DNA from: an uncultured Flavobacteriales bacterium
GTDB taxonomy: Bacteria > Bacteroidota > Bacteroidia > Flavobacteriales_E > Vicingaceae
Length of the DNA stretch: 64,000 nucleotides
Direction of reading: 5' to 3'
Assembly (NCBI GenBank): GCA_905479995.1
Contig: CAJQON010000013.1
Coordinates: forward strand, 62,001-126,000
Shown piece after piece: positions 1-64,000 of the stretch. The first letter of the stretch is position 1. Each line of letters begins with the position of its first letter. The notes beneath the pieces were generated by a model. That model saw only the letters and a list, made by a program, of their open reading frames with translations. It was not told the DNA's origin and ran no database searches. The translations under genes were made by a program, and so were the position numbers.

Positions 1-1113
1 AGCTTCACTCCAACGCATAAATGGAGTTTTAATAGTATAATTTGGGTACTTTTTATAATAAAAATATCCTTTTTTATCCTGCATATTTTTAATTGTCCAA
101 GTAGCAATTGTTTTTGCAAATACACTATATTCTGTAGACAAATAAGACAAACGAGTTAGTGAAATAATTCCTTGACTCTGATTGTGAATTTCTACTGGAT
201 AAGCTTTAGGTACTCTAAAGATAGCTTGCCCATTTTTATTAAACTGTTCCTTAAAATAATAAGCAGCACCTCTTTCTAGAGCTAATTGAAACGCTTCATT
301 TTTGCCACAATATTTTATAACATAATGGATGGAATCTAGAACATATCCTTGATGAAAGTCAATTTGAACACGTTCTTTTCCTGTTATTATATTTAAACTA
401 TAATTCCAACATCCATCACTTTTTTGATGTGCAATAGTAAAGTCAGTCATTTTGCAGGCCAATGCTTTATATTTCTCATTGTTTGTAATAACATATAACC
501 GTGCATACAACTCAGCTCCAAGCATATTTGCATTATAGCAGCAATCCTGTTCTTTAGTACTATAACTAACACAATAGCCTTCCTTATTTTTTGTCCAAGC
601 TAGTTCATTTTCAGTAAACTCTCCAATACTTATTAAAACCTCTTTTGCTTTATCGTTTTTAGTAGCTTGGTAGTATTCAAAAATACCTTTGGCAATAAAT
701 CCACTAACCACTATGGTTGGTGAAAATTTTTCTAAAAATTTAACCGGACTTGCCCAATCAAAATTATACCCCCAACAATACTCCTTATAGCCATTTGTTC
801 TATTGTCTAATAACCAATTAAAGAAAAACTCCATTTTTTGCAATGTTGATTCATCTTTATTTTGCTGGTATTGAAGCGAGTAAGCATGCAAAAACAATCC
901 TATTGCTTTTGGGTTATACGCCTTTTTTATCCCTAATAAACCTCTAATATTAAATGGATTCCTTTTCTGAAATTGAATGGCTAAAACAGGCCCCCATTTG
1001 CCTAACCAATGAAATGGCCAAGAAGAATTTAAAGTATCATAAGGATCATACCCTTTAAAGTTTTCGGATTCAACATAGTGCTGAAGTTGATTTAAAGCTG
1101 TTTGGATACTCAC
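1..1113 (-). CDS. Polysaccharide-locus protein with alpha/alpha-toroid character, C-terminus cut off
   Basis: A reading frame of 371 codons runs open to the window edge, so the C-terminus is missing. It starts with GTG directly after the TAA of the upstream oxidoreductase gene, with a good AAAGGAG ribosome site five bases before the GTG, so translation is probably coupled. The product has no signal peptide. It is rich in helices, aromatic residues and Trp (for example SSWPFHWLGKWGP and EYCWGYNFDW), as seen in (alpha/alpha) toroid proteins of surface-polysaccharide loci. Some relatives of this kind carry the misleading name 'delta-aminolevulinic acid dehydratase'. The neighbouring two-domain oxidoreductase supports a role in polysaccharide assembly or modification. 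I cannot name a substrate, and the family call is inference from composition and context. Confidence 0.6.
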   Translation of the reverse strand, partial: MSIQTALNQLQHYVESENFKGYDPYDTLNSSWPFHWLGKWGPVLAIQFQKRNPFNIRGLLGIKKAYNPKAIGLFLHAYSLQYQQNKDESTLQKMEFFFNWLLDNRTNGYKEYCWGYNFDWASPVKFLEKFSPTIVVSGFIAKGIFEYYQATKNDKAKEVLISIGEFTENELAWTKNKEGYCVSYSTKEQDCCYNANMLGAELYARLYVITNNEKYKALACKMTDFTIAHQKSDGCWNYSLNIITGKERVQIDFHQGYVLDSIHYVIKYCGKNEAFQLALERGAAYYFKEQFNKNGQAIFRVPKAYPVEIHNQSQGIISLTRLSYLSTEYSVFAKTIATWTIKNMQDKKGYFYYKKYPNYTIKTPFMRWSEA

Positions 1114-3219
1114 TTATTCTCCTTTAATTTTATCCAACACATCAAATGTAGCTTTAGTTGATTGGTAACATTCCTCAAAAGAGATTGGTAATGATTTACC
1201 CAACTTAATTGCTTCTACAAACAATTCTAATTCTTTAACATGCCCTTTATCTTGAGCAGACTTCTTTGTCTTTGTTCCATTTGGCCCCAATATATCTATT
1301 GATTTAAAGTCGTCTATCACTATACTTTTTTCTCCACAAAACACTTCTAAATATTCTTTACTAAGTTTTTTACTGCCATTAGAAAAATATGAAATACTAG
1401 CGATACTTCCATTTTTAAAAGCTAAACTGATGCTAACAGTATCGTTTAAATTATTGGCATCTTTAAGCGCATTAGCTTCTACTTTAATAATTTCAGAACC
1501 TGCAATAAAGGCACACAAATCAATAAAGTGACAGGCTTCTCCAATAATTCTACCTCCACCAATTTTTGGATCTTGTGTCCAATGTGTCGAAGGTAGCTTC
1601 CCTGCATTTACCCTATAATTAATTGCCTTAGGCAAATCGTTGAGAAGCTCTTTTTTTAGTGAAATTATTTGTGGAGAAAACCTTCTATTAAAGCCCACCA
1701 TTAACTGTCCTTTACTTTCACTTTCAGCTAAACGAATTTCTTCCAATTCTTCCTTTGTTAAGCATAAAGGTTTTTCAACGAATACATTTTTATTTTCTTT
1801 TAAAGCCGCTATTACAGAGTTGGCATGCAAGTTATGGGGCGTTGCAATAAATACGGTATTAATATTTTTATCGTTAATTACTAAATCTGCCTTTCCGGTA
1901 CAATTATCGAAGCCAAATTTATTGGCTACATTTTTAGCTGTAGTTGCACGAGCCGTGGCTACATTTACCAAGTTAATTTCCTTTAAATTGGGCAATAAGA
2001 AATTTTGAGCAAAAGATCCTGCACCAATAAATCCAATGTTAATTTCTGCTGGATTATATGATTTAGTATTTAATTGAACATGTTGTTTCAATTCTTTAGA
2101 GCTATCATATTCCAACACCATACCGCACAAATGCTCAGACCTATCAACGATTAATTGATAAGCTTCTTTGGCTTGTTCAAATTTAAATTGATGACTCATC
2201 AAATTTTCTACATCTAATTTTCCTGCAACCACTAATTCAACAAAAGCCTGCATGTTTCTGTTTTCTGTCCAGCGTACATAACCAATAGGATAATCCATTC
2301 CTTTTTGCTCATAATCTGTATCATAACGACCAGGACCATAAGATGAAGACATTCTTAAATCCAATTCTTTTGCAAAATAATTTTTACGATTAAACCCAGT
2401 AGGAACAGCACCAACAATTACAATTTTAGCCTTTTTCCGAGCAATAATTCCTGCAAAATTAATGGGCTCTAAAGAAGAAGTTCCTGCTGTAATAATAACA
2501 GAGTCGGCTCCATAACCATGCGTAATTTGTTCAATTACATTTTCAATACCATCGTTATTAGAATTGTAAGCATGTTTCAATCCATTCTTTTTGGCTAAAT
2601 CTACTTGATTTTGATCAATATCTAAAGCAATAACATTAACACCAGCTGCTGTTAATAACTGAACAGTTAATTGTCCAACTATCCCTAAACCTATTACTAC
2701 AGAACTTTCTCCTAAGCTAACTTCAGCTTGCCGAACGCCTTGCATGGCAATGGCTCCGATTGTCGCAAAAGCAGCACTTTTTACATGCTTGGGATCTGAT
2801 ATTTTTACGCATAAATTTTTAGGTACCACTACTACTTCAGCATGATTAGCTGTTGCTCCACCACAGGCTACAAAATCTCCAACTTTAATATTCTTTATAT
2901 CTTCTCCTACTGCTATAACCTGGCCCGAACAACTATAACCTAATGGGCTTGGTGATTCTAATTTATTCATCACCATTTTATAGGTTTTCATAACGCCAAA
3001 TGTTTTTGCCGATGTTATTACCTTTTTTACTTCTTCTTTTCTAGATTTTGCTTTTCCAATATAGCTAAGTCTTGCGTCTTTTACGGTTTTACCCTCTGTA
3101 CCTGCACTAATTACGGAGTAATGGGTTCTTACCATTACATCACCGTTCCCCAAAGCAGGAAATGGCACCTCAAGCAATTGCATGTATCCATCTTTTAAAT
3201 TCTGAGTCAGTTGCTCCAT
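1114..3219 (-). CDS. Two-domain oxidoreductase (zinc-type dehydrogenase fused to Gfo/Idh/MocA)
   Basis: This is a cytoplasmic 701-residue fusion. Residues about 1-375 are a medium-chain, zinc-binding-type alcohol dehydrogenase with the NAD(P) loop GLGIVGQLTVQLL near residue 177. Residues from about 390 onward are a Gfo/Idh/MocA dehydrogenase with a second dinucleotide loop (IGFIGAGSFAQ) and the family EKPL motif near residue 480. The two-domain architecture is common in surface-polysaccharide clusters of Bacteroidota and other bacteria, where it is thought to act on nucleotide-linked sugars. The exact reaction is unknown. The gene is followed without a gap by the toroid-like protein gene. A TATCTTTG box lies 23 bases upstream of the start. 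Confidence 0.85.
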   Translation of the reverse strand: MEQLTQNLKDGYMQLLEVPFPALGNGDVMVRTHYSVISAGTEGKTVKDARLSYIGKAKSRKEEVKKVITSAKTFGVMKTYKMVMNKLESPSPLGYSCSGQVIAVGEDIKNIKVGDFVACGGATANHAEVVVVPKNLCVKISDPKHVKSAAFATIGAIAMQGVRQAEVSLGESSVVIGLGIVGQLTVQLLTAAGVNVIALDIDQNQVDLAKKNGLKHAYNSNNDGIENVIEQITHGYGADSVIITAGTSSLEPINFAGIIARKKAKIVIVGAVPTGFNRKNYFAKELDLRMSSSYGPGRYDTDYEQKGMDYPIGYVRWTENRNMQAFVELVVAGKLDVENLMSHQFKFEQAKEAYQLIVDRSEHLCGMVLEYDSSKELKQHVQLNTKSYNPAEINIGFIGAGSFAQNFLLPNLKEINLVNVATARATTAKNVANKFGFDNCTGKADLVINDKNINTVFIATPHNLHANSVIAALKENKNVFVEKPLCLTKEELEEIRLAESESKGQLMVGFNRRFSPQIISLKKELLNDLPKAINYRVNAGKLPSTHWTQDPKIGGGRIIGEACHFIDLCAFIAGSEIIKVEANALKDANNLNDTVSISLAFKNGSIASISYFSNGSKKLSKEYLEVFCGEKSIVIDDFKSIDILGPNGTKTKKSAQDKGHVKELELFVEAIKLGKSLPISFEECYQSTKATFDVLDKIKGE

Positions 3220-3242
3220 ATTATCTCAAGTTCCGTATGTAA

Positions 3243-3250
3243 CAAAGATA
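3243..3250 (-). promoter_or_regulatory. Possible -7 promoter element of the oxidoreductase gene
   Basis: On the minus strand this reads TATCTTTG, a full match to the Bacteroidota -7 element TAnnTTTG, placed to give a leader of about 17 bases. No TTG was found at the proper -33 distance, so the call rests on one element. Confidence 0.35.
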
Positions 3251-3334
3251 AAAAATATTAACTTATTCCTAGTGTTAGTTTGTGGAAACAAGCTATACAA
3301 CTCCCTAAATTATTGACTTTATATAAATAACAAT

Positions 3335-5197
3335 TTAATCAATATACATCTTATACCACTCTTGAAAAGAAATTAAGGCATAAATTAAAGCTGAATTATC
3401 TTCGCTACCATTTAAGTGAGCCTCAATGTACTTTTCAATATCAGCCATTGCAAAACCACTTAAGTCATTAAGCAACTCTCTATCCAATAGTTCGTTTATT
3501 TTTTCTCTATTGCTAAATATACTTCTCAATGGCATACCAAAACCTGCTTTTCTTCTATTGGTCACATAATTTGGTAAATCCTTTTTAAAAGCATCTTTTA
3601 AAATTATTTTAGTTGTACCAGTGTTACTCAGCTTGTATTTTCTAGGAATAGTATGAGCAAAGTCAATAATTCGATGATCTAAAAATGGAACCCTCCCTTC
3701 CACTCCATTCGCCATGGTCATCCGATCTAAATAAGCTACATTTTTTTGGAGAAAATTTTCGTATTCAAAAGTTTTAAAACAATCGTAAGGATTTTTCCCT
3801 TCAGGAAAATAATTACTTAAAAACTGTGTGGTTATTTCAGTATCTCCGTTATATACCGACAAGGAATTTTCAAAGTCTCCAACAATGGTGTATAAGCCAA
3901 ATTTGTAATTTGGATAATTGTAGTATTTACCCAATTTATGTAAATACCTTCTAAAAGCTTTAAACTTTCCATTGCCTTGATCTAATGAATGTCCCATTTT
4001 TGCAAATGAGTTTGACATTGGCATTTTACTTAACCAACCATCCAATAAGGCCATTTGATGTCCAGCATAGCCCATAAACAATTCATCGGCCCCCATACCA
4101 CTTAAAATTACCTTAGATTTTTTTGCTGCTTTTTCTGTAATTAAAAAAGAAGGTATTTGAGAGCCATCGGCAATTAAATCATCACTATACTTAAGTGTAT
4201 TTTTAATTTGATCTAAATTGGTGTTATCACTTCCAATGGCAACTTCGCTCATAGTTAATCCCCATTCTTTCGCCAATTGTTGGGCGTAATAAAAATCGGA
4301 AGTTGTTCCTTCGTTTTTTAGATCTTTCGCTTCCTTGCTAGCACAATAGTGTGAAATATCGGTTTTCTCTTTTAAAAAAGAAGCAATAATAGAAGAGTCC
4401 AATCCTCCAGATAAAAAAGTACCTAAAGGAACATCGGCTATTAATCGTTTTTCGGTAGCATCATGCAACAAACGTTTCAACTCAATTTGAGCATCAACAT
4501 AGCCAATATTTTTGTATTGTTGGTTATTACTTGGATCCCAGTATTTTTTAATCTCAAACGAATTGTTGCTAAAATCGTAAGTAGCAAAATGAGCAGGGGG
4601 AAGCCTATTAATCCCTTTAAATAAGGTCTCATTTCCTGGTGAGTATTTAAATACAAAATACTTTTGAAGGTTTTCTGCTGCTAACTCTGCATTGATGCCA
4701 GACTTGAGTATCGATTTAATTTCTGAACCAAAAACTAACGATTCATTTTGAAAGGAAAAATACAAAGGCTTTACTCCTGCACGGTCTCTAATTAAAAAGA
4801 GCTTATTCACATTTTCATCCAAAATCGCTATAGAAAAATCGCCATTTAGTAAATCAATAAACGACATTCCTTTTTGCTGGTAGAGCTTTAAAATAACCTC
4901 CGTATCCGTATCAGAGTTAAATGCTTCATTTTTTAAATACTCTTGCCTTAATTCTTTGTAATTATAGACCTCTCCGTTATAAACGAGGTGTATTTTTTTA
5001 TCTGCTGAAATAAATGGTTGATTTCCTTTTGTAGATAAATCTAAGATACTCAACCTAGTATGACCTAAGCCTACCTGATGGTTAGCAATAGTTGTTTCAT
5101 ACTTACCAATCGCATCAGGCCCTCTATGCCCAATCGAATTGATCATCTCATCGATAGGTAATTTATTGGAAGCTATATAACCGGTTAATCCGCACAT
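3335..5197 (-). CDS. asnB: Asparagine synthase, glutamine-hydrolysing
   Basis: It makes asparagine (or an amidated sugar or amino acid) from aspartate, ATP and glutamine in the cytoplasm. The 620-residue protein begins MCGLTGY, so after Met removal Cys2 is the nucleophile of the N-terminal glutaminase domain. RLSILDLS and YNGEVYNY are typical of that domain. The synthetase domain has the PP-loop SGGLDSS near residue 262, then SGMGADELFMGY and GVEGRVPFLDH. Its place just upstream of polysaccharide genes on the same strand leaves open that it amidates a uronic acid of a surface glycan rather than serving general asparagine supply; many polysaccharide loci carry such a copy. All catalytic motifs are intact. 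Confidence 0.92.
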   Translation of the reverse strand: MCGLTGYIASNKLPIDEMINSIGHRGPDAIGKYETTIANHQVGLGHTRLSILDLSTKGNQPFISADKKIHLVYNGEVYNYKELRQEYLKNEAFNSDTDTEVILKLYQQKGMSFIDLLNGDFSIAILDENVNKLFLIRDRAGVKPLYFSFQNESLVFGSEIKSILKSGINAELAAENLQKYFVFKYSPGNETLFKGINRLPPAHFATYDFSNNSFEIKKYWDPSNNQQYKNIGYVDAQIELKRLLHDATEKRLIADVPLGTFLSGGLDSSIIASFLKEKTDISHYCASKEAKDLKNEGTTSDFYYAQQLAKEWGLTMSEVAIGSDNTNLDQIKNTLKYSDDLIADGSQIPSFLITEKAAKKSKVILSGMGADELFMGYAGHQMALLDGWLSKMPMSNSFAKMGHSLDQGNGKFKAFRRYLHKLGKYYNYPNYKFGLYTIVGDFENSLSVYNGDTEITTQFLSNYFPEGKNPYDCFKTFEYENFLQKNVAYLDRMTMANGVEGRVPFLDHRIIDFAHTIPRKYKLSNTGTTKIILKDAFKKDLPNYVTNRRKAGFGMPLRSIFSNREKINELLDRELLNDLSGFAMADIEKYIEAHLNGSEDNSALIYALISFQEWYKMYID

Positions 5198-5202
5198 TAA
5201 TG

Positions 5203-5210
5203 CAAAGGTA
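5203..5210 (-). promoter_or_regulatory. Possible -7 promoter element of asnB
   Basis: The minus strand reads TACCTTTG (TAnnTTTG consensus) only five bases before the asnB ATG, which would place the transcript start at or next to the ATG. No matching TTG is seen at -33. A small inverted repeat (catcta / tagatg) lies at 5254-5268. Confidence 0.3.
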
Positions 5211-5303
5211 AAAGAAATCGTTTACTATATGAGCTTTGATTTAAAATAGCATACATCTATTATAGATGAATTTAAACATATCATTTTAAGCTAAAAAAGA
5301 AGT

Positions 5304-5338
5304 AAAAAAAAGCCGAGCAAAAATTGCTCGGCTTTTTT
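5304..5338 (-). terminator. Rho-independent terminator of the seven-gene exported-protein operon
   Basis: A perfect 10-bp stem (AGCCGAGCAA pairs with TTGCTCGGCT) has a three-base loop and is flanked by A and T runs. On the minus strand it follows the stop of the beta-barrel gene by about 20 bases and ends in a T run. Confidence 0.9.
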
Positions 5339-5356
5339 ATATCGTAAAACTTTAAG

Positions 5357-6010
5357 TTACTCTTTTGAGCTTCCTCCAAATCTTATTCCAATTTTAACAG
5401 CTAGTCTTAAATCAACTGCTAAAGCATTACCTAAATAAGGTGTATAAACTTCTTCATCAAAAGTATCCAAAACATCTGCTTCAGCTACAGGATTAGAGTA
5501 AGTAATATCACTCATGATAAATTTACCTATTCCTCCAGTTACTTCTAAAAATAACGCTCCGCTAGTCTTCCACTTATAACCTGCCATTGCTCCAAGAGAT
5601 AATCCCGTTGAAGAAACATCCGTTTGTTGAAATGAAATACCGGTTAGATTAAGCGGATCAGGGTCAGCTCCATAGAAACTATTTCCATTTGAACTTGAAG
5701 ATCTATACTTCCCATAAATTCCAATATAAATACCATCGTTCCCTTTGTTAGGAGTCATAAAGTACTTATACTCTGGAATAATGTTTAATTCAGAATAGTC
5801 CATATCACCATCTATCGTCTTGTTATCAGTTAACATGTTCTTATCTGCAAAATTCACATTTATTCCAACAGAATTATTGCTATTAATCGCATACTCATAG
5901 CCTAAACCATATTTTGAAAATGCAAAACCTAAAACATCAAGACTAACGTCATGTTGTGCTTTTACCGTAAACCCAGTTAAAACAAGGGCTATTATTGCTA
6001 TTTTTTTCAT
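5357..6010 (-). CDS. Small outer-membrane beta-barrel protein
   Basis: The 217-residue protein has a signal peptide (MKKIAIIALVLTGFTVKAQ) followed by alternating hydrophobic/polar strands with many Gly and aromatic residues (YGLGYEYAI, NIIPEYKYFM, GIYIGIYGKYR), and ends in strands of the kind LRLAVKIGIRFGG. This is the pattern of a small eight-stranded barrel. It resembles DUF3575-type barrels in layout, but I cannot assign a family firmly. It is the last gene of the exported-protein operon, 28 bases after the preceding gene, and is followed by a strong terminator. It may provide the outer-membrane anchor or pore of whatever the operon builds; that is inference. Confidence 0.7.
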   Translation of the reverse strand: MKKIAIIALVLTGFTVKAQHDVSLDVLGFAFSKYGLGYEYAINSNNSVGINVNFADKNMLTDNKTIDGDMDYSELNIIPEYKYFMTPNKGNDGIYIGIYGKYRSSSSNGNSFYGADPDPLNLTGISFQQTDVSSTGLSLGAMAGYKWKTSGALFLEVTGGIGKFIMSDITYSNPVAEADVLDTFDEEVYTPYLGNALAVDLRLAVKIGIRFGGSSKE

Positions 6011-6038
6011 AATTATAATGCTTTAAATAAGTTGCTAA

Positions 6039-6989
6039 TTAATAAATTGACTTATACGTTACATTTGCTTTAGGTCCTTTACCATAAGCAACACCAATAG
6101 CTTTAATAGCAGCTATACGCTCACTTTCTTGAGCTTGTTCCTTAACTGTATATTTCCATTCTCTAGCATCAATTTGCTTCACTTTAGCAGCAATTTTATT
6201 AGATAAAGTTCTTGCTTGAGCAGCACATGCAGCATCTGGATTAATAGAAGCTAACATTGCTCCAGCTTCTTCAGCAGCAGCCATATCTTGAGCTGCATTC
6301 CAAATACCTGTAGCTTTTTGCAATTTTTCTTTACACTCTAAATCGATTTGTTTTTGGAAAATCGGTTTAATTGCATTCATTGCTTTAGTATAACACTCTT
6401 CACAAGCACTAGGAACTGCAGACAACTTAAAGATAGCAGCTTTATATTTTTGTTGATCTGCTAAAGTATTTGCTTCTTTAATAATCAAATCACAGTTATC
6501 TTTATAATACTGAATGATTTTTTCCTTTCCCTTTTTCACAAAAGCTTGTAAATCTGGATTACCAGCTTTCAACCTTTTAAGAGCTGAATTATAAGCTTTA
6601 GTTGGGTTAGTACCTACTCCTTTTAAAGAAACTGTTTCACTAGCAAACATTGTTCCTTCGAAACCATCACCTATATATAAAGTAACATCTAAGTTATAAG
6701 CATGCATTGGTGGTGGTCCTGGTAAAATATCTTTTGTCATTACAGCTACGTTAGCCGAAATAATAAATCGAGTATTATATGGACTTCCTCCTAACCCATT
6801 TTTCGTTACTACTTGCTTTAACTTATTCGTTAGCATTTTTCTCGAAGCCTTTGGCATTCCATCAATTGTTGGTGGAACCCATGATGTTAACATAATTCTA
6901 TTTTCATCTTTACTAGCCGTCTGTCCAAAAGAGATAGTGGTAGATAGAGCAAAAATTGAAGCAAGAATAATTGTACTTAATTTTTTCAT
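6039..6989 (-). CDS. Exported protein of unknown function
   Basis: The 316-residue protein has a signal peptide ending SFGQ. The N-terminal half is a mixed alpha/beta region with the line SLKGVGTNPTKAYNSALKRL, similar in pattern to the 'G-x-G...A...A' signature of LPP20/CsgG-type envelope domains. The second half is helical and looks like a degenerate TPR (ANTLADQQKYKAAIFKLSAV) with paired cysteines in SACEECYTKAM and further Cys residues. The C-terminus is basic. It sits between the DUF6175-like gene and the barrel gene, with gaps under 30 bases, so co-expression is very likely. I do not recognise a characterised homologue. Confidence 0.7.
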   Translation of the reverse strand: MKKLSTIILASIFALSTTISFGQTASKDENRIMLTSWVPPTIDGMPKASRKMLTNKLKQVVTKNGLGGSPYNTRFIISANVAVMTKDILPGPPPMHAYNLDVTLYIGDGFEGTMFASETVSLKGVGTNPTKAYNSALKRLKAGNPDLQAFVKKGKEKIIQYYKDNCDLIIKEANTLADQQKYKAAIFKLSAVPSACEECYTKAMNAIKPIFQKQIDLECKEKLQKATGIWNAAQDMAAAEEAGAMLASINPDAACAAQARTLSNKIAAKVKQIDAREWKYTVKEQAQESERIAAIKAIGVAYGKGPKANVTYKSIY

Positions 6990-7012
6990 AGTGTTTTTTT
7001 TAAAAAATGTTT

Positions 7013-7966
7013 TTATTTACCTCCAAGGATAATTGTAGCACGCCCTAAACCTTTCATTACTAATTTGTTTGGAATAAGATAAGGTTCTTTTTTAAGCATC
7101 TTACTTAATCCTTTTGCAAACTTTCTAGTATCCATAGCTCTACCTTTTGCATCGTAAAGTGGTATTCTTACTTGCTCAAATAATGCCATAGTTTCAGTCA
7201 TGTCAGTTGTGTTAAATCTTCCTTTTACAGTGTTATCTGCCATCCAATCTTCAATAATCGTGCCTAACTCATCATCACCATAATCTTCACTCTCTAAATC
7301 ACCATACCAATCATCCCAAGTCTGAACTCTTACAATAACTTCTCTTCCATTTTCAAACATATCATCAAAATAAGCTTGAAGTGTTGAGTTAAAGTTATCA
7401 ATGTGAGATGTTACTGCTTCAGATAACAATACAGATACTTCAGCAGTCATTGAAGGAGCCCCTGTTCCTTGAGCACCAGCAATTTGCTTATCAGTATAAG
7501 AATCTAACCCTTGTAAAATAAATGTTACTGATTTTTTAGGTCCAGTTTTATTAATTTTCCAAGTCAATTGCATAATAATATCTGCTTTAGCTACTTTTTT
7601 CAAAGCATCTATAGGATTTTCGTTTACGCTAGCTCCAGATTCTTTTGAAGACCTCATATTATCTTCTGCTGCATTAGACTCTAATGTTTTCATTGCTGAC
7701 TCTAAATTCTTTAACGGGAAACCTCTTTCGGCCATCATTCCATTAATAGAAGAAATCACAAGTAATACATCTGTATTCTCTTGCATCGCTCTTTTATAAT
7801 CTGGAATTTTCACCTTAGTTCCTTGATTATCAAATTCCATCATATATCCATTAAGGTTACACCAGTTATCACTAGGTACAACCATAATAGTAGGTTTTTT
7901 AGCTTGTCCGAAGCTTACTGTAATTCCTGCTACAATAAGACTAAGTAATAGTATTGTCTTTTTCAT
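7013..7966 (-). CDS. Exported DUF6175-like protein with a possible CsgG/TolB-like fold
   Basis: The 317-residue protein has a signal peptide ending SFGQ. The mature part begins KKPTIMVVPSDNWC and later has KADIIMQLTWKI followed by SVTFILQGLDSYTDKQIAGAQ and a helix near SEAVTSHIDNF. This order (beta strand with 'MVVPS', a helix, 'aDiim' strand, a strand describing a variant, 'av.shi' helix) resembles the DUF6175 family and, more distantly, CsgG/TolB-N-type envelope proteins. An acidic stretch (DLESEDYGDDELGTIIEDW) lies near residue 225. The DUF assignment is from memory of the sequence pattern and was not searched. It is in the middle of the exported-protein operon. Confidence 0.65.
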   Translation of the reverse strand: MKKTILLLSLIVAGITVSFGQAKKPTIMVVPSDNWCNLNGYMMEFDNQGTKVKIPDYKRAMQENTDVLLVISSINGMMAERGFPLKNLESAMKTLESNAAEDNMRSSKESGASVNENPIDALKKVAKADIIMQLTWKINKTGPKKSVTFILQGLDSYTDKQIAGAQGTGAPSMTAEVSVLLSEAVTSHIDNFNSTLQAYFDDMFENGREVIVRVQTWDDWYGDLESEDYGDDELGTIIEDWMADNTVKGRFNTTDMTETMALFEQVRIPLYDAKGRAMDTRKFAKGLSKMLKKEPYLIPNKLVMKGLGRATIILGGK

Positions 7967-8001
7967 AATTGTTATTTTTATCTTGTTTTTAGTTAGTTAA
8001 A

Positions 8002-8508
8002 TTATTTTGGCATAATGCCATCTTGAATCATTCGTGCTTTTAGCTTTGCTCTTTGCACTCTGATGATAACACCATAAGTAACTTGATCTCCAGCCTTTTT
8101 TCTTCCAGCAACAACTGAAAAGTGCATATCAGAACCATCTTCTCCTGTTATAAATTCAGTATAAGGACCTGCGTCTGCAAAGAAAGCATTAAAATAATCT
8201 TCTTTTTTCTCACGTATGTTAGGGTCAAATAAAACTGGTTTTCCGTTACACCCTTTGTTACTTATTACTCCTTTGAATAGCACATCTCTTAGGCCATTTT
8301 TTTTGGCTTGCTCTACAGCATCCTCTCTATTTCTTCCACTTCCCCAACCTTTTACAGTTTGAGAACCATCGCCTTCAACACCTATACATTCAGTTTCATA
8401 AGTATAGTTTCCAGCACCTTTCATTTGTGTACTTCCACAAGAAGAAACTGAAAGACTTAAAACAGCTACACTAACTGCAGCTCCTAATAATAATGTTATT
8501 TTTTTCAT
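8002..8508 (-). CDS. Lipoprotein with an LPP20-like domain, paralogue of the next upstream gene
   Basis: The 168-residue protein has a lipobox (SVSSCGS) about 24 residues from the start. The mature domain contains YETECIGVEGDG, then GWGSGRNREDAVEQAKKNG, then DVLFKGVISNKGC and a C-terminal strand VTYGVIIRVQ. The repeated 'G.G....A...Ak..a' pattern is like that of LPP20-type lipoproteins. The 176-residue product of the upstream gene aligns over almost the whole length with conserved cysteines, so the two arose by tandem duplication; only this copy is a lipoprotein. Function unknown; probably envelope-anchored. Confidence 0.7.
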   Translation of the reverse strand: MKKITLLLGAAVSVAVLSLSVSSCGSTQMKGAGNYTYETECIGVEGDGSQTVKGWGSGRNREDAVEQAKKNGLRDVLFKGVISNKGCNGKPVLFDPNIREKKEDYFNAFFADAGPYTEFITGEDGSDMHFSVVAGRKKAGDQVTYGVIIRVQRAKLKARMIQDGIMPK

Positions 8509-8519
8509 AATTGTAGTTT

Positions 8520-9050
8520 TTAAAATCCTGAAGATAATCCTTTAATTACACCAGCTGCTTCTAAATCTTTTCTTAAAGCATTAGAATTCACTGTAACTAT
8601 AACTCCAACTTTATATTTGTATCCTTTAATTTTAACTGCAATTACTTCTGGAGTTGCGTCTGCAGAATGAGATACAAACTTCATGTATTTACCTCCGTTA
8701 ACGTCAAAGAAGTTATCAAAAAACTCTTTCTTTTGCTCACCTACAGTAGGATCTGTAACTAATGCTTTTTGATTTGTACATCCTTGTCCTCCACCTGCAT
8801 AACCTTGAAAAACAATACCATGAACAGCGTTTTTCTTCGCTTGAGCATTTGCAACACTAGCTTTTTTAGAATACGACCACACTTTAATTACTTTAGTACC
8901 TGGCTTACCTATTCCAACACATTCTATTTCATATTTCCAAGCTTCTGTATCTTTCTGAGCTTTTTTAGTTTTGTTAATCTGTGCATTTGATGTTAATGCA
9001 AATGCAACCATTGCTACCCCAAGAGCTGCTTTTTTAATCATGTTTTTCAT
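8520..9050 (-). CDS. Exported paralogue of the neighbouring LPP20-like lipoprotein
   Basis: The 176-residue protein has a cleavable signal peptide (ending TSNAQ) rather than a lipobox. Shared landmarks with the downstream lipoprotein are YEIECVGIG against YETECIGVE, NAQAKKNAVHGIVFQG against EQAKKNGLRDVLFKG, GCTNQKALVTDPTV against GCNGKPVLFDPNI, and KKEFFDNFF against KEDYFNAFF. The mature N-terminus is lysine-rich (INKTKKAQK). The genes are 11 bases apart. One soluble and one lipid-anchored copy suggests a heteromeric assembly, but that is inference. Confidence 0.7.
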   Translation of the reverse strand: MKNMIKKAALGVAMVAFALTSNAQINKTKKAQKDTEAWKYEIECVGIGKPGTKVIKVWSYSKKASVANAQAKKNAVHGIVFQGYAGGGQGCTNQKALVTDPTVGEQKKEFFDNFFDVNGGKYMKFVSHSADATPEVIAVKIKGYKYKVGVIVTVNSNALRKDLEAAGVIKGLSSGF

Positions 9051-9071
9051 AGTTTATAATTTTTAATGTTC

Positions 9072-10439
9072 TTATTTAATTTGTCTTAATAACATACCTG
9101 GGTAAAGTCCACCTTTCTTTCCTTTAAAGTGAGTAAACTCAACTCCAGAATCTTCAACTGGTTCTCCTTTATCATCAACTAATGGAGCATTTTCATCTGT
9201 AGCAACATTGTTCCAAATTTTTCCTTTGGCTACTTTTATTGTACTTTTTCTTTTCCATTTCACTTTCCCTTCGGCATCAACAGTTTTTACTAAAACTTCA
9301 TATTCATCTCCAGCTTCTAAACCTTCTTTTAAACCAATTTTTGCTCCTAATGGATCTACACTAGTTAAAGGTGTTTTAGTTCTAAAAGGCTCGAACTTTC
9401 TTTGAAGCTTAGCATAAACTGCATCTATAGATTTAACTGTAGCATTTTTAATAATCATTGTTTTGTCATCAGCATTGCTTCCTAGTCCAGTAATTAAAGA
9501 CTTTGCTTTTTGAGAACCCAATAGCTTTAATTCAAATAATTCTGAATTATTAAATGCCTCTACTCTTGCTGGATCTGGTGCAGATGCATCGTTCCATAAG
9601 TCTTGGTAAAATACCGCAGACATAGAGTCTGTCCATTGTAATTGATATAAGTACGCTGTTGTCCAAACAGAATAACCATCTTTAGTTTTTTCATACAATT
9701 TATCAGCTGCTGCTTGACCAACTTTTCTAACAACTTCGTTCGCATTTGCAACAATAGAATAAGACACATCCCTTGCAGCTTTTGCGATAGGTTCATTAGC
9801 AACAAACTTAGAATAGTTTACTACTACAAATGAATTACCTATTAAATCCTCTCCTGCATCAGCCAACAAAGCCTCACCTCGTTCTGTACTATTTGCTTTT
9901 GCTTTATCTTGAGCAGATGCATCATACATACCTCTTTCTCCAATTAGATTAATATCAAAAGTTCCTTCTGGAGATCTATTAAACCATTTAGCTACCATTT
10001 CTCTAGCTAAGTGATTTTCTTTAATGTATTTATCAATTGTAGGAGCATAATTTTTAGCATCTTTCTTTTTTGCCTTTTCACCTTCTGCTACAGTAGGTGC
10101 TACATAATACTTTTCTAAATCAAATGATTTAGCTCCTACGGTATGATCATTATATTTATCTGGAAAGGGTGCTTCACTAAAAGAATTTAAAATCAGTTCT
10201 GCATCAGGCAATTTTGCATCTTCAATAATCATTGTGTGCAAAGAACTTCTTCTGTATTTAATAACACCATCTCCTTTACCAGACTTAGCTATTTTACCAT
10301 CATCCTTTTCTTCTTTTACTTTTTTTTCTTTTTTCGGTTTTTCTTCTTTTGTTTCAGCATCTTGTGCTAAAGCAACATTTGTTTGAAAACCTAAAAGTGC
10401 AGCAACTGCTATTACTGCCTTTATATTTTTTACTACCAT
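9072..10439 (-). CDS. Exported protein with lysine/glutamate-rich linker and FlgT-C-like end
   Basis: The 455-residue protein has a signal peptide ending ALAQ, then about 30 residues of Lys/Glu-rich linker. The middle part includes WFNRSPEGTFDINLIGERG and LLADAGEDLIGNSFVVVNYS, a pattern like the 'define variable / report presence' strands of CsgG/FlgT-type domains. The C-terminal 90 residues (VDPLGAKIGLKEGLEAGDEY, later WKRKSTIKVAKGKIWNN, ending GLYPGMLLRQIK) look like a small barrel of the FlgT-C kind. No characterised homologue is recognised. An intrinsic terminator lies between this gene and the first gene of the operon. Confidence 0.65.
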   Translation of the reverse strand: MVVKNIKAVIAVAALLGFQTNVALAQDAETKEEKPKKEKKVKEEKDDGKIAKSGKGDGVIKYRRSSLHTMIIEDAKLPDAELILNSFSEAPFPDKYNDHTVGAKSFDLEKYYVAPTVAEGEKAKKKDAKNYAPTIDKYIKENHLAREMVAKWFNRSPEGTFDINLIGERGMYDASAQDKAKANSTERGEALLADAGEDLIGNSFVVVNYSKFVANEPIAKAARDVSYSIVANANEVVRKVGQAAADKLYEKTKDGYSVWTTAYLYQLQWTDSMSAVFYQDLWNDASAPDPARVEAFNNSELFELKLLGSQKAKSLITGLGSNADDKTMIIKNATVKSIDAVYAKLQRKFEPFRTKTPLTSVDPLGAKIGLKEGLEAGDEYEVLVKTVDAEGKVKWKRKSTIKVAKGKIWNNVATDENAPLVDDKGEPVEDSGVEFTHFKGKKGGLYPGMLLRQIK

Positions 10440-10477
10440 TTTTTGCCTTGTTATTTGTTTTTACAATTTATGTTATA

Positions 10478-10511
10478 CTAAAAAGGGCAGTAATTCAACT
10501 GCCCTTTTTAG
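10478..10511 (-). terminator. Intra-operon terminator
   Basis: A perfect 14-bp stem (CTAAAAAGGGCAGT pairs with its complement) encloses a six-base loop, giving a T run after the GC part on either strand. It lies between the small first gene and the 455-residue gene, 38 bases before the latter's ATG, so it probably lowers read-through into the rest of the operon. Confidence 0.85.
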
Positions 10512-10518
10512 TGCTTTA

Positions 10519-11004
10519 TTATTTTTTCGCTCCTTGAGTCTTGATCATTTCCAACTGCCCAGGAATAGCATCCTTAGTTGCATTTAATGCTTTAGTACCA
10601 GCATTTAAAGCTTTTACAGCTTTCATAGAGTCTGTTTTTGGTGTAATTGCTTTTGCACCTTTCATTGCATCACCAGCTTTCCCTAATAATCCAGTTACTT
10701 CTTTCATTTGACCTTCTAAATCACTTTTAATTTTCCCAGCATCTCCTGCATTACCTCCTGCGTCTGCTAATTGCTTAGAAATTTCTTGGTTTTTTTCGTA
10801 TAAATCAAACGCTGAAGTTACATAACCATCAACTCCACCATTACCAACTTTTGCAGGTCTTTCTAATACTTTTTCTTTTTTATCCTTACTCTTTTTATCT
10901 TTTTTCTTTTTTTGAGCAAAAGAATCTGTAGAAACACCCGCTAATAATAATGCTATCATTAATACTTTTGTAGCAGTACCTAAATTTTTAGTAATTTTTT
11001 TCAT
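10519..11004 (-). CDS. Small exported helical protein with lysine-rich N-terminus
   Basis: The 161-residue protein has a signal peptide ending DSFAQ, then a run of Lys residues (KKKKDKKSKDKKEK). The remaining 110 residues are Ala/Gly/Lys-rich, amphipathic and nearly free of aromatics (EISKQLADAGGNAGDAGK, KAVKALNAGTKALNATK), so probably one or two long helices. It has no Cys. It is the first gene of the operon and lies before an internal terminator, so it is probably made in excess over the other products, as expected for an abundant structural or coat protein. The function is unknown. Confidence 0.7.
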   Translation of the reverse strand: MKKITKNLGTATKVLMIALLLAGVSTDSFAQKKKKDKKSKDKKEKVLERPAKVGNGGVDGYVTSAFDLYEKNQEISKQLADAGGNAGDAGKIKSDLEGQMKEVTGLLGKAGDAMKGAKAITPKTDSMKAVKALNAGTKALNATKDAIPGQLEMIKTQGAKK

Positions 11005-11044
11005 TGTTTTATTTTAATAGTTAGTAATCCTTTAATTAGGCTAA

Positions 11045-11052
11045 CAAATATA
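11045..11052 (-). promoter_or_regulatory. -7 promoter element of the exported-protein operon
   Basis: The minus strand reads TATATTTG, matching TAnnTTTG, about 40 bases upstream of the first ATG. A clear TTG at -33 spacing is missing. Confidence 0.45.
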
Positions 11053-11085
11053 AAATAAAAAGAGCATATTATCCATAATCACCAA

Positions 11086-11107
11086 TTTTGTTAATTAATT
11101 AACAAAA
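11086..11107. promoter_or_regulatory. Perfect 22-bp palindrome upstream of the exported-protein operon
   Basis: Two 11-base arms (TTTTGTTAATT and AATTAACAAAA) meet with no spacer. The centre is about 57 bases before the inferred transcript start of the operon, a usual position for an activator site. Confidence 0.4.
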
Positions 11108-11407
11108 CATTAACAACAGTTACTCTACTTCACTATCACTGATTCGATAGTACCTTAGTTGGTTAACGACCTATAGACGTGAGTATTACAATTAAACTCT
11201 CAATTAATTCCTCAAGCACTTTAGCTTAAAACACCAATGATTTCCTGCATATTTACTAACAGTTATTCTTGTTATAAATAGCATCTAATCTATTTTAAAC
11301 AACGTATTTAGAAAGTAATATTAATTTTATGGAACCATTCTTGATATTTCATCTATAAATAAAACTCCACTCATAATAATTTAACATTTCTTAACTCTTT
11401 TTTTAGT

Positions 11408-11415
11408 TAGATTTG
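11408..11415 (+). promoter_or_regulatory. -7 promoter element of the S41 protease gene
   Basis: TAGATTTG matches TAnnTTTG and lies 20 bases before the ATG. The -33 TTG is not evident. Confidence 0.4.
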
Positions 11416-11435
11416 TTTTTAAATAAAATCATTCT

Positions 11436-13037
11436 ATGAAATTATCTTTTATAAAAACACCTATTTTTTTCACCTTACTATTGATCTCTCAATTTGGTTT
11501 TTCGCAATACATCCAAAGCGAAGGAAGCAAGAAGTTTGATGCAATGATGCAATACATTAACTACTATTATGTCGATTCTGCTGATGAAAACAAAGTAGTT
11601 GAAGATGCTATTGTTGCTGTTTTAAAAGAACTTGACCCTCACTCTGTTTATATTGCAAAAGAAGAGTTAAAAAAAATGAACGAGCCTTTAGTGGGAAATT
11701 TTGAAGGGATAGGAATCCAATACAACATACTGCATGACACCCTAATGGTTGTATCCCCTATATCTGGAGGGCCATCAGAAAAGGTGGGACTAATGGCTGG
11801 AGACAAAATTATTGAGGTAGACACTCAAAACATTGCTGGAATTGGCATCCAAAACAGTGATGTACAGAAAAAGCTTAGGGGAAAAAAAGGAACCAAGGTT
11901 AATCTTGGAATAATGAGAAAGAATAAATCAGAACTTTTAAAATTTACTATTACTCGAGATAAGATTCCAATTTTTAGTGTTGATGCAAGCTATATGGCCA
12001 CAGATGAAATTGGATACATTAAAATAAACCGGTTTGCACAAAACACCATTCAAGAGTTTAAAACCGGTTTAGCCAAATTACACAAACAAGAAATGAAACA
12101 CCTCATTATTGACCTAAGAGGCAATGGTGGTGGATATCTAAGAACAGCAATTCAGCTTTCAGACGAGCTATTGAGCGATAAAAAATTAATTGTTTACACG
12201 GAAGGAAGCAAAAGCACTAAGCAGGAATATTATACTACTTCTAAGGGCGGTTTTGAAACAGGAAAGTTGGTTATTTTAATTGATGAAGGTTCAGCATCCG
12301 CTTCTGAAATTGTATCGGGTGCCATTCAAGATTATGACAGAGGACTAGTAATTGGAAGAAGATCATTTGGTAAAGGCCTTGTTCAAAAACCTTTTCCATT
12401 ACCTGATGGATCTGCTATTAGATTAACTGTAGCAAGATATTACACGCCATCGGGAAGATGCATTCAACGGCCTTATGAAAATGGTAAAGAAGCTTACTAC
12501 AAAGAGTTTGTACGAAGATTTGAGAATGGAGAATACATGAATGAAGACAGTATTTCTCTCCCTGATTCATTAAAGTTTAAAACAATTAACAGTCAACGAA
12601 CCGTATATGGTGGTGGTGGTATTATGCCCGATGTTTTTGTTCCTATTGACACTACTTTAACTTCTGAGTATTTTGGAAAGATTAACCGCAAGGGTCTTTT
12701 TAATGAATTTACATTAGACTATATGAACCAACACAGAGCTGAACTTGAAGCAAAGTACCTTACCGTTAAAACGTTTAAAAGCGATTTTAATGCTGAATCG
12801 GAATTGCTAGAGAATTTTATTGTGTTTGCCGAAAAAAATGAGGTAGAACGAAATGAAGAGGAAATTGCTACTTCAAAAAGATTAATCACTATTCGTTTAA
12901 AAGCGTTAATTGCCAGAAACCTATGGGATACATCTGCTTTTTTTGAAATTGCAAACGAATTAAATGATTCTTACTTAAAGGCAATAGAAGAAATTAATAG
13001 CAATAGCTTTAAAAAGGAGAAATTAGTTTACAAATAG
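11436..13037 (+). CDS. S41-family C-terminal processing peptidase
   Basis: This is an exported serine protease that trims or degrades envelope proteins from their C-termini. The 533-residue protein has a signal peptide ending GFSQ. It has the family N-terminal line ELDPHSVYI, a PDZ domain (about residues 90-160, with VGLMAGDKIIEVD), and the protease core with DLRGNGGG, then DEGSASASEIVSGA carrying the catalytic Ser and GRRSFGKGLVQ carrying the catalytic Lys, 24-25 residues apart as usual. A helical tail follows residue 420. The downstream DUF1573 gene is 27 bases away on the same strand. Confidence 0.92.
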   Translation: MKLSFIKTPIFFTLLLISQFGFSQYIQSEGSKKFDAMMQYINYYYVDSADENKVVEDAIVAVLKELDPHSVYIAKEELKKMNEPLVGNFEGIGIQYNILHDTLMVVSPISGGPSEKVGLMAGDKIIEVDTQNIAGIGIQNSDVQKKLRGKKGTKVNLGIMRKNKSELLKFTITRDKIPIFSVDASYMATDEIGYIKINRFAQNTIQEFKTGLAKLHKQEMKHLIIDLRGNGGGYLRTAIQLSDELLSDKKLIVYTEGSKSTKQEYYTTSKGGFETGKLVILIDEGSASASEIVSGAIQDYDRGLVIGRRSFGKGLVQKPFPLPDGSAIRLTVARYYTPSGRCIQRPYENGKEAYYKEFVRRFENGEYMNEDSISLPDSLKFKTINSQRTVYGGGGIMPDVFVPIDTTLTSEYFGKINRKGLFNEFTLDYMNQHRAELEAKYLTVKTFKSDFNAESELLENFIVFAEKNEVERNEEEIATSKRLITIRLKALIARNLWDTSAFFEIANELNDSYLKAIEEINSNSFKKEKLVYK

Positions 13038-13064
13038 ATGTGTATTTTTATAAAAAATTGAATT

Positions 13065-13625
13065 ATGAAAGAAAATATTAAAATAGGTTTATTGGGAGTT
13101 ATTGCTCTTACGGTAGTAATTAATACATTTTTTATGGATGACACTCCAACTCGAAGAAGTGCTCCAGAGAGTGTAACTCCACAAAGCAACATGGCTGCAA
13201 CACCAGCCCCAAATAATTTAGTTAACCCAATAAACAACCCTTTAGGAGCTCAGCCAAATGCTCAACCACCAGCTCCAGCCCCTAAACTATCAGAAACTAG
13301 AACTAAAACCAGCGTAAATTTTGCAGATTTAAGCCATAATTTTGGGAAGATAAAACAAGACACAAAAAATGTAAAAGTTTTTAAATTTACGAACTCTGGT
13401 TCTGAACCTTTAATTATTGAAGATGCTGTTGGATCTTGTGGGTGTACTGTCCCTAAATTCCCTAGAGAACCAATAATGCCTGGAAAATCTGGAGAAATAG
13501 AGGTTGAATACAGCCCTGGAAAACAACAAGGCGCCCAAACGAAAACAGTTACAATTACAGCAAACACAGACCCTATCACTTCTACTTTAAATATTTCTGC
13601 TGAAGTTGAAGCTGTAACATTATAG
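13065..13625 (+). CDS. DUF1573 (Ig-like/ASPM-type) domain protein
   Basis: The 186-residue protein has an N-terminal hydrophobic segment (IGLLGVIALTVVINTFF) that may serve as an uncleaved anchor. A linker of about 55 residues rich in Pro, Asn and Ala follows, then one DUF1573 domain. That domain carries the family markers LSHNFGKIKQ, FTNSGSEPLII, the Cys pair in GSCGCTVPKFP, and PGKSGEIEVEY. DUF1573 proteins are very common in Bacteroidota and are thought to be envelope-associated, but have no proven function. It is probably co-transcribed with the S41 protease and ends just before a bidirectional terminator. Confidence 0.85.
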   Translation: MKENIKIGLLGVIALTVVINTFFMDDTPTRRSAPESVTPQSNMAATPAPNNLVNPINNPLGAQPNAQPPAPAPKLSETRTKTSVNFADLSHNFGKIKQDTKNVKVFKFTNSGSEPLIIEDAVGSCGCTVPKFPREPIMPGKSGEIEVEYSPGKQQGAQTKTVTITANTDPITSTLNISAEVEAVTL

Positions 13626-13645
13626 CATTTTAAAAGCATATGAAT

Positions 13646-13678
13646 AAAAAAAAGGGTTTGACTACAAACCCTTTTTTT
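13646..13678. terminator. Bidirectional terminator between convergent genes
   Basis: A GGGTTTG / CAAACCC stem with loop ACTA is flanked by eight A on the left and seven or more T on the right. It serves the DUF1573 gene on the plus strand and overlaps the last codon of the binding-protein gene on the minus strand. Confidence 0.88.
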
Positions 13679-14795
13679 ATTCTAATTTTTTATAATAATG
13701 AAGTTCATGATCGATTAGATTAGGGTGAAAAATTTTAATTAAATCTTTAAGAATTAATTGAGGGCTAACTGTTCCAGACTCCCAATAATCATTACCACTA
13801 CTCTTATTCAGCCTATTATTATTGTTGTAAACGTTTCCATTTTTAATTGCGCTAAAATTCACCAATCGTTCATCGTATTTTAGAATTGAATTAACACTTT
13901 CATAGCTATTTTGATTCAGCCAATAGTCAGCTTCAAACGCCTCATCAAAGACTATTTCTTTGCTGATTATAAAGCTCGATTTCTCGTCATTATCTTTCCA
14001 CAAATAATTTACCCCAGCATCTTTAAACAATTGCGCTTGAAAAGACTTTCCTCCAGCCACATACCAATTTCCATTCCATGGCATCCCAACAAATACAGTA
14101 GGTTTTCTTTTTATAGTGGCGGTTAAACTACTATGATTTAAATACTCTGCTTCAATGTAATTAAATACACTGTCGGCCTGCTTATCCTTTGCATAAAATG
14201 CTGCAACAAACTTTAACCATTCAGCTTTTCCTAATGGATGAAGCTCCATATATTCTGCATTTAAAACTGTGTTTAGTTTTAACGACTTTAACTTATCAAT
14301 GTATTTAATTGATCCTGCATCAATTCCGTATGCCATTACTAAATCAGGAGATTGCTCTATTAGCATTTCATAATTTAAGGCTTCCGAAGCTCCAATTTCT
14401 TTTATTTTTTTTGTTTCAACTAGCGCTTTAATCTTTTTACTACTGCTAAACCGACAACCAGATGCTGCAACAATAGTATTTTCTACTCCTAGCTTTTCTA
14501 AAAAAGCAATGTGAGTTAAACTCATGCATGCTATAGATTTTATCGGTATTTTAATTTTTATGGCATCACCATATCCTTCTGGTTCTTCGTTTTCATATAA
14601 TATATATCGCTGAACTTCAGCATTGTTCCGCCAAGCATCATAAACAGTAACAACCTTAAAATCGCCTATTTTTTCAATACCAAAACCTTGCGCGTACTTC
14701 ATTGCAACCTCATCAGACTTCAACTCATTTTTAATAGTTGAATCACCACAAGAAAAAAGTATAATTCCTAGTAAAAAAAGGCTCCAGATTCTCAT
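13677..14795 (-). CDS. Iron-complex/cobalamin-type ABC transporter substrate-binding lipoprotein
   Basis: The 372-residue lipoprotein has a lipobox (LFSCGD). It resembles the helical-backbone binding proteins (BtuF/FhuD class): IKSIACMSLTHIAFLEKLGV near residue 90, then ASGCRF, EALNYEMLIEQSPDLVMAYG, and a second lobe with PTVFVGMPWNGNWYVAGG and FKDAGVNYLWKD. It would capture an iron chelate or cobalamin and deliver it to an ABC importer. No permease or ATPase gene is adjacent, so the partner must be encoded elsewhere. Its start overlaps the DUF4846 stop by 4 bases (ATGA), so translation is coupled. Confidence 0.82.
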   Translation of the reverse strand: MRIWSLFLLGIILFSCGDSTIKNELKSDEVAMKYAQGFGIEKIGDFKVVTVYDAWRNNAEVQRYILYENEEPEGYGDAIKIKIPIKSIACMSLTHIAFLEKLGVENTIVAASGCRFSSSKKIKALVETKKIKEIGASEALNYEMLIEQSPDLVMAYGIDAGSIKYIDKLKSLKLNTVLNAEYMELHPLGKAEWLKFVAAFYAKDKQADSVFNYIEAEYLNHSSLTATIKRKPTVFVGMPWNGNWYVAGGKSFQAQLFKDAGVNYLWKDNDEKSSFIISKEIVFDEAFEADYWLNQNSYESVNSILKYDERLVNFSAIKNGNVYNNNNRLNKSSGNDYWESGTVSPQLILKDLIKIFHPNLIDHELHYYKKLE

Positions 14796-15721
14796 TCCTT
14801 AAAACGTTTTAATTGAGTTGTGGTAAAATCCCATTCTGGAGTTTCAATGTAATCCACATAATCTTTAACAAAATACCATGGAGAATTATCATTATTTCTT
14901 GGATTCTTTAGAATGTGAATGTTTTGGGCTGGCATATAACTTTGTGCTAATAAAAAGCACTTTTCTTTTGTCTCAAAATTAATTGCTACATCTAAAACAA
15001 TTACTGCATGACCGGGAAAACCTCCTTTAATCAAGACATCTCCTATCTTAATTTTATCAAATTCAACAGCAATCATTTCTTTTGACAATGAAGCAGTTCC
15101 AGCATACATAAATATGTTGTCCATGTATTTACGGAAGCTAGAATACGTTTTATTATTACTAGAGGAAGCTCCCCAAACCACTTTATTACTTTTTAAATAT
15201 GGATAACTACCACTACTCCATTTTGAATATGAAATGTTTACTCCATTTGTATAGTTAAAATGAATTTTATTGGATTGACTAGTTGAGTAAAGATACTCTG
15301 CCCTTAAACGCATTACAGCATCAGCACATTGCTGTAAATCTTTGGTTCCCACATCAATGTTTATCACTTTAAATTGAGCATTCTGATTGCCCTTTTGTTC
15401 TCCCGAATAAAGATATACGCTATTGTCTTTGCTTAAAGGTAAATACCTCAACCAATTCCCGAATGTACAAGCACTATCAATTAATCGGGAATAACCAGCA
15501 GGAGGTTTTATTAGATTTAATACCGATTCCTCTTGATCATAATTATCCATCCAATGATATTGATTGCATATACTATCAAAAAAGACATCCTCTCCATCTA
15601 AAGTCACTTCACTCGCATACGTTTTATCTGCTGCTAGGTGATCAGAATCTTCAACTTGCTGGCAACTGGCAATTAAACCACAACTCAACAATACAAAGAG
15701 GTATAAAACAGCTCTTAACAT
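14792..15721 (-). CDS. DUF4846-family lipoprotein
   Basis: The 309-residue protein has a lipobox (LIASCQQ). It carries motifs I associate with DUF4846: GYSRLIDSACTFGNWLRYLPL, VYLYSGEQKGNQNAQFKVIN, LQQCADAVMRLRAEYLY, IGDVLIKGGFPGHAVIVLDVA, and an ending like AQSYMPAQNIHILKNP. The GxPGHAV segment with a conserved His and an upstream Cys looks like a papain-like (NlpC/P60-related) active-site layout, but this is unproven. It lies between the giant repeat protein and the ABC binding protein on the same strand. Confidence 0.78.
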   Translation of the reverse strand: MLRAVLYLFVLLSCGLIASCQQVEDSDHLAADKTYASEVTLDGEDVFFDSICNQYHWMDNYDQEESVLNLIKPPAGYSRLIDSACTFGNWLRYLPLSKDNSVYLYSGEQKGNQNAQFKVINIDVGTKDLQQCADAVMRLRAEYLYSTSQSNKIHFNYTNGVNISYSKWSSGSYPYLKSNKVVWGASSSNNKTYSSFRKYMDNIFMYAGTASLSKEMIAVEFDKIKIGDVLIKGGFPGHAVIVLDVAINFETKEKCFLLAQSYMPAQNIHILKNPRNNDNSPWYFVKDYVDYIETPEWDFTTTQLKRFKE

Positions 15722-15785
15722 GAATTTTTACGAATTAATTTTGAAAATAATCAAGACTCAGTATCCAGCTATTTTGAAACAAAAA

Positions 15786-18700
15786 CTACTTCTCAATAGA
15801 TTCTTTGTCCCACAATGCTTTTACTATGTTGAGCCCATTTTTATAGTAATAAGTACCTCCCCAAGTATAAAAAACACGTTCGTAAACATCTACTTGATCT
15901 CCAGTTATTTTTATTCTTTTAATGGTGATTGAATTCCCAGACTCAACAACTTCTTCGGTTATACCTGCAGGATATTTAGATTTTAGTTCACTATTTTGTT
16001 TCGGTTGTTTTTCTCCTCTATAAACATTATTTACTTCGATGTTTGCTAACAATACTTTTTCAGATTCCCTTGTCCTTAAATCAGAATCAAACTCTTCACT
16101 TTGCTTTCTAACTATATCGAGTTTCTTATCGAACTCTGCATAACGACCATCTTGTGCGCCATGCATAGCTCCTTGAGCTTGCTGTTCCTTTACTAAAGAA
16201 GTTTGTGCTTTCGCCCTTCTTTTATCTGCATTTTTCACCAAAACAGCATATTCCTTATCCAATTGTTTTTTGTATTTGTCTAACTGCTTTACCTCTTTGT
16301 AATATCGTTTAGATTTCACCTTAGCTTGCTTTTCAGCATCTTCCTGATATTTTCTATTCACCTTGTCGTTTGCAGCTCTCAACTTGCCTGCATTTTGAAT
16401 CCGTTTCTGCTCAATTTTTTCTAACTTTCCTCTAAACACTTTTAATTCTTCAGTATTCTGTTTATAAAAATTTTGTTTTTTAGCCATTACCTTGTTCATC
16501 TCTTTCTGCAAATTGTCAATGTCTTTTTTATTTTGAGATATACGCTTTATTGAAGCCGAAACCCTAATCTCTTCTTCCTTATTTAAATCAGCTCTATATT
16601 TCTTAACATCAATTTGCATATCCTTAGCTCTATCACTATTGGTTTTTTCTCGCTTCACAATGTCTCTAGATATTTTCTCTAACTGCTTTTGATTTCCCTC
16701 TCTTGCTTCATCTCCTTTTTCTGTCATTGCCTTTTCAATCTTAGCAACAGTATTAACATAAGCATCTAAATCCTCAGCTTTTTCCTTCGTTAATTTTGCG
16801 TCCACTTCAGCTTGCTTAGCAAATTTTGCTCTATAAGCATCACCAACCTTATCTGCCTCAGTAGTTCTATCAATACCAGCACTAACTCTTATTTCTTCTT
16901 GATTTGAATAATCTTTTTTAAGTAAAGCTAATTCAGCCTCTTTCTCTTTATTCCCTTTATTTTTAAGAGCAGCCATTCTAGCCTCAATTTCTTTTTCCGT
17001 GTCATCATTAATCTTAGATCTAGTTCCTGTGTTTGATTTAACCGCAACAACAATTGGAGCATCTTCTTTCTTATTTAATAATTCGACTATTTCGGCTAGT
17101 TTATCTTTTGGATATTTTTCATCTGGATATAAAGTAAGGGCTGCACTAAACTTAGCTTGAGCCAATGTATAATCTCTGGTTCTAAATCCTCTATCACCAT
17201 CGTATATTAATTTTTCATAATTAGCACGCTTTTCTTTTTCTGCTAAAAGCTTCACACTCTCGTTTTTGTCTTTTTCAGCAATATCTGCTAACAAGTTTTC
17301 AATTTCTGCTATTTTTTGTTTTGGATAAGCCTCCGATGGCATTATACCTAAAGCCTCTCGATAACTAGCGATAGCCTGATCGTAACTCTTTGTAGCCAAT
17401 TGCTCATCTCCCAACTTCACCAACCTATCATATTGTTCTTTCTTTTGTTTTTGAGCATTGCTAGTTACCTTTATCTCTTCCTCCTGCCGTTTTAAATTGG
17501 CCAATATACCTTCAATTTCCTTCAATTTATCTTTCGGGTATTGTTCTGTCGGCTTAACTCCCAAAGCTGCATTATATTTAGTTTGTGCAAGTGAGTAGTT
17601 TTTAGATAACAACCCGTTATCCGCTTCAACAATTAACTTATTGTATTTATCATTCAACTCTTTTTCTGCCAAATTCGCATTATCCTTTTCGGCCTGAATT
17701 TTAGCCAAAATAGTCTCAATTTCTTTTAACTTATCTTTTGGATATTGTTCGGCCGATAAAATCCCTAAAGCTTCTTTATATTTATTTTGGGCTTCGCTGT
17801 AATTTTTACTCAATAATTCAGCGTCAGCTTGTGCAACTACAGCATCAAAATATTCTCTCTTTTTTCGGTCCGCTTCAGCCGACAATGCATCTTCCTCTTT
17901 AGTTTTAGCAATGTTAGCTAAAATCTGTTCTATTTCTTTAATCTTTGTTTTTGGATATTCTTCTTCTGATTTAACCTCTAAAGCTGCTTCATAATTTCTA
18001 ACTGCTTCATCGTAAGATTTAGAATTAAACGATTTGTCAGCCACAGCTAATAAAGCAGTATATTTAGCATCCAATTCTTTCGTTGCCAATTCAGCATTTG
18101 CTGCTTCTTCTTTTTGACGTGCAATCTCGGCTAATACCTCATTTATTTCCTTTATTTTATCTTTTGGATATTGTTCTTCTGCCTTAACTCCTAAAGCACT
18201 ATTGTAGTTTTTCAAAGCCTCTTCATAGTTCTTACCAGAGTATGCTCCATCTCCAGCATCTACAAAACTTTTATACTTATCCTCACGTTCTTTTCCTGCT
18301 AGTTCAGCAGCTTCATCCTCTGCTTTTTTTCTAGCCAATTCTGCCAATGCCGCTTCTATTTCTTTCAATTTATCTTTTGGATATTGCTCCGTAGCTTTCA
18401 ATTCCAATGCCGCAGTATAATCTGTTTTGGCAGCTTCATATTCTTTCGATGTTAAAGCTCCGTCTGCCGAAGCAATTAATCCGTCATACTTTTCATTTAA
18501 CTCTTTTAACGCTAAGGCTTCAGCTTCATTTTTTGCCAACTCCTCCAATTTATTTCTAATTTCTTTCAATTGATCTTTTGGGTATTGCTCATCTGCTTTC
18601 AACTCCAAAGCAGCTTCATAATCAGTACTGGCTTTTTCCAAATTATCGGTACCAAAAGCAGCATCGGCTGAAGAAATTAAAGCTAAATATTTTTCATCTA

Positions 18701-20708
18701 ACTCTTTTTTAACTTTTTCATCAGCAGCCTGTTTTGCCAACTCTTCAAGTTTCAATTTAATTTCAGCAATTTTTTCTGCAGGATATGCTTCTTCAGACTT
18801 TAAACTTAAAGCCGCTCTATAGTCTGTTTCCGCTTTTTCATAATCGGTTCCATTAAACGATGCATCTGCAGCTGCTATTAAAGCAGCATACTTTTCATCC
18901 AATTCTTTTTTAGCCAAAGCATCAGCTTGTTCTTGTAGCTTCTTTTTAAACAACTCAGCTAACAATTCATCTATTTCGGCAATTTTATTCTTAGGATATT
19001 CTTCTTCTGATTTTAATCCGTAAGCAGAAGTATAATCCTTCTTAGCTTCTTCATATTTTTCACTCCCAAAAGCAGCATCGGCAGAAGCAATTAAAGCAGC
19101 GTATTTTTCATCTTGTTCTTTTTTAGCTAAAGCAGCAGCTTCTGCTTCAGCAATTTTAGCTGCAATTTCCTTTAATTTTGTTTTTGGGTATTCTTCGTTC
19201 GCTTTTAAAGTAAGTGCTTTTTCATAAGCCGATTTAGCTGTAACATAATCTTCTCCGCTTACGGCATTATCTCCTTCTTTTATCGCTTGATCATAATCTG
19301 CATTTAATTTTGCAGAAGCTGCTAATAATTCCGAAATCTCATTAATTCTACCCTTTGGGTATTCCTCTTCTGTCTTTAAGCCAAGTGCATCTTCATAATC
19401 CGATTTAGCAACATCGTAATCTTTAGCTATAAAGGCAGCATCAGCTGAAGCAATTTTGGCTTTATATTCTTCCTCTACTTGCTGTTGTTCTGCAATTAGC
19501 GTATTGGCTTCTTCTATTTTTTCTTTTGGATAAGATTCTTCTGATTTTAGACCGGAAGCTTTAGTATAAGCAGCAATCGAGTTTTTATACTCTTTGGCAC
19601 TAAAAAGGTTGTCTGCTTCTTCAATTGCATCTTTATAGGCTGCTTCGTTTTTTTCGAGCTCAGCTAATATTCCTTCTATTTCTTTTAATTTTTCTTTTGG
19701 ATAGTTTTCATAAGACTTTAATGCTAACGCTTTTTCATAACCAACTTTTGCCGATGGATAATCTTTTTCTCCCAACGCAACATCAGCTTCAGCTATTGCT
19801 TCATTGTAATCTTCTGCTACTTTTTTCTCATTTTTAAGAATAGTCTCTATTTCTGCAATTTTATCTTGTGGGTACTTTTCTTCTGACTTAGCCTCTAAAG
19901 CGATTTTGTATTCATTTATAGATTTTTCCCATTCTCCTTTTTGAAAGTCTGCATCTGCTTTAGCGATAGCTGCATCGTATTTTTTCTGCTCTGCTTCAAG
20001 TTCAGCAAGTTTGTCGGCCATTTCGGCTAATTGAAACCCAGGGTAAGATTCCTCAGGAAAGATCGTTTCTGCCTTCTCATAATGAGGCTTAGCTTCTGCC
20101 CACTTTTCTGCATTAAATGCCTTATCAGCAAGCATTATAGCTGCATCATAATCTTTTTGTTTTTGTTTACGATTAGACTCTTCTTCTTTTAATCGTTCGG
20201 CAAGTTCTTTTTTCAATCTATCTAGTTCTTTCTGTATAGACTTGGTATAAGCAGGATCAAAATCCATATAACCAGTTGATGGATCAAATTCAACTTTAGC
20301 AATTGGTTGGTTTAAAACACTTACATCTAATCCCTCCATTTTCTGAAAGAGCGTCATTTCCATCGGAAACTCAAATCCATATTTTGCATCTTCTGGTGGA
20401 ACATTTTTAGTTGAAAATTCAATTTTTTTGGAAACATGTCCAAATTTTGAAAACTCAATTAAATAAATTCCATCCGGAGGTAAAGACAATTCAAATTTAC
20501 CACTAGCAGGAGAAGTTATTGTTTTCCATGGAGAGCCATTTCTTTTTACGGTGACAGTAACCCCTTCAAAACGTTTTTTAGTTTCCTCTTTTTTAACAGA
20601 ACCAACAACATCTAATGTCCAAGCTTGCGCATTAGTATAATTAGAGCTTAGTAAAAACAAAACTGCTAATACTACCCCAAAAAAATGATATGTTATTACT
20701 CTTTTCAC
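15786..20708 (-). CDS. Giant exported protein with 16 TPR-like repeats and a long coiled coil
   Basis: The 1640-residue protein has a signal peptide (ending NYTNAQ) followed by a carboxypeptidase-regulatory-like beta-sandwich at about 30-125 (VVGSVKKEETKKRFEGVTV, GKFELSLPPDGIYLIEF). Residues 187 to about 1213 hold 16 repeats of two or three helices with core pattern Y..lI..AD.a....dY..A...Y..AL.lk..E.YPK.KlkEIe. The first five are each exactly 57 residues; later ones have an extra 7-14 residues of charged helix. Residues 1230-1550 are a Lys/Glu-rich coiled coil. The last 75 residues are a small beta domain (SITIKRIKITGDQVDVYERV, FYTWGGTYYYKNG). No catalytic motif is visible. It is probably a long periplasmic or surface scaffold; the function is unknown. 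The DUF4846 gene follows after 64 bases. Confidence 0.85.
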   Translation of the reverse strand: MKRVITYHFFGVVLAVLFLLSSNYTNAQAWTLDVVGSVKKEETKKRFEGVTVTVKRNGSPWKTITSPASGKFELSLPPDGIYLIEFSKFGHVSKKIEFSTKNVPPEDAKYGFEFPMEMTLFQKMEGLDVSVLNQPIAKVEFDPSTGYMDFDPAYTKSIQKELDRLKKELAERLKEEESNRKQKQKDYDAAIMLADKAFNAEKWAEAKPHYEKAETIFPEESYPGFQLAEMADKLAELEAEQKKYDAAIAKADADFQKGEWEKSINEYKIALEAKSEEKYPQDKIAEIETILKNEKKVAEDYNEAIAEADVALGEKDYPSAKVGYEKALALKSYENYPKEKLKEIEGILAELEKNEAAYKDAIEEADNLFSAKEYKNSIAAYTKASGLKSEESYPKEKIEEANTLIAEQQQVEEEYKAKIASADAAFIAKDYDVAKSDYEDALGLKTEEEYPKGRINEISELLAASAKLNADYDQAIKEGDNAVSGEDYVTAKSAYEKALTLKANEEYPKTKLKEIAAKIAEAEAAALAKKEQDEKYAALIASADAAFGSEKYEEAKKDYTSAYGLKSEEEYPKNKIAEIDELLAELFKKKLQEQADALAKKELDEKYAALIAAADASFNGTDYEKAETDYRAALSLKSEEAYPAEKIAEIKLKLEELAKQAADEKVKKELDEKYLALISSADAAFGTDNLEKASTDYEAALELKADEQYPKDQLKEIRNKLEELAKNEAEALALKELNEKYDGLIASADGALTSKEYEAAKTDYTAALELKATEQYPKDKLKEIEAALAELARKKAEDEAAELAGKEREDKYKSFVDAGDGAYSGKNYEEALKNYNSALGVKAEEQYPKDKIKEINEVLAEIARQKEEAANAELATKELDAKYTALLAVADKSFNSKSYDEAVRNYEAALEVKSEEEYPKTKIKEIEQILANIAKTKEEDALSAEADRKKREYFDAVVAQADAELLSKNYSEAQNKYKEALGILSAEQYPKDKLKEIETILAKIQAEKDNANLAEKELNDKYNKLIVEADNGLLSKNYSLAQTKYNAALGVKPTEQYPKDKLKEIEGILANLKRQEEEIKVTSNAQKQKKEQYDRLVKLGDEQLATKSYDQAIASYREALGIMPSEAYPKQKIAEIENLLADIAEKDKNESVKLLAEKEKRANYEKLIYDGDRGFRTRDYTLAQAKFSAALTLYPDEKYPKDKLAEIVELLNKKEDAPIVVAVKSNTGTRSKINDDTEKEIEARMAALKNKGNKEKEAELALLKKDYSNQEEIRVSAGIDRTTEADKVGDAYRAKFAKQAEVDAKLTKEKAEDLDAYVNTVAKIEKAMTEKGDEAREGNQKQLEKISRDIVKREKTNSDRAKDMQIDVKKYRADLNKEEEIRVSASIKRISQNKKDIDNLQKEMNKVMAKKQNFYKQNTEELKVFRGKLEKIEQKRIQNAGKLRAANDKVNRKYQEDAEKQAKVKSKRYYKEVKQLDKYKKQLDKEYAVLVKNADKRRAKAQTSLVKEQQAQGAMHGAQDGRYAEFDKKLDIVRKQSEEFDSDLRTRESEKVLLANIEVNNVYRGEKQPKQNSELKSKYPAGITEEVVESGNSITIKRIKITGDQVDVYERVFYTWGGTYYYKNGLNIVKALWDKESIEK
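17070..20150 (-). repeat. Sixteen tandem protein-coding repeats of 57-71 codons
   Basis: Repeat starts are at residues 187, 244, 301, 358, 415, 472, 536, 607, 674, 741, 812, 883, 954, 1022, 1093 and 1164, counted by hand. Each unit carries a YP(K/Q/A) landmark about 36 residues after its start. At the DNA level the copies have diverged, so the array is old rather than freshly expanded. Confidence 0.85.
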
Positions 20709-20868
20709 TACTGCCTTACGATAACTAACAAATATCGGAAATCCTTATTAGAATGCCCATTATTATTGACAAAATAATACTGTTTAATTAACGAATAATT
20801 AAGCCTTTTGGTATTTGAAGTTGTAAAGAAGATGATTTTATGGTTTTATTCCATAAACCAAGAGAAGT

Positions 20869-21621
20869 CTAAAACGAATTAACAATTGCGGCAAAAGATT
20901 CCGCAACCAATGATGCCCCACCAATTAAACCACCATCAACATCACTATTGGCAAAAAGTTCTTGAGCATTAGATGGCTTACAACTTCCTCCATAAAGAAT
21001 AGAAATTTTATTTGCAATATCCTGCCCATACTTTTCTACTAAAATTGACCGTATAAAGCCATGCATTTCTTGTGCTTGATCTGAACTAGCTGTAACTCCG
21101 GTACCTATTGCCCAAACAGGTTCATAAGCAATTACACAATTAAGAAGTTCCGTTTCAGACAAATGAAACAAGCCTTCTTCTATTTGAGTTTTAACTAAGT
21201 TGAAATGATTTCCTTTTTCTCTTTCTGCCAAAACTTCACCACAACAGTATATTGGAGTAATGCTATGTGCTAAAAGTTGGTTGATTTTCTGTACTAAATC
21301 TTTATTCGATTCATTAAAATACTCTCTTCTTTCGGAGTGTCCCACTAAAGCATATTCAATTCCTGCAGATTTAATTTGAGCAGCAGAAATCTCTCCAGTA
21401 TAAGCTCCATTATCGGTTCCAGCAGTGTTTTGAACGCCTAATTTTATTGAAGAATTTTGTAGATTACTTTTTACTTCTGAGATAAATATTGATGTAGGAA
21501 TGACAATTACTTCAACATTAACAGCTAACTGAACAACAGCTAATTCATTTGCTAATTTATTCGCTTCATATTGCGATTTATTCATTTTCCAGTTACCTGC
21601 AACAATTTTTTTTCTCATCAA
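20869..21621 (-). CDS. tpiA: Triosephosphate isomerase
   Basis: It interconverts dihydroxyacetone phosphate and glyceraldehyde 3-phosphate in glycolysis and gluconeogenesis. The 250-residue protein has the standard sites: GNWKMN with the catalytic Lys, GHSERREYF with the catalytic His, AYEPVWAIGTG with the catalytic Glu and loop 6, and YGGS plus GLIGGASL for phosphate binding. It is the last gene of a four-gene minus-strand set (DUF1599, DoxX-like, ABC permease, tpiA). The first two ATG codons are adjacent, so the start may be one codon later. Confidence 0.97.
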   Translation of the reverse strand: MMRKKIVAGNWKMNKSQYEANKLANELAVVQLAVNVEVIVIPTSIFISEVKSNLQNSSIKLGVQNTAGTDNGAYTGEISAAQIKSAGIEYALVGHSERREYFNESNKDLVQKINQLLAHSITPIYCCGEVLAEREKGNHFNLVKTQIEEGLFHLSETELLNCVIAYEPVWAIGTGVTASSDQAQEMHGFIRSILVEKYGQDIANKISILYGGSCKPSNAQELFANSDVDGGLIGGASLVAESFAAIVNSF

Positions 21622-21633
21622 TACAGTTTTAGC

Positions 21634-22707
21634 TTATTTTACTCTTACTCGAGGGTCTAAAAGACCATATGTAATATCAACTAATATGTTAATTACTACA
21701 AAAATGGTTGCTGTTATCAATACACCTCCCATTACTATTGGTAAATCAAATTTTGTTAATGCATCGTATAACACCCAGCCAATTCCTTTCCAACCAAATA
21801 TCGACTCCACAAACAATGCTCCAGCCAACAAGCTAGCAAACATTCCTGATACGGCTGTAACAACTGGGTTTAACGCATTTTTTAAGGCGTGCTTTGTAAC
21901 TACTACCCAATATTTTAAACCCTTTGCTCTTGCTGTTCTAATATAATCCTGAGACATTACATCTAACATTGAACTTCGCGTTAATTGCATAATCGCAGAA
22001 ACTGGCCTTAAACCTAATGTTAATGCAGGCAAAATCAAATTAGACAATTGCAAGTGTTCGTTTCCGATGTCATCGTATTCAAACAAACTACCAGTGGTAT
22101 TTAACCCGGTATAGTCATCTAATAAAAACCCGAAAATCCATGCAATAATTAAAGCTGAATAAAATGAAGGCACAGACATCCCTAAAATGGACACAAAAAG
22201 CAAACTACCATCTACCCAAGTATCTTTTTTAAGTGCTGAAATAATTCCAAATGTTATACCCAATATTGCTGCAAAAAGCATTGCTGCCAGTGCCAAAACC
22301 CCAGTTTCTAACATAGAATCTGCCATTGTTTCTGAAACTTTCCTTTTGGTTCCATAAGACCTTCTTAGGTAAGGTGTTTTAAATACTAAAACACTAGATT
22401 CCCCATAAGTCATTAACTCAGAATAATCGTACTTTTCATTGTCTAAATACAAGTAATGCTCTTTATCTGTATCGTGAACCGATAAAGGAGATAAATCATT
22501 TAAATACATTACAAATTGTGTTGAAAGAGGTTGATCTAAGCCTAAATCTTTTTGAATAATTTTCAACGATTCTTCATCTGCTCTTTGCCCCATCAACATC
22601 CTTGCAGGATCGCCCGGCAAAACATTAAACAACAAGAATACGACAGTAACTACTCCGGCTAGGACTAAGAACCCGTACATTAATCTTTTTGCAATAAATC
22701 GTATCAA
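21634..22707 (-). CDS. ABC transporter permease of the DppB/OppB type
   Basis: The 357-residue inner-membrane protein is of the peptide/nickel permease class. It starts with a membrane segment and the family line FNVLPGDPARMLMGQRAD, has about five more membrane segments, and carries the EAA-like loop SQDYIRTARAKGLKYWVVVTKHALKNALNPV, ending DITYGLLDPRVRVK. A soluble insert lies at about residues 65-130. The usual second permease, ATPases and binding protein are not next to it; instead it sits 12 bases before tpiA. The substrate cannot be told from the sequence. Confidence 0.88.
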   Translation of the reverse strand: MIRFIAKRLMYGFLVLAGVVTVVFLLFNVLPGDPARMLMGQRADEESLKIIQKDLGLDQPLSTQFVMYLNDLSPLSVHDTDKEHYLYLDNEKYDYSELMTYGESSVLVFKTPYLRRSYGTKRKVSETMADSMLETGVLALAAMLFAAILGITFGIISALKKDTWVDGSLLFVSILGMSVPSFYSALIIAWIFGFLLDDYTGLNTTGSLFEYDDIGNEHLQLSNLILPALTLGLRPVSAIMQLTRSSMLDVMSQDYIRTARAKGLKYWVVVTKHALKNALNPVVTAVSGMFASLLAGALFVESIFGWKGIGWVLYDALTKFDLPIVMGGVLITATIFVVINILVDITYGLLDPRVRVK

Positions 22708-22714
22708 TTTATAT

Positions 22715-24277
22715 CTACTTTTTTATTAGTTGTTCTTTTACTTCCTGATAAGCAGGCAGGTCATTCGCATTCCACTTTCCAATTATTACACCTTGCTTCA
22801 TTAAAACAACACCAGGACTAGCTCTAACTATTGTTTTTAGTGTAATGGCATCACATGTAAAGAAATCCAACATTAATTGGTTTTCATGCTTAAAACCCTC
22901 TACATCTTCATATAACGAGGCGGTTAACCCAATACTATAATTTCCATCTGCACTAGATTGGTCAACAAAAGTATTAATCTTTTTTAAAGCGCCTAATTCT
23001 GCCTTCTTTATATCGTAAACAATAAATATAAAAATATAGCCAGGTTCATTAAAATAATCTGCAGAATAATCATTTCCATCATCTGCCGATATTGTAAAAT
23101 CAGTAATAGCAGTTTTATCGCCTTCCTTCACCAATTCAGTAATTCTATCTACAAATTTATTGGTTGGAATGTTCCAAGGAATTTCATTATCAGCCATTAA
23201 GCTATAAAGTCCTGTTGCTTTATCTTTAGTATAATAGCCTTTCTTTTCTCCAGTGTTTCCATCAGTATCATAAAACTGCACCTTAATATTGGTTATCGTA
23301 TCTTCATAAATAAACACATTAGAATATACATCAGGCTGAGCACCTTCAGGCAGTACCATTTGTTCTGGAATACTTTTCCCAACAGCATATGCTCTATAAT
23401 CTCTTAATGGCAGATGATTGAGGGTATAAAAAATAAGGACCAAAGTCATTAAAGAAACCAACAAAATTGGAATCCATTTTAATGCACTATTAAATAAAAA
23501 TCGTTTTGAAGCATAATAACAACCTAATCCAACTAATAAAAATGCTATAGGAAAATACCAATCGAAAACCCAAGAAAGAAACACTACAAAAAGCAATGAG
23601 TTTGCAAAAATAATAACATCCTCTTTGGTAGAATTTAATTTAATCTTTTTACGTGATAAGAAAATTGGGATGATAAATAGCATTAAAACAACATCCTTAG
23701 TCCATGATTCCCATGGAGACAAACTACGTCCTAAAGAGCCTTTCATTGCATCTCCAAAACAGCCACAATCGGTAACACACTGAACAGGAACTTGCTCAAC
23801 AAAAGTAATTTCTGTTTCTGTTTCACTGTTTTCTTCTAACTGAATTTTATCGTTCTCAGCCATTTTAACCAACATACGTTCATGTTCAGGAGACGATTTT
23901 ACAACAGTAATTAACTCATTATAGTTTGCATGAGGATCGCAAGTAGCAGTGTGCAAGGTTAAAAAGAAAAACATAATGGTTAGCAACAACAATGAGATGC
24001 TAGCAAACTTAATTTTAGTACCAAACAACACAGCAAAACCCAATATTATTTCAGCAGCACACATTATTACTGCTATAAACAAAGAATATTCAATCAAAAA
24101 TTCCAAAGAAAAAGTATCCCATCCAAACCAATCTCTAATTCGATAAGCTAAGGCTCCATTTTCAAAATACTCTTCTAACTTATAGCTAAACCCTAAGGTA
24201 TCATTTGCCTTAATTAAACCAGAAACAATAAACAATGCTCCAACAAATATTCTCGATATGTAAAGTAAAATTTTCAT
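22715..24277 (-). CDS. DoxX/BT_3928-like membrane protein with thioredoxin-fold-like C-terminus
   Basis: The 520-residue protein begins with a DoxX-like four-helix membrane domain (RIFVGALFIVSGLIKANDTLG, EIILGFAVLFGTKI). A conserved Cys cluster (CVTDCGCFGDAMKGSLGRSL) and a second group of membrane helices to about residue 275 follow, typical of MauE/DoxX-type thiol-related membrane proteins. The C-terminal 170 residues look like a thioredoxin fold (FIFIVYDIKKAEL, then FFTCDAITLKTIVRASPGVVLMKQGVIIGKW) but lack a CxxC pair. The same gene order with DUF1599 and tpiA is known in other Bacteroidota. It probably handles quinones or thiols in the membrane, unproven. Confidence 0.78.
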   Translation of the reverse strand: MKILLYISRIFVGALFIVSGLIKANDTLGFSYKLEEYFENGALAYRIRDWFGWDTFSLEFLIEYSLFIAVIMCAAEIILGFAVLFGTKIKFASISLLLLTIMFFFLTLHTATCDPHANYNELITVVKSSPEHERMLVKMAENDKIQLEENSETETEITFVEQVPVQCVTDCGCFGDAMKGSLGRSLSPWESWTKDVVLMLFIIPIFLSRKKIKLNSTKEDVIIFANSLLFVVFLSWVFDWYFPIAFLLVGLGCYYASKRFLFNSALKWIPILLVSLMTLVLIFYTLNHLPLRDYRAYAVGKSIPEQMVLPEGAQPDVYSNVFIYEDTITNIKVQFYDTDGNTGEKKGYYTKDKATGLYSLMADNEIPWNIPTNKFVDRITELVKEGDKTAITDFTISADDGNDYSADYFNEPGYIFIFIVYDIKKAELGALKKINTFVDQSSADGNYSIGLTASLYEDVEGFKHENQLMLDFFTCDAITLKTIVRASPGVVLMKQGVIIGKWNANDLPAYQEVKEQLIKK

Positions 24278-24344
24278 TTTGTACGACTTTATAAATCCTA
24301 AGTTAAGGGTAAATAAAAAGTCTTAGTTGTTGATTAACATTTAT

Positions 24345-24884
24345 TTAACTTTCTTCAATTTTTATTAACGCAAACACAGCATAGTTAATCATGTCTGAAT
24401 AATTTGCATCAATACCTTCTGAAATTAATGTCTTCCCATCGTTATCTTCAATTTGCTTAGTTCTTAGCAATTTCATTAAAATTAAATCGGTTAAAGAACT
24501 CAATCGCATGTCTCTCCAAGCTTCATCATAATCATGATTCTTATCTTCCATTAAAGATTTAGCAGCATAAAAATGCTTGGTATATAAAGCAACACATTCA
24601 TCATAAGCCAATTCAGTATTTTCATTGTATCCCAACTCCAATTGAACCAATGCCATAATACAATAATTTACAACACCAATGTATTCAGATCTAACACCTT
24701 CATCAACCTTGCTCATCCCTTTCTCCTCAATACTTCTTATCCTTTTAGCTTTAATAAAAATTTGATCAGTAAGAGAGCTTGTTCTTAGAATTCTCCAAGC
24801 ACTTCCATAATCTTTCATTTTTTTTGTAAAAATGTCGTTACAAATCTTTATTATTGAATCGTATTGCTCTGAAGTATTACTCAT
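24345..24884 (-). CDS. DUF1599-family protein, internally duplicated
   Basis: The cytoplasmic 179-residue protein is made of two similar halves. Residues about 8-80 (KKMKDYGSAWRILRTSSLTDQ, MSKVDEGVRSEYIGVVNY) match residues about 100-178 (DKNHDYDEAWRDMRLSSLTDL, ISEGIDANYSDMINYAVFAL). The all-helical fold with acidic and Trp residues resembles the nucleotide pyrophosphohydrolase-like group to which DUF1599 is related; a catalytic role is unproven. It is the first gene of the tpiA unit and starts only 14 bases from the divergent folP start, so its promoter must lie inside folP. Confidence 0.82.
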   Translation of the reverse strand: MSNTSEQYDSIIKICNDIFTKKMKDYGSAWRILRTSSLTDQIFIKAKRIRSIEEKGMSKVDEGVRSEYIGVVNYCIMALVQLELGYNENTELAYDECVALYTKHFYAAKSLMEDKNHDYDEAWRDMRLSSLTDLILMKLLRTKQIEDNDGKTLISEGIDANYSDMINYAVFALIKIEES

Positions 24885-24898
24885 AAAATAAATTACTT

Positions 24899-25768
24899 AT
24901 GCCACTAAATATTGAATCTTCGCAAGATACATTTTTTTTAAAAAATATGAATGGGATATCTCTAAAATTAGACGAACCTACTGTTATGGGTATACTAAAT
25001 ATTACTCCAGATTCTTTTTTTGATGGTGGCAGCTATAAAAATGAGGAAGAAATACTACAAAAAGTAGCCCAATTGATTACTGAAGGATCTACTATTATTG
25101 ATGTTGGTGGCTATTCCTCTCGCCCTAATGCCGAACACATTTCTGAAGAAGAAGAATTGGCTAGAGTTTTACCGATAATACTACTCATTCGTGAAAATTA
25201 TGCAACTATTGCGATTTCTATTGACACTTTTAGAAGTGAAGTTGCAAGACAATGTGTAACAGCCGGAGCAAACATTATTAACGATATTTCTGGTGGAACT
25301 TTAGACCCAAAAATGTTTAGCACAGTTGCCGAGCTTCAAGTACCATACATACTAATGCACATTAAAGGGAACCCGCAAACAATGCAAGAAACACCAACTT
25401 ACCAAAACGTTGTTGAAGAAGTTAAAACATACTTTAAAGAGAAAATTGATGCGTTATATAGGTTAGGTTTTAAAAATATTATAATTGATTTAGGTTATGG
25501 TTTTGGAAAAACAACAGAACACAACTACCAATTACTTTCTGCTCAACATGAGTTTAAAAAATTTGGCCTTCCAATTTTGACAGGTGTTTCTAGAAAATCT
25601 ATGATTACTAAAATTTTAGATTGCTCACCAACTGAAGCTTTAAACGGAACAACAGCACTAAACACTATCGCTTTATTAAACGGAGCAAATATTTTACGGG
25701 TTCATGATGTTAAGGAAGCCAAAGAAACCATTAAATTAGTCGAACAAATTAAACAACATAAAAAATGA
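24899..25768 (+). CDS. folP: Dihydropteroate synthase
   Basis: It joins para-aminobenzoate to the pterin diphosphate in folate synthesis. The 289-residue protein has MGILNITPDSFFDGG, VDVGGYSSRP (the usual form is D-G-E-S-T-R-P, here shifted to VGGYSSRP), SIDTFRSEVA, NDISGG, MHIKGNPQTMQ, DLGYGFGKTTEHNY and GVSRKSMI, all in order. An alternative ATG at 24947 would remove 16 residues and give the more usual length; the upstream start is kept because there is no clear ribosome site to decide. The stop overlaps the next gene by 4 bases. Confidence 0.94.
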   Translation: MPLNIESSQDTFFLKNMNGISLKLDEPTVMGILNITPDSFFDGGSYKNEEEILQKVAQLITEGSTIIDVGGYSSRPNAEHISEEEELARVLPIILLIRENYATIAISIDTFRSEVARQCVTAGANIINDISGGTLDPKMFSTVAELQVPYILMHIKGNPQTMQETPTYQNVVEEVKTYFKEKIDALYRLGFKNIIIDLGYGFGKTTEHNYQLLSAQHEFKKFGLPILTGVSRKSMITKILDCSPTEALNGTTALNTIALLNGANILRVHDVKEAKETIKLVEQIKQHKK

Positions 25769-26529
25769 AATTAATCTCCTGGAACTTAAATGGCATAAGA
25801 GCCGTTGCCAAAAAAGGTCTTTTAGACAAAATAACAGAAATGAACCCCGATGTAATCTGTTTTCAAGAAACGAAAGCACAAGATGATCAAGTTGCCGAAG
25901 TTTTGACAGACTTGAAAGGTTACCATTTCTACTCCAACTCTGCAGTAAAAAAGGGATATTCGGGAACAGCTATTGTAAGTAAATTGAAACCACTAAGCAT
26001 AAGTGCTGATATTGGGATTGAAGAACACGATCAAGAAGGACGAGTTTTAACTGCTGAATATGAAGATTTTTATTTAACAACAGTATATACACCAAATTCA
26101 AAAAACGATTTATCTCGATTAACAGATCGTCAAAATTTTGATGCTGCATTTTTAAACTACTTAAAAGAACTCGAAAAAAATAAACCCGTTATAGTTTGTG
26201 GAGATTTAAATGTAGCACATAAAGACATAGACCTTGCACGACCTAAATCTAATTACAATAAAAGTGCAGGATTTATGCAAGAAGAAATTGATGGCATGGA
26301 CAACTTCACCAATGCTGGGTTAATTGATAGCTTTAGACACCTTCACCCTGAAAAAACAGATGCTTATAGCTGGTGGAGTTACAGAGGTGGTGCTAGAGAC
26401 AGAAATGTTGGCTGGAGGATTGATTACTTTTTAGTTAGCGAAAGTCTAACTAACCGAATTCAGTCTGCCAACATACTTTCAGACATGCATGGCTCAGATC
26501 ATTGCCCCGTAAGCGTAGACCTAAAGTAG
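25765..26529 (+). CDS. xth: Exodeoxyribonuclease III / AP endonuclease
   Basis: It removes damaged 3' ends and cuts at abasic sites in base-excision repair. The 254-residue protein has the complete set of family motifs: LISWNLNGIRA, CFQETKAQDDQV with the metal-binding Glu, YTPNS, CGDLNVAHKDIDLARPKSN, WRIDYFL and GSDHCPV with the catalytic Asp-His. Translation is coupled to folP through an ATGA overlap. A strong terminator follows. Confidence 0.95.
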   Translation: MKLISWNLNGIRAVAKKGLLDKITEMNPDVICFQETKAQDDQVAEVLTDLKGYHFYSNSAVKKGYSGTAIVSKLKPLSISADIGIEEHDQEGRVLTAEYEDFYLTTVYTPNSKNDLSRLTDRQNFDAAFLNYLKELEKNKPVIVCGDLNVAHKDIDLARPKSNYNKSAGFMQEEIDGMDNFTNAGLIDSFRHLHPEKTDAYSWWSYRGGARDRNVGWRIDYFLVSESLTNRIQSANILSDMHGSDHCPVSVDLK

Positions 26530-26532
26530 TTG

Positions 26533-26576
26533 ACATAAAAAAAGAGCTTCGAAATTTCGAAGCTCTTTTTTTATGT
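26533..26576. terminator. Bidirectional terminator between convergent genes
   Basis: Two 22-base arms form a perfect inverted repeat with a GC-containing core (GAGCTTCGAA) flanked by A and T runs. It lies four bases after the exonuclease stop and before the acidic protein stop on the other strand. Confidence 0.9.
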
Positions 26577-26590
26577 ATAAAGTTGATGAA

Positions 26591-27013
26591 TTAGTACGCT
26601 TTTAAAGCATCTCTATATTCAAACATATCTTGTCTATTAGAATCATTCTTTCTATCCAACATCAAAGAAAACAAATAATCTAAGCTTTCAATTCTGTCGT
26701 TATCATCTTTAATTTCATTTACAATTAATGCAATTTCTTCAACTTCCTCTGTTTCTTCAGCCACTTCAGCTCCTTCCTCCTCTTCTTCAGCAATTGCTTC
26801 TTCTGGAGGCAACGGAATGTTAAACGCTTTGTTACTCTCAATGTGCTCGTAAGTTAATCGAATTACTTTTGTTAAAGTTGGATCTTCTTCTTCCAAAGCA
26901 AAAGGTCTTAAGTCCTTTAAGTCTGCCACAACAACATCCATCTTTTTAACACCATTTTTGGCAAGATCCTTTTGTAACTTTACAATCAATTTATTTCCTT
27001 CAATACTTTCCAT
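26591..27013 (-). CDS. Small acidic cytoplasmic protein of unknown function
   Basis: The 140-residue protein has no signal peptide. Residues 1-60 look folded (LIVKLQKDLAKNGVKKMDVVV). Residues about 72-95 are a Glu-rich linker. The last 45 residues have a conserved look (DNDRIESLDYLFSLMLDRKN, MFEYRDALKAY). The Glu-rich middle suggests a flexible link between two small domains. I do not recognise a characterised family. It is transcribed alone from the minus strand and ends at the shared terminator. Confidence 0.65.
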   Translation of the reverse strand: MESIEGNKLIVKLQKDLAKNGVKKMDVVVADLKDLRPFALEEEDPTLTKVIRLTYEHIESNKAFNIPLPPEEAIAEEEEEGAEVAEETEEVEEIALIVNEIKDDNDRIESLDYLFSLMLDRKNDSNRQDMFEYRDALKAY

Positions 27014-27206
27014 TTGGCAATAGTTTTATTTCACTGCGAATTTATCATTCTTTATTTATTATTCCATGCCATGTTTAATTTTTATTTTGATTAACCATAA
27101 AGAAACTTCAGATATGCTCAAAAAAGATGAAAAACTCATCAATTCTTTGGTGCTATGATTAAAATAACTTTTCTTGCAAAATATTACAGTAAATAATTCT
27201 TTTCCT

Positions 27207-27881
27207 ATGAGAATATTCTTTGTCCTTATCCTATTATCACATTTCTCTTTTAGTCTTTCTGCACAAGAATTTTCTCCACCCTTAGAATCAGATTCGATTG
27301 TATTAATACCCAGTTTAACTAAGTATTCAAACCAAATAGTAAATGGACCTGCAATTGGAGATACAATTAAAGATTTTACATGCTACAATAATGATGGTGT
27401 AGAGTTTAATCTTTATAATGAGTTAAAAAAAGGTAAACCTGTAATGCTTATTTCAGGAAGTTACACTTGTCCTAGATTCAGAAACAGCCTACCTCTTGCA
27501 AACCTTCTTAATACTAAATTCACTAAAGAATTTAACACATTTATTCTTTATGGATTTGAGGCTCATCCTATTGTAGATACATGTATTTACTTTCGAGCAA
27601 TAAAACCAACCAAGCAAAACATGGCAGCAAAAATATTATTTGAACAACCTAAAACATATGGAGAACGAAAAAACATAATTACCGAAATGACCAATAACTT
27701 TAATATCTCTCCACCTATTTTAATTGATGATGTAAAAAACACGCTATATTTCTACTTCGGTCCTGCTCCAAACAAAGCTTTTTTAATAGATACAAATGGT
27801 GTTGTTATTTTAAAACACCAACATTTCAATTCCTACCCTAGAGATATAATACATGATTTAGACAAACTTTTGAAGCCATAG
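27207..27881 (+). CDS. Exported thioredoxin-fold protein resembling iodothyronine deiodinase
   Basis: The ATG at 27207 is chosen because it begins a proper signal peptide (MRIFFVLILLSHFSFSLSAQ); the frame is open upstream only from a TTG. The 224-residue product has IGDTIKDFTCYNNDGVEFNL, then LISGSYTCPRFRN at the redox-centre position, then LYGFEAHP. The 'gS.TCP.fr' and 'EAHP' pair is the signature of the deiodinase-like branch of the thioredoxin superfamily, where animals have selenocysteine; here the codon is TGT, Cys. The C-terminal part has LIDTNGVVILKHQ, the usual thioredoxin-fold strand. It is probably a periplasmic thiol-active protein; the substrate is unknown. It stands alone. Confidence 0.72.
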   Translation: MRIFFVLILLSHFSFSLSAQEFSPPLESDSIVLIPSLTKYSNQIVNGPAIGDTIKDFTCYNNDGVEFNLYNELKKGKPVMLISGSYTCPRFRNSLPLANLLNTKFTKEFNTFILYGFEAHPIVDTCIYFRAIKPTKQNMAAKILFEQPKTYGERKNIITEMTNNFNISPPILIDDVKNTLYFYFGPAPNKAFLIDTNGVVILKHQHFNSYPRDIIHDLDKLLKP

Positions 27882-27962
27882 CCTAAAAGTTGGATTCCAA
27901 TCTTTTATTATTGTTTAAAACCTGTTCATTTTTCTATAAAATCGTTCTCTTTTCCGGTTTAT

Positions 27963-27983
27963 TTAACCCTAAATTAGGGTTAA
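27963..27983. promoter_or_regulatory. Perfect 21-bp palindrome before dnaE
   Basis: Arms TTAACCCTAA and TTAGGGTTAA surround a single central A, 34 bases before the dnaE ATG. The symmetry and position suit a repressor operator; it lacks the T run of a terminator. Confidence 0.4.
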
Positions 27984-28017
27984 TTTTAACCATCTAATCA
28001 AACCATAGATTGTTAGC

Positions 28018-31000
28018 ATGTTTTTAATTTTTGATACAGAAACCACAGGGTTACCTAAAAACTACAAGGCACCCGTTTCAGACTCTGACAACTGGCCAAG
28101 AATGGTTCAGATTGCATGGCAATTGCATGATGAAAGTGGAAAACTGTTAACCAACAAAAACTACATTGTTAAACCTGATGGTTATGATATTCCTATTGGT
28201 GTTTCTAAAATTCACGGAATAACTACCGAAAGAGCAGAACGAGATGGCCACGATTTAAAGCTAGTTCTTGAAGAACTTAAAATTGACTTGGAACGAACCA
28301 ACTACAATGTTGGTCATAACATAGAGTTTGATATTAATATTGTTGGAGCCGAGTTTTTTAGACTAGGAATTAAAAGTGACCTTGCTTCAAAGCAAGACAT
28401 CGACACCATGAAAAGTTCTGTCGATTTTTGTCAGATTCCCGGAGGAAGAGGTGGCCGATTTAAATACCCTTCACTAACTGACTTACACAAAAAGCTATTT
28501 AATAAAGGATTTGGTGATGCTCACGATGCTGCTTATGATGTTGATGCTACGGCACGATGTTTCTTCGGATTAATTGAACATCGCGTAATTCAACCTACAG
28601 AAATCACTAACATTGATGCCGTTAGCTACGAAGCTCCCGTACTTGAAGAAGCAAACTTTGAAGAGTTCAATAAAGCAAGCGAAAGCACTTCGGAATCGGT
28701 ATTAAAAACAAACAAAAAAATTATTCCGGAACTTGTTGATGTTCCTTTTACCCACTTACACAATCATTCTCAGTTTTCCATCTTACAATCTACCACCAAA
28801 GTTGGAGGCTTAGTAAAAAAAGCAAGCGACCTAGGTATGGAAGCTATTGCACTTTCAGATCATGGAAACATGATGGCGACCTTCCACTTTGTTAGAGATG
28901 CAATAAAAAGCAACATCAAACCCATTGTTGGTTGTGAGTTCTTTTTATGCCACGATAGAAACGACAAATCATACAAAGACAACGGATTTCAAACGGTATT
29001 ACTTGCAAAAAATAAAAATGGTTATCAAAACTTAATTAAGTTAGCCTCATATGCCAACATTGATGGATTCTATTATGTACCAAGAATTGACAAGGAACTT
29101 CTATTAGAATATAAAGAAGATTTAATTGCATTAACGGGTGGTATTTGGGGCGAAATTCCCAACAAAATATTATTTGAAGGTAAAAAACAAGCAGAAGAGG
29201 CGCTGGTTTGGTGGAAAGAAAATTTTGGTGATGACTTTTACATAGAATTAAACAGACATGGTGTTGATGAAGAAAATAGCATCAACGAGGTCTTGCTTGA
29301 TTTCTCCAAAAAACACGACATTAAATATGTTGCCTGTAACAACACGTACTATGTAAACCAGTCAGATTCAGAATCACAAGATCTTTTATTATGTATTAGA
29401 GACGGAAAATATAAAACCCAACCTCCTGTTTACATAGGCTCTCGAGGAAGAGAATCTCGTTTCGGATTTCCAAATGACCAATTCTATATTAAGTCGGCAG
29501 ATGAGATGAAGCTACTATTTGCTGATTTACCTAACGCCATTATTAATACTCAAGAAATTGTAGATAAAATAGAAACGTTTGAATTGGCAAGAGACGTGCT
29601 ACTGCCAAAATTTGATATTCCTGAAGAATTTGTTGACCACAGAGACGAGGAAGACGATAGTTTAAAAATTGGGGAAAATAATTACCTGAGACACATTACT
29701 TATGAAGGAGCAAAAAAGCGTTACGGAGAAATTACTCCTGAAATTGAAGAGCGATTAGATTTTGAGTTAAGTGTAATTAAAAATACTGGATATCCTGGCT
29801 ACTTCTTAATTGTTGAAGATTTTATTAGAGAAGCTAGAAACATGGGCGTTTCGGTTGGTCCTGGCCGTGGATCGGCAGCCGGTTCGGTTGTTGCATTTTG
29901 TACTTGGATTACCAATATTGACCCTATTAAATATGACCTACTTTTTGAGCGTTTCCTAAATCCTGACAGGGTTTCTATGCCAGATATTGATATTGATTTT
30001 GATGATGAAGGTCGGGGAAAAGTAATGGATTATGTAATAGACAAATACGGCTCTAATCAAGTAGCTCAAATTATTACTTATGGTACAATGGCTGCAAAAT
30101 CTTCTATACGAGATACAGCTCGTGTACTAGAGCTACCTTTAGATGAAGCCGGAACATTGGCAGGATTAATTCCAGACATAAAGCTAAATAAGATCTTTGG
30201 AATGGGCGAAGATGACTTGAAAGAAAAGTTAGGCCGTCCAGAAGATTTTGAACGAGCATTACAATTAAAAGCAATAGCTAAACTAGACTCCAACCAAGGT
30301 AGAACAGTTAATCAGGCCATTAAAATTGAGGGAAACATGCGAAACACAGGTATTCATGCCTGTGGTGTAATTATTACTCCTGATGACATTACCAATTACG
30401 TTCCTGTAGCATTGGCAAAGGATTCTGAAATGACCTGTACCCAATTTGACAATTCTGTTGCCGAGGATGCTGGTCTGTTGAAAATGGATTTTTTAGGGCT
30501 TAAAACGCTAACCCTAATTAAGGATGCCGTAAAAATTGTAAAAGACAAACATGGTATAGAGTTAGATCCTGAAACTTTTGATATTGAAGATGAAAAAACA
30601 TATGAGCTTTTTCAGCGTGGAGAAACAGTAGGTATTTTTCAATATGAATCGCCTGGAATGCAAAAACACATGCGTTCGCTAAAACCAACTGTTTTTGCCG
30701 ATTTAATTGCCATGAATGCGCTATACCGTCCAGGACCGATGGAGTACATTCCTTCTTTTATTAATAGAAAACACGGTGATGAAGCTGTACTTTATGATCT
30801 AGAAGACATGGAAGAATACCTTAAGGAAACTTATGGTATTACCGTTTACCAAGAGCAAGTAATGCTCCTATCTCAAAAACTGGCAGACTTTACTAAAGGT
30901 GAAGCCGATGTTTTAAGAAAAGCAATGGGTAAAAAGCAAATTGCGGTTTTGGACAAAATGAAACCTCAATTTATTGAACAAGCTTCTGAAAAAGGTCATG

Positions 31001-32292
31001 ACCCAAAAATATTAGAAAAAGTTTGGAAAGATTGGGAAGCATTTGCAGCCTATGCATTCAACAAATCTCACTCAACTTGTTATGCTTGGATTGCTTACCA
31101 AACAGCCTATTTAAAAGCCCACTACCCTGCCGAATATATGGCTTCGGTACTAAGTAACAACATGAATGACATAAAGTCGGTTACTTTCTTTATGGATGAA
31201 TGTAAACGGATGGGAATTCCAGTATTGGGTCCAGATGTAAATGAATCAGTTCATAAATTTACTGTAAATGTTAAAGGCGAAATTAGATTTGGTTTAGGAG
31301 CAATGAAAGGTGTTGGTGGAAAGGCTGTAGAATGTATTGTAAAAGAACGGACAGAAAATGGGGCTTTCACATCACTTTTTGATTTAACCAGAAGGATTGA
31401 TTTAAGGTCTGCCAACAAAAAAACGTTAGAAAGTTTAGCGCTAGGCGGTGGGTTTGATTCTTTTCCAAACATACACAGAGCCCAATACTTTAATGAAATC
31501 GATGGCTCAACTTTTTTAGAGAAAGTAATTAAATACGGAAACAGACACCAAGAAAACATAAACTCCACTCAAGTCTCAATGTTTGATAATGTAGAAGGTG
31601 GTGAAATTGAAGAACCTCCCGTTCCTCCTTGTGAAGAATGGGGTACTCTAGAAAAGTTAAGGCAAGAAAAAGAAGTTGTTGGAATTTTTATTTCAGGACA
31701 TCCACTAGATGATTACAAACTGGAAATTAAAAACTTTGGGCGAGGCCATTTAGGTTTATTAAATGATGTTGCTGCAATTAAAGGAAAAGACATGGCAATG
31801 GCCACAATCTGTACTGGAGTTCAAGATCGGTTAACAAAAAAAGGTAAGCCTTTCGGAATTTTAGAAGTAGAGGATTTCCAAGGCGCCCATTCATTTTTTG
31901 TTTTTGGAGAAGACTACATTAAGTTAAAACCTTACTTTATTCAAGGGCAATACCTTTTTATAAAAGGAAAAGTGCAACCTCGACCATGGAGTAAAGATGT
32001 GGATGATGTAGAGTTTAAAATAAACAGTATTGAGCTACTTTCCGAACTTCGAGAAAAGCAAGTTAAAAGCATCACCCTAAATGTCGAATCTCATACAGTT
32101 ACCGATGAGTTTATAAATCAAATAACGGAGCTTTTAAATAACCACGAAGGCAAGTGTGATTTTAGTATTCAAGTAAAAGATAAGCAAGAAGGAATTGTGA
32201 AATTACAATCGCGAACAAAAAGAATTGATTTAAACGATACTTTTTTAGCAGGATTAGACACGCTAAAAGATGTTACTTACAAGTTAAATTAA
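28018..32292 (+). CDS. dnaE: DNA polymerase III alpha subunit with fused proofreading exonuclease
   Basis: This is the replicative polymerase. Its 1424 residues begin with a DnaQ-type DEDDh exonuclease (about 1-190: FDTETTGLP, GHNIEFDINIVG, HDAAYDVDATA), which in E. coli is the separate epsilon subunit. The PHP domain starts at HLHNHSQFS (residue 246). The polymerase core has GPGRGSAAGS (614-623), the catalytic aspartates in PDIDIDFD (655-662) and NKSHSTCYAWIAYQTAYLK. The clamp-binding motif QVSMF is at 1185-1189, and an OB-fold follows. All catalytic residues seen are intact. The fused exonuclease is a known trait of Bacteroidota. Confidence 0.96.
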   Translation: MFLIFDTETTGLPKNYKAPVSDSDNWPRMVQIAWQLHDESGKLLTNKNYIVKPDGYDIPIGVSKIHGITTERAERDGHDLKLVLEELKIDLERTNYNVGHNIEFDINIVGAEFFRLGIKSDLASKQDIDTMKSSVDFCQIPGGRGGRFKYPSLTDLHKKLFNKGFGDAHDAAYDVDATARCFFGLIEHRVIQPTEITNIDAVSYEAPVLEEANFEEFNKASESTSESVLKTNKKIIPELVDVPFTHLHNHSQFSILQSTTKVGGLVKKASDLGMEAIALSDHGNMMATFHFVRDAIKSNIKPIVGCEFFLCHDRNDKSYKDNGFQTVLLAKNKNGYQNLIKLASYANIDGFYYVPRIDKELLLEYKEDLIALTGGIWGEIPNKILFEGKKQAEEALVWWKENFGDDFYIELNRHGVDEENSINEVLLDFSKKHDIKYVACNNTYYVNQSDSESQDLLLCIRDGKYKTQPPVYIGSRGRESRFGFPNDQFYIKSADEMKLLFADLPNAIINTQEIVDKIETFELARDVLLPKFDIPEEFVDHRDEEDDSLKIGENNYLRHITYEGAKKRYGEITPEIEERLDFELSVIKNTGYPGYFLIVEDFIREARNMGVSVGPGRGSAAGSVVAFCTWITNIDPIKYDLLFERFLNPDRVSMPDIDIDFDDEGRGKVMDYVIDKYGSNQVAQIITYGTMAAKSSIRDTARVLELPLDEAGTLAGLIPDIKLNKIFGMGEDDLKEKLGRPEDFERALQLKAIAKLDSNQGRTVNQAIKIEGNMRNTGIHACGVIITPDDITNYVPVALAKDSEMTCTQFDNSVAEDAGLLKMDFLGLKTLTLIKDAVKIVKDKHGIELDPETFDIEDEKTYELFQRGETVGIFQYESPGMQKHMRSLKPTVFADLIAMNALYRPGPMEYIPSFINRKHGDEAVLYDLEDMEEYLKETYGITVYQEQVMLLSQKLADFTKGEADVLRKAMGKKQIAVLDKMKPQFIEQASEKGHDPKILEKVWKDWEAFAAYAFNKSHSTCYAWIAYQTAYLKAHYPAEYMASVLSNNMNDIKSVTFFMDECKRMGIPVLGPDVNESVHKFTVNVKGEIRFGLGAMKGVGGKAVECIVKERTENGAFTSLFDLTRRIDLRSANKKTLESLALGGGFDSFPNIHRAQYFNEIDGSTFLEKVIKYGNRHQENINSTQVSMFDNVEGGEIEEPPVPPCEEWGTLEKLRQEKEVVGIFISGHPLDDYKLEIKNFGRGHLGLLNDVAAIKGKDMAMATICTGVQDRLTKKGKPFGILEVEDFQGAHSFFVFGEDYIKLKPYFIQGQYLFIKGKVQPRPWSKDVDDVEFKINSIELLSELREKQVKSITLNVESHTVTDEFINQITELLNNHEGKCDFSIQVKDKQEGIVKLQSRTKRIDLNDTFLAGLDTLKDVTYKLN

Positions 32293-32362
32293 AAATGACA
32301 AATTGTCGCCTTTTCAATAATGGCTAAATAATTGACAATAGTAAAAACAATAAGTAAATATT

Positions 32363-32382
32363 GAACTGTATATTTACAGTTC
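32363..32382. promoter_or_regulatory. 20-bp inverted repeat upstream of trxA
   Basis: Arms GAACTGTA and TACAGTTC with spacer TATT, 36 bases before the trxA ATG. There is no T run after it, so an operator is more likely than a terminator. Confidence 0.3.
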
Positions 32383-32418
32383 TGAAAAAAAAAATTAAAC
32401 ACATAAAACAAAAAAATT

Positions 32419-32736
32419 ATGGCATTAGAATTAACAGACGCAAATTTTGCAGAAAATGTATTGAGCTCAGACAAACCAGTATTGGTTGATTTTTGGGCAG
32501 TATGGTGTGGGCCATGTAGAATGGTTGGACCATTGGTTGAAGAAATTTCAAACGAATACGAAGGGAAAGCAGTAGTTGGAAAAGTTGATGTAGACAACAA
32601 TCCAGAAATTGCAGCTAAATATGGTATTAGAAATATTCCTACTATTTTATTTATGAAAGGTGGAGAAATTGTTGACAAACAAGTTGGAGCTGTATCCAAA
32701 GATGTATTGGCACAAAAATTAGATGCAATGATGTAA
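32419..32736 (+). CDS. trxA: Thioredoxin
   Basis: This is the cytoplasmic general disulfide reductase. The 105-residue protein has the full thioredoxin fold with the active site VWCGPCRM, PLVEEISNEYEGKAVVGKVDVD, the cis-Pro in RNIPTILFMKGGEIVDKQVG, and no signal peptide. The length and motif are standard. It lies 126 bases after dnaE with a separate upstream region, so it is probably its own transcription unit, ending at the shared terminator. Confidence 0.96.
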   Translation: MALELTDANFAENVLSSDKPVLVDFWAVWCGPCRMVGPLVEEISNEYEGKAVVGKVDVDNNPEIAAKYGIRNIPTILFMKGGEIVDKQVGAVSKDVLAQKLDAMM

Positions 32737-32753
32737 GCATCATTTTTAAACTA

Positions 32754-32793
32754 TAAAAAAAGCCTCATGAAGAAATTCATGAGGCTTTTTTTT
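32754..32793. terminator. Bidirectional terminator after trxA
   Basis: An 11-bp stem (AGCCTCATGAA and complement) is closed by a GAAA tetraloop and flanked by A and T runs. It lies between convergent trxA and the FKBP gene at 32818. Confidence 0.92.
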
Positions 32794-32817
32794 ATTGCAA
32801 TCACTTTTCAATAAATT

Positions 32818-33162
32818 TTATTTAAAACTCATCAACTCTACATCAAAAACTAAAGTGGTGTTTGCTCCAATTAATGGTCCTGCCCCCTCTTCTCCATAAG
32901 CCAATTCTGCTGGTATAGTAAAAGTAGCTTTATCTCCCACTTTTAATAAGGCTATACCTTCATCCCAACCATCAATAACTTGTCCTTTCCCCAATTTAAA
33001 ATCAAAAGGCTTCCGTTTTAAAGAACTATCAAAAACTTGTCCGTTTAAAAGCTTACCAATATAATGTACCCGAACTTTACTTCCTTGCTTAGGGCTTTCG
33101 CCTTTACCATGTTTTGTAATGGTATATTTCAATCCAGATGTTGTTGTTATTTCTTTGCTCAT
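32818..33162 (-). CDS. Cytoplasmic FKBP-type prolyl isomerase
   Basis: The 114-residue single FKBP domain has no signal peptide. The binding-pocket residues are all present in the usual order: VHYIGKLL (Tyr), VFDSS (Phe-Asp), GQVIDGWDEG (Ile, Trp), ELAYGEEG (Tyr) and the terminal LVFDVELM (Phe). It should therefore be an active isomerase acting on cytoplasmic or ribosome-bound chains. It is the fifth and last FKBP gene in a row, set apart by a terminator that ends 16 bases before its ATG, so it may depend on read-through or on a promoter hidden in the terminator region. Confidence 0.92.
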   Translation of the reverse strand: MSKEITTTSGLKYTITKHGKGESPKQGSKVRVHYIGKLLNGQVFDSSLKRKPFDFKLGKGQVIDGWDEGIALLKVGDKATFTIPAELAYGEEGAGPLIGANTTLVFDVELMSFK

Positions 33163-33177
33163 ATTGCTTTGTTTAAC

Positions 33178-33211
33178 AAAAAAGCCTTACAAATAGTGTA
33201 AGGCTTTTTTT
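33178..33211 (-). terminator. Terminator after the fourth FKBP gene
   Basis: Stem AGCCTTAC / GTAAGGCT, seven-base loop, flanked by A and T runs. It lies between the FKBP genes starting at 33980 and 33162 on the minus strand. Confidence 0.88.
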
Positions 33212-33233
33212 ATAATAGACTAATTAGTAAATA

Positions 33234-33980
33234 TTAATCATTTACTTTAATTAATTCAACTTCAAATACCAATGGCATGTATGGCTTAATTGGGCCACCT
33301 GGTCTTGGGTTAGCACCATAAGCTAATTCCTGAGGAATAAAGAACTTATACTTTGCACCTTCTTTCATTAAAGCAACACCTTCAGTCCAACCTTTAATTA
33401 CTTGATTTAAACCAAATGTTGCTGGTTCGTTTCTATCAACAGAGCTATCAAAAACAACACCTTCTGGAGTAGTTCCATGATAATGAACAGTAACATTAGA
33501 AGTTCCAGTAGGTTGCTTCCCTTCACCTTCTTTCATAATAATGTATTGTAATCCGCTAGCTGTAGTAACTACACCATCTTTCTTTTTATTTGCTTCTAAA
33601 AATGCAATCCCACCAGCTTTTAAACCTTCTGAATTTTTAGCATCTTCAGCTTGAGCTGCAGCTTGTTTCTTTTGAAAATAAGCTTGGATAATTGCTTGTG
33701 TTTCTTCTGGTGTGATTTTGTAGTTCGTATCTGCAACTCCAGCTTGAACACCTTCTACAAATGCATCAAAATTACATTCCGTAAAATCTTTTTTAATGTT
33801 AGCTACCATATTTAAACCAATACTATAGCTTACTGAATCAATTTCAGATTTTAATTCAACTGTTTTTTCTTCCATTACTTCTGTTTTTTTTCCTTTCTTT
33901 TTTTTCTTTTGAGCCGTTGCTTCTGTGCTGAACGAAACAGCAACAACTGCAGCTAAAAGAATATTAATTGATGTTTTCAT
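33234..33980 (-). CDS. Periplasmic FKBP-type prolyl isomerase with dimerisation domain
   Basis: The 248-residue protein has a signal peptide ending TATAQ, then a Lys-rich stretch (KKKKKGKKTEVMEEK). An FkpA/Mip-type helical N-terminal domain follows (DSVSYSIGLNMVANIKKDF, FVEGVQAG, EETQAIIQAYFQKKQ), then a complete FKBP domain with pocket residues intact (VHYHGTTPEG, VFDSS, VIKGWTEG, ELAYGANP). It should work as a periplasmic folding factor, as a dimer if it follows FkpA. Its last 60 residues are nearly identical to those of the upstream paralogue, showing a fairly recent tandem duplication. Confidence 0.93.
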   Translation of the reverse strand: MKTSINILLAAVVAVSFSTEATAQKKKKKGKKTEVMEEKTVELKSEIDSVSYSIGLNMVANIKKDFTECNFDAFVEGVQAGVADTNYKITPEETQAIIQAYFQKKQAAAQAEDAKNSEGLKAGGIAFLEANKKKDGVVTTASGLQYIIMKEGEGKQPTGTSNVTVHYHGTTPEGVVFDSSVDRNEPATFGLNQVIKGWTEGVALMKEGAKYKFFIPQELAYGANPRPGGPIKPYMPLVFEVELIKVND

Positions 33981-33990
33981 AATAAATGTT

Positions 33991-34707
33991 TTAATCGTTT
34001 ACTTTAATCAACTCTATTTCAAAAATAAGAGCCATGTAGGGTTTAATTGGACCATCAGGTCTAACATTTGCTCCATAGCCTAATTCTTGAGGAATAAAGA
34101 ATTTATATTTTGCACCTTCTTTCATTAATTGAACTCCTTCAGTCCATCCTGGTATAACTTGGTTTAAACCAAACGTTGCAGGACTACCCGATTGTACTGA
34201 GCTTTCAAAAACAGTGCCATCTGTTAACATTCCTGTATAATGCACTGTTACATTAGAGGTAGCAACTGGTTGTTTTCCTGATCCTTTTTTCATTACCATA
34301 TATTGCAATCCACTTGGAGTAACCTGAACACCTTCATTGGCTTTATTTGCTTCTAAGAATTTTTCACCCTCTTCTTTTAATCCGCCATACATCATTTCAT
34401 CTTGTTTTGCTTTTTCAGCCATTTGATCCATCTGCTTCTTTTGAGTATAAGCTTGAATTACAGCTTGCCCATCTTCAGTAGCCATCATTAAATCAGCAGA
34501 ATCTAACACATCTTGAAACCCTTTTAAAAAGGCATCCATATTCCCTTCGCTAAATTGTTGTTTTAATCCGTTTGCAGAATTAACTCCAACAGCATAACTA
34601 ACTGAATCTATATTGTTGTTTAAGCTAACAACCGTATCAACATTTCCTTCACTTCCACAAGCCAAAAGTGCCATGGCTCCGATTACTGACGATGTAATTT
34701 TTTTCAT
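33991..34707 (-). CDS. FKBP-type prolyl isomerase lipoprotein (FkpA-like)
   Basis: The 238-residue protein has a lipobox (LLACGS) and the same layout as the downstream paralogue: helical dimerisation region (DSVSYAVGVNSANGLKQQF, AFLKGFQDVL, GQAVIQAYTQKKQ), then the FKBP domain. The pocket is mostly kept (VHYTGML, VIPGWTEG, ELGYGANV), but the usual Phe-Asp is Phe-Glu (VFESS). It is 10 bases from the next gene. It is probably an outer-membrane or inner-membrane anchored version of the soluble paralogue. Confidence 0.92.
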   Translation of the reverse strand: MKKITSSVIGAMALLACGSEGNVDTVVSLNNNIDSVSYAVGVNSANGLKQQFSEGNMDAFLKGFQDVLDSADLMMATEDGQAVIQAYTQKKQMDQMAEKAKQDEMMYGGLKEEGEKFLEANKANEGVQVTPSGLQYMVMKKGSGKQPVATSNVTVHYTGMLTDGTVFESSVQSGSPATFGLNQVIPGWTEGVQLMKEGAKYKFFIPQELGYGANVRPDGPIKPYMALIFEIELIKVND

Positions 34708-34723
34708 TTTTATTTTATTTATG

Positions 34724-35527
34724 TTATTTAACGTTTACTATTTCTAATTCATATAATACTGACGAAAAAGGCGGAACAATCAATGTTGAAGACCCCTCCT
34801 CTCCAAAAGCAAGGTACGAAGGTATGATTATTTTTGCTTTTTCACCCATTTTCATTCTTCTTAATGCAATATCTAATCCGCCAATTACTTGTCCAGGAGT
34901 TCCATAGTTAAATGTAAAACTGCTGCTATTATAGGTATTGTCAAAAACCAATTCATTAATAAAAGAACCCTTATAGTGTATAGTAATTACTTTACCTTTA
35001 GCAACAACCTCACCCTTTCCTTCTTGAAGCGTTTTAAAATAAATTCCATTTTGTTGTTTTAAAAAATCATTTCCTTCTAAATACTTCTTTAATAAAACAT
35101 GTTCAAACATCTCTTTATCTACAACTCCATCTGCCTTGGTTTTAAAGCTATAAACTTTAACATTAATCTTTATAAATTCAGCTGCACAATCTAATAACTC
35201 TAGTTGTTTGTTCTCTTTTTTTAAAAATTTCTGGTTAACCATAAACGAAGCGCTATCTCCTTCAGCTAAATGCTTGAATAAAAATTTCCAGTTGTTATTA
35301 CTCGGTTCTATTATTTCCTCTTTATAATGTTTAAACAATCGTGTTTCTTTATCATAAATTTCAATACTAGCAGCCACATATCTATTATTTTTAAAGCTCT
35401 GATCACTTTCTTCAAAAGAAACAAGTTGCATGTAAACATGCTCATTTATCTCAATATAGTCTGGGAATTTACTTTGGCAAGAAAGTAGCATGACTAAAAC
35501 AATTATAATACCTACTGCCTTTTTCAT
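34724..35527 (-). CDS. FKBP-type lipoprotein with altered active site
   Basis: The 267-residue protein has a lipobox (LLSCQS). Residues about 20-150 are an unusual N-terminal region with strands (YIEINEHVYMQLVSFEESDQ, CAAEFIKINVKVYSF). The C-terminal 110 residues are an FKBP fold (ITIHYKGSFIN, VFDNTYNSSS). The pocket Trp is replaced by Leu (VIGGLDIAL) and the pocket Tyr by Phe (LAFGEEG), so isomerase activity is doubtful; it may act as a chaperone or in assembly. The start overlaps the stop of the upstream FKBP gene by 4 bases. Confidence 0.88.
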   Translation of the reverse strand: MKKAVGIIIVLVMLLSCQSKFPDYIEINEHVYMQLVSFEESDQSFKNNRYVAASIEIYDKETRLFKHYKEEIIEPSNNNWKFLFKHLAEGDSASFMVNQKFLKKENKQLELLDCAAEFIKINVKVYSFKTKADGVVDKEMFEHVLLKKYLEGNDFLKQQNGIYFKTLQEGKGEVVAKGKVITIHYKGSFINELVFDNTYNSSSFTFNYGTPGQVIGGLDIALRRMKMGEKAKIIIPSYLAFGEEGSSTLIVPPFSSVLYELEIVNVK

Positions 35528-36045
35528 TTTACCTTAACAATATCTACTACCTCAAGATCATAAACAATTGTTGATCTTATTGGAATTTTTTTAAAGTCGC
35601 CTGTTAAGCCATGAGCCAAATGAGATGGAATAACAAAAATTGCTTTGTCTCCTTTACTTAAGTAGGTTATGCCTTCGTGTAAACCGCTTTCTACATTATC
35701 TTTACCTACAACAAACTCTTCTGGACCATTGGAAGTTGAATAACAAAGTGTGCCATCCAAAAGCTTTACAGAATAAGTTAATGCTACTAAATCTCCAGTT
35801 TGGGCAACCTCGCCCACTTGATCTTTAATAATAGAATAGCTTAAACCTGTTTTTGTTTGAATTGCATTTGGCAATTCTTTTTTAACATAAGCCTTAATTT
35901 GTTTTGATTCTATAGATGCTGCATTAATATTGGCTTGTAATAGCTTTTCTTGTAAATCAGCTGCACTAATTTCAGGCATACCTTTTTGATCTCCTGCGCA
36001 AGAAAACAATAATAAAACTACTATTACAAGTAAACTATACCTCAC
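35524..36045 (-). CDS. GldI-like FKBP lipoprotein with degenerate active site
   Basis: The 173-residue protein has a lipobox (LLFSCAG) and one FKBP-like domain. The pocket is strongly changed: the Phe-Asp of VFDSS is Cys-Tyr (LCYST), the Trp is Leu (VESGLHEG), and the Tyr of AYG is His (LAHGLTG). Its size, lipobox and place next to nrnA are like GldI of gliding flavobacteria, a lipoprotein of the gliding/secretion apparatus. The name is not assigned because homology was not searched and no other gliding gene is in the window. Confidence 0.8.
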   Translation of the reverse strand: MRYSLLVIVVLLLFSCAGDQKGMPEISAADLQEKLLQANINAASIESKQIKAYVKKELPNAIQTKTGLSYSIIKDQVGEVAQTGDLVALTYSVKLLDGTLCYSTSNGPEEFVVGKDNVESGLHEGITYLSKGDKAIFVIPSHLAHGLTGDFKKIPIRSTIVYDLEVVDIVKVK

Positions 36046-36049
36046 TTTT

Positions 36050-37048
36050 CTATTTATTTAATTCTTGTTGAAATTCTTCTATTACTTTTTCAACTTTTTC
36101 TATAGCATTATCTAAAGAGGTTTCTAACCTTCCTCCAGCAGCATAAACGTGACCACCTCCATTAAAGTATTGATTGGCAATTTTATTAACGAAAAAATCA
36201 CCCTTAGATCGGAATGAGAAATTAACTCCACCTTCTTTTTCTGTCATTAGTACAGCCATTTTTATACCTGAAATAGACAGTGCATAATTAACCAACCCTT
36301 CAGTATCTCCTTTTTTGAAATTGTACTTTTTTAATTCTTCAGCAGACAACGAAATATAAGCTGCATTAGCCGCTGACACTACTCTAAGTTTTTCTGTTAA
36401 TGCAAAACCCAGCAACCTCAATCTATCTTCTGAGTTGGTATCGTAAACATTTTCATGAATCATTGCTCCATTAACACCTACAGCTATAATATTTGCAATT
36501 ATTTGATGGGTTTTAGCTGTTGTAGATGGATATCTAAAAGAACCGGTATCCGTCATTATACCACAATAAATACATTCTCCAATTACTTTATTAATTTTTG
36601 ATGCGTCACCAAAACTTTCAATCAATTCATATACCAATTGAGCAGTAGAACTATTATCGGTATCAACAAAATAATGGTCTGCAAAATCTTGAGGGTCTTG
36701 ATGATGATCTACCACTACTTTTACAGCATTTGAAGTACCAATAAGTTCTCCCAACGCACCTATTCTCCCCAAAGCGTTGTAGTCTAACGAAAATACAATA
36801 TCAGCCTCTGAAACTAACTTCTCTACACTTCCTGTTTGCGTGTCATAATACAAAATACGATCTACCCCACTCATCCAGTTTAAAAAATCTGGAAATGCAT
36901 CTGGAACTACTACGCTAACATTTTTACCTAAACTAGAAAGGTAATGGTAAAAAGCTAAAGAGGAACCAATAGCATCTCCATCTGGTGACTTATGTGTAGT
37001 AATAACAATGTTTTGTCCTGCTTCAATTGCTTTTTTAATCTCTTGCAT
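36050..37048 (-). CDS. nrnA: DHH-family phosphoesterase (oligoribonuclease / pAp phosphatase)
   Basis: It degrades very short RNA pieces and 3'-phosphoadenosine 5'-phosphate in the cytoplasm. The 332-residue protein has the DHH domain motifs THKSPDGDAIGSSLA, SLDYNALGRIG, VVVDHHQDPQDFAD and MTDTGSFRYPS, and the DHHA1 end with NFSFRSKG and GGGHVYAAGGRL. All metal ligands are present. It is the first gene of the FKBP run, 4 bases before the GldI-like gene, and starts only about 15 bases after a terminator. Confidence 0.93.
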   Translation of the reverse strand: MQEIKKAIEAGQNIVITTHKSPDGDAIGSSLAFYHYLSSLGKNVSVVVPDAFPDFLNWMSGVDRILYYDTQTGSVEKLVSEADIVFSLDYNALGRIGALGELIGTSNAVKVVVDHHQDPQDFADHYFVDTDNSSTAQLVYELIESFGDASKINKVIGECIYCGIMTDTGSFRYPSTTAKTHQIIANIIAVGVNGAMIHENVYDTNSEDRLRLLGFALTEKLRVVSAANAAYISLSAEELKKYNFKKGDTEGLVNYALSISGIKMAVLMTEKEGGVNFSFRSKGDFFVNKIANQYFNGGGHVYAAGGRLETSLDNAIEKVEKVIEEFQQELNK

Positions 37049-37063
37049 TATTCTTTTTTAAAT

Positions 37064-37093
37064 AAAAAACCCCGACAAAAAATGTCAGGGCTT
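37064..37093 (-). terminator. Terminator between the zinc-finger exported protein and nrnA
   Basis: CCCCGACA pairs with TGTCAGGG with one mismatch; on the minus strand it is followed by a T run. It ends close to the nrnA ATG. Confidence 0.75.
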
Positions 37094-37112
37094 TAATTTT
37101 TTTAAACTTATT

Positions 37113-37802
37113 TTAAAATCCAGTTCCTTTAAATCCTGTAATAGCAGTAGTCATATGTTCTACTAATAAACCAACACATCCCATATCGCTAGATTTCATC
37201 ATTTTCCCTTTGCTCTTTCCGCCTCCAGAACCTCCTCCAGGAACCGAAACCTCAACAGTTAATCTTCTTGTTGATTCAACTGAAAATTCTATTTCTGTAG
37301 AAAAACCATCTTGACTATTATCGTATAATAATTCTTTTCTTTTTTCTACAACAATTCTGGTCTCTTTGTCAACGACTTCAATTTGTTTTCCTGTTGAGAT
37401 TTGACCTTCACCTTCACATTCGTAACATGATTCGCCATCAGCAAAACCTTCACCGCTACAATCTCCACAAGTTTTGAATTCATCTTCCATCGTTTTAGAT
37501 TCGAACACTTTTTCAACTTTTACTTTTTTAGTTTCATAAACTTTAAACTTAATTTGAGAACCTAAGTTTTCATCCATACACATTGAAATACGGTAATCTT
37601 GCCCTTTATAAACAAGAACGTTCAGTTCTGATGTTTGCCCTTTAGCAAACAAAGCACTTTTAGATTGTCCATTCAACTTAAACATACCGTTTTCTGAAGG
37701 GTTACAATACTTTGTATGAAAGTGGTTACAATATTGAGCTGTGGAAATTGCAGGTATTAAAAAAACGGCTACAATTAAAAATATTTTATTAATGTTCTTC
37801 AT
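37113..37802 (-). CDS. Exported protein with two DnaJ-type CxxCxGxG motifs
   Basis: The 229-residue protein has a signal peptide (ending ISTAQ). The first 100 residues are a beta-rich domain (GMFKLNGQSKSALFAKGQ, YKGQDYRISMCMDENL). Then come CGDCSGEG and, seven residues on, CYECEGEG, the two halves of a zinc-binding centre as in the DnaJ cysteine-rich domain. A further beta stretch follows (TRIVVEKRKELLY, FSTEIEFSVESTRRL), then a Gly/Lys/Ser linker and a C-terminal helix. Zinc-finger modules of this kind are unusual in exported proteins. The function is unknown. It forms a pair with the upstream lipoprotein gene. Confidence 0.72.
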   Translation of the reverse strand: MKNINKIFLIVAVFLIPAISTAQYCNHFHTKYCNPSENGMFKLNGQSKSALFAKGQTSELNVLVYKGQDYRISMCMDENLGSQIKFKVYETKKVKVEKVFESKTMEDEFKTCGDCSGEGFADGESCYECEGEGQISTGKQIEVVDKETRIVVEKRKELLYDNSQDGFSTEIEFSVESTRRLTVEVSVPGGGSGGGKSKGKMMKSSDMGCVGLLVEHMTTAITGFKGTGF

Positions 37803-37830
37803 CTTATTTTGTCTTTAAAATAGAGTTATA

Positions 37831-38727
37831 TTAAACCTCTTCGGTGCTAACTATTTTAGTTCTTATTTCGTTCACTTTACTCTTTACAGCTTCAAACTGT
37901 TCTTTAGTCATCGATATAGAAGAACCTCCTCCTAATACCATTTTACCATTGTCTTTTTTCTTTAATGAAATTCCAGATCCAGTTCCTTCATCTTCATTAA
38001 GTGTTGCATAAACTAATTCTAATTCCATAAACCATGCTGCTACTTTTTGAACTTCTGCATCAGACTCATATTTTGCCAAATAATCCAACAAATTGTCTAA
38101 TGCTAATTTTTGATCAGCTAATCTATCAACTGCTCCTTTCTCTTTATCGAAATCTGTAGAGTTAGCAATAACATATACTGTTTCTAACCATCCAGCTGCA
38201 GCAATTATGCCAAGTTTATTTCCTTGTCCATTCTGATCTAAATAATCTACAACAGCAAAGTAAGAAGTATTAGTAATAGCAACTAATGAATCAGCGTTAT
38301 CTAAATTCCCTTGGGCTCTTTCAATTAAACTTTTATCAAAAGCAGAAGAAATACCAATTGATTCTGACATTTTTTGTACTGTTCCAAAATACTTTGTTGT
38401 TGAGTTAAACTCTTCGTAAGCTGCAGTATAAGCTAGATCTGCAGAGTAGATACCAAAGTTTAATGCTTGCTTTGTTGGGTCACTATAATTATTCGCATTT
38501 TCAATTGAATTTAATAACTCTCCATTATAAGCTAACCCACTTTCTTTAATAAATCCAAACATCTCATCTGGAGATGGAATTTGATAATATTCTTCGTTGC
38601 CTTCTTCAACAACTTCTACAGGTGTTTCAATAGCTTCTTCAATAGGTTCTTCACCTCCACAAGAAGTCATTACTAATAAAGGTGTTGCAACCAATAGTGC
38701 TGTTGCTAATTTAAAATGTTTCTTCAT
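37831..38727 (-). CDS. Helical lipoprotein of unknown function
   Basis: The ATG at 38727 is chosen over a TTG two codons upstream because it starts a good lipoprotein signal (MKKHFKLATALLVATPLLV, lipobox MTSCGG). The 298-residue product has a short acidic linker after the Cys (EEPIEEAIETPVEVVEEGNEE), then mostly helices (SDPTKQALNFGIYSADLAYT, FAVVDYLDQNGQGNKLGIIA, GWLETVYVIANS). A basic Gly/Ser patch lies near residue 265. No catalytic motif is recognised. It is probably co-transcribed with the zinc-finger protein 28 bases downstream. Confidence 0.72.
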   Translation of the reverse strand: MKKHFKLATALLVATPLLVMTSCGGEEPIEEAIETPVEVVEEGNEEYYQIPSPDEMFGFIKESGLAYNGELLNSIENANNYSDPTKQALNFGIYSADLAYTAAYEEFNSTTKYFGTVQKMSESIGISSAFDKSLIERAQGNLDNADSLVAITNTSYFAVVDYLDQNGQGNKLGIIAAAGWLETVYVIANSTDFDKEKGAVDRLADQKLALDNLLDYLAKYESDAEVQKVAAWFMELELVYATLNEDEGTGSGISLKKKDNGKMVLGGGSSISMTKEQFEAVKSKVNEIRTKIVSTEEV

Positions 38728-38750
38728 AACCAAGTTTCGTTTACTTTCAA

Positions 38751-38758
38751 CAAAAATA
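38751..38758 (-). promoter_or_regulatory. Possible -7 element of the helical lipoprotein gene
   Basis: The minus strand reads TATTTTTG, matching TAnnTTTG, 23 bases before the ATG. No clear -33 TTG. Confidence 0.35.
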
Positions 38759-38857
38759 GAAATATTTTACATTAAATATCTATTTAATATCTTTTAAAGG
38801 TAGCAAGGTAATAAAACTATATTAATTAGAGAAAAAAAAGAATTGGTTGATTTAATA

Positions 38858-40345
38858 CTATTTAAATGATTTAGAGGAGATAGCAAACAATCCTAGAAAA
38901 GTTAAGAAGCCATTAACAATCAAAATTTCAAATCCAAATTTATACCCATTAAACCAACTTTCTGAGAAGAGAAATAAAACACCACAAATAATTGGCGACA
39001 AAACACAAATAATTGGCACTAATTTATCGATAACTGCTCTTTTGGTCATCAAACCAAAAGCGTATAATCCCAATAATGGCCCATAGGTAAAACCTGCGGC
39101 TTTAAATAAGGAACTAATTACACTTTCATTATTTACAAGGCTAAATATTAAAATGACTACAAACAATGCTACAGAAACCAAAATATGAACTCTTTTTCTG
39201 AGTTTTACTTTTAAAGATTCTTCTTTATTTCCAACATTTAAAAAGTCAATACAAATTGATGTTGTTAGTGCTGTTAGTGCTGAATCGGCACTGGAATAGG
39301 CTGCTGCAACTAATCCTAGAATAAAGAAAATACCCGCAATTGTTGGCAAGTGCTGTTTTGCAATTTCAGGAAATAAATTGTCCAATTTATCTGGAGCTGT
39401 AATTCCATTTTGTTGCAGGTAAAGAAACAACAAAGCTCCCAATACTAAAAACACAAAGTTGACCAAAATTAGTACTATACTGAAGGAGAACATGTTCTTT
39501 TGTCCTTCCTTTATATTTTTGCAGCTTAAGTTCTTTTGCATCATATCCTGATCCAATCCAGTCATTACAATTGTAATAAAAACCCCACTAAAAAACTGTT
39601 TTACAAAATGTCTTTTATCATTCCAATCATCGAAAAAGAAAACCTGACCATAATCACTATCACTAACAGTTTGAATCATTTCAGAGAAGCCTAAGTTGAG
39701 CTCTGAACTTAAAAAGTAAATAGAAACTCCAACTGCTATCAGCATAAAAAGTGTTTGAAGTGTATCTGTCCATACAATAGTTTTTATTCCGCCTTTAAAA
39801 GTATATAGCCATATTAGTAAAATGGTAATTGCTACGGTTACAAAAAATGGAACGTGTGTGGTTCCATACAATATAATTTTATCAAAAATTAAATACTGTA
39901 AAACTTGGGCAACTAGAAAAAGGCGAAAAGCTGCACCTACTGTTCTTGATAATACAAAAAAAGCTGCACCTGTTTTATAAGAAGCATTTCCAAAGCGATC
40001 ATCTAAATAGGTATAAATAGATGTTAAGTTTAATCGATAATACAAGGGCATTAACACCAATGCAACAACAGCATATCCTACAAAGTAGCCAAGAACCATT
40101 TGCATGTATGAAAATTCGCTTGCTCCTACCCAACCTGGAACAGAGATAAAGGTAACTCCAGATAAAGATGCTCCGATCATACCAAATGCGACTAAAAACC
40201 AAGGAGATTTGTGGCCTCCAATAAAAAAGGTGTCATTATTTGCTCCTTTTGAAGTTAAAAAAGAAATGAGCATCAGTAAGCCGAAATAGCCTAGAATAAA
40301 TAATATTACAACGGTTGGATTCATGAAATTATATATTGAAAACAA
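38858..40345 (-). CDS. Sodium/solute symporter (SSS family)
   Basis: The 495-residue inner-membrane protein has about 13 membrane segments. It has the family landmarks GHKSPWFLVAFGMIGASLSGVTFISVPG in the first helices (here the sodium-site region), LFLVAQVLQYL, YTFKGGIKTIVWTDTLQTLFM, and GLVAAAYSSADSALTALTTS with the second sodium-site Ser residues. This class takes up sugars, amino acids or other small solutes with sodium; the substrate cannot be read from the sequence. It is transcribed alone, divergent from recR. Confidence 0.92.
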   Translation of the reverse strand: MFSIYNFMNPTVVILFILGYFGLLMLISFLTSKGANNDTFFIGGHKSPWFLVAFGMIGASLSGVTFISVPGWVGASEFSYMQMVLGYFVGYAVVALVLMPLYYRLNLTSIYTYLDDRFGNASYKTGAAFFVLSRTVGAAFRLFLVAQVLQYLIFDKIILYGTTHVPFFVTVAITILLIWLYTFKGGIKTIVWTDTLQTLFMLIAVGVSIYFLSSELNLGFSEMIQTVSDSDYGQVFFFDDWNDKRHFVKQFFSGVFITIVMTGLDQDMMQKNLSCKNIKEGQKNMFSFSIVLILVNFVFLVLGALLFLYLQQNGITAPDKLDNLFPEIAKQHLPTIAGIFFILGLVAAAYSSADSALTALTTSICIDFLNVGNKEESLKVKLRKRVHILVSVALFVVILIFSLVNNESVISSLFKAAGFTYGPLLGLYAFGLMTKRAVIDKLVPIICVLSPIICGVLFLFSESWFNGYKFGFEILIVNGFLTFLGLFAISSKSFK

Positions 40346-40361
40346 AAGTGATTAAAATTCT

Positions 40362-40390
40362 TTGTTTTAGCGCGGAACATCTTAATTTTG
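40362..40390 (+). promoter_or_regulatory. Promoter of recR
   Basis: TTG at 40362-40364 and TAATTTTG at 40383-40390, spaced by 18 bases, match the Bacteroidota consensus TTG-N17-23-TAnnTTTG. The inferred transcript start is about 20 bases before the ATG. Confidence 0.6.
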
Positions 40391-40415
40391 ATTCACACTA
40401 AATTGTTGACAGCGA

Positions 40416-41036
40416 ATGCACCAGATTTCTTCTCCTTTATTTAATAATGCTGTAGATCAATTATCTTCACTTCCGGGTGTAGGCAACAAAACAGCCATTC
40501 GATTAGTCTTGCAACTTTTAAATAGAAATGAACAAGAACTCACTGAATTTGGTACTGCTTTTATAAAACTAAGTGAAGAAATTCAATATTGTAAGACTTG
40601 TTTTAATATTTCTGATACTCCAGAATGTGGCATCTGTTCTAATTTAACTCGAAACAATGACACCATTTGTATTGTAGAAAACATATTAGATGTTATTGCT
40701 ATTGAAAATACCAATCAATTTAAGGGAAAATACCATGTTTTAGGTGGTATTATTTCACCGATGGATGGTATTGGTCCAAATGACATTAAAATTCCTGAAT
40801 TAATTGAACGAATTAAGACAACTCAACCAAAAGAAATTATAATGGCACTTAGCACTACTATGGAAGGTGATGCTACTAATTTTTACATTTATAAAAAATT
40901 AGCTGACTTGAACATATCTGTAACAACGATTGCAAGAGGAGTTGGTATTGGAGATGAAATTGAATATACAGATGAGCTGACTTTAGGTCGATCTATTTTA
41001 AATCGAATTCCTTTTAAAAATACGTTAACATTCTAG
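40416..41036 (+). CDS. recR: Recombination mediator RecR
   Basis: It loads RecA at gaps together with RecO/RecF. The 206-residue protein has the helix-hairpin-helix SSLPGVGNKTAIRLVLQLL, a zinc finger with CKTCFNISDTPECGIC, and a Toprim domain beginning ICIVENILDVIAIE with GGIISPMDGIGP and STTMEGDATNFYI. Length and motif order are standard. The stop codon overlaps the GTG of the next gene by one base. Confidence 0.96.
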   Translation: MHQISSPLFNNAVDQLSSLPGVGNKTAIRLVLQLLNRNEQELTEFGTAFIKLSEEIQYCKTCFNISDTPECGICSNLTRNNDTICIVENILDVIAIENTNQFKGKYHVLGGIISPMDGIGPNDIKIPELIERIKTTQPKEIIMALSTTMEGDATNFYIYKKLADLNISVTTIARGVGIGDEIEYTDELTLGRSILNRIPFKNTLTF

Positions 41037-42601
41037 TGAAGTTATCTGTTATCATAGTCAATTACAATGTAAGATACTTTTTAGAACAGTGTCTTATTTC
41101 TGTTGAGAAAGCGCTCAAGAATATTGATTCTGAAATCTATGTGGTAGATAATATTTCTTCAGATGATTCGTTAGAAATGGTGAGAGAACTGTTCCCCAAT
41201 GTTAATTTAATTGCCAATACCGAGAATGTTGGTTTTAGTAAAGCTAACAATCAAGCAATAAAAGTTTCAAAAGGAGAATACATTCTTTTGTTAAATCCTG
41301 ACACTGTTGTTGAAGAAGATTCTTTTGAAAAATGCATTGCTTTTATGGATGCAAAACCAGATGCTGGCGGTTTAGGCGTAAAAATGATTGATGGAAATGG
41401 GATTTTCTTACCTGAATCTAAAAGAGGCTTACCAACTCCATCAGTATCATTTTATAAAATATTTGGATTATCTGCACTTTTTCCAAAATCTAAAAAGTTT
41501 GCCAAATATCATTTGGGTTATCTAAAAGAAAATGAAACAAACGAAATAGATGTCCTTTCTGGCGCATTTATGTGGATGAGAAAAACGGTATTGGATGAAG
41601 TTGGCTATTTAGATGAGGCCTTTTTTATGTATGGTGAAGACATTGACCTTTCCTATAGAATAACTGCTGCTGGACACAAAAACTACTATTTTCCCAAAAC
41701 AAGAATAATTCATTATAAAGGAGAAAGTACTAAAAAAGGAAGTATCAATTATGTGTTTGTATTTTACAATGCAATGATTATTTTTTCTAAAAAGCATTTT
41801 GCTCGAAAAGCAAAAGCTTTTTCATTTTTCATAAATATTGCCATCTACTTAAGAGCATTTTTAGCACTTATCTTTAGGTTTGTCAACCACAATAAATTGT
41901 TATTAATAGATTCAGTACTTATTTTATCACTAGTAGGTTTGTTGAGCCTTGCGAAACCATACCTTGGTTTTCCCAATCAAATTGAAATTAACAGTGACTT
42001 TGGGTTTTTAAATATTTTGGCTGTTTTAGGATCTTACCTTTTGGGTATTGCAGTTTTTAGAGGATATTCTAAAACCATACAAATTAACAAAACCTTATTT
42101 GGCCTAATTTTAGGAAACGCTATTTTGTTTACTCTAAATTTTATGTTTCCAAAGCCATACTCCTATTCTCATAAATTTTTAGCGAGTTTAGCTGCAAGTA
42201 CTTCTATTATTATATACCTTAGTAGACTGGTTTTAAACTACTTTAATACCGTTAAAATAAAAAAAGGAAATAGAAGAACTATTGTTGTGTCCAATAATAA
42301 CCGTTTTATTGAGAAGGTAAATGCGTTAAAAAACAATAAGAGTTATTTAACGAAACTCTTAAAAATAAAGGCTTCCAATAAAGTGGAAACAATAGATTAT
42401 GACAACTATGTTGGAAAACAAAATCAATTGGCTGACCTAACGGAAATTTACAATGTAAATGAGGTTATCTTTTCCTCTAGCGACATTTCTTATGGGGAAA
42501 TTATTGCTGAAATGGACAAAATAAAAAACGAGTTTGTTGACTTTAAAATATCAATGAATTCAGATTTAATAATTGGCGGTAAAGCCATTGAAAAAATTTA
42601 A
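41036..42601 (+). CDS. Family 2 glycosyltransferase fused to a membrane region and a sugar-transferase-like domain
   Basis: The 521-residue protein starts with GTG (TAGTG overlap with recR). Residues 1-240 are a rhamnosyltransferase-like GT2 domain (LSVIIVNYNVRYFLEQCL, ENVGFSKANNQAI, LLNPDTVVEED, MYGEDIDLSYRI). About five hydrophobic segments follow between about 255 and 400. Residues 405-521 (RRTIVVSNNNRFIEKVNAL, VNEVIFSSSDISYGEIIAEM, DFKISMNSDLIIGG) resemble the cytoplasmic Rossmann-like domain found before the catalytic part of WcaJ-type phosphoglycosyl transferases, without the catalytic part. It is probably a glycan-building enzyme at the inner membrane; sugar and acceptor are unknown. 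Confidence 0.82.
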   Translation: MKLSVIIVNYNVRYFLEQCLISVEKALKNIDSEIYVVDNISSDDSLEMVRELFPNVNLIANTENVGFSKANNQAIKVSKGEYILLLNPDTVVEEDSFEKCIAFMDAKPDAGGLGVKMIDGNGIFLPESKRGLPTPSVSFYKIFGLSALFPKSKKFAKYHLGYLKENETNEIDVLSGAFMWMRKTVLDEVGYLDEAFFMYGEDIDLSYRITAAGHKNYYFPKTRIIHYKGESTKKGSINYVFVFYNAMIIFSKKHFARKAKAFSFFINIAIYLRAFLALIFRFVNHNKLLLIDSVLILSLVGLLSLAKPYLGFPNQIEINSDFGFLNILAVLGSYLLGIAVFRGYSKTIQINKTLFGLILGNAILFTLNFMFPKPYSYSHKFLASLAASTSIIIYLSRLVLNYFNTVKIKKGNRRTIVVSNNNRFIEKVNALKNNKSYLTKLLKIKASNKVETIDYDNYVGKQNQLADLTEIYNVNEVIFSSSDISYGEIIAEMDKIKNEFVDFKISMNSDLIIGGKAIEKI

Positions 42602-42605
42602 ACTT

Positions 42606-43442
42606 ATGAAACACCTATTTATTCTATTGGCAATTTTGTTCATTTCTATAACCACAACTGCACAAAAAGTAAGTTTAGGGCCCGAATTAGGCGTAAACAT
42701 TATTCCTTTAGAAAGTACCGGTTACGGCTACAATTACCAACTAGGTTTTCATTTTGGTGCACATCTAAAATATCATTTTTCACCAAAATTTAGATTAACA
42801 ACTGGTCTGTATTTAACCCAAAAGAAGAAGGCATACAGCTACACAGAAACTAGTTCTGTTTTAGGTGAAATTGACAAGTTACTTGGAGCTGTTCCTGGTG
42901 GTATTGGTGGTGGAAATCCACTTGGAGGAATAAACTTAGATTCTATAATTGATATTCCAGGTATTAATTTAGATATGACAGAGGATGTTAGAGGTGTTAA
43001 CTCTGAAATATTTATTAAGATTCCTTTATTGGCTAATTACAAGTACAAAAATGTAAACTTTTACTTGGGACCATATTTTGGTTTATTACTTACTGCTAGT
43101 CAGAAAGAAGAAATAACAACTAAAGTTCCTGTTTTTGATTTTATAGATATTTCTGCATTAGATAGTAGTGGATTTATCAGTGGCTTCCTTCCAAAATCAG
43201 GAGTAGGAAGCAATACAAGTTCCGGAACGGATGGATTAAGCTTAGTAGATATTGGTGCTAATATTGGCATTGGCTACCAAATGAATCAATTGCATTTTAA
43301 CTTAATGTATTCTCATGGTTTTATTGATTCTGGAGAAGCACCGAATGGAACAACCCTATCTCCTTTAAGAACATTTAGAGTATCAATGGTTTATCTATTT
43401 GATTTTAAGAAAGTTAGAAGGGACGCTCCAAGCATTGATTAA
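42606..43442 (+). CDS. Outer-membrane beta-barrel protein (PorT-like)
   Basis: The ATG at 42606 is chosen over an in-frame upstream ATG because it starts a signal peptide (MKHLFILLAILFISITTTAQ). The 278-residue product has barrel strands such as VSLGPELGVNIIPLE, YQLGFHFGAHLKYHF, RLTTGLYLTQKKKAY and YLGPYFGLLLTA, and ends VSMVYLFDFKK plus a short tail. A Gly-rich insert (GAVPGGIGGGNPLGGINLD) lies near residue 90. The pattern is that of the PorT-like outer-membrane barrel family; being the T9SS PorT itself is possible but not supported by neighbours. It follows the glycosyltransferase by 4 bases. Confidence 0.8.
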   Translation: MKHLFILLAILFISITTTAQKVSLGPELGVNIIPLESTGYGYNYQLGFHFGAHLKYHFSPKFRLTTGLYLTQKKKAYSYTETSSVLGEIDKLLGAVPGGIGGGNPLGGINLDSIIDIPGINLDMTEDVRGVNSEIFIKIPLLANYKYKNVNFYLGPYFGLLLTASQKEEITTKVPVFDFIDISALDSSGFISGFLPKSGVGSNTSSGTDGLSLVDIGANIGIGYQMNQLHFNLMYSHGFIDSGEAPNGTTLSPLRTFRVSMVYLFDFKKVRRDAPSID

Positions 43443-43468
43443 TTGTAAAATAATTTTACTTTTCTTTC

Positions 43469-43498
43469 TTGAAAACTTAATATAAGTAGTTAGCTTTG
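43469..43498 (+). promoter_or_regulatory. Promoter of the serC-serA operon
   Basis: TTG at 43469-43471 and TAGCTTTG at 43491-43498 with 19 bases between them fit the Bacteroidota promoter consensus. It is about 30 bases before the serC ATG. Confidence 0.65.
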
Positions 43499-43529
43499 TG
43501 TTCAATTTTAACCTAAAAACAAAGCTAAA

Positions 43530-44603
43530 ATGTCAAAAGTTCACAACTTTAGTGCAGGGCCATGCATCTTACCTCAAGAGGTATTAAAACAAGCTTCTGA
43601 AGCAGTAATTAACTTTAACAATTCTAACCTTTCTTTAATAGAAATGTCTCATCGAAGCAAAGACTTTGTAGACGTAATGGAAAAGGCTAGAAACCTAGTG
43701 AGAGAATTGCTAAATGTTCCTGATACTTACGAGATTTTATTCTTGCAAGGTGGAGCTAGTTTAGGTTTTTTAACCGCTGCTTATAACTTTATGAAAGATG
43801 GTGGTTCAGCTGCCTATGTTAATACTGGAGCTTGGGCTAATAAGGCACTTCAGGAAGCTGCAAAAATGGGCAAAGTTCATGAAATTGCTTCTTCTAAAGA
43901 TAAAAATTACAACTACTTCCCTACCAATTTTCAAATTCCAAGCGAAGCGAGTTATTTGCATATTACCACTAACAACACCATTTTTGGTACGCAAATGAAG
44001 AAAACGCCAATTAGTCGTATTCCAATTATTGCAGATATGTCGTCTGACATTTTTAGTAAGAAAATTAACGTTAGTGATTATGACTTGATTTATGCAGGAG
44101 CTCAAAAAAATATGGGGCCAGCAGGAACAACACTATACATTGTTAAACAATCAGCTTTAGGAAAATCAGGAAGACAAATTCCTACAATGTTAAATTTAGA
44201 AACTCACATTAAAAAAGATTCTATGTTTAACACTCCTCCAGTGTTTCCAATTTACGTATCTATGCTAACCTTACAATGGTTAAAAGATAATGGAGGTATT
44301 GAATGGATTGAAGAAATAAACAATAAAAAAGCAGCATTGTTGTACAACGAAATAGACAACAACCCTTTGTTTGAAGGAACTGCAAAAGAGGCAGATAGAT
44401 CTAACATGAACGCTACTTTTGTTTTAACCAATGATGGATTAAAAGACGAATTTGATGCGATGTGGCAAACGGCTAATATTAGCGGAATTAAAGGTCATAG
44501 AGATGTTGGAGGATATAGAGCTTCAATGTACAATGCAATGCCAATTGAAAGTGTTCAGGTATTGGTAGATGTAATGAAAGAATTCACACAAAAATTTGCC
44601 TAA
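43530..44603 (+). CDS. serC: Phosphoserine aminotransferase
   Basis: It makes 3-phosphoserine from 3-phosphohydroxypyruvate with glutamate, the second step of serine synthesis; it can also act in vitamin B6 synthesis. The 357-residue PLP enzyme has HNFSAGPCILP at the start, SHRSKDF, FLQGGASLGF, the PLP Lys in GAQKNMGPAG, and GHRDVGGYRASMYNAMP at the end. It is the first gene of an operon with serA 11 bases downstream. Confidence 0.96.
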   Translation: MSKVHNFSAGPCILPQEVLKQASEAVINFNNSNLSLIEMSHRSKDFVDVMEKARNLVRELLNVPDTYEILFLQGGASLGFLTAAYNFMKDGGSAAYVNTGAWANKALQEAAKMGKVHEIASSKDKNYNYFPTNFQIPSEASYLHITTNNTIFGTQMKKTPISRIPIIADMSSDIFSKKINVSDYDLIYAGAQKNMGPAGTTLYIVKQSALGKSGRQIPTMLNLETHIKKDSMFNTPPVFPIYVSMLTLQWLKDNGGIEWIEEINNKKAALLYNEIDNNPLFEGTAKEADRSNMNATFVLTNDGLKDEFDAMWQTANISGIKGHRDVGGYRASMYNAMPIESVQVLVDVMKEFTQKFA

Positions 44604-44614
44604 AAATATACAAC

Positions 44615-45568
44615 ATGAAAATATTAGCTAACGATGGCATTGCGCCAATCGGTAAAACACAATTAGAAGCAGCAGGTTTTGAAGTAATAACTGAAACTGT
44701 AGCTCAAGATGACTTAATTAATGCCATTAACAACGAAGGTTATGTTGCAGTATTGGTAAGAAGTGCAACAACAGTTAGAAAAGAAGTGATAGACGCTTGT
44801 CCAAACTTAAAACTAATTGGACGTGGTGGAGTTGGTATGGATAATATTGATGTTGCTTATGCTCGTGAACAAGGTTTACATGTAATCAACACTCCAGCAG
44901 CTTCCTCTCAATCGGTTGCAGAACAAGTTATGGCACATTTATTTGGCTTAACCCGATCATTGTATGACTCAAACAGACAAATGCCTGCTTCTGGAGTTTC
45001 AGACTTTAAAGTTTTAAAGAAAAAATACAGCAAAGGAATTGAGTTAAGAGGAAAAACATTAGGTGTTATTGGAATTGGTAGAATTGGTAGAGCTACCACT
45101 AAATATGCTTTAGGTTGCGGAATGAAAATTGTTGCTTTTGATCCATTTATGGATGGTGCAACTATTGATGTTCAAGTAGCAGATCAAACGGTAAACGTTG
45201 ATATTACAACAACGAGCATGGAGGAATTATTAAGTAAATCAGATTTTATTACTATTCATATTCCTGCACAAGCAGATGGAAAACCAGTTATAGGAAATGA
45301 TGAGTTTGAAAAAATGAAAAATGGAGTAATGTTAGTAAACGCTGCTCGTGGTGGAGTAATAGATGAAGATGCTTTGCTTAACAATTTAGACAATGGAAAA
45401 GTTGCTGCTGCTGCTTTAGATGTTTACGTTAATGAACCTACACCACGTGAAGATATCATGAAACACCCAAATCTTTCATTAACTCCACATACTGGTGCTG
45501 CTACATTGGAAGCACAAGATAGAATTGGTGAAGAGTTAGCAAGTCAAATTAAAGAATTATTGGGTTAA
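44615..45568 (+). CDS. serA: D-3-phosphoglycerate dehydrogenase, short form
   Basis: It oxidises 3-phosphoglycerate to 3-phosphohydroxypyruvate, the first step of serine synthesis. The 317-residue protein has [13 protein letters not shown], the NAD loop [24 protein letters not shown] with the catalytic Arg region, and TPHTGAAT with the catalytic His. It lacks the C-terminal ACT domain of the E. coli form, so it probably is not feedback-inhibited by serine in the same way. The stop overlaps the next start by one base. Confidence 0.94.
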
Positions 45569-46812
45569 TGGCTAAAATTATTCCATTTAAAGCTATCAGA
45601 CCAACTAGAGATAAGGCATACTTGGTTTCATCTATGCCTGCTTACACTTATAAGCGGCATTTATTGGAAGCAAAGTTAGAAAGTAATCCTTACACCTTTT
45701 TACATGTTATTAATCCTGAATATAGGGAAGATGACAAAACTCAACCAAATTCTAGGGAACGGTTTGAAAAAGTTAAAGACAAGTTTAACGAGTTTCGTGA
45801 AGCTGGAACATTTATTCAAGATACTGAAAACAGCTTTTACATTTACAGACAAATTACACCTACCAATACTTATGTTGGATTAATCTGTGGCATTTCGGTA
45901 GATGATTATTTAAATGGGAACATTAAGGTTCATGAACATACTTTAACACAACGAGAAGAAACGTTTAAGTTATATTTAGATGTTTGTCAGTTTAATGCTG
46001 AACCTGTTTTGCTAACTTATAAAGATGATGATCGAATTAACGAAATCATCAACAAGTATCTCAATACTCGATCGGAATATGAATTTTGTACAACTCATAA
46101 AATTGAACAAAGTTTGTGGCTAATCAATGACAAAGAAGACATTAAGACTATCACCGAGGCATTTGGCGGCATAGATAACATCTATATTGCTGATGGGCAT
46201 CACAGATCAGCTTCATCTGTTTTGTATGCACAAAGTAAGAGAGCACAAAACCCAAATTACAATCCTAACGATCCATTTAACTTTTTTCTTTCTTATCTAA
46301 TTCCAGAAAGCAAACTCAAAATTGTAGAATACAATAGAGCTGTAAAAAGTTTAAATGAACACAGCTCAACTTCTTTTTTAGAAAAGGTAGCAGAACATTT
46401 TAAAGTTGAAAAATGTACTCAACAGTTTACTCCGACTCAAGGCCACAATTTTTCAATGTACCTAGAAGGAACTTGGTATTCTTTAACAGCTAAAAAAGGG
46501 AGCTATGATGAAACTAATATCGTTTCTGACTTAGATGCTGAAATTTTATCCAATAATATTCTAGAACCTATATTGGGAATTAAAGATTTAAAAACAGACA
46601 ATAGAATAGCTTTTGTTGAAGGTTCTAAAGGAACTAAAGGGTTAGAACAGATTGTAGACAACGAAGAAGCAGTTGTTTCTTTTGGCCTTTTCCCAGTGTC
46701 TATCGATCAACTTAAAGCTGTAGCAGATGCCAAAGGTATTATGCCTCCAAAAAGCACTTGGATAGAACCTAAAATGAGAAGTGGGTTAACCATTTATGAT
46801 TTTAAGGATTAA
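45568..46812 (+). CDS. DUF1015-family protein
   Basis: The cytoplasmic 414-residue protein has the family markers FKAIRPTRDKAYLVSSMP at the start, YRQITPTNTYVGLICGIS, IADGHHRSASSVLYA and PPKSTWIEPKMRSGL at the end. DUF1015 genes follow serC-serA in many Bacteroidota. Their reaction is unknown, but the constant linkage suggests a role near serine or phosphoserine metabolism. Starts and stops overlap with both neighbours by one base, so all four genes from serC to yggS form one operon. Confidence 0.9.
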   Translation: MAKIIPFKAIRPTRDKAYLVSSMPAYTYKRHLLEAKLESNPYTFLHVINPEYREDDKTQPNSRERFEKVKDKFNEFREAGTFIQDTENSFYIYRQITPTNTYVGLICGISVDDYLNGNIKVHEHTLTQREETFKLYLDVCQFNAEPVLLTYKDDDRINEIINKYLNTRSEYEFCTTHKIEQSLWLINDKEDIKTITEAFGGIDNIYIADGHHRSASSVLYAQSKRAQNPNYNPNDPFNFFLSYLIPESKLKIVEYNRAVKSLNEHSSTSFLEKVAEHFKVEKCTQQFTPTQGHNFSMYLEGTWYSLTAKKGSYDETNIVSDLDAEILSNNILEPILGIKDLKTDNRIAFVEGSKGTKGLEQIVDNEEAVVSFGLFPVSIDQLKAVADAKGIMPPKSTWIEPKMRSGLTIYDFKD

Positions 46813-47462
46813 TGAATGTTGCTGAAAACATAAAAAACCTTCAATCCAAAATTCCGGAGAATGTAACGCTTGTTGCAGTATCTAAAACAAAACCAAACAG
46901 TGCTATATTAGAAGCTTATAATTCTGGACAACGCATTTTTGGTGAAAACAAAGTGCAAGAGTTAGCTGATAAATACGAAGCACTACCTAAAGATATTGAA
47001 TGGCACATGATTGGCCATTTACAGCGAAATAAGGTAAAATACATTGCTCCTTTTGTATCGTTAATTCATGGTGTAGATTCTATTAAGTTACTTCAAGAAA
47101 TTAACAAAAGAACCAATCAAAACAATAGAACAATAGATTGTTTACTTCAAATTCATATTGCTGAAGAAGAAACCAAATTTGGATTTTCTGCTGAGGAAGT
47201 AAAAGATTTTTTAGATTCAGACCAATTCAAAACTTTCCAAAACATTAAAGTTGTTGGCCTTATGGGAATGGCTACAAACACAACAGATTCAACTAAAGTA
47301 ATTTCTGAGTTTGGAACATTAAACACTTTATTCATGGACTTAAAACAGAAACATTCTGATTTAAAAACATTAAGTATGGGCATGAGTGGTGATTATGAAT
47401 TGGCCATCGAACAAGGTTCTACGATGATTCGAGTTGGAAGTCGTATCTTTGGTGGTAGATGA
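46812..47462 (+). CDS. yggS: YggS-family PLP-binding protein
   Basis: This is a PLP-carrying protein involved in vitamin B6 homeostasis. The 216-residue alanine-racemase-like TIM barrel has the PLP Lys in LVAVSKTKP, then GQRIFGENKVQEL, WHMIGHLQRNKV, GLMGMAT and the terminal MGMSGDYELAIEQGSTMIRV with GSRIFG. It is complete and of normal length. Its stop overlaps the start of the peptidase gene by 4 bases. Confidence 0.95.
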   Translation: MNVAENIKNLQSKIPENVTLVAVSKTKPNSAILEAYNSGQRIFGENKVQELADKYEALPKDIEWHMIGHLQRNKVKYIAPFVSLIHGVDSIKLLQEINKRTNQNNRTIDCLLQIHIAEEETKFGFSAEEVKDFLDSDQFKTFQNIKVVGLMGMATNTTDSTKVISEFGTLNTLFMDLKQKHSDLKTLSMGMSGDYELAIEQGSTMIRVGSRIFGGR

Positions 47463-48319
47463 CTTTTATAAAAATACTTTTAACGACTATCTTACTAGGT
47501 CTTATTTCCACTTTAACATTTGGTCAGGATTCTTTATCTACAGAACATTATGCCTTTGAACCCGACAAAGTTGCCAAAGAAGCGGTAAGTAAAATTGTTC
47601 AATACACTGGTTTACCCTCCAACTTTTCGGTAGTTGCTGACGACAACATTTCTACTGCAATAGCTTATCTTAAAAACAACAAGCGCTACATTGCCTACAA
47701 CCCAAAATTTATTCAAAAATTAAATGACCAAACAGCTACCAATTGGGCTTCAGTTAGTGTTTTGGCTCATGAAATTGGACATCATTTAGCTGGACATACT
47801 TTACTAAAGAACTCATCGCCAGGTAACGAACTTTTGGCCGATAAGTTTTCTGGTTTTATTTTGTTTCAAATGGGCGCATCTTTAACAGATGCTAAAGCTG
47901 CTTTAAGTGAAATTGGACATGAAATGGATACCACCAAACATCCTCCAAAGTTAGCTCGGTTAGCTGCTATACAAGAAGGCTGGAATGAAGCTGAACTGCT
48001 AAAAGATGTAAATGCCTATTCTTCACTTTCTAAAAGAAACTCAACTAAAGCAACACATTTTTTATACAAATGTTCTTTTAAAGGAGATGATAACATCTAT
48101 TTTGTTGATGAAAAAGACAACATTATTTGGTACAACAACAGCGGAAACCCAATTATAATTGGATCAAAAAAAACTTCTACCGACAGCAAATATGTTTGGA
48201 TATATAATTACTTGGATAATTTTTATGGCGTAGATGCCAAAGGTAAAATTTGGAAAGAAACAACTTACGGGTCTATTTTCGCAGTAGGTGAAGTAAAAGA
48301 GTTGAACCCGAAAGATTAA
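47459..48319 (+). CDS. Exported M48-like zinc metallopeptidase with beta-rich tail
   Basis: The 286-residue protein has a signal peptide ending TFGQ. The zinc site is LAHEIGHHLAGH (HExxH) with the third ligand likely the Glu in NELLADKFSGF about 25 residues later, as in gluzincins of the M48 kind; the N-terminal part (IAYNPKFIQKLN) also fits. The C-terminal 85 residues are a beta region (NIYFVDEKDNIIWYNNSG, YVWIYNYLDNFYGVDAKG) with the look of a one- or two-blade repeat, unusual for a small M48 protein. It probably cuts envelope proteins; targets unknown. Confidence 0.82.
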   Translation: MTFIKILLTTILLGLISTLTFGQDSLSTEHYAFEPDKVAKEAVSKIVQYTGLPSNFSVVADDNISTAIAYLKNNKRYIAYNPKFIQKLNDQTATNWASVSVLAHEIGHHLAGHTLLKNSSPGNELLADKFSGFILFQMGASLTDAKAALSEIGHEMDTTKHPPKLARLAAIQEGWNEAELLKDVNAYSSLSKRNSTKATHFLYKCSFKGDDNIYFVDEKDNIIWYNNSGNPIIIGSKKTSTDSKYVWIYNYLDNFYGVDAKGKIWKETTYGSIFAVGEVKELNPKD

Positions 48320-48341
48320 TCAAAACAACGTTTCACCAAAC

Positions 48342-49574
48342 TTACAATACATTCCTTAGCATGCCTAATGCTGCAATTGCAGAACGCTCTATGTTAACTT
48401 CTCGTTGTTTTCCAAATTCAAACTTTTTAGCAATTACCTCATTAGGTGTAGCAACTGCAACCCAAACAGTACCAACAGGCTTTTGGTCGGAGCCACCACT
48501 TGGTCCTGCAATACCAGAAGTAGCAATAGCATAATCCGTGTTCATTTTACTTCTTACTCCAGCTGCCATCTGCTCAACCACTTGCTGACTAACAGCTCCA
48601 TATTGCTCAATAACTGAAGTATCTACACCTAATTCATTCACCTTAATTTCATTGGCGTAGGCTATTACCGACCCTTTAAAATAAGTAGAACTTCCAGCAA
48701 TTTTGGTAATTAAGTGCGCAATATAACCTCCTGTACAACTCTCTGCTGTCGCAATTGTTGCTTGATTAGCATTCAACAACTTACTTATTAAAGCTGCAAT
48801 ATTCTCATCTTCTATAGAATAGATAAATTCTGGAATCAACTGATACAACTTATCCAACTCTACATTAATATTTTCTTGCAATACCGTCTTCTCTTCTCCT
48901 ACTGAGCTCAGCCTTAATTTTACTCTTCCAGCTGAAGGCAAGTAAGCCAGCTTAATGCTAGTTGGCAATTGATTTTCCCAATCTTCTATTTTTTCAGCTA
49001 ACATAGATTCGGGTATACCTTGAGTATAAACCATTTGATGAAGAATGGTAGGCAATTGATATTTTTCTTTAAGTAAAGGAATAATAGAGTCAGTTACCAT
49101 TGCTTTCATTTCATAAGGAACACCTGGCATGGCTACCACAACTTTATTTCCTTTGGTAAACCACAATCCAGGAGCTGTTCCATTGTGATTCATAATTGGT
49201 TTACAGTTATCAGGAACAATAGCTTGAGTTTGGTTGTTTTTATTCATTTTATATCCACGACTTAAAATCAATTGTTCAATGTGCTCATATATTTCATCAT
49301 TTTTCACCAACTTACCTCCAAAATACTTATTCAAAACCGGCATGGTTAAATCGTCATTGGTAGGACCTAATCCTCCTGTTATTAAAATTACATCCGTTAA
49401 TTTCAAGGCAGCATCAACAGCACTTAGAATCTCAGCTTCACCATCACTAATGGTGAGCTGCTGTCTAATTTCAAACCCAACATCATTTAATGCTTTCGCC
49501 ATCCAAAATGCATTGGTGTTTAGTGTTTGTCCAATTAGCAACTCATCTCCTATCGTTAATATATCTAATTTCAT
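48342..49574 (-). CDS. cinA: CinA-family protein (NMN amidohydrolase / ADP-ribose pyrophosphatase)
   Basis: The 410-residue protein has two domains. The N-terminal MoCF-biosynthesis-like domain (ILTIGDELLIGQTLNTNA, ITGGLGPTNDD, GTAPGLWF, MPGVPYEMK) is linked to ADP-ribose or NAD breakdown products. The C-terminal PncC-type domain (IATAESCTGGYIAHLIT, GSVIAYANEIK, SGIAGPSGGSDQKPVGTVW) hydrolyses nicotinamide mononucleotide. Together they recycle pyridine nucleotides; the old name refers to competence. It is transcribed alone on the minus strand. Confidence 0.95.
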   Translation of the reverse strand: MKLDILTIGDELLIGQTLNTNAFWMAKALNDVGFEIRQQLTISDGEAEILSAVDAALKLTDVILITGGLGPTNDDLTMPVLNKYFGGKLVKNDEIYEHIEQLILSRGYKMNKNNQTQAIVPDNCKPIMNHNGTAPGLWFTKGNKVVVAMPGVPYEMKAMVTDSIIPLLKEKYQLPTILHQMVYTQGIPESMLAEKIEDWENQLPTSIKLAYLPSAGRVKLRLSSVGEEKTVLQENINVELDKLYQLIPEFIYSIEDENIAALISKLLNANQATIATAESCTGGYIAHLITKIAGSSTYFKGSVIAYANEIKVNELGVDTSVIEQYGAVSQQVVEQMAAGVRSKMNTDYAIATSGIAGPSGGSDQKPVGTVWVAVATPNEVIAKKFEFGKQREVNIERSAIAALGMLRNVL

Positions 49575-49623
49575 GAGGGCTAATTTAGAATTAAATACCC
49601 ATACTTTTAAGCTTTGATTTTCT

Positions 49624-49631
49624 TATTTTTG
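49624..49631 (+). promoter_or_regulatory. Possible -7 element of the DUF4197 gene
   Basis: TATTTTTG matches TAnnTTTG, 31 bases before the ATG. The -33 element is not clear. Confidence 0.35.
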
Positions 49632-49662
49632 AGCAATAAGAACTCCTATTAAACGACAAAAA

Positions 49663-50373
49663 ATGAAAAATGCTATAATTGTATTAAGTGCAGCAATCCT
49701 ATTAATTGGCTGTGCCGAAATGACTACATTAATGGAAGAAGTAAATTCTACTGTACCAAGTGGTCCAGCACCACTCTCTAACGGAGAGGTTATTAGTGGC
49801 TTAAAAGAAGCTTTAACTATTGGAACAAATAACTCAACCGCGCTAACCTCTAAATTAGACGGCTATTATAAAAATCCAGAAATATTTATTCCTTTTCCAC
49901 CAGAAGCCATTAAAGTAAAAGAAAAAGTGGAAGCATTGGGAATGGAAAAACAAGTAAATGAGTTTGTAATGACCATGAATAGAGCTGCGGAAACTGCTGC
50001 TAAAGAAGCTACTCCAATTTTTGTTTCTGCTGTAAAAGACATGACAATTGCCGATGGTTTTGCTATTTTAAAAGGAAATGACAATGCTGCCACAATGTAT
50101 CTAAAAGACAAAACTTCGAGTCAATTAAGAGTGAAGTTTAACCCTGTTGTAAAAAATGCAATTGGAAAAGTTAAAGTAACACAATACTGGAACCCCGTAA
50201 TTAACACCTACAACAAAATTCCATTTATAGAAAAACAAAACCCAAACTTGGATGATTATATCACTACAAAAGCAATGGATGGTTTATTTATAATGATAGC
50301 GAAGGAAGAAAAGAAAATTAGAAAGGATCCTTTGGCAAGAGTGACAAATATTCTTAAAAAGGTTTTTGGATAA
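49663..50373 (+). CDS. DUF4197-family lipoprotein
   Basis: The 236-residue protein has a lipobox (LLIGCAE). DUF4197 markers are GLKEALTIGTNNSTALTSK, YYKNPEIFIPFPPEA, FVMTMNRAAETAAKEATPIF, DMTIADGFAILKGNDNAAT, YLKDKTSSQLRVKF, and the end MIAKEEKKIRKDPLARVTN. The family is widespread in Gram-negative bacteria, always exported, and has no proven function. The NUDIX gene starts 3 bases after its stop. Confidence 0.88.
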   Translation: MKNAIIVLSAAILLIGCAEMTTLMEEVNSTVPSGPAPLSNGEVISGLKEALTIGTNNSTALTSKLDGYYKNPEIFIPFPPEAIKVKEKVEALGMEKQVNEFVMTMNRAAETAAKEATPIFVSAVKDMTIADGFAILKGNDNAATMYLKDKTSSQLRVKFNPVVKNAIGKVKVTQYWNPVINTYNKIPFIEKQNPNLDDYITTKAMDGLFIMIAKEEKKIRKDPLARVTNILKKVFG

Positions 50374-50376
50374 AGC

Positions 50377-50937
50377 ATGATAGACCAAAATGAAAATCCT
50401 TGGAAAACCACGAAAAGCGAAGTTAAGTATGACAATGCTTGGATAAAAGTTACGGAAAATACTACGATAAATGCTGATAATGATGATGGAATTTATGGCG
50501 TTGTACATTACAAAAATATAGCGTTGGGAATTATTCCTTTAGATGAAGATTACAACACTTGGTTGATTGGTCAGTATCGTTACCCTTTAAATCAATACAG
50601 CTGGGAAATATGTGAAGGCGGTGGAATTCGAAATGAAGACAATTTGGAATCGGCTAAGAGAGAATTACATGAGGAACTTGGCATTAAAGCAGACAACTGG
50701 CAAGAATTGTTAAAAATGCATTTAAGCAATTCTGTTTCTGACGAAGAAGGAATTATTTACATAGCTAAAGGCTTAAGTTACTTTAATCCTGAACCAGAAT
50801 CGGGAGAAGTTTTAGAGTTAAAAAAAATACCATTTAATGAAGTTTATGAAATGGTAATGAATGGTGATATTACGGATAGTTTAACTGTTGCTGGAATATT
50901 AAAAGCCAAATTACTAATTGACAAAGGTGAACTTTAA
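50377..50937 (+). CDS. NUDIX hydrolase (ADP-ribose pyrophosphatase-like)
   Basis: It hydrolyses a nucleoside diphosphate linked to another group, most often ADP-ribose in proteins of this length and N-terminal pattern. The 186-residue protein has a complete Nudix box: G-x5-E-x7-RELHEELGI starting in CEGGGIRNEDNLE. Flanking landmarks are LIGQYRYPLNQYSWEICEGG and GIIYIAKGLS. Its stop overlaps the next gene's ATG by one base. Confidence 0.88.
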   Translation: MIDQNENPWKTTKSEVKYDNAWIKVTENTTINADNDDGIYGVVHYKNIALGIIPLDEDYNTWLIGQYRYPLNQYSWEICEGGGIRNEDNLESAKRELHEELGIKADNWQELLKMHLSNSVSDEEGIIYIAKGLSYFNPEPESGEVLELKKIPFNEVYEMVMNGDITDSLTVAGILKAKLLIDKGEL

Positions 50938-52430
50938 TGAAAAGATTTAAGCCAAAAGCCATTTGGATTATTTGTATCCTATCATTTATTGCTGCCTTTT
51001 GGGTAAACGAGTTTAATTTAGACCACCTTCCAGCTTCTTTAATAAGAGAAAATAGCACCATTATTACCAATGATGATGCAAGCTATTTGCGTCCTGCTGA
51101 AAATTATTTAGCAACTGGAATTTGGAAAGACAATGGCAATACCATGCAAAGCCATTTTATACGACCTCCGGGTTATGGTTGGTTTTACATGTCATGCATT
51201 AAAATTGCAGGAAAATCTAACGCACTCAACCTTTTAAAATTCATTCAACTCTTACTTTTTAGCTGTTCCGTTTATTGGATTTTCTATATTGCCAACATTC
51301 TTTTTAAAAGTAAACGAACGGTTTACCTAGCTACCATTCTATATGGTTTTTTACCGTTTACCTCAGGGTTTTTATACTATACATTAAGCGAAGGAATTAC
51401 TCCAGCATTACTCATTTTATATGTATTTCTCTTATTTAAAGCCCAGCAAGTTTCTATATTAAGAACCAAACAACTTTATTACCTAATGGCCTCATTGGTA
51501 CTTGCATATTTATTAATTATACGCCCACAATTAGGTCTATTTGGAACATTACTTCCGCTATTTTTAATAAGAGATTATTTGAAATATGGAGTTGGTAAAA
51601 CCATTTTAAAGATAGCCGTTTTTAGCTTAATAGGATTGAGCTTTACAATTGGCTGGCAAGTAAGAAACTACAACCTTACAGGTGAGTATGTTGGCATTCA
51701 TTCTATTTATTATGCAGATAACAACTCAATTTATCGTCAACCATTACAAGAACAATTTAATTTTGTTGGTGGATGGGGACAAGAAGGCGCTGAAACATAC
51801 GAATACATGTTACCAATGTGGCAAGCAGCTATAAAAGGCAATACATCTCAGCATTTTGTTGATGCTGCTATTAAAACTTATCCTAAAAAAGTTATTGATT
51901 TCTTTGGTTACGAAAAATTAAGTAATGTGCTTAAAAACTATCAAGCCGCAAGTTTAAATCAAAAACCATTTTACGAGCAAAACCTTCCTATGCCTCTTAA
52001 AACAACAGTTATTGAACAAGAACTTATAAATGAAATGAAAATTTTAACCAATGAGTTTAAAAGCAAATTTTGGATGAATTATTACTTTATTGCTCCAGCC
52101 AAAATTTTTAAAGTAATGGCTTTTCATTCCAATTTATCGCATTATATTTTTCAGCATACATATAGAGGAACCCTTTTTGTAGAAGCATTAAGAATACTTT
52201 GTTTTGCACTCCATAGCTTAGTATTTATAGCATTATTGTTGAGCCTTTTATTCCTAAAACAAATGGATTGGCGCATGGCTATTATCAACATTATCTGTTT
52301 AATTTATGTGTTCTATTTGTGTTATTTCCAGCGCGGAATTGAAGAAAGATATACGCTACCTATTCTTCCTTTGTTAATTATCGGAATATTTAATACAGGT
52401 TCAATAGTCCTTTCACGACTAAGGCGCTAA
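50937..52430 (+). CDS. Membrane glycosyltransferase of the ArnT/PMT (GT39/GT83) type
   Basis: The 497-residue protein has about ten membrane helices. The acidic pair in the first periplasmic loop (NDDASYLRPAENYLATGIW) and the large loop with FIRPPGYGWFYM fit the GT-C class that uses lipid-linked sugars. Another large soluble loop lies at about residues 245-395. The acceptor (lipid A, protein or glycan) cannot be told. The last 12 bases overlap the end of the convergent pdxH gene. Confidence 0.75.
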   Translation: MKRFKPKAIWIICILSFIAAFWVNEFNLDHLPASLIRENSTIITNDDASYLRPAENYLATGIWKDNGNTMQSHFIRPPGYGWFYMSCIKIAGKSNALNLLKFIQLLLFSCSVYWIFYIANILFKSKRTVYLATILYGFLPFTSGFLYYTLSEGITPALLILYVFLLFKAQQVSILRTKQLYYLMASLVLAYLLIIRPQLGLFGTLLPLFLIRDYLKYGVGKTILKIAVFSLIGLSFTIGWQVRNYNLTGEYVGIHSIYYADNNSIYRQPLQEQFNFVGGWGQEGAETYEYMLPMWQAAIKGNTSQHFVDAAIKTYPKKVIDFFGYEKLSNVLKNYQAASLNQKPFYEQNLPMPLKTTVIEQELINEMKILTNEFKSKFWMNYYFIAPAKIFKVMAFHSNLSHYIFQHTYRGTLFVEALRILCFALHSLVFIALLLSLLFLKQMDWRMAIINIICLIYVFYLCYFQRGIEERYTLPILPLLIIGIFNTGSIVLSRLRR

Positions 52431-53072
52431 ACGTTCAAGCCTCCATTCATTATCAATATTGATATACACAATTCTGTCGTGTAATCGACTCGGCCTGCCT
52501 TGCCAAAATTCAATCCTAGTGGGCTTAACAACATAACCTCCCCAATATTCAGGACGAGGAACATCAATTCCATCAAACTTTTTTTGAAAAAATAAGATCC
52601 GTTCTTCCAATACTTTTCGGTCACTTATTACTTCACTTTGGTTCGAAGCCCAAGCTCCAATTTGACTTTCACGTGGTCTTTTTGCAAAATAAGCATCACT
52701 TGCTTCAGTAGTCACTTTTGCTACTTCTCCCTCTATTCGTACTTGTCGCTCTAACTCTCCCCAAAAGAAATTTAAACTTATTGCATTGTTTTGAGCTAAA
52801 TCTGTTCCTTTATTGCTGCTGTAGTTGGTATAAAACACAATCCCCTTCTCATCTAACCCACGCATATAAACCACTCTAATTGATGGTGTACCGTTTGCAT
52901 TAACAGTAGCAACACTCATCGCGTAAGGATCCAACAACTGGCCGTTTACCGCTTCTTCAAACCAAACATTAAATTGCTCAATAGGATTAGCTTTAGCAGA
53001 AACTTCATCTAATGGCTTTCCTGAAAAATCTCTTCTAATGTTATTCAAATAGTTTTGTACATCTTCACTCAT
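52419..53072 (-). CDS. pdxH: Pyridoxamine 5'-phosphate oxidase
   Basis: This FMN enzyme makes pyridoxal 5'-phosphate from the pyridoxine or pyridoxamine phosphate. The 217-residue protein has RVVYMRGLDEKGIVFYTNYSS with the FMN site, LNFFWGELERQVRIEG, and SQIGAWASNQSEVI. The C-terminal EFWQGRPSRLHDRIVY and WRLERLAP are diagnostic. No key residue is missing. With yggS and serC it adds to PLP metabolism in this window, although not in the same operon. Confidence 0.96.
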   Translation of the reverse strand: MSEDVQNYLNNIRRDFSGKPLDEVSAKANPIEQFNVWFEEAVNGQLLDPYAMSVATVNANGTPSIRVVYMRGLDEKGIVFYTNYSSNKGTDLAQNNAISLNFFWGELERQVRIEGEVAKVTTEASDAYFAKRPRESQIGAWASNQSEVISDRKVLEERILFFQKKFDGIDVPRPEYWGGYVVKPTRIEFWQGRPSRLHDRIVYINIDNEWRLERLAP

Positions 53073-53168
53073 CCTAAAAGCGGTTTTAATTTTTGCTAAG
53101 TTACACTTTTGGATAATTTATAAACAAGATAATTTTCTAGCTATAATTTCAGTATATTTATTACTGCA

Positions 53169-53762
53169 ATGATGAATAACCCACTAGATTACAACATTCA
53201 AGAACTCAACATCTTAAAACTTAAAAAAGGTAGATTGTTGTTAGCCGAGCCGTTTATGGACGATCCAAACTTTAAACGATCTGTTGTTCTTGTTACTGAA
53301 TATGATGAGAATGGTGCCTTGGGTTTTATTGTAAATAAACCACTTGGATTACAAATTAATGAGGTGCTAAAAGATTTCCCTCCGTTTGATGCTCCTGTTT
53401 TTATGGGTGGACCTGTTCAGACTGACAGCTTATTTTACATTCATTCTCAAGGAGAATTTATTGAAGGAAGTGTGCCATTAGGTAACAACTTGTTTTGGTC
53501 AGGGAATTTTGATCAACTCAAAGCATTGGTGACTAACAACGAGATTTTCCCCCATGAAATTAAATTCTTTGTAGGTTATTCTGGTTGGGATTACAACCAA
53601 ATTAATGAAGAAATAAAAAGCGATTCTTGGCTGATTTTAGAAAACAATTTTGATGGAATTGAGCGTTTTAATGAAGACCATTTATGGCAATCGACCTTAC
53701 AAAAAACTGGTCATAAGCATGCCCTCTTGGCCAGCTTCCCTGAAGATCCTAGCCTTAACTAG
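53169..53762 (+). CDS. YqgE/AlgH-family protein
   Basis: The cytoplasmic 197-residue protein has KGRLLLAEPFMDDPNFKRSV at the start, then TEYDENGALGFIVNKPL, FMGGPVQTDSLFYIHS and FVGYSGWDYNQINEEI, the standard landmarks. The family is broadly conserved, and its biochemical role is unknown despite the AlgH name. Two ATG codons are adjacent at the start. It lies 4 bases before the barrel gene that follows. Confidence 0.92.
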   Translation: MMNNPLDYNIQELNILKLKKGRLLLAEPFMDDPNFKRSVVLVTEYDENGALGFIVNKPLGLQINEVLKDFPPFDAPVFMGGPVQTDSLFYIHSQGEFIEGSVPLGNNLFWSGNFDQLKALVTNNEIFPHEIKFFVGYSGWDYNQINEEIKSDSWLILENNFDGIERFNEDHLWQSTLQKTGHKHALLASFPEDPSLN

Positions 53763-53766
53763 TTTA

Positions 53767-54552
53767 ATGAAAAGTGCACTCCTATTATTCGTACTTATTT
53801 TTACAACAACCCTTGTTTTTGCTCAAGATGATTATGTATTAGAAAAGGATGTACCAAAAGTAAAGCGCGTTTTTAGCGGCACTCCAAATCCTGACTTTAC
53901 CAATTATGCATTAACGGCATCTGCCTATCCATTGCCAAAACGAGACTTTAGATTTTCTGGAACAGATATCATTTTCGCAAAAGCGAGCTATGGCTTAACC
54001 AACGAAACAACTGTTTCAGTTAACCTTTCTCTTATTGGCACTTTTATAGGTGCTATAAAACACAACATTAATATTAGAGAAGGTTTTGACCTAGCCTTTT
54101 CAGGAAGTTTTGGGCAAGCCCTATTTATACCTGAAGATACTCTAGCAATTATTGGAGGTGGAGATACTGTAACTCAAATTGGAGGTGGTCAGGTCATTGC
54201 AACGCTAGGAGATCATCAAAACAATTTAACCGGAGGAATAGGCGTTTACTACGCAAAAAGTAATTATGAAATAATAGCCGGTGAAGAAGAACTTTTTCTG
54301 AACAATGTCTTTATTGCAGGGCAGAAACAATTGAGGAACAAAATATACTTGCTTGCAGAAGGAATTTACTTTTGGAACTACAACACCTTTACTGGATCAA
54401 TAGCAATGAAGTTTATTATAAAAACTAGAATGAGCCTTTTAGTAGGGTTAATGCCAATTTACAGAAATGGTCGAATTGGTCCTAATAGAATGGATTCCGA
54501 TGGAGGAGTAATACCAATGGTATCATTTAGATTAACCTTAGATAGACACTAG
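53767..54552 (+). CDS. Exported protein, probably an outer-membrane beta-barrel
   Basis: The ATG at 53767 is chosen because it begins a signal peptide (MKSALLLFVLIFTTTLVFAQ); the frame is open upstream inside yqgE, but that stretch is not a signal. The 261-residue product has many strands of alternating pattern (YALTASAYPLPKRDFRF, ETTVSVNLSLIGTFIGAIK, GFDLAFSGSFGQALFI, NLTGGIGVYYAKSNYEI, GSIAMKFIIKTRMSLLVGL) and ends VSFRLTLDRH, as barrels do. No family is recognised. The 15 last bases overlap the convergent aminotransferase gene. Confidence 0.72.
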   Translation: MKSALLLFVLIFTTTLVFAQDDYVLEKDVPKVKRVFSGTPNPDFTNYALTASAYPLPKRDFRFSGTDIIFAKASYGLTNETTVSVNLSLIGTFIGAIKHNINIREGFDLAFSGSFGQALFIPEDTLAIIGGGDTVTQIGGGQVIATLGDHQNNLTGGIGVYYAKSNYEIIAGEEELFLNNVFIAGQKQLRNKIYLLAEGIYFWNYNTFTGSIAMKFIIKTRMSLLVGLMPIYRNGRIGPNRMDSDGGVIPMVSFRLTLDRH

Positions 54553-55386
54553 CTTATTAAGCTCTTCTAATATTTCTTTGGTAGCCTTATTGTAATATCT
54601 TTTTTGTCGGTAAGACGCTACCCATTGAACACCATTAACCGCATTGGTTAAAAACATCTCATCCGCTTGCAATAGCATACTTCCATTTAACATCCCTTCA
54701 AATACATTGATGTTTAACTTTTTGGCAATGCCTAAAATTTGCTTTCGCATAATGCCATCCATACAACCTTCTTCTAAAGCGGGTGTATATATATTGTGAT
54801 TTTTGTATAAGAAAATATTGGAGCTAACACACTCCACTATTCTTCCCAAATCATTTAAAACAATACAGTCATCAAGGTTATTTTCCTTTTTATAAATACC
54901 AGCCAATACATGCGGTATACTGTTGGTTGATTTAATTTGTGCTAAAGCATTTCGATACCTTCTTAGCTCATTATAAATATCTACATTTAACCCATTTTCA
55001 TTTAACGAATATAAGTTATCACCTAACGGAGAAGCTTCAATTGCATAGGACTTACCTTCATTTTCTGGAGTATACAATCCATCACCAGATCTAAAAACAG
55101 TTAATCGAACCCTACCTCCTTTACGAATATGGTTTTTCTCGATCAATTTTAAAATTTGATCTTTTAGTTCATTAAAAGAAATGTTTGCTGAGTGCATTTT
55201 CAATACCTTCATTCCCTTTTTAAGTCTAATGAAATGATCTTCCAGAAAACAAGGCTTCCCATTTACTATTCTAATCGTCTCAAACAATGCGTCTCCATAC
55301 CTAAACCCTCTATTTTTGACTGTAAAAATAGCTTCGTCCTCTTTATAGAGAAACCCGTTGTAATTGATGTAAAGTATATTCTCCAT
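54538..55386 (-). CDS. Class IV aminotransferase (PabC/IlvE/Dat type)
   Basis: The 282-residue fold-type IV PLP enzyme has YNGFLYKEDEAIFTVKNRGFRYGDALFET at the start, FLEDHFIRLKKGMKVL, the PLP Lys in AQIKSTNSIPHVLAG, and VLNDLGRIVECVSSNIFLYKN with GCMDGIMRKQI. These fit 4-amino-4-deoxychorismate lyase or a related aminotransferase; the sequence alone does not separate them. A link to folate (folP is elsewhere in the window) would favour PabC, but this is a guess. Confidence 0.85.
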   Translation of the reverse strand: MENILYINYNGFLYKEDEAIFTVKNRGFRYGDALFETIRIVNGKPCFLEDHFIRLKKGMKVLKMHSANISFNELKDQILKLIEKNHIRKGGRVRLTVFRSGDGLYTPENEGKSYAIEASPLGDNLYSLNENGLNVDIYNELRRYRNALAQIKSTNSIPHVLAGIYKKENNLDDCIVLNDLGRIVECVSSNIFLYKNHNIYTPALEEGCMDGIMRKQILGIAKKLNINVFEGMLNGSMLLQADEMFLTNAVNGVQWVASYRQKRYYNKATKEILEELNKLVSI

Positions 55387-55389
55387 AGC

Positions 55390-55869
55390 TTAAAATTGGT
55401 TCAAATAATTTGACAGCTTATCGTTCTTCTCTATTTTAATCCCTTTTATACCTGCTCGTTCTGCTGCAACAATGTCACGATCTGAATCTCCAACAAAGTA
55501 AGCCTCAGCTTTATTAATGTTATATTTTGCCAGTGCTTTTTCTAACATTAGTGATCCTGGTTTTCTACAAATACAATTTTCGTTGATAGAATGATGTGGG
55601 CAATAATAAATGTCCAAAATATCGAGTCCAGCAGTATTAAATTCGCTACTCATATATTCGTGTACGGATGAAACATCTTGATGGTTATAGATTCCTTTGG
55701 AAATTCCTCCTTGGTTGGTAACTACAATAAATTCAAACCCTTTTTGCTTTAAAACACTTAAGGAATCGAATAATCCATCTAAAATTTTAAACTTAGAAAC
55801 TTGGTAGGTATAGTCATTCGGTTCAAAATTAATCACCCCATCACGATCTAAAAAAACTACTTTTTTCAT
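55390..55869 (-). CDS. HAD-IIIA phosphatase, GmhB-like
   Basis: The start at 55869 is chosen because MKKVVFLDRDGVIN is the family N-terminus; the frame is open 11 codons further upstream. The 159-residue protein has the two catalytic Asp in DRDG, VTNQGGI, a zinc loop with CPHH and CIC (YYCPHHSINENCICRKPG), and YFVGDSDRDIVAAERAG. This matches D-glycero-D-manno-heptose 1,7-bisphosphate 7-phosphatase and related histidinol-phosphatase-like enzymes, so a heptose or surface-sugar role is likely but not certain. It is 3 bases from the aminotransferase gene. Confidence 0.85.
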   Translation of the reverse strand: MKKVVFLDRDGVINFEPNDYTYQVSKFKILDGLFDSLSVLKQKGFEFIVVTNQGGISKGIYNHQDVSSVHEYMSSEFNTAGLDILDIYYCPHHSINENCICRKPGSLMLEKALAKYNINKAEAYFVGDSDRDIVAAERAGIKGIKIEKNDKLSNYLNQF

Positions 55870-55930
55870 TCTTAAAATTTTGTTAAAGATAGCAAAACTC
55901 ACTATCTAGCCAAATAATAAGGTGATTTAC

Positions 55931-56569
55931 TTAAAACACATTGAGTATTATAGTAATAAAATTAGCCAAGGTATTTGGCACAAAAAGAATGGTTAAAGTG
56001 AAGCCAAAAAGTGCTCCCCAAATGTGTGCATCATGAGCAATATTTGTTCCTCCTCTTTTTTGCATGTACATTTCATATATAATGTAGAGTACTCCAAAAA
56101 TTAATGGAGGAATATCAATTGGAATAAACATAATATTGATTCCTCCACCATCAACAAATGGTAAAAAAGCAATAGATGCGAATAACACAGCAGATACTGC
56201 ACCAGATGCTCCTACCGAGTTATAGTTGTAATTGTCTCTATGTTTTACCAAACTTGGAATTGTGGCTACGATCATTCCTCCAAAATAGAGCAGCAAGTAA
56301 AATAGTATTCCTAAAGTACCTAATTTATAAATTAATAGATCTTCAACCAAACTACCAAAAGAATGCAATACAAACATGTTAAATATCAGGTGCATCAAAC
56401 TGTTTCTATCATGCACAAAACCATGCGTAATTACCCGGTGCCATTCTTTGCGATGAAATGCTTGATAAGGATTAAACAATAATTTTGCGTAAAGCTCCGG
56501 GTTATTGTTCGCCATAAGCGAAACAATAACCGTAACTATAATTATGATAAGGGTAATGGATAGTGACAT
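55931..56569 (-). CDS. Rhomboid intramembrane serine protease
   Basis: The 212-residue protein has about six membrane segments. HRKEWHRVITHGFVHDRNSLMHLIFNMFVL has the family His and Asn; SVGASGAVSAVLF has the catalytic Ser in G-A-S-G; and HDAHIWGALFGF has the catalytic His. All active-site residues are present, so it should cut membrane proteins within the bilayer. Substrates are unknown. Its start codon overlaps the stop of the topoisomerase subunit gene by one base. Confidence 0.92.
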   Translation of the reverse strand: MSLSITLIIIIVTVIVSLMANNNPELYAKLLFNPYQAFHRKEWHRVITHGFVHDRNSLMHLIFNMFVLHSFGSLVEDLLIYKLGTLGILFYLLLYFGGMIVATIPSLVKHRDNYNYNSVGASGAVSAVLFASIAFLPFVDGGGINIMFIPIDIPPLIFGVLYIIYEMYMQKRGGTNIAHDAHIWGALFGFTLTILFVPNTLANFITIILNVF

Positions 56570-59364
56570 TAAAATAGTGTCATTTGATTTTCTTCGTCAT
56601 CCGAATCATCCTTTGGTGGCACTTCTTTTTCAACCTTCTTTTCTTCTTTTGGAGCAGGAGTCTCTTTTTCTATTGCTGGAATTGGTGTTTCTTCAATTAC
56701 CACTTCTTCCTCCACTTCTTTAACCTCTAGAATTACTTCTTTTGTTTTCTCCTCAACTATTTCAATTTTAGTTTCTTCAACAACTTCAACTTCTTCTGCT
56801 TCCGATTCAACAACTATTTCCTCTTCGACTACAATTTCTTCTTCGTAGGGTAAGGCTTCAAGTAAATCAATGTTTTTCACTTTATACTGTGTCAATCTAT
56901 TCCCAATTGCCTTCATTCCTTTTATGGCAATAAATTCTTCCAATGCTATGGTTTCATTCTCTCGTTGAACACCTTTTATCTTATTATAGGTTAGTTCTAT
57001 TTGAGGCAACCAGTCTGACGATACAATTTCCAATTGAGAGTTTTCATGTTCTGAAATGAACGATACTTTTTTGTCGTAAGGTTCAATTAAGAAACGTTTT
57101 ACAAAATACTGTTCTTTGTCTCCATCAAAGTAAACTGCAGCAATTGGTTTTTTAGGATTCCATTTTTCGATGATGATCATATCCTCTTCGAACTTGGTAA
57201 ACAAATCAAAACCAGTCAATTGATATTCACCACTTTGCATCACGGTTAATATCTTGTCTTGCGCCTTAAATTCTCCTAAAAACTCTCCTCTTTCCTCAGA
57301 ATTTAATCGTTGAACACTATCGTCAAACCAAATTTTTCTGGCTGCCAATGTTGAAACTCCTTTTTCTTTGAGTTCAATTTTAGCAACTTCAAATTTAGAA
57401 ACTCGATTTCCTCCAGAAGCTCTACCTTTTATTGCTAATTCAGAAAAATCAATTTCAAATTTTAACTTACGTACATTGGCTTTTGGTTTTAGTTTAACCA
57501 ATACTGTTTCTGCTTCTCCATTTGGGTTGGCAGTAAACCAAAGTACTTTTGAGTCTGGATTTCCTTTTGTTAATGGATATTCTTTATCTCTAGTAATTGA
57601 GGTAACGGCAAAACGTTTCATCATTGCTGGACCTGTTTTACCATCTTGATAGATTAGGTTATATGTTGTTCTCTTGTCTCCTTTTTTCCAAACCCCAACA
57701 TGGATAATTCCTTTGCCAAAAAATGCTTTTTGAGAAATTTTAGATACTTGCATTGTTCCATTTTTTCGGAAAACAATTACATCATCAATGTCAGAACAAT
57801 CGGCTACAAATTCACTTTCTGAACGTTTTAAGCCCATTCCAACAAAACCTTCCTCTTTGTTCATGTAAAGTTTTACATTGCTTACGGCTACTTTAGTGGC
57901 ATCAATGCTCTCAAACGACCTTAGTTCTGTTTTTCGTTCTCTTCCTTCTCCGTATTTTTTCTTTAATTCTTTAAAATAATCTACAGCGTAATCTACTAAA
58001 TTGGCCAAATGGAACTTAACCTTGGCTATTTCATCTTCTAAGGAAAGTAATTTTTCCTCAGCTTTGTCAGCATCGTGCTTCGTAATTCTACGCATTCTAA
58101 TTTCCAACAAACGCTTTACATCATCATCAGTAACAGCTCTCAGTAATTTTTTAATGAAAGGCTTTAACAAATCATGTGTTAAAGCAATGGCTTCATCGTA
58201 TCCTAAACCATGTAGCTCTACGTATATTTTATTCTCAATAAAAATCTTTTCTAATGAAGAGAAATGCCATTGTTCTTCTAATTCGCTTTGACGAATTTCT
58301 AACTCCATTTTTAATAAATCGAGCGTTCGATGTGTAGAAACTTTAAGCATTTCATTTACACCTACAAATTTAGGTGTATCGTCTTCTATAATCCCTGCAT
58401 TTGGAGAGATAGAAACCTCACAATCAGTAAATGCATATAGGGCATCAATCATTTTATCTGGAGAAACTCCAGGTGGCAAATGAATTAAAATTTCGACATG
58501 CTCAGCGGTATTATCTTCTACCTTTTTAACCTTAATTTTTCCTTTGGCATTGGCCTTTAAAATGGAATCAATTAACTTATCGGTAGTCGATCCAAAAGGT
58601 ATTTCGGTAATTTTTAAGGTCTTTTTATCTTCTTGAGAGATTCTTGCTCTTACCTTAACTTTTCCTCCTCTTAATCCATCATTATAAGCCGAAACATCAG
58701 CCATTCCTCCTGTTAAAAAATCAGGATATATCGTAACACTCTTTCCTCTTAGAATTTTGATGGATCCATCAATTAGTTCGTGGAAATTGTGTGGTAAGAT
58801 TTTACATGCTAAACCAACGGCAATCCCTTCAACTCCTTGTGTAAGCAGTAAAGGAAATTTAATTGGTAAAGTTTCTGGTTCTTTATTTCTTCCATCATAA
58901 GAGGATAACCAGTTGGTAGTTTTTGCATTAAAAACAACTTCTAAGGCAAATTTTGTTAGTCTTGCTTCTATATATCTTGGCGCTGCTGCTCTATCGCCAG
59001 TATAAATGTTTCCCCAGTTTCCTTGACAATCAATTAATAAATCTTTTTGACCAACTTGTACTAAGGCATCACCAATAGAAGCATCTCCGTGCGGATGATA
59101 CTTCATGGTATTTCCAATAATGTTCGCCACTTTATTGTAACGTCCATCATCCATTTCTTTCATCGAATGTAAAATTCTACGCTGTACTGGTTTTAATCCA
59201 TCATAAATATGCGGAACAGCTCTTTCTAGAATTACATAAGATGCGTAATCCAAAAACCACTCGTTATACATTCCAGAAATCTGAATAACATTTTCTAAGG
59301 AATCATTCTTTTCCCCTTCAAATTCTTCGTCTCTTTCTATATTGTCGTCTTCGTTCTCTGCCAT
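56569..59364 (-). CDS. parC: DNA topoisomerase IV subunit A
   Basis: This is the DNA-cutting subunit of a type IIA topoisomerase. The start at 59364 (MAENEDDNIERD) is preferred over an ATG 30 bases upstream inside the parE end. The 931-residue protein has DGLKPVQRRILHSM, KYHPHGDASIGDALV, and the catalytic Tyr in AAAPRYIEARLTKF. The second half is a beta-propeller-like DNA-wrapping domain. The last 110 residues are a long acidic tail (runs of VEE and EVE), ending in QMTLF, which looks like a sliding-clamp binding motif. It pairs with the parE-like gene upstream. GyrA is expected elsewhere, so parC is preferred to gyrA. Confidence 0.9.
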   Translation of the reverse strand: MAENEDDNIERDEEFEGEKNDSLENVIQISGMYNEWFLDYASYVILERAVPHIYDGLKPVQRRILHSMKEMDDGRYNKVANIIGNTMKYHPHGDASIGDALVQVGQKDLLIDCQGNWGNIYTGDRAAAPRYIEARLTKFALEVVFNAKTTNWLSSYDGRNKEPETLPIKFPLLLTQGVEGIAVGLACKILPHNFHELIDGSIKILRGKSVTIYPDFLTGGMADVSAYNDGLRGGKVKVRARISQEDKKTLKITEIPFGSTTDKLIDSILKANAKGKIKVKKVEDNTAEHVEILIHLPPGVSPDKMIDALYAFTDCEVSISPNAGIIEDDTPKFVGVNEMLKVSTHRTLDLLKMELEIRQSELEEQWHFSSLEKIFIENKIYVELHGLGYDEAIALTHDLLKPFIKKLLRAVTDDDVKRLLEIRMRRITKHDADKAEEKLLSLEDEIAKVKFHLANLVDYAVDYFKELKKKYGEGRERKTELRSFESIDATKVAVSNVKLYMNKEEGFVGMGLKRSESEFVADCSDIDDVIVFRKNGTMQVSKISQKAFFGKGIIHVGVWKKGDKRTTYNLIYQDGKTGPAMMKRFAVTSITRDKEYPLTKGNPDSKVLWFTANPNGEAETVLVKLKPKANVRKLKFEIDFSELAIKGRASGGNRVSKFEVAKIELKEKGVSTLAARKIWFDDSVQRLNSEERGEFLGEFKAQDKILTVMQSGEYQLTGFDLFTKFEEDMIIIEKWNPKKPIAAVYFDGDKEQYFVKRFLIEPYDKKVSFISEHENSQLEIVSSDWLPQIELTYNKIKGVQRENETIALEEFIAIKGMKAIGNRLTQYKVKNIDLLEALPYEEEIVVEEEIVVESEAEEVEVVEETKIEIVEEKTKEVILEVKEVEEEVVIEETPIPAIEKETPAPKEEKKVEKEVPPKDDSDDEENQMTLF

Positions 59365-59365
59365 T

Positions 59366-61219
59366 TTAAACTTCCTCAACAAGGTCTTTTTCAACCTTTA
59401 AATTTTCAATGATAAACTGCTGTCTTTCAGGTGTATTTTTCCCCATGTAAAACTCTAGGAGCTTTTGAATAGGTGTTTCAGGTCCAATAATTACTGGATC
59501 TAAACGAATGTCATCGCCAATAAAATACTTAAATTCACTAGGCGAAATTTCACCCAATCCCTTAAATCGTGTAATTTCTGGTTTTCCTTTTAACTCTTCT
59601 ATGGCATTTATTCGTTCTTGATCTGAGTAACAATAAATTGTTTTGGATTTATCTCTCACTCTAAATAAAGGAGTTTCTAATACACACAAGTGACCATTTT
59701 TAATTACATCTGGGAAAAATTGTAAAAAGAAGGTAATTAAAAGTAAACGTATGTGCATTCCATCCACATCGGCATCGGTTGCAATTACAATTTTGTTGTA
59801 CCTTAAATCATCTACACCCTCCTCAATGTTCAATGCTGCTTGAAGTAAATTGAATTCTTCGTTTTCGTAAACAATCTTTTTGGTTAAGCCATAAGAGTTT
59901 AGGGGTTTTCCCTTTAAACTAAATACGGCTTGCGTATTTACATCTCTCGATTTGGTAATGGAACCAGATGCAGAATCACCCTCGGTAATAAACAACATGG
60001 TTTCAACTTTACGGTCATTTTCTTTTGTATCGTTAAAATGAACTCTACAATCTCTCAACTTCTTGTTGTGTAAGGAAGCATCTTTAGCTCTTTTCTTGGC
60101 AATTTTTTTAATGCCTGCCATATCTTTACGTTCCCGCTCCGACTGCATTATTTTACGCTGTAAAGCTTCTGCTATTACAGGATTTTTGTGTAAGTAATTG
60201 TCTAATTCTCTTTTTAAGAAATCGGTAACAAATGCTCGCATTGAAGGCCCTTCTGGACCAACCTCTGTAGAACCTAATTTGGTTTTAGTTTGAGATTCAA
60301 ATATAGGCTCCATTACTCGAACGCTTATGGCAGCAACTATCGATGATCGAATATCTGAAGCATCGTAATCTTTTCCATAAAACTCTCTTATTGTTTTAAC
60401 AATTGCTGCTCTAAATTCACCTTGATGCGTTCCTCCTTGAGGAGTATATTGTCCGTTTACAAACGAGTAATATTCTTCTCCGTAAGATTGTGTATGTGTT
60501 ATAGCAACTTCAATGTCTTCTCCTTTTAAATGAATAACCGGATAAAGTGGTTCATTGGATAAATTTTGATTTAATAAATCTTTTAAACCATCTTCCGAAT
60601 GAATTTTTTCGCCATTAAAGTTTAAGGTTAACCCTGTATTTAAAAAGGCATAATTCCACAACAGTTTTTCTACATGTTGTGTTCTGTATTGAAATTTCTT
60701 AAAAACTTCTTCATCCGGAACAAAGGTCATCTTGGTTCCTTTTCTAGAAGTGGTTTTTTCTATTTTAGAGTCAACAGTTAAATTACCTCGTTCAAATTCG
60801 GCCTTTTTAATTTCTCCATCTCTAATGGCTTCTACTCTAAAGTAACTAGATAAAGCGTTTACTGCTTTGGTTCCAACTCCATTTAATCCAACTGATTTTT
60901 GAAAGGCTTTACTATCGTACTTACCACCAGTATTCATTTTAGAAACACAGTCGATAACTTTTCCTAATGGAATTCCACGACCATAATCTCTAACTTTTAC
61001 TGTTTTATCTTTAATGCTAATGTCGATGTTTTTACCATGTCCCATGGCATATTCATCAATAGAATTATCGATAACTTCTTTCAATAATATATAAATACCG
61101 TCATCATAAGCCGCACCGTCCCCAAGCTTTCCAATGTACATTCCTGGACGCATTCTGATGTGCTCTTTCCAATCTAACGAACGTATATTATCTTCACTAT
61201 AAGTAACTTCTTCAGCCAT
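59366..61219 (-). CDS. parE: DNA topoisomerase IV subunit B
   Basis: This is the ATPase subunit. The 617-residue protein has [19 protein letters not shown] (ATP site), [49 protein letters not shown], the Toprim [10 protein letters not shown], and [14 protein letters not shown]. The line [11 protein letters not shown] and the order parE then parC are typical of the topoisomerase IV pair in Bacteroidota. The stop lies one base before the chosen parC start. Confidence 0.93.
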
Positions 61220-61332
61220 AGGTTAACTATCTCAATATTTAAAGACTAAAATTATAAATAATTGTACAACCGTTTCACCTTAACAACGTTTGTTATTAAG
61301 GTTTTATTAACAGTCTTATTTCACTAAAAAAG

Positions 61333-62124
61333 CTAGTTTGTTTCTAAATTTTGAACACGTGTTTTTAGGTCTTTCAACTCAATACCAACACTTCTCATTA
61401 AATTTAATATACTTACGGGATTAATTTCATCTTCATCGTATTGACCAATGCATAGATTCAATTTAAATTCCCAAATTTCTAATACTTCAGAAAGATGTAA
61501 TAAATAAGGTTGATAAGCTTTATTGTCTGATGATAAGGTTAAGAAGCCTTCTTCTAACTTGCTGGTAAAAACACGTTTGTACACCAACCCTTCTTGCTTG
61601 GTTAATATAATGTAGCACTTGTTATTTCTTACACGCTCAACACTTTCCATATATTCTCCAACTACAACATCACCATCTTTAACCCAAGGATGCATAGAAT
61701 CTCCACGAATAGGAAATGCACGATGCTTACCAGTAGGTAAAAAGTTTAAACTCATTATAGGTAAGTTCGCAATAAACTCTGTATCTGAATAACCCATCAA
61801 GTAACCAGCAGAAGCCTCTTGCGTAACGACTTCAATTACGTCATTGTTATGCTCATCTACACGAATAGGAAATAATACACGTTGATTTCCGATATCTATA
61901 AAGGTATCGTCTTTTCCTAAGCTCAAATCATTTTTCACTAAAGCATCAATAGGAATTTTAAAAAAGTTAGACAATTCTATTAAAGTAGTAATTGGTGGCT
62001 CAGATCGACCCTCCTCATAAGATCCTACTCTAGATTTTGACACATCTAATTCTACTGAAAACTGTTCCTGCGTAAGCCCTTTAAGGTTTCTTAAGTGCTT
62101 TATGTTTTTTGCTATTTTATCCAT
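61333..62124 (-). CDS. XRE-type repressor with S24/LexA-like self-cleavage domain
   Basis: The 263-residue protein has an N-terminal helix-turn-helix (residues 6-62: LRNLKGLTQEQFSVELDVSK, YEEGRSEPPI). The S24 peptidase-like domain has the putative nucleophile Ser143 in RGDSMHPWVKDGD and the Lys183 in LVYKRVF. An Ala-Gly pair at 106-107 (QEASAGYLMGY) lies 36-37 residues before the Ser, as in LexA and CI repressors. The C-terminal 45 residues are helical (ILNLMRSVGIELKDLKTRV). It therefore looks able to cut itself, perhaps on DNA damage through RecA; this is not shown. An inverted repeat overlaps its start and its -7 box. Confidence 0.88.
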   Translation of the reverse strand: MDKIAKNIKHLRNLKGLTQEQFSVELDVSKSRVGSYEEGRSEPPITTLIELSNFFKIPIDALVKNDLSLGKDDTFIDIGNQRVLFPIRVDEHNNDVIEVVTQEASAGYLMGYSDTEFIANLPIMSLNFLPTGKHRAFPIRGDSMHPWVKDGDVVVGEYMESVERVRNNKCYIILTKQEGLVYKRVFTSKLEEGFLTLSSDNKAYQPYLLHLSEVLEIWEFKLNLCIGQYDEDEINPVSILNLMRSVGIELKDLKTRVQNLETN

Positions 62125-62165
62125 AACTACAAATATAAGTCAAATAATCTACTTTTTGTAGTTAT
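62123..62165. promoter_or_regulatory. Candidate operator for the S24 repressor
   Basis: Two perfect 11-base inverted arms (ATAACTACAAA at 62123-62133 and TTTGTAGTTAT at 62155-62165) have centres 32 bases apart, about three helical turns. The left arm covers the repressor start codon and part of its -7 box. Confidence 0.55.
62130..62137 (-). promoter_or_regulatory. -7 promoter element of the S24 repressor gene
   Basis: The minus strand reads TATATTTG, a full TAnnTTTG match, five bases before the ATG. Transcription would start close to the ATG, giving a leaderless or nearly leaderless mRNA. It is overlapped by the operator arm. Confidence 0.45.
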
Positions 62166-62221
62166 TTTGTAAAAACTTCAAAAACAGATCAAAATTTTGT
62201 TGATCAAATCAGCAAATGAAA

Positions 62222-62253
62222 TTGTTTTAAGCCTACAATTGTTATTACATTTG
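62222..62253 (+). promoter_or_regulatory. Promoter of priA
   Basis: TTG at 62222-62224 and TACATTTG at 62246-62253, separated by 21 bases, match the Bacteroidota consensus. The ATG follows by only nine bases, so the leader should be very short. Confidence 0.5.
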
Positions 62254-62262
62254 TACGAGAAG

Positions 62263-64000
62263 ATGATGAGTAAAGAAACGATATTTATAGATGTAATTCT
62301 ACCCCTATCTCTACCCAATTTGTTTACGTACCGGTTGCCAGAAGCACTAAACGAAGCAATACAAATTGGTCAGCGAGTGGTGGTTCCTTTTGGAAGAGGC
62401 GGAAAGTTATATTCTGCTTTAGTGAAAAATATCCACAACAATCCTCCAACTGAATACCAAGCAAAATACGTTGAGTCGTTATTAGATGAGCAACCGATTG
62501 TGAATGAAAAACAACTGCAACACTGGGATTGGATAGCCAATTATTACATTGCTAACCCAGGTGATGTTTTTAGTGCTGCTTTACCCGGAGCATTAAAATT
62601 AGCTAGTGAAACCAAAATTGTATTGAACAATGATTTTGATCAAGAGCAACTTAAGGACCTCAACGACAGTGAATATTTAATTTATGAAGCTTTAGAAGTT
62701 AGAACAGTTTTAAGCCTTCAAGAAATTTCGGAGATATTGAACATTAAAAACGTTCATAAAGTGGTAAAGGGTTTGATTGAAAAACGAGCCATTGTTGTTG
62801 AAGAAGACCTGAAAAGAAAATACAAACCCAAGCTCATTCCTTTTGTTAGACTAACCGAATATGCCAACAACGAAGAAAACCTTAAAACGGTTTTTGATGA
62901 AGTACAAAAAGCACCTAAACAATTGGCTACGTTAATGTCTTTCATCAAATTATCCGACCGATACGGCACTCCAAAAGAGGTGAAGAAATTAGAGCTTCAA
63001 AAAGCAAACAACATTACAGCTTCGGTCATTAACCAATTGGTAAAGAAGGATATTTTTGAAGTATATGAATTAGCTTTCAACCGCATAGGAAACTACAGCA
63101 AGGAGTTAATTGGAGAAAAAACACTCAACGAACACCAAGAAACAGCCATGACTGAGATTAAAACTCAGTTTAAGGAGAAAGATGTTGTGCTACTTCATGG
63201 CGTAACGGGATCGGGTAAAACAGAAATATATATTAAACTGATTCAAGAAGCACTTGAAGCAAAAAAACAAGTACTTTATTTGTTACCAGAAATTGCTTTA
63301 ACCACTCAACTCATTGTTCGGTTGCAAAAGGTGTTTGGCGATAAAATAGGCGTTTATCACTCTAAGTTTAATGAGAATGAACGGGTAGAAATTTGGAACA
63401 ATGTACTCGAACATGAAAGTACAAAAACAGAGCGTTTCCAGATTGTTATGGGAGCCAGATCTGCCATGTTTTTGCCTTTTAGCAATTTAGGGCTGGTTAT
63501 TATAGATGAGGAACACGAAAACAGTTTTAAACAATACCAGCCTTCACCACGCTATAATGCTAGAGATGCAGCCATTGTTTTGGCCAACATACATGGTGCA
63601 AAAACATTAATGGGTTCTGCCACACCGGCTTTAGAAAGTTATTGGAATGCCCAACAAGGCAAGTTTGGATTGGTAGAGTTAAACAATCGACACGGAGGAG
63701 TTCAATTACCAGAAATATTGTGTGCAGACATTAAGGAAGCAACCAGAAAAAAACGCATGAAGTCTCATTTCTCTCCATTATTGATGACAGAGATGGAGGA
63801 AGCTTTTAAGAATAAAGAACAAATTATTTTGTTTCAAAACAGAAGAGGTTATGCTCCTTTTATGATTTGTGAAGAGTGCGGACATGTGCCAGAATGTAAC
63901 AATTGTGATGTATCGTTAACCTATCACAAATACAGCAACCAATTAAGGTGTCACTACTGCGGACAAAACCATCAAATGCCGAACTCTTGTAAAGCGTGTG
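62263..64000 (+). CDS. priA: Primosomal protein N' (PriA helicase), 3' end beyond the window
   Basis: It restarts stalled replication forks. The reading frame is open to the window edge with 579 complete codons. Landmarks are LPNLFTYRLPE at the start, the Walker A GVTGSGKTEIY (residue 313 on), LLPEIALTTQL, DEEHENSFKQYQPSPRYNARD (Walker B, 415-418), GSATPALES, QNRRGYAPF, and zinc-binding Cys pairs in CEECGHVPECNNCD and CHYCG at the end of the visible part. Two ATG codons are adjacent; the first is used. It is divergent from the S24 repressor gene, with 138 bases between. Confidence 0.95.
   Translation, partial: MMSKETIFIDVILPLSLPNLFTYRLPEALNEAIQIGQRVVVPFGRGGKLYSALVKNIHNNPPTEYQAKYVESLLDEQPIVNEKQLQHWDWIANYYIANPGDVFSAALPGALKLASETKIVLNNDFDQEQLKDLNDSEYLIYEALEVRTVLSLQEISEILNIKNVHKVVKGLIEKRAIVVEEDLKRKYKPKLIPFVRLTEYANNEENLKTVFDEVQKAPKQLATLMSFIKLSDRYGTPKEVKKLELQKANNITASVINQLVKKDIFEVYELAFNRIGNYSKELIGEKTLNEHQETAMTEIKTQFKEKDVVLLHGVTGSGKTEIYIKLIQEALEAKKQVLYLLPEIALTTQLIVRLQKVFGDKIGVYHSKFNENERVEIWNNVLEHESTKTERFQIVMGARSAMFLPFSNLGLVIIDEEHENSFKQYQPSPRYNARDAAIVLANIHGAKTLMGSATPALESYWNAQQGKFGLVELNNRHGGVQLPEILCADIKEATRKKRMKSHFSPLLMTEMEEAFKNKEQIILFQNRRGYAPFMICEECGHVPECNNCDVSLTYHKYSNQLRCHYCGQNHQMPNSCKAC

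Follow-up and report, generated by a model that had tools for sequence, protein, structure and literature searches.

We identified, in the genome of an uncultured Flavobacteriales bacterium, a block of exported-protein genes in which a protein with a predicted FlgT-like fold sits within a widely conserved core, and this combination suggests an undescribed outer-membrane assembly. The window analysed here is a 64,000-nucleotide stretch of contig CAJQON010000013.1. It carries seven open reading frames, all on the minus strand and in the 5' to 3' order g1, g2, g3, g4, g5, g6, g7, with intergenic gaps of 79, 21, 11, 35, 23 and 28 bases (Table 1); an initial annotation had described seven same-strand frames with gaps of 11-79 bases, and the coordinates bear this out. 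It had also proposed export signals throughout, and all seven products indeed begin with a hydrophobic, export-type N-terminus. When all seven products were searched against Pfam, g1, g2, g3, g4 and g6 matched no family over cut-off. Overall, that annotation was partly right: its FlgT link is stronger than stated, and its LPP20 identity for g3 and g4 was not supported.

Table 1. Positions in the window of the seven genes and of the signals and RNA elements around them.
Feature	Position	Strand	Description
intrinsic terminator after g7	5306..5338	-	terminator scan; 15-pair stem and T-run; operon end
g7	5357..6010	-	217 aa; DUF3575/OMP beta-barrel; last gene, outside the core
g6	6039..6989	-	316 aa; N-terminal domain and degenerate TPR-like helices; core gene
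g5	7013..7966	-	317 aa; DUF6175 (PF19672); core gene
g4	8002..8508	-	168 aa; g3 paralogue; in about half of loci
g3	8520..9050	-	176 aa; small exported protein; core gene
g2	9072..10439	-	455 aa; exported protein, predicted FlgT-like; core gene
g1/g2 hairpin and T-run	10476..10513	-	terminator scan; intrinsic-terminator-like
g1	10519..11004	-	161 aa; open reading frame; no Pfam family
-7-type element TATATTTG	11045..11052	-	fits TAnnTTTG, which we take to be the Bacteroidota -7 consensus; upstream of g1
perfect palindrome TTTTGTTAATTAATTAACAAAA	11086..11107		22 bases; upstream of the -7 element

Conservation is confined to the core g2-g3(-g4)-g5-g6; g1 and g7 are lineage-specific additions. 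Across 80 public Bacteroidota loci, the g6 gene follows the DUF6175 gene wherever this was testable (77 of 77); the DUF6175 gene is preceded by a gene of g3/g4 type in 76 of 78 loci and by g2 in 74 of 75, and two g3-type genes occur in 39 of 78. Of 1113 pairs of distant loci, by comparison, just 22 had any non-core flanking gene in common, and the core synteny is far above chance against these unrelated flanks. Co-occurrence in related genomes had been proposed as a check on the seven-gene operon: the core g2-g6 is kept as a unit, whereas g1 and g7 were found only in close relatives. The family profiles were built from loci L055-L134 only, with distant fusion loci excluded. DUF6175 and the four families next to it occur in hundreds of Bacteroidota genomes, with 391 matches confirmed in a single scan, and DUF6175 had no match among PLSDB plasmids. 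The carriers include many marine and soil bacteria, mostly flagellum-less. A role in anti-phage defence was discarded, as the five core-type proteins gave no PADLOC match.

The AF2 model of g2 (pLDDT 79) comprises a helical/sheet middle part and a C-terminal beta-barrel at about residues 353-455. In Foldseek, the top two PDB matches of this model were FlgT chains (3w1e and 8z5n_0; E 1.6e-5 and 1.7e-5, probability 1.00), with E-values at least two orders of magnitude below that of the next PDB match, making FlgT its best match among all PDB chains. In VIA, FlgT chains likewise ranked first and second over model residues 61-455, with Z-scores of 7.6 and 8.4, a range that VIA classes as common. 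The TM-scores were low (0.19-0.22) and the rmsd exceeded 10 A; together with the common-range Z-scores, this means that the domain arrangement of g2 differs from that of FlgT or that the match is partial. Alignment in VIA starts at about FlgT residues 95-119, so that nothing in g2 corresponds to the N-domain of FlgT. Among lower Foldseek matches were TraT (E 0.017), a decameric outer-membrane protein, and marginally CsgG (E 0.2); no CsgG chain was among the VIA matches listed for g2, which carries no weight against CsgG. The model thus suggests a FlgT-like fold over most of the length of the 455-residue g2, beyond the FlgT-C-like terminal barrel that the initial annotation had noticed. By Pfam, g2 has no FlgT domain over cut-off: FlgT families were absent from its result, FlgT_C appeared in one of 55 family members at E 0.093, and no FlgT_C match over cut-off was found in 198 Bacteroidota genomes. 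PDB sequence searches with the g2, g3/g4 and g5 profiles returned chance-level matches only. In the literature searched, we found no paper tying FlgT-type proteins to Bacteroidota envelopes.

As the initial annotation had seen, the two small proteins g3 and g4 are paralogues; hhalign pairs them with probability 100 (E about 1e-48). Its view of them as LPP20-like fared differently: membership of that family is not supported by sequence or profile, with Pfam LPP20 (PF02169) matching 0 of 63 members of the g3/g4 family and the LPP20 profile giving an hhalign probability of 3, and the g3 model found no LPP20, FlgP or FlgT chain, and no known PDB fold, in Foldseek or VIA. An SHS2-like/LPP20 fold is possible for both, being compatible with the strand-helix-strand-strand order predicted in the g3 model (pLDDT 84; strand-helix-insert-strand-strand). 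In g4, a Cys follows LSVSS and the lipobox regex matched 12 of 35 family proteins, so that g4 is probably a lipoprotein in this host.

Among the remaining products, g5 is a clear member of DUF6175 (PF19672; E 6.3e-126, 419.8 bits against a cut-off of 23, profile positions 1-293 of 293), as previously assigned. This family has no described function, and our literature search found no paper naming it. The CsgG-like layout also attributed to g5 survives as a weak N-terminal profile similarity (hhalign probability 65.5, E 5.8e-5, 116 columns), whereas the Pfam CsgG cut-off was not reached and DUF6175 is the sole Pfam family there. The degenerate TPR noticed in g6 finds some support at family level, where Pfam families of TPR type matched 14 and 6 of the 50 members (E 1.6e-5 at best), though none matched the g6 of this host itself; its N-domain resembles the C-terminal domain of LPP20-bearing proteins (hhalign probability 90.7). 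Four Cys of g6 (166/199/219/255) are near-invariant, and Cys44/Cys91 of g3 are kept in 90% of members, which fits an oxidising periplasm. The proposed outer-membrane barrel g7 exceeds the DUF3575 cut-off (35.9 bits against 21.1, E 5.9e-9), with OMP_b-brl weaker; it is a DUF3575-type barrel, yet lies outside the conserved core, and other loci use a different barrel.

Natural fusions join several of these proteins. A g3-type domain is fused to DUF6175 in eight distant genomes, and this domain matches g3 and g4 with hhalign probabilities of 96.5 and 97.2 (profile without fusions). Although g3 and g4 themselves have no LPP20 match, a true LPP20 protein follows this fusion, adjoining all eight by LPP20 profile and, by Pfam, every one that was Pfam-checked. 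In locus L133, g2 and g3 form a single open reading frame (E 2.5e-73); a g2-g3 profile match (E 4e-40) was an artefact of this frame and disappeared once L133 was removed. In L038/L041, a g2-like region is joined to an OMP barrel (hhalign probability 76.9, 297 columns; barrel matches weak); scores for such g2-barrel fusions are weak, and the L040 candidate lies several genes away. Barrel genes also turn up repeatedly next to the core: besides g7 here, an unrelated OMP_b-brl_2 gene lies directly upstream of g2 in Flavobacterium-like loci (E 4e-26). These fusions argue for a single complex at the outer membrane. In contrast to the weak profile similarity of g5, that of the protein at the g2 position of locus L036 to the CsgG/LpoB family is clear (21.0 bits against a cut-off of 20.8, profile probability 94; E 1.9e-4 for LpoB and 2.2e-4 for CsgG in Pfam), and its gene is preceded by another small exported protein, Lys/Glu-rich.

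Upstream of g1, a -7-type element occurs in 10 of the 12 relatives compared. The 22-base palindrome is a possible operator, and its inner GTTAATTAATTAAC recurs in only one of 12 relatives (L050). The hairpin between g1 and g2 folds at -23.9 kcal/mol (z -8.1) and was scored on the plus strand in the scan, being bidirectional owing to its A/T flanks; an equivalent hairpin with a diverged stem separates the two genes in 10 of 11 relatives. It is probably a partial terminator. Because so strong a terminator-like hairpin separates g1 from g2, the transcript over g1-g7 may not be uniform, and there is probably a surplus of g1. The g1 product is Lys-rich (19% K), helical-looking and exported; an HMM for g1 also collected the Lys-rich N-terminal regions of g2 proteins and was left unused.

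We consider it fairly probable that core proteins g2, g3/g4, g5 and g6 form one non-flagellar periplasmic complex at the inner face of the outer membrane, with the FlgT-like g2 at its centre. A lipoprotein, a small beta-barrel partner or both would anchor it (the g4 lipid and g7 here, other barrels elsewhere). The FlgT-like domain of g2 and the possibly CsgG/TolB-N-like domain of g5 would build, with g3/g4, a hetero-oligomeric scaffold or collar, the TPR-like half of g6 would dock partners, and g1, probably over-produced through the terminator behind its gene, may be an abundant accessory or client in this lineage. A mainly structural role is most likely. Against such a complex, no member of the g2, g3/g4 or g5 families reaches the Pfam FlgT, LPP20 or CsgG cut-off.

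A true outer-membrane ring or pore, comparable to the H-ring of Vibrio or to the channel formed by CsgG, was proposed in the initial annotation and is possible, on the unlikely side. FlgP rings are built by a beta-hairpin insert, whereas the g3 insert is predicted to be helical; g3 matched no FlgP or LPP20 chain, and g2 shows no evidence of a transmembrane hairpin. Pointing the other way, FlgT, which builds the H-ring with FlgO and FlgP (PMC6375700), tops the fold matches of g2, with TraT and marginal CsgG also in the list. The g3 insert is also placed between the helix and the next strand, like the insert that accompanies ring formation in the FlgP family (PMC12222027). In gene arrangement, g2 has small genes as neighbours together with a protein that may be of CsgG/TolB type, much as FlgO and FlgP lie next to FlgT in Vibrio; we know of no Vibrio counterpart of DUF6175 or g6.

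Curli-like export, with g2/g5 as an outer-membrane gate and the Lys-rich g1 as an abundant secreted substrate, appears improbable. The surplus of g1 suggested by the terminator in most g1-bearing relatives would suit it, as would the CsgG-like gene and its Lys/Glu-rich neighbour in L036. However, g1 is missing from most core-bearing loci and thus cannot be what the system generally exports, and inspection by eye showed no repeats of amyloid type in g1. Neither g2 nor g5 reaches the CsgG cut-off, and csgA/B/E/F genes are absent beside them. We give similarly little credence to a ring-less, lipoprotein-based activator of envelope enzymes resembling LpoB: the LpoB score in L036, the probable lipoprotein g4 and the TPR-like g6 speak for it, but the g2 fold match is FlgT rather than LpoB, and the core has random flanks with no cell-wall enzyme gene beside it.

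FlhA was absent from the host genome (G000, 98.2% complete) and 15 other carriers, that is, 16 of 18 genomes, and present in two distant carriers (G109 and G243). The host and most of its relatives therefore lack flagella, in agreement with what had been assumed for such Bacteroidota, and g2, unlike flagellar FlgT, belongs to a host without a flagellum. A relic of the flagellar H-ring (FlgT/FlgO/FlgP) retained after flagellum loss is accordingly very improbable despite the FlgT fold of g2 and FlhA in those two carriers, since an operon so strongly kept without flagella is no decaying relic and the core proteins have no sequence-level FlgT, FlgO or LPP20 membership.

Beyond the non-flagellar complex that we favour, it is a speculative and rather doubtful idea that flagellum-less Bacteroidota carry a dedicated outer-membrane collar, made of a FlgT-like protein, a duplicated small subunit, DUF6175 and a TPR protein, that is kin to the components out of which the flagellar H-ring arose. 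The complex would give DUF6175 and four adjoining families of unknown function their first foothold in structure and genomic context. If the assembly is ring-like, FlgT-type parts would be used away from flagella, and the origin of the Vibrio H-ring would become testable.

The seven genes (g1 to g7, 5' to 3') that the initial annotation had assigned to one signal-bearing operon were all recovered at the position given there as open reading frames on one strand, with intergenic gaps of 11-79 bases and a hydrophobic export signal at the N-terminus of every product. Only g5 and g7 reached the Pfam cut-off, and their matches agree with the DUF6175 layout and outer-membrane barrel suggested by eye. 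TATATTTG, 41 bases 5' of g1, fits the Bacteroidota -7 element; of 12 relatives compared, 10 carry a counterpart. A terminator lies 3' of g7, at the operon's end. A palindrome lies further upstream, and its core was found again in one relative only (locus L050). Only one gap within the operon, that between g1 and g2, is folded: it forms a hairpin of 15 pairs (-23.9 kcal/mol, z -8.1). Comparable hairpins occur in 10/11 relatives (L050 lacks one), with diverged stem sequences but pairing kept; g1 is thus likely made in greater amount than g2-g7. tRNA and Rfam family searches of the window found none.

Features of the operon (genes in order from the 5' end) and of related loci
Feature	Location	Strand	Length (aa)	Remark
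g1		minus	161	
g2		minus	455	
g3		minus	176	
g4		minus	168	
g5		minus	317	DUF6175, E 6.3e-126
g6		minus	316	
g7		minus	217	DUF3575, E 5.9e-9; barrel
Palindrome TTTTGTTAATTAATTAACAAAA	window 11086-11107			perfect, 22 bases; upstream of putative g1 promoter
g2 paralogue, host genome	L042:7937-9646 (G000:C2)		569	away from operon; E about 1e-86
Duplicated set	L123:3868-10632			g2-g3-DUF6175-g6, then second g2 (591 aa) and two g3-type genes
DUF6175 and g6	L129:6914-8913			no detectable g2 or g3 upstream
Adjoining CsgG-type and LPP20-type genes	G045:C2:68919-69937			Bacteroidota without DUF6175
Same	G089:C2:148495-149460			same
Same	G014:C84:28778-29547			same

Vibrio FlgT took the first two ranks when the AlphaFold model of g2 (55 sequences; mean pLDDT 79) was compared with the PDB (3w1e, E 1.6e-5; 8z5n chain 0, E 1.7e-5; probability 1.00), far ahead of TraT (E 0.017-0.036) and of CsgG, whose E-values begin at 0.2. 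FlgT chains again ranked first and second in VIA, a further structure search (Z 7.6 over 230 aligned residues and 8.4 over 221; rmsd about 11), with an alignment spanning residues 61-455. The model thus agrees with the FlgT-C-like end proposed for this protein, and its resemblance to FlgT extends beyond the barrel; taken by itself, the barrel at the C-terminus (about 353-455) is also similar to the N-terminal barrel of F1-ATPase subunits (rmsd 1.7-1.8, VIA). Because the whole-chain TM-score is low, g2 likely has the same domains as FlgT, differently arranged. FlgT is the best PDB match for the model; searches at sequence level did not reach it.

In the g3 model (pLDDT 84), a strand and a helix are followed by an insert, also helical, of about 40 residues and then by two strands and a helix, an order that appears compatible with the SHS2-like fold as usually defined. 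FlgP, Lpp20 and FlgT share such a fold (PMC12222027). Foldseek and VIA searches with this model returned no FlgP, Lpp20 or FlgT chain and no significant match, and LPP20 tests of g3 and g4 by sequence and by profile failed; the two are indeed paralogues, and LPP20 is thus a conceivable but unsupported label for them. The CsgG-like layout proposed for g5 is weakly supported: a DUF6175 profile with distant members added aligned with CsgG over 116 columns (probability 65.5). Of the unrelated comparisons made alongside, most scored below 7, and a single further one, with full LPP20 proteins, reached 39 over 39 columns. In Pfam, g5 itself gave only DUF6175. The N-terminal domain of g6 is similar to the domain at the C-terminus of LPP20-bearing proteins (probability 90.7 and 70.9), and TPR-type matches to the helical half in other family members accord with the degenerate TPR noted earlier.

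The complete gene order is found again in close relatives. Named genomes, scanned with a DUF6175 alignment, yielded 391 confirmed relatives, and 80 loci were kept, mostly from Flavobacteriia (such as Tenacibaculum, Aquimarina, Cellulophaga, Polaribacter, Flavobacterium), with some from Pedobacter, Arachidicoccus and unplaced MAGs. The genes stay together: g6 lies directly 3' of the DUF6175 gene in 77/77 testable loci, a g3/g4-type gene 5' of it in 76/78 (two g3-type genes in 39 loci) and g2 upstream in 74/75. Of the two g3 exceptions, L086 is an artefact of long start choice, g3 having been detected there in an earlier survey; L129 lacks both g2 and g3 and is the sole clear exception to the core order. 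Since this order is kept and non-core flanking genes are rarely in common (22/1113 locus pairs, DUF6175 identity <65%), g2-g3(-g4)-g5-g6 is a unit maintained by selection, to which g1 and g7 were added locally. The family's distribution is patchy (13/296 Bacteroidota genomes; 18/46 in the host's order).

Eight distant genomes have a g3-type domain joined to the DUF6175 N-terminus (E 9e-6 to 1e-3 in most with an HMM built without the fusions, no HMM match in L041; profile-profile probability 96.5 and 97.2); the gene beside each fusion encodes an LPP20 domain. A single ORF in L133 holds g2 and g3, and a region resembling g2 (probability 76.9) precedes a barrel-like part with weak barrel scores in both L038 and L041. 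An OMP_b-brl_2 gene lies directly 5' of g2 in Flavobacterium-like loci, and a CsgG/LpoB-like protein takes the place of g2 in L036. Taken together, these fusions and partner genes suggest that the products belong to a single complex at the outer membrane.

The gene upstream of the host's g2 paralogue carries a UvrB/UvrC-type motif, and a similar paralogue directly precedes g2 in L052. In six loci (L073, L083, L087, L111, L116, L134) the g2 product is 755-920 aa long and has an unrelated N-terminal extension; two of these proteins show weak DUF2846 matches and one a weak UVR match.

As the best explanation we moderately favour a scaffold or collar that would lie in the periplasm at the outer membrane, with g2 supplying its FlgT-like core. 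The ring or pore envisaged initially would arise if this scaffold closed on itself, which we consider possible but rather unlikely. We give less weight to a curli-like export route for g1, to an LpoB-like activator and to a flagellar relic. FlhA was missing in the host (3.1 Mb) and 15 other carriers and found in two distant carriers; this largely matches the earlier statement that such bacteria lack flagella and excludes a flagellar role in the host, as far as its 98.2% completeness allows. Beyond the candidate scaffold operons, the adjoining CsgG-type and LPP20-type genes of Bacteroidota without DUF6175 suggest a wider class of such operons.
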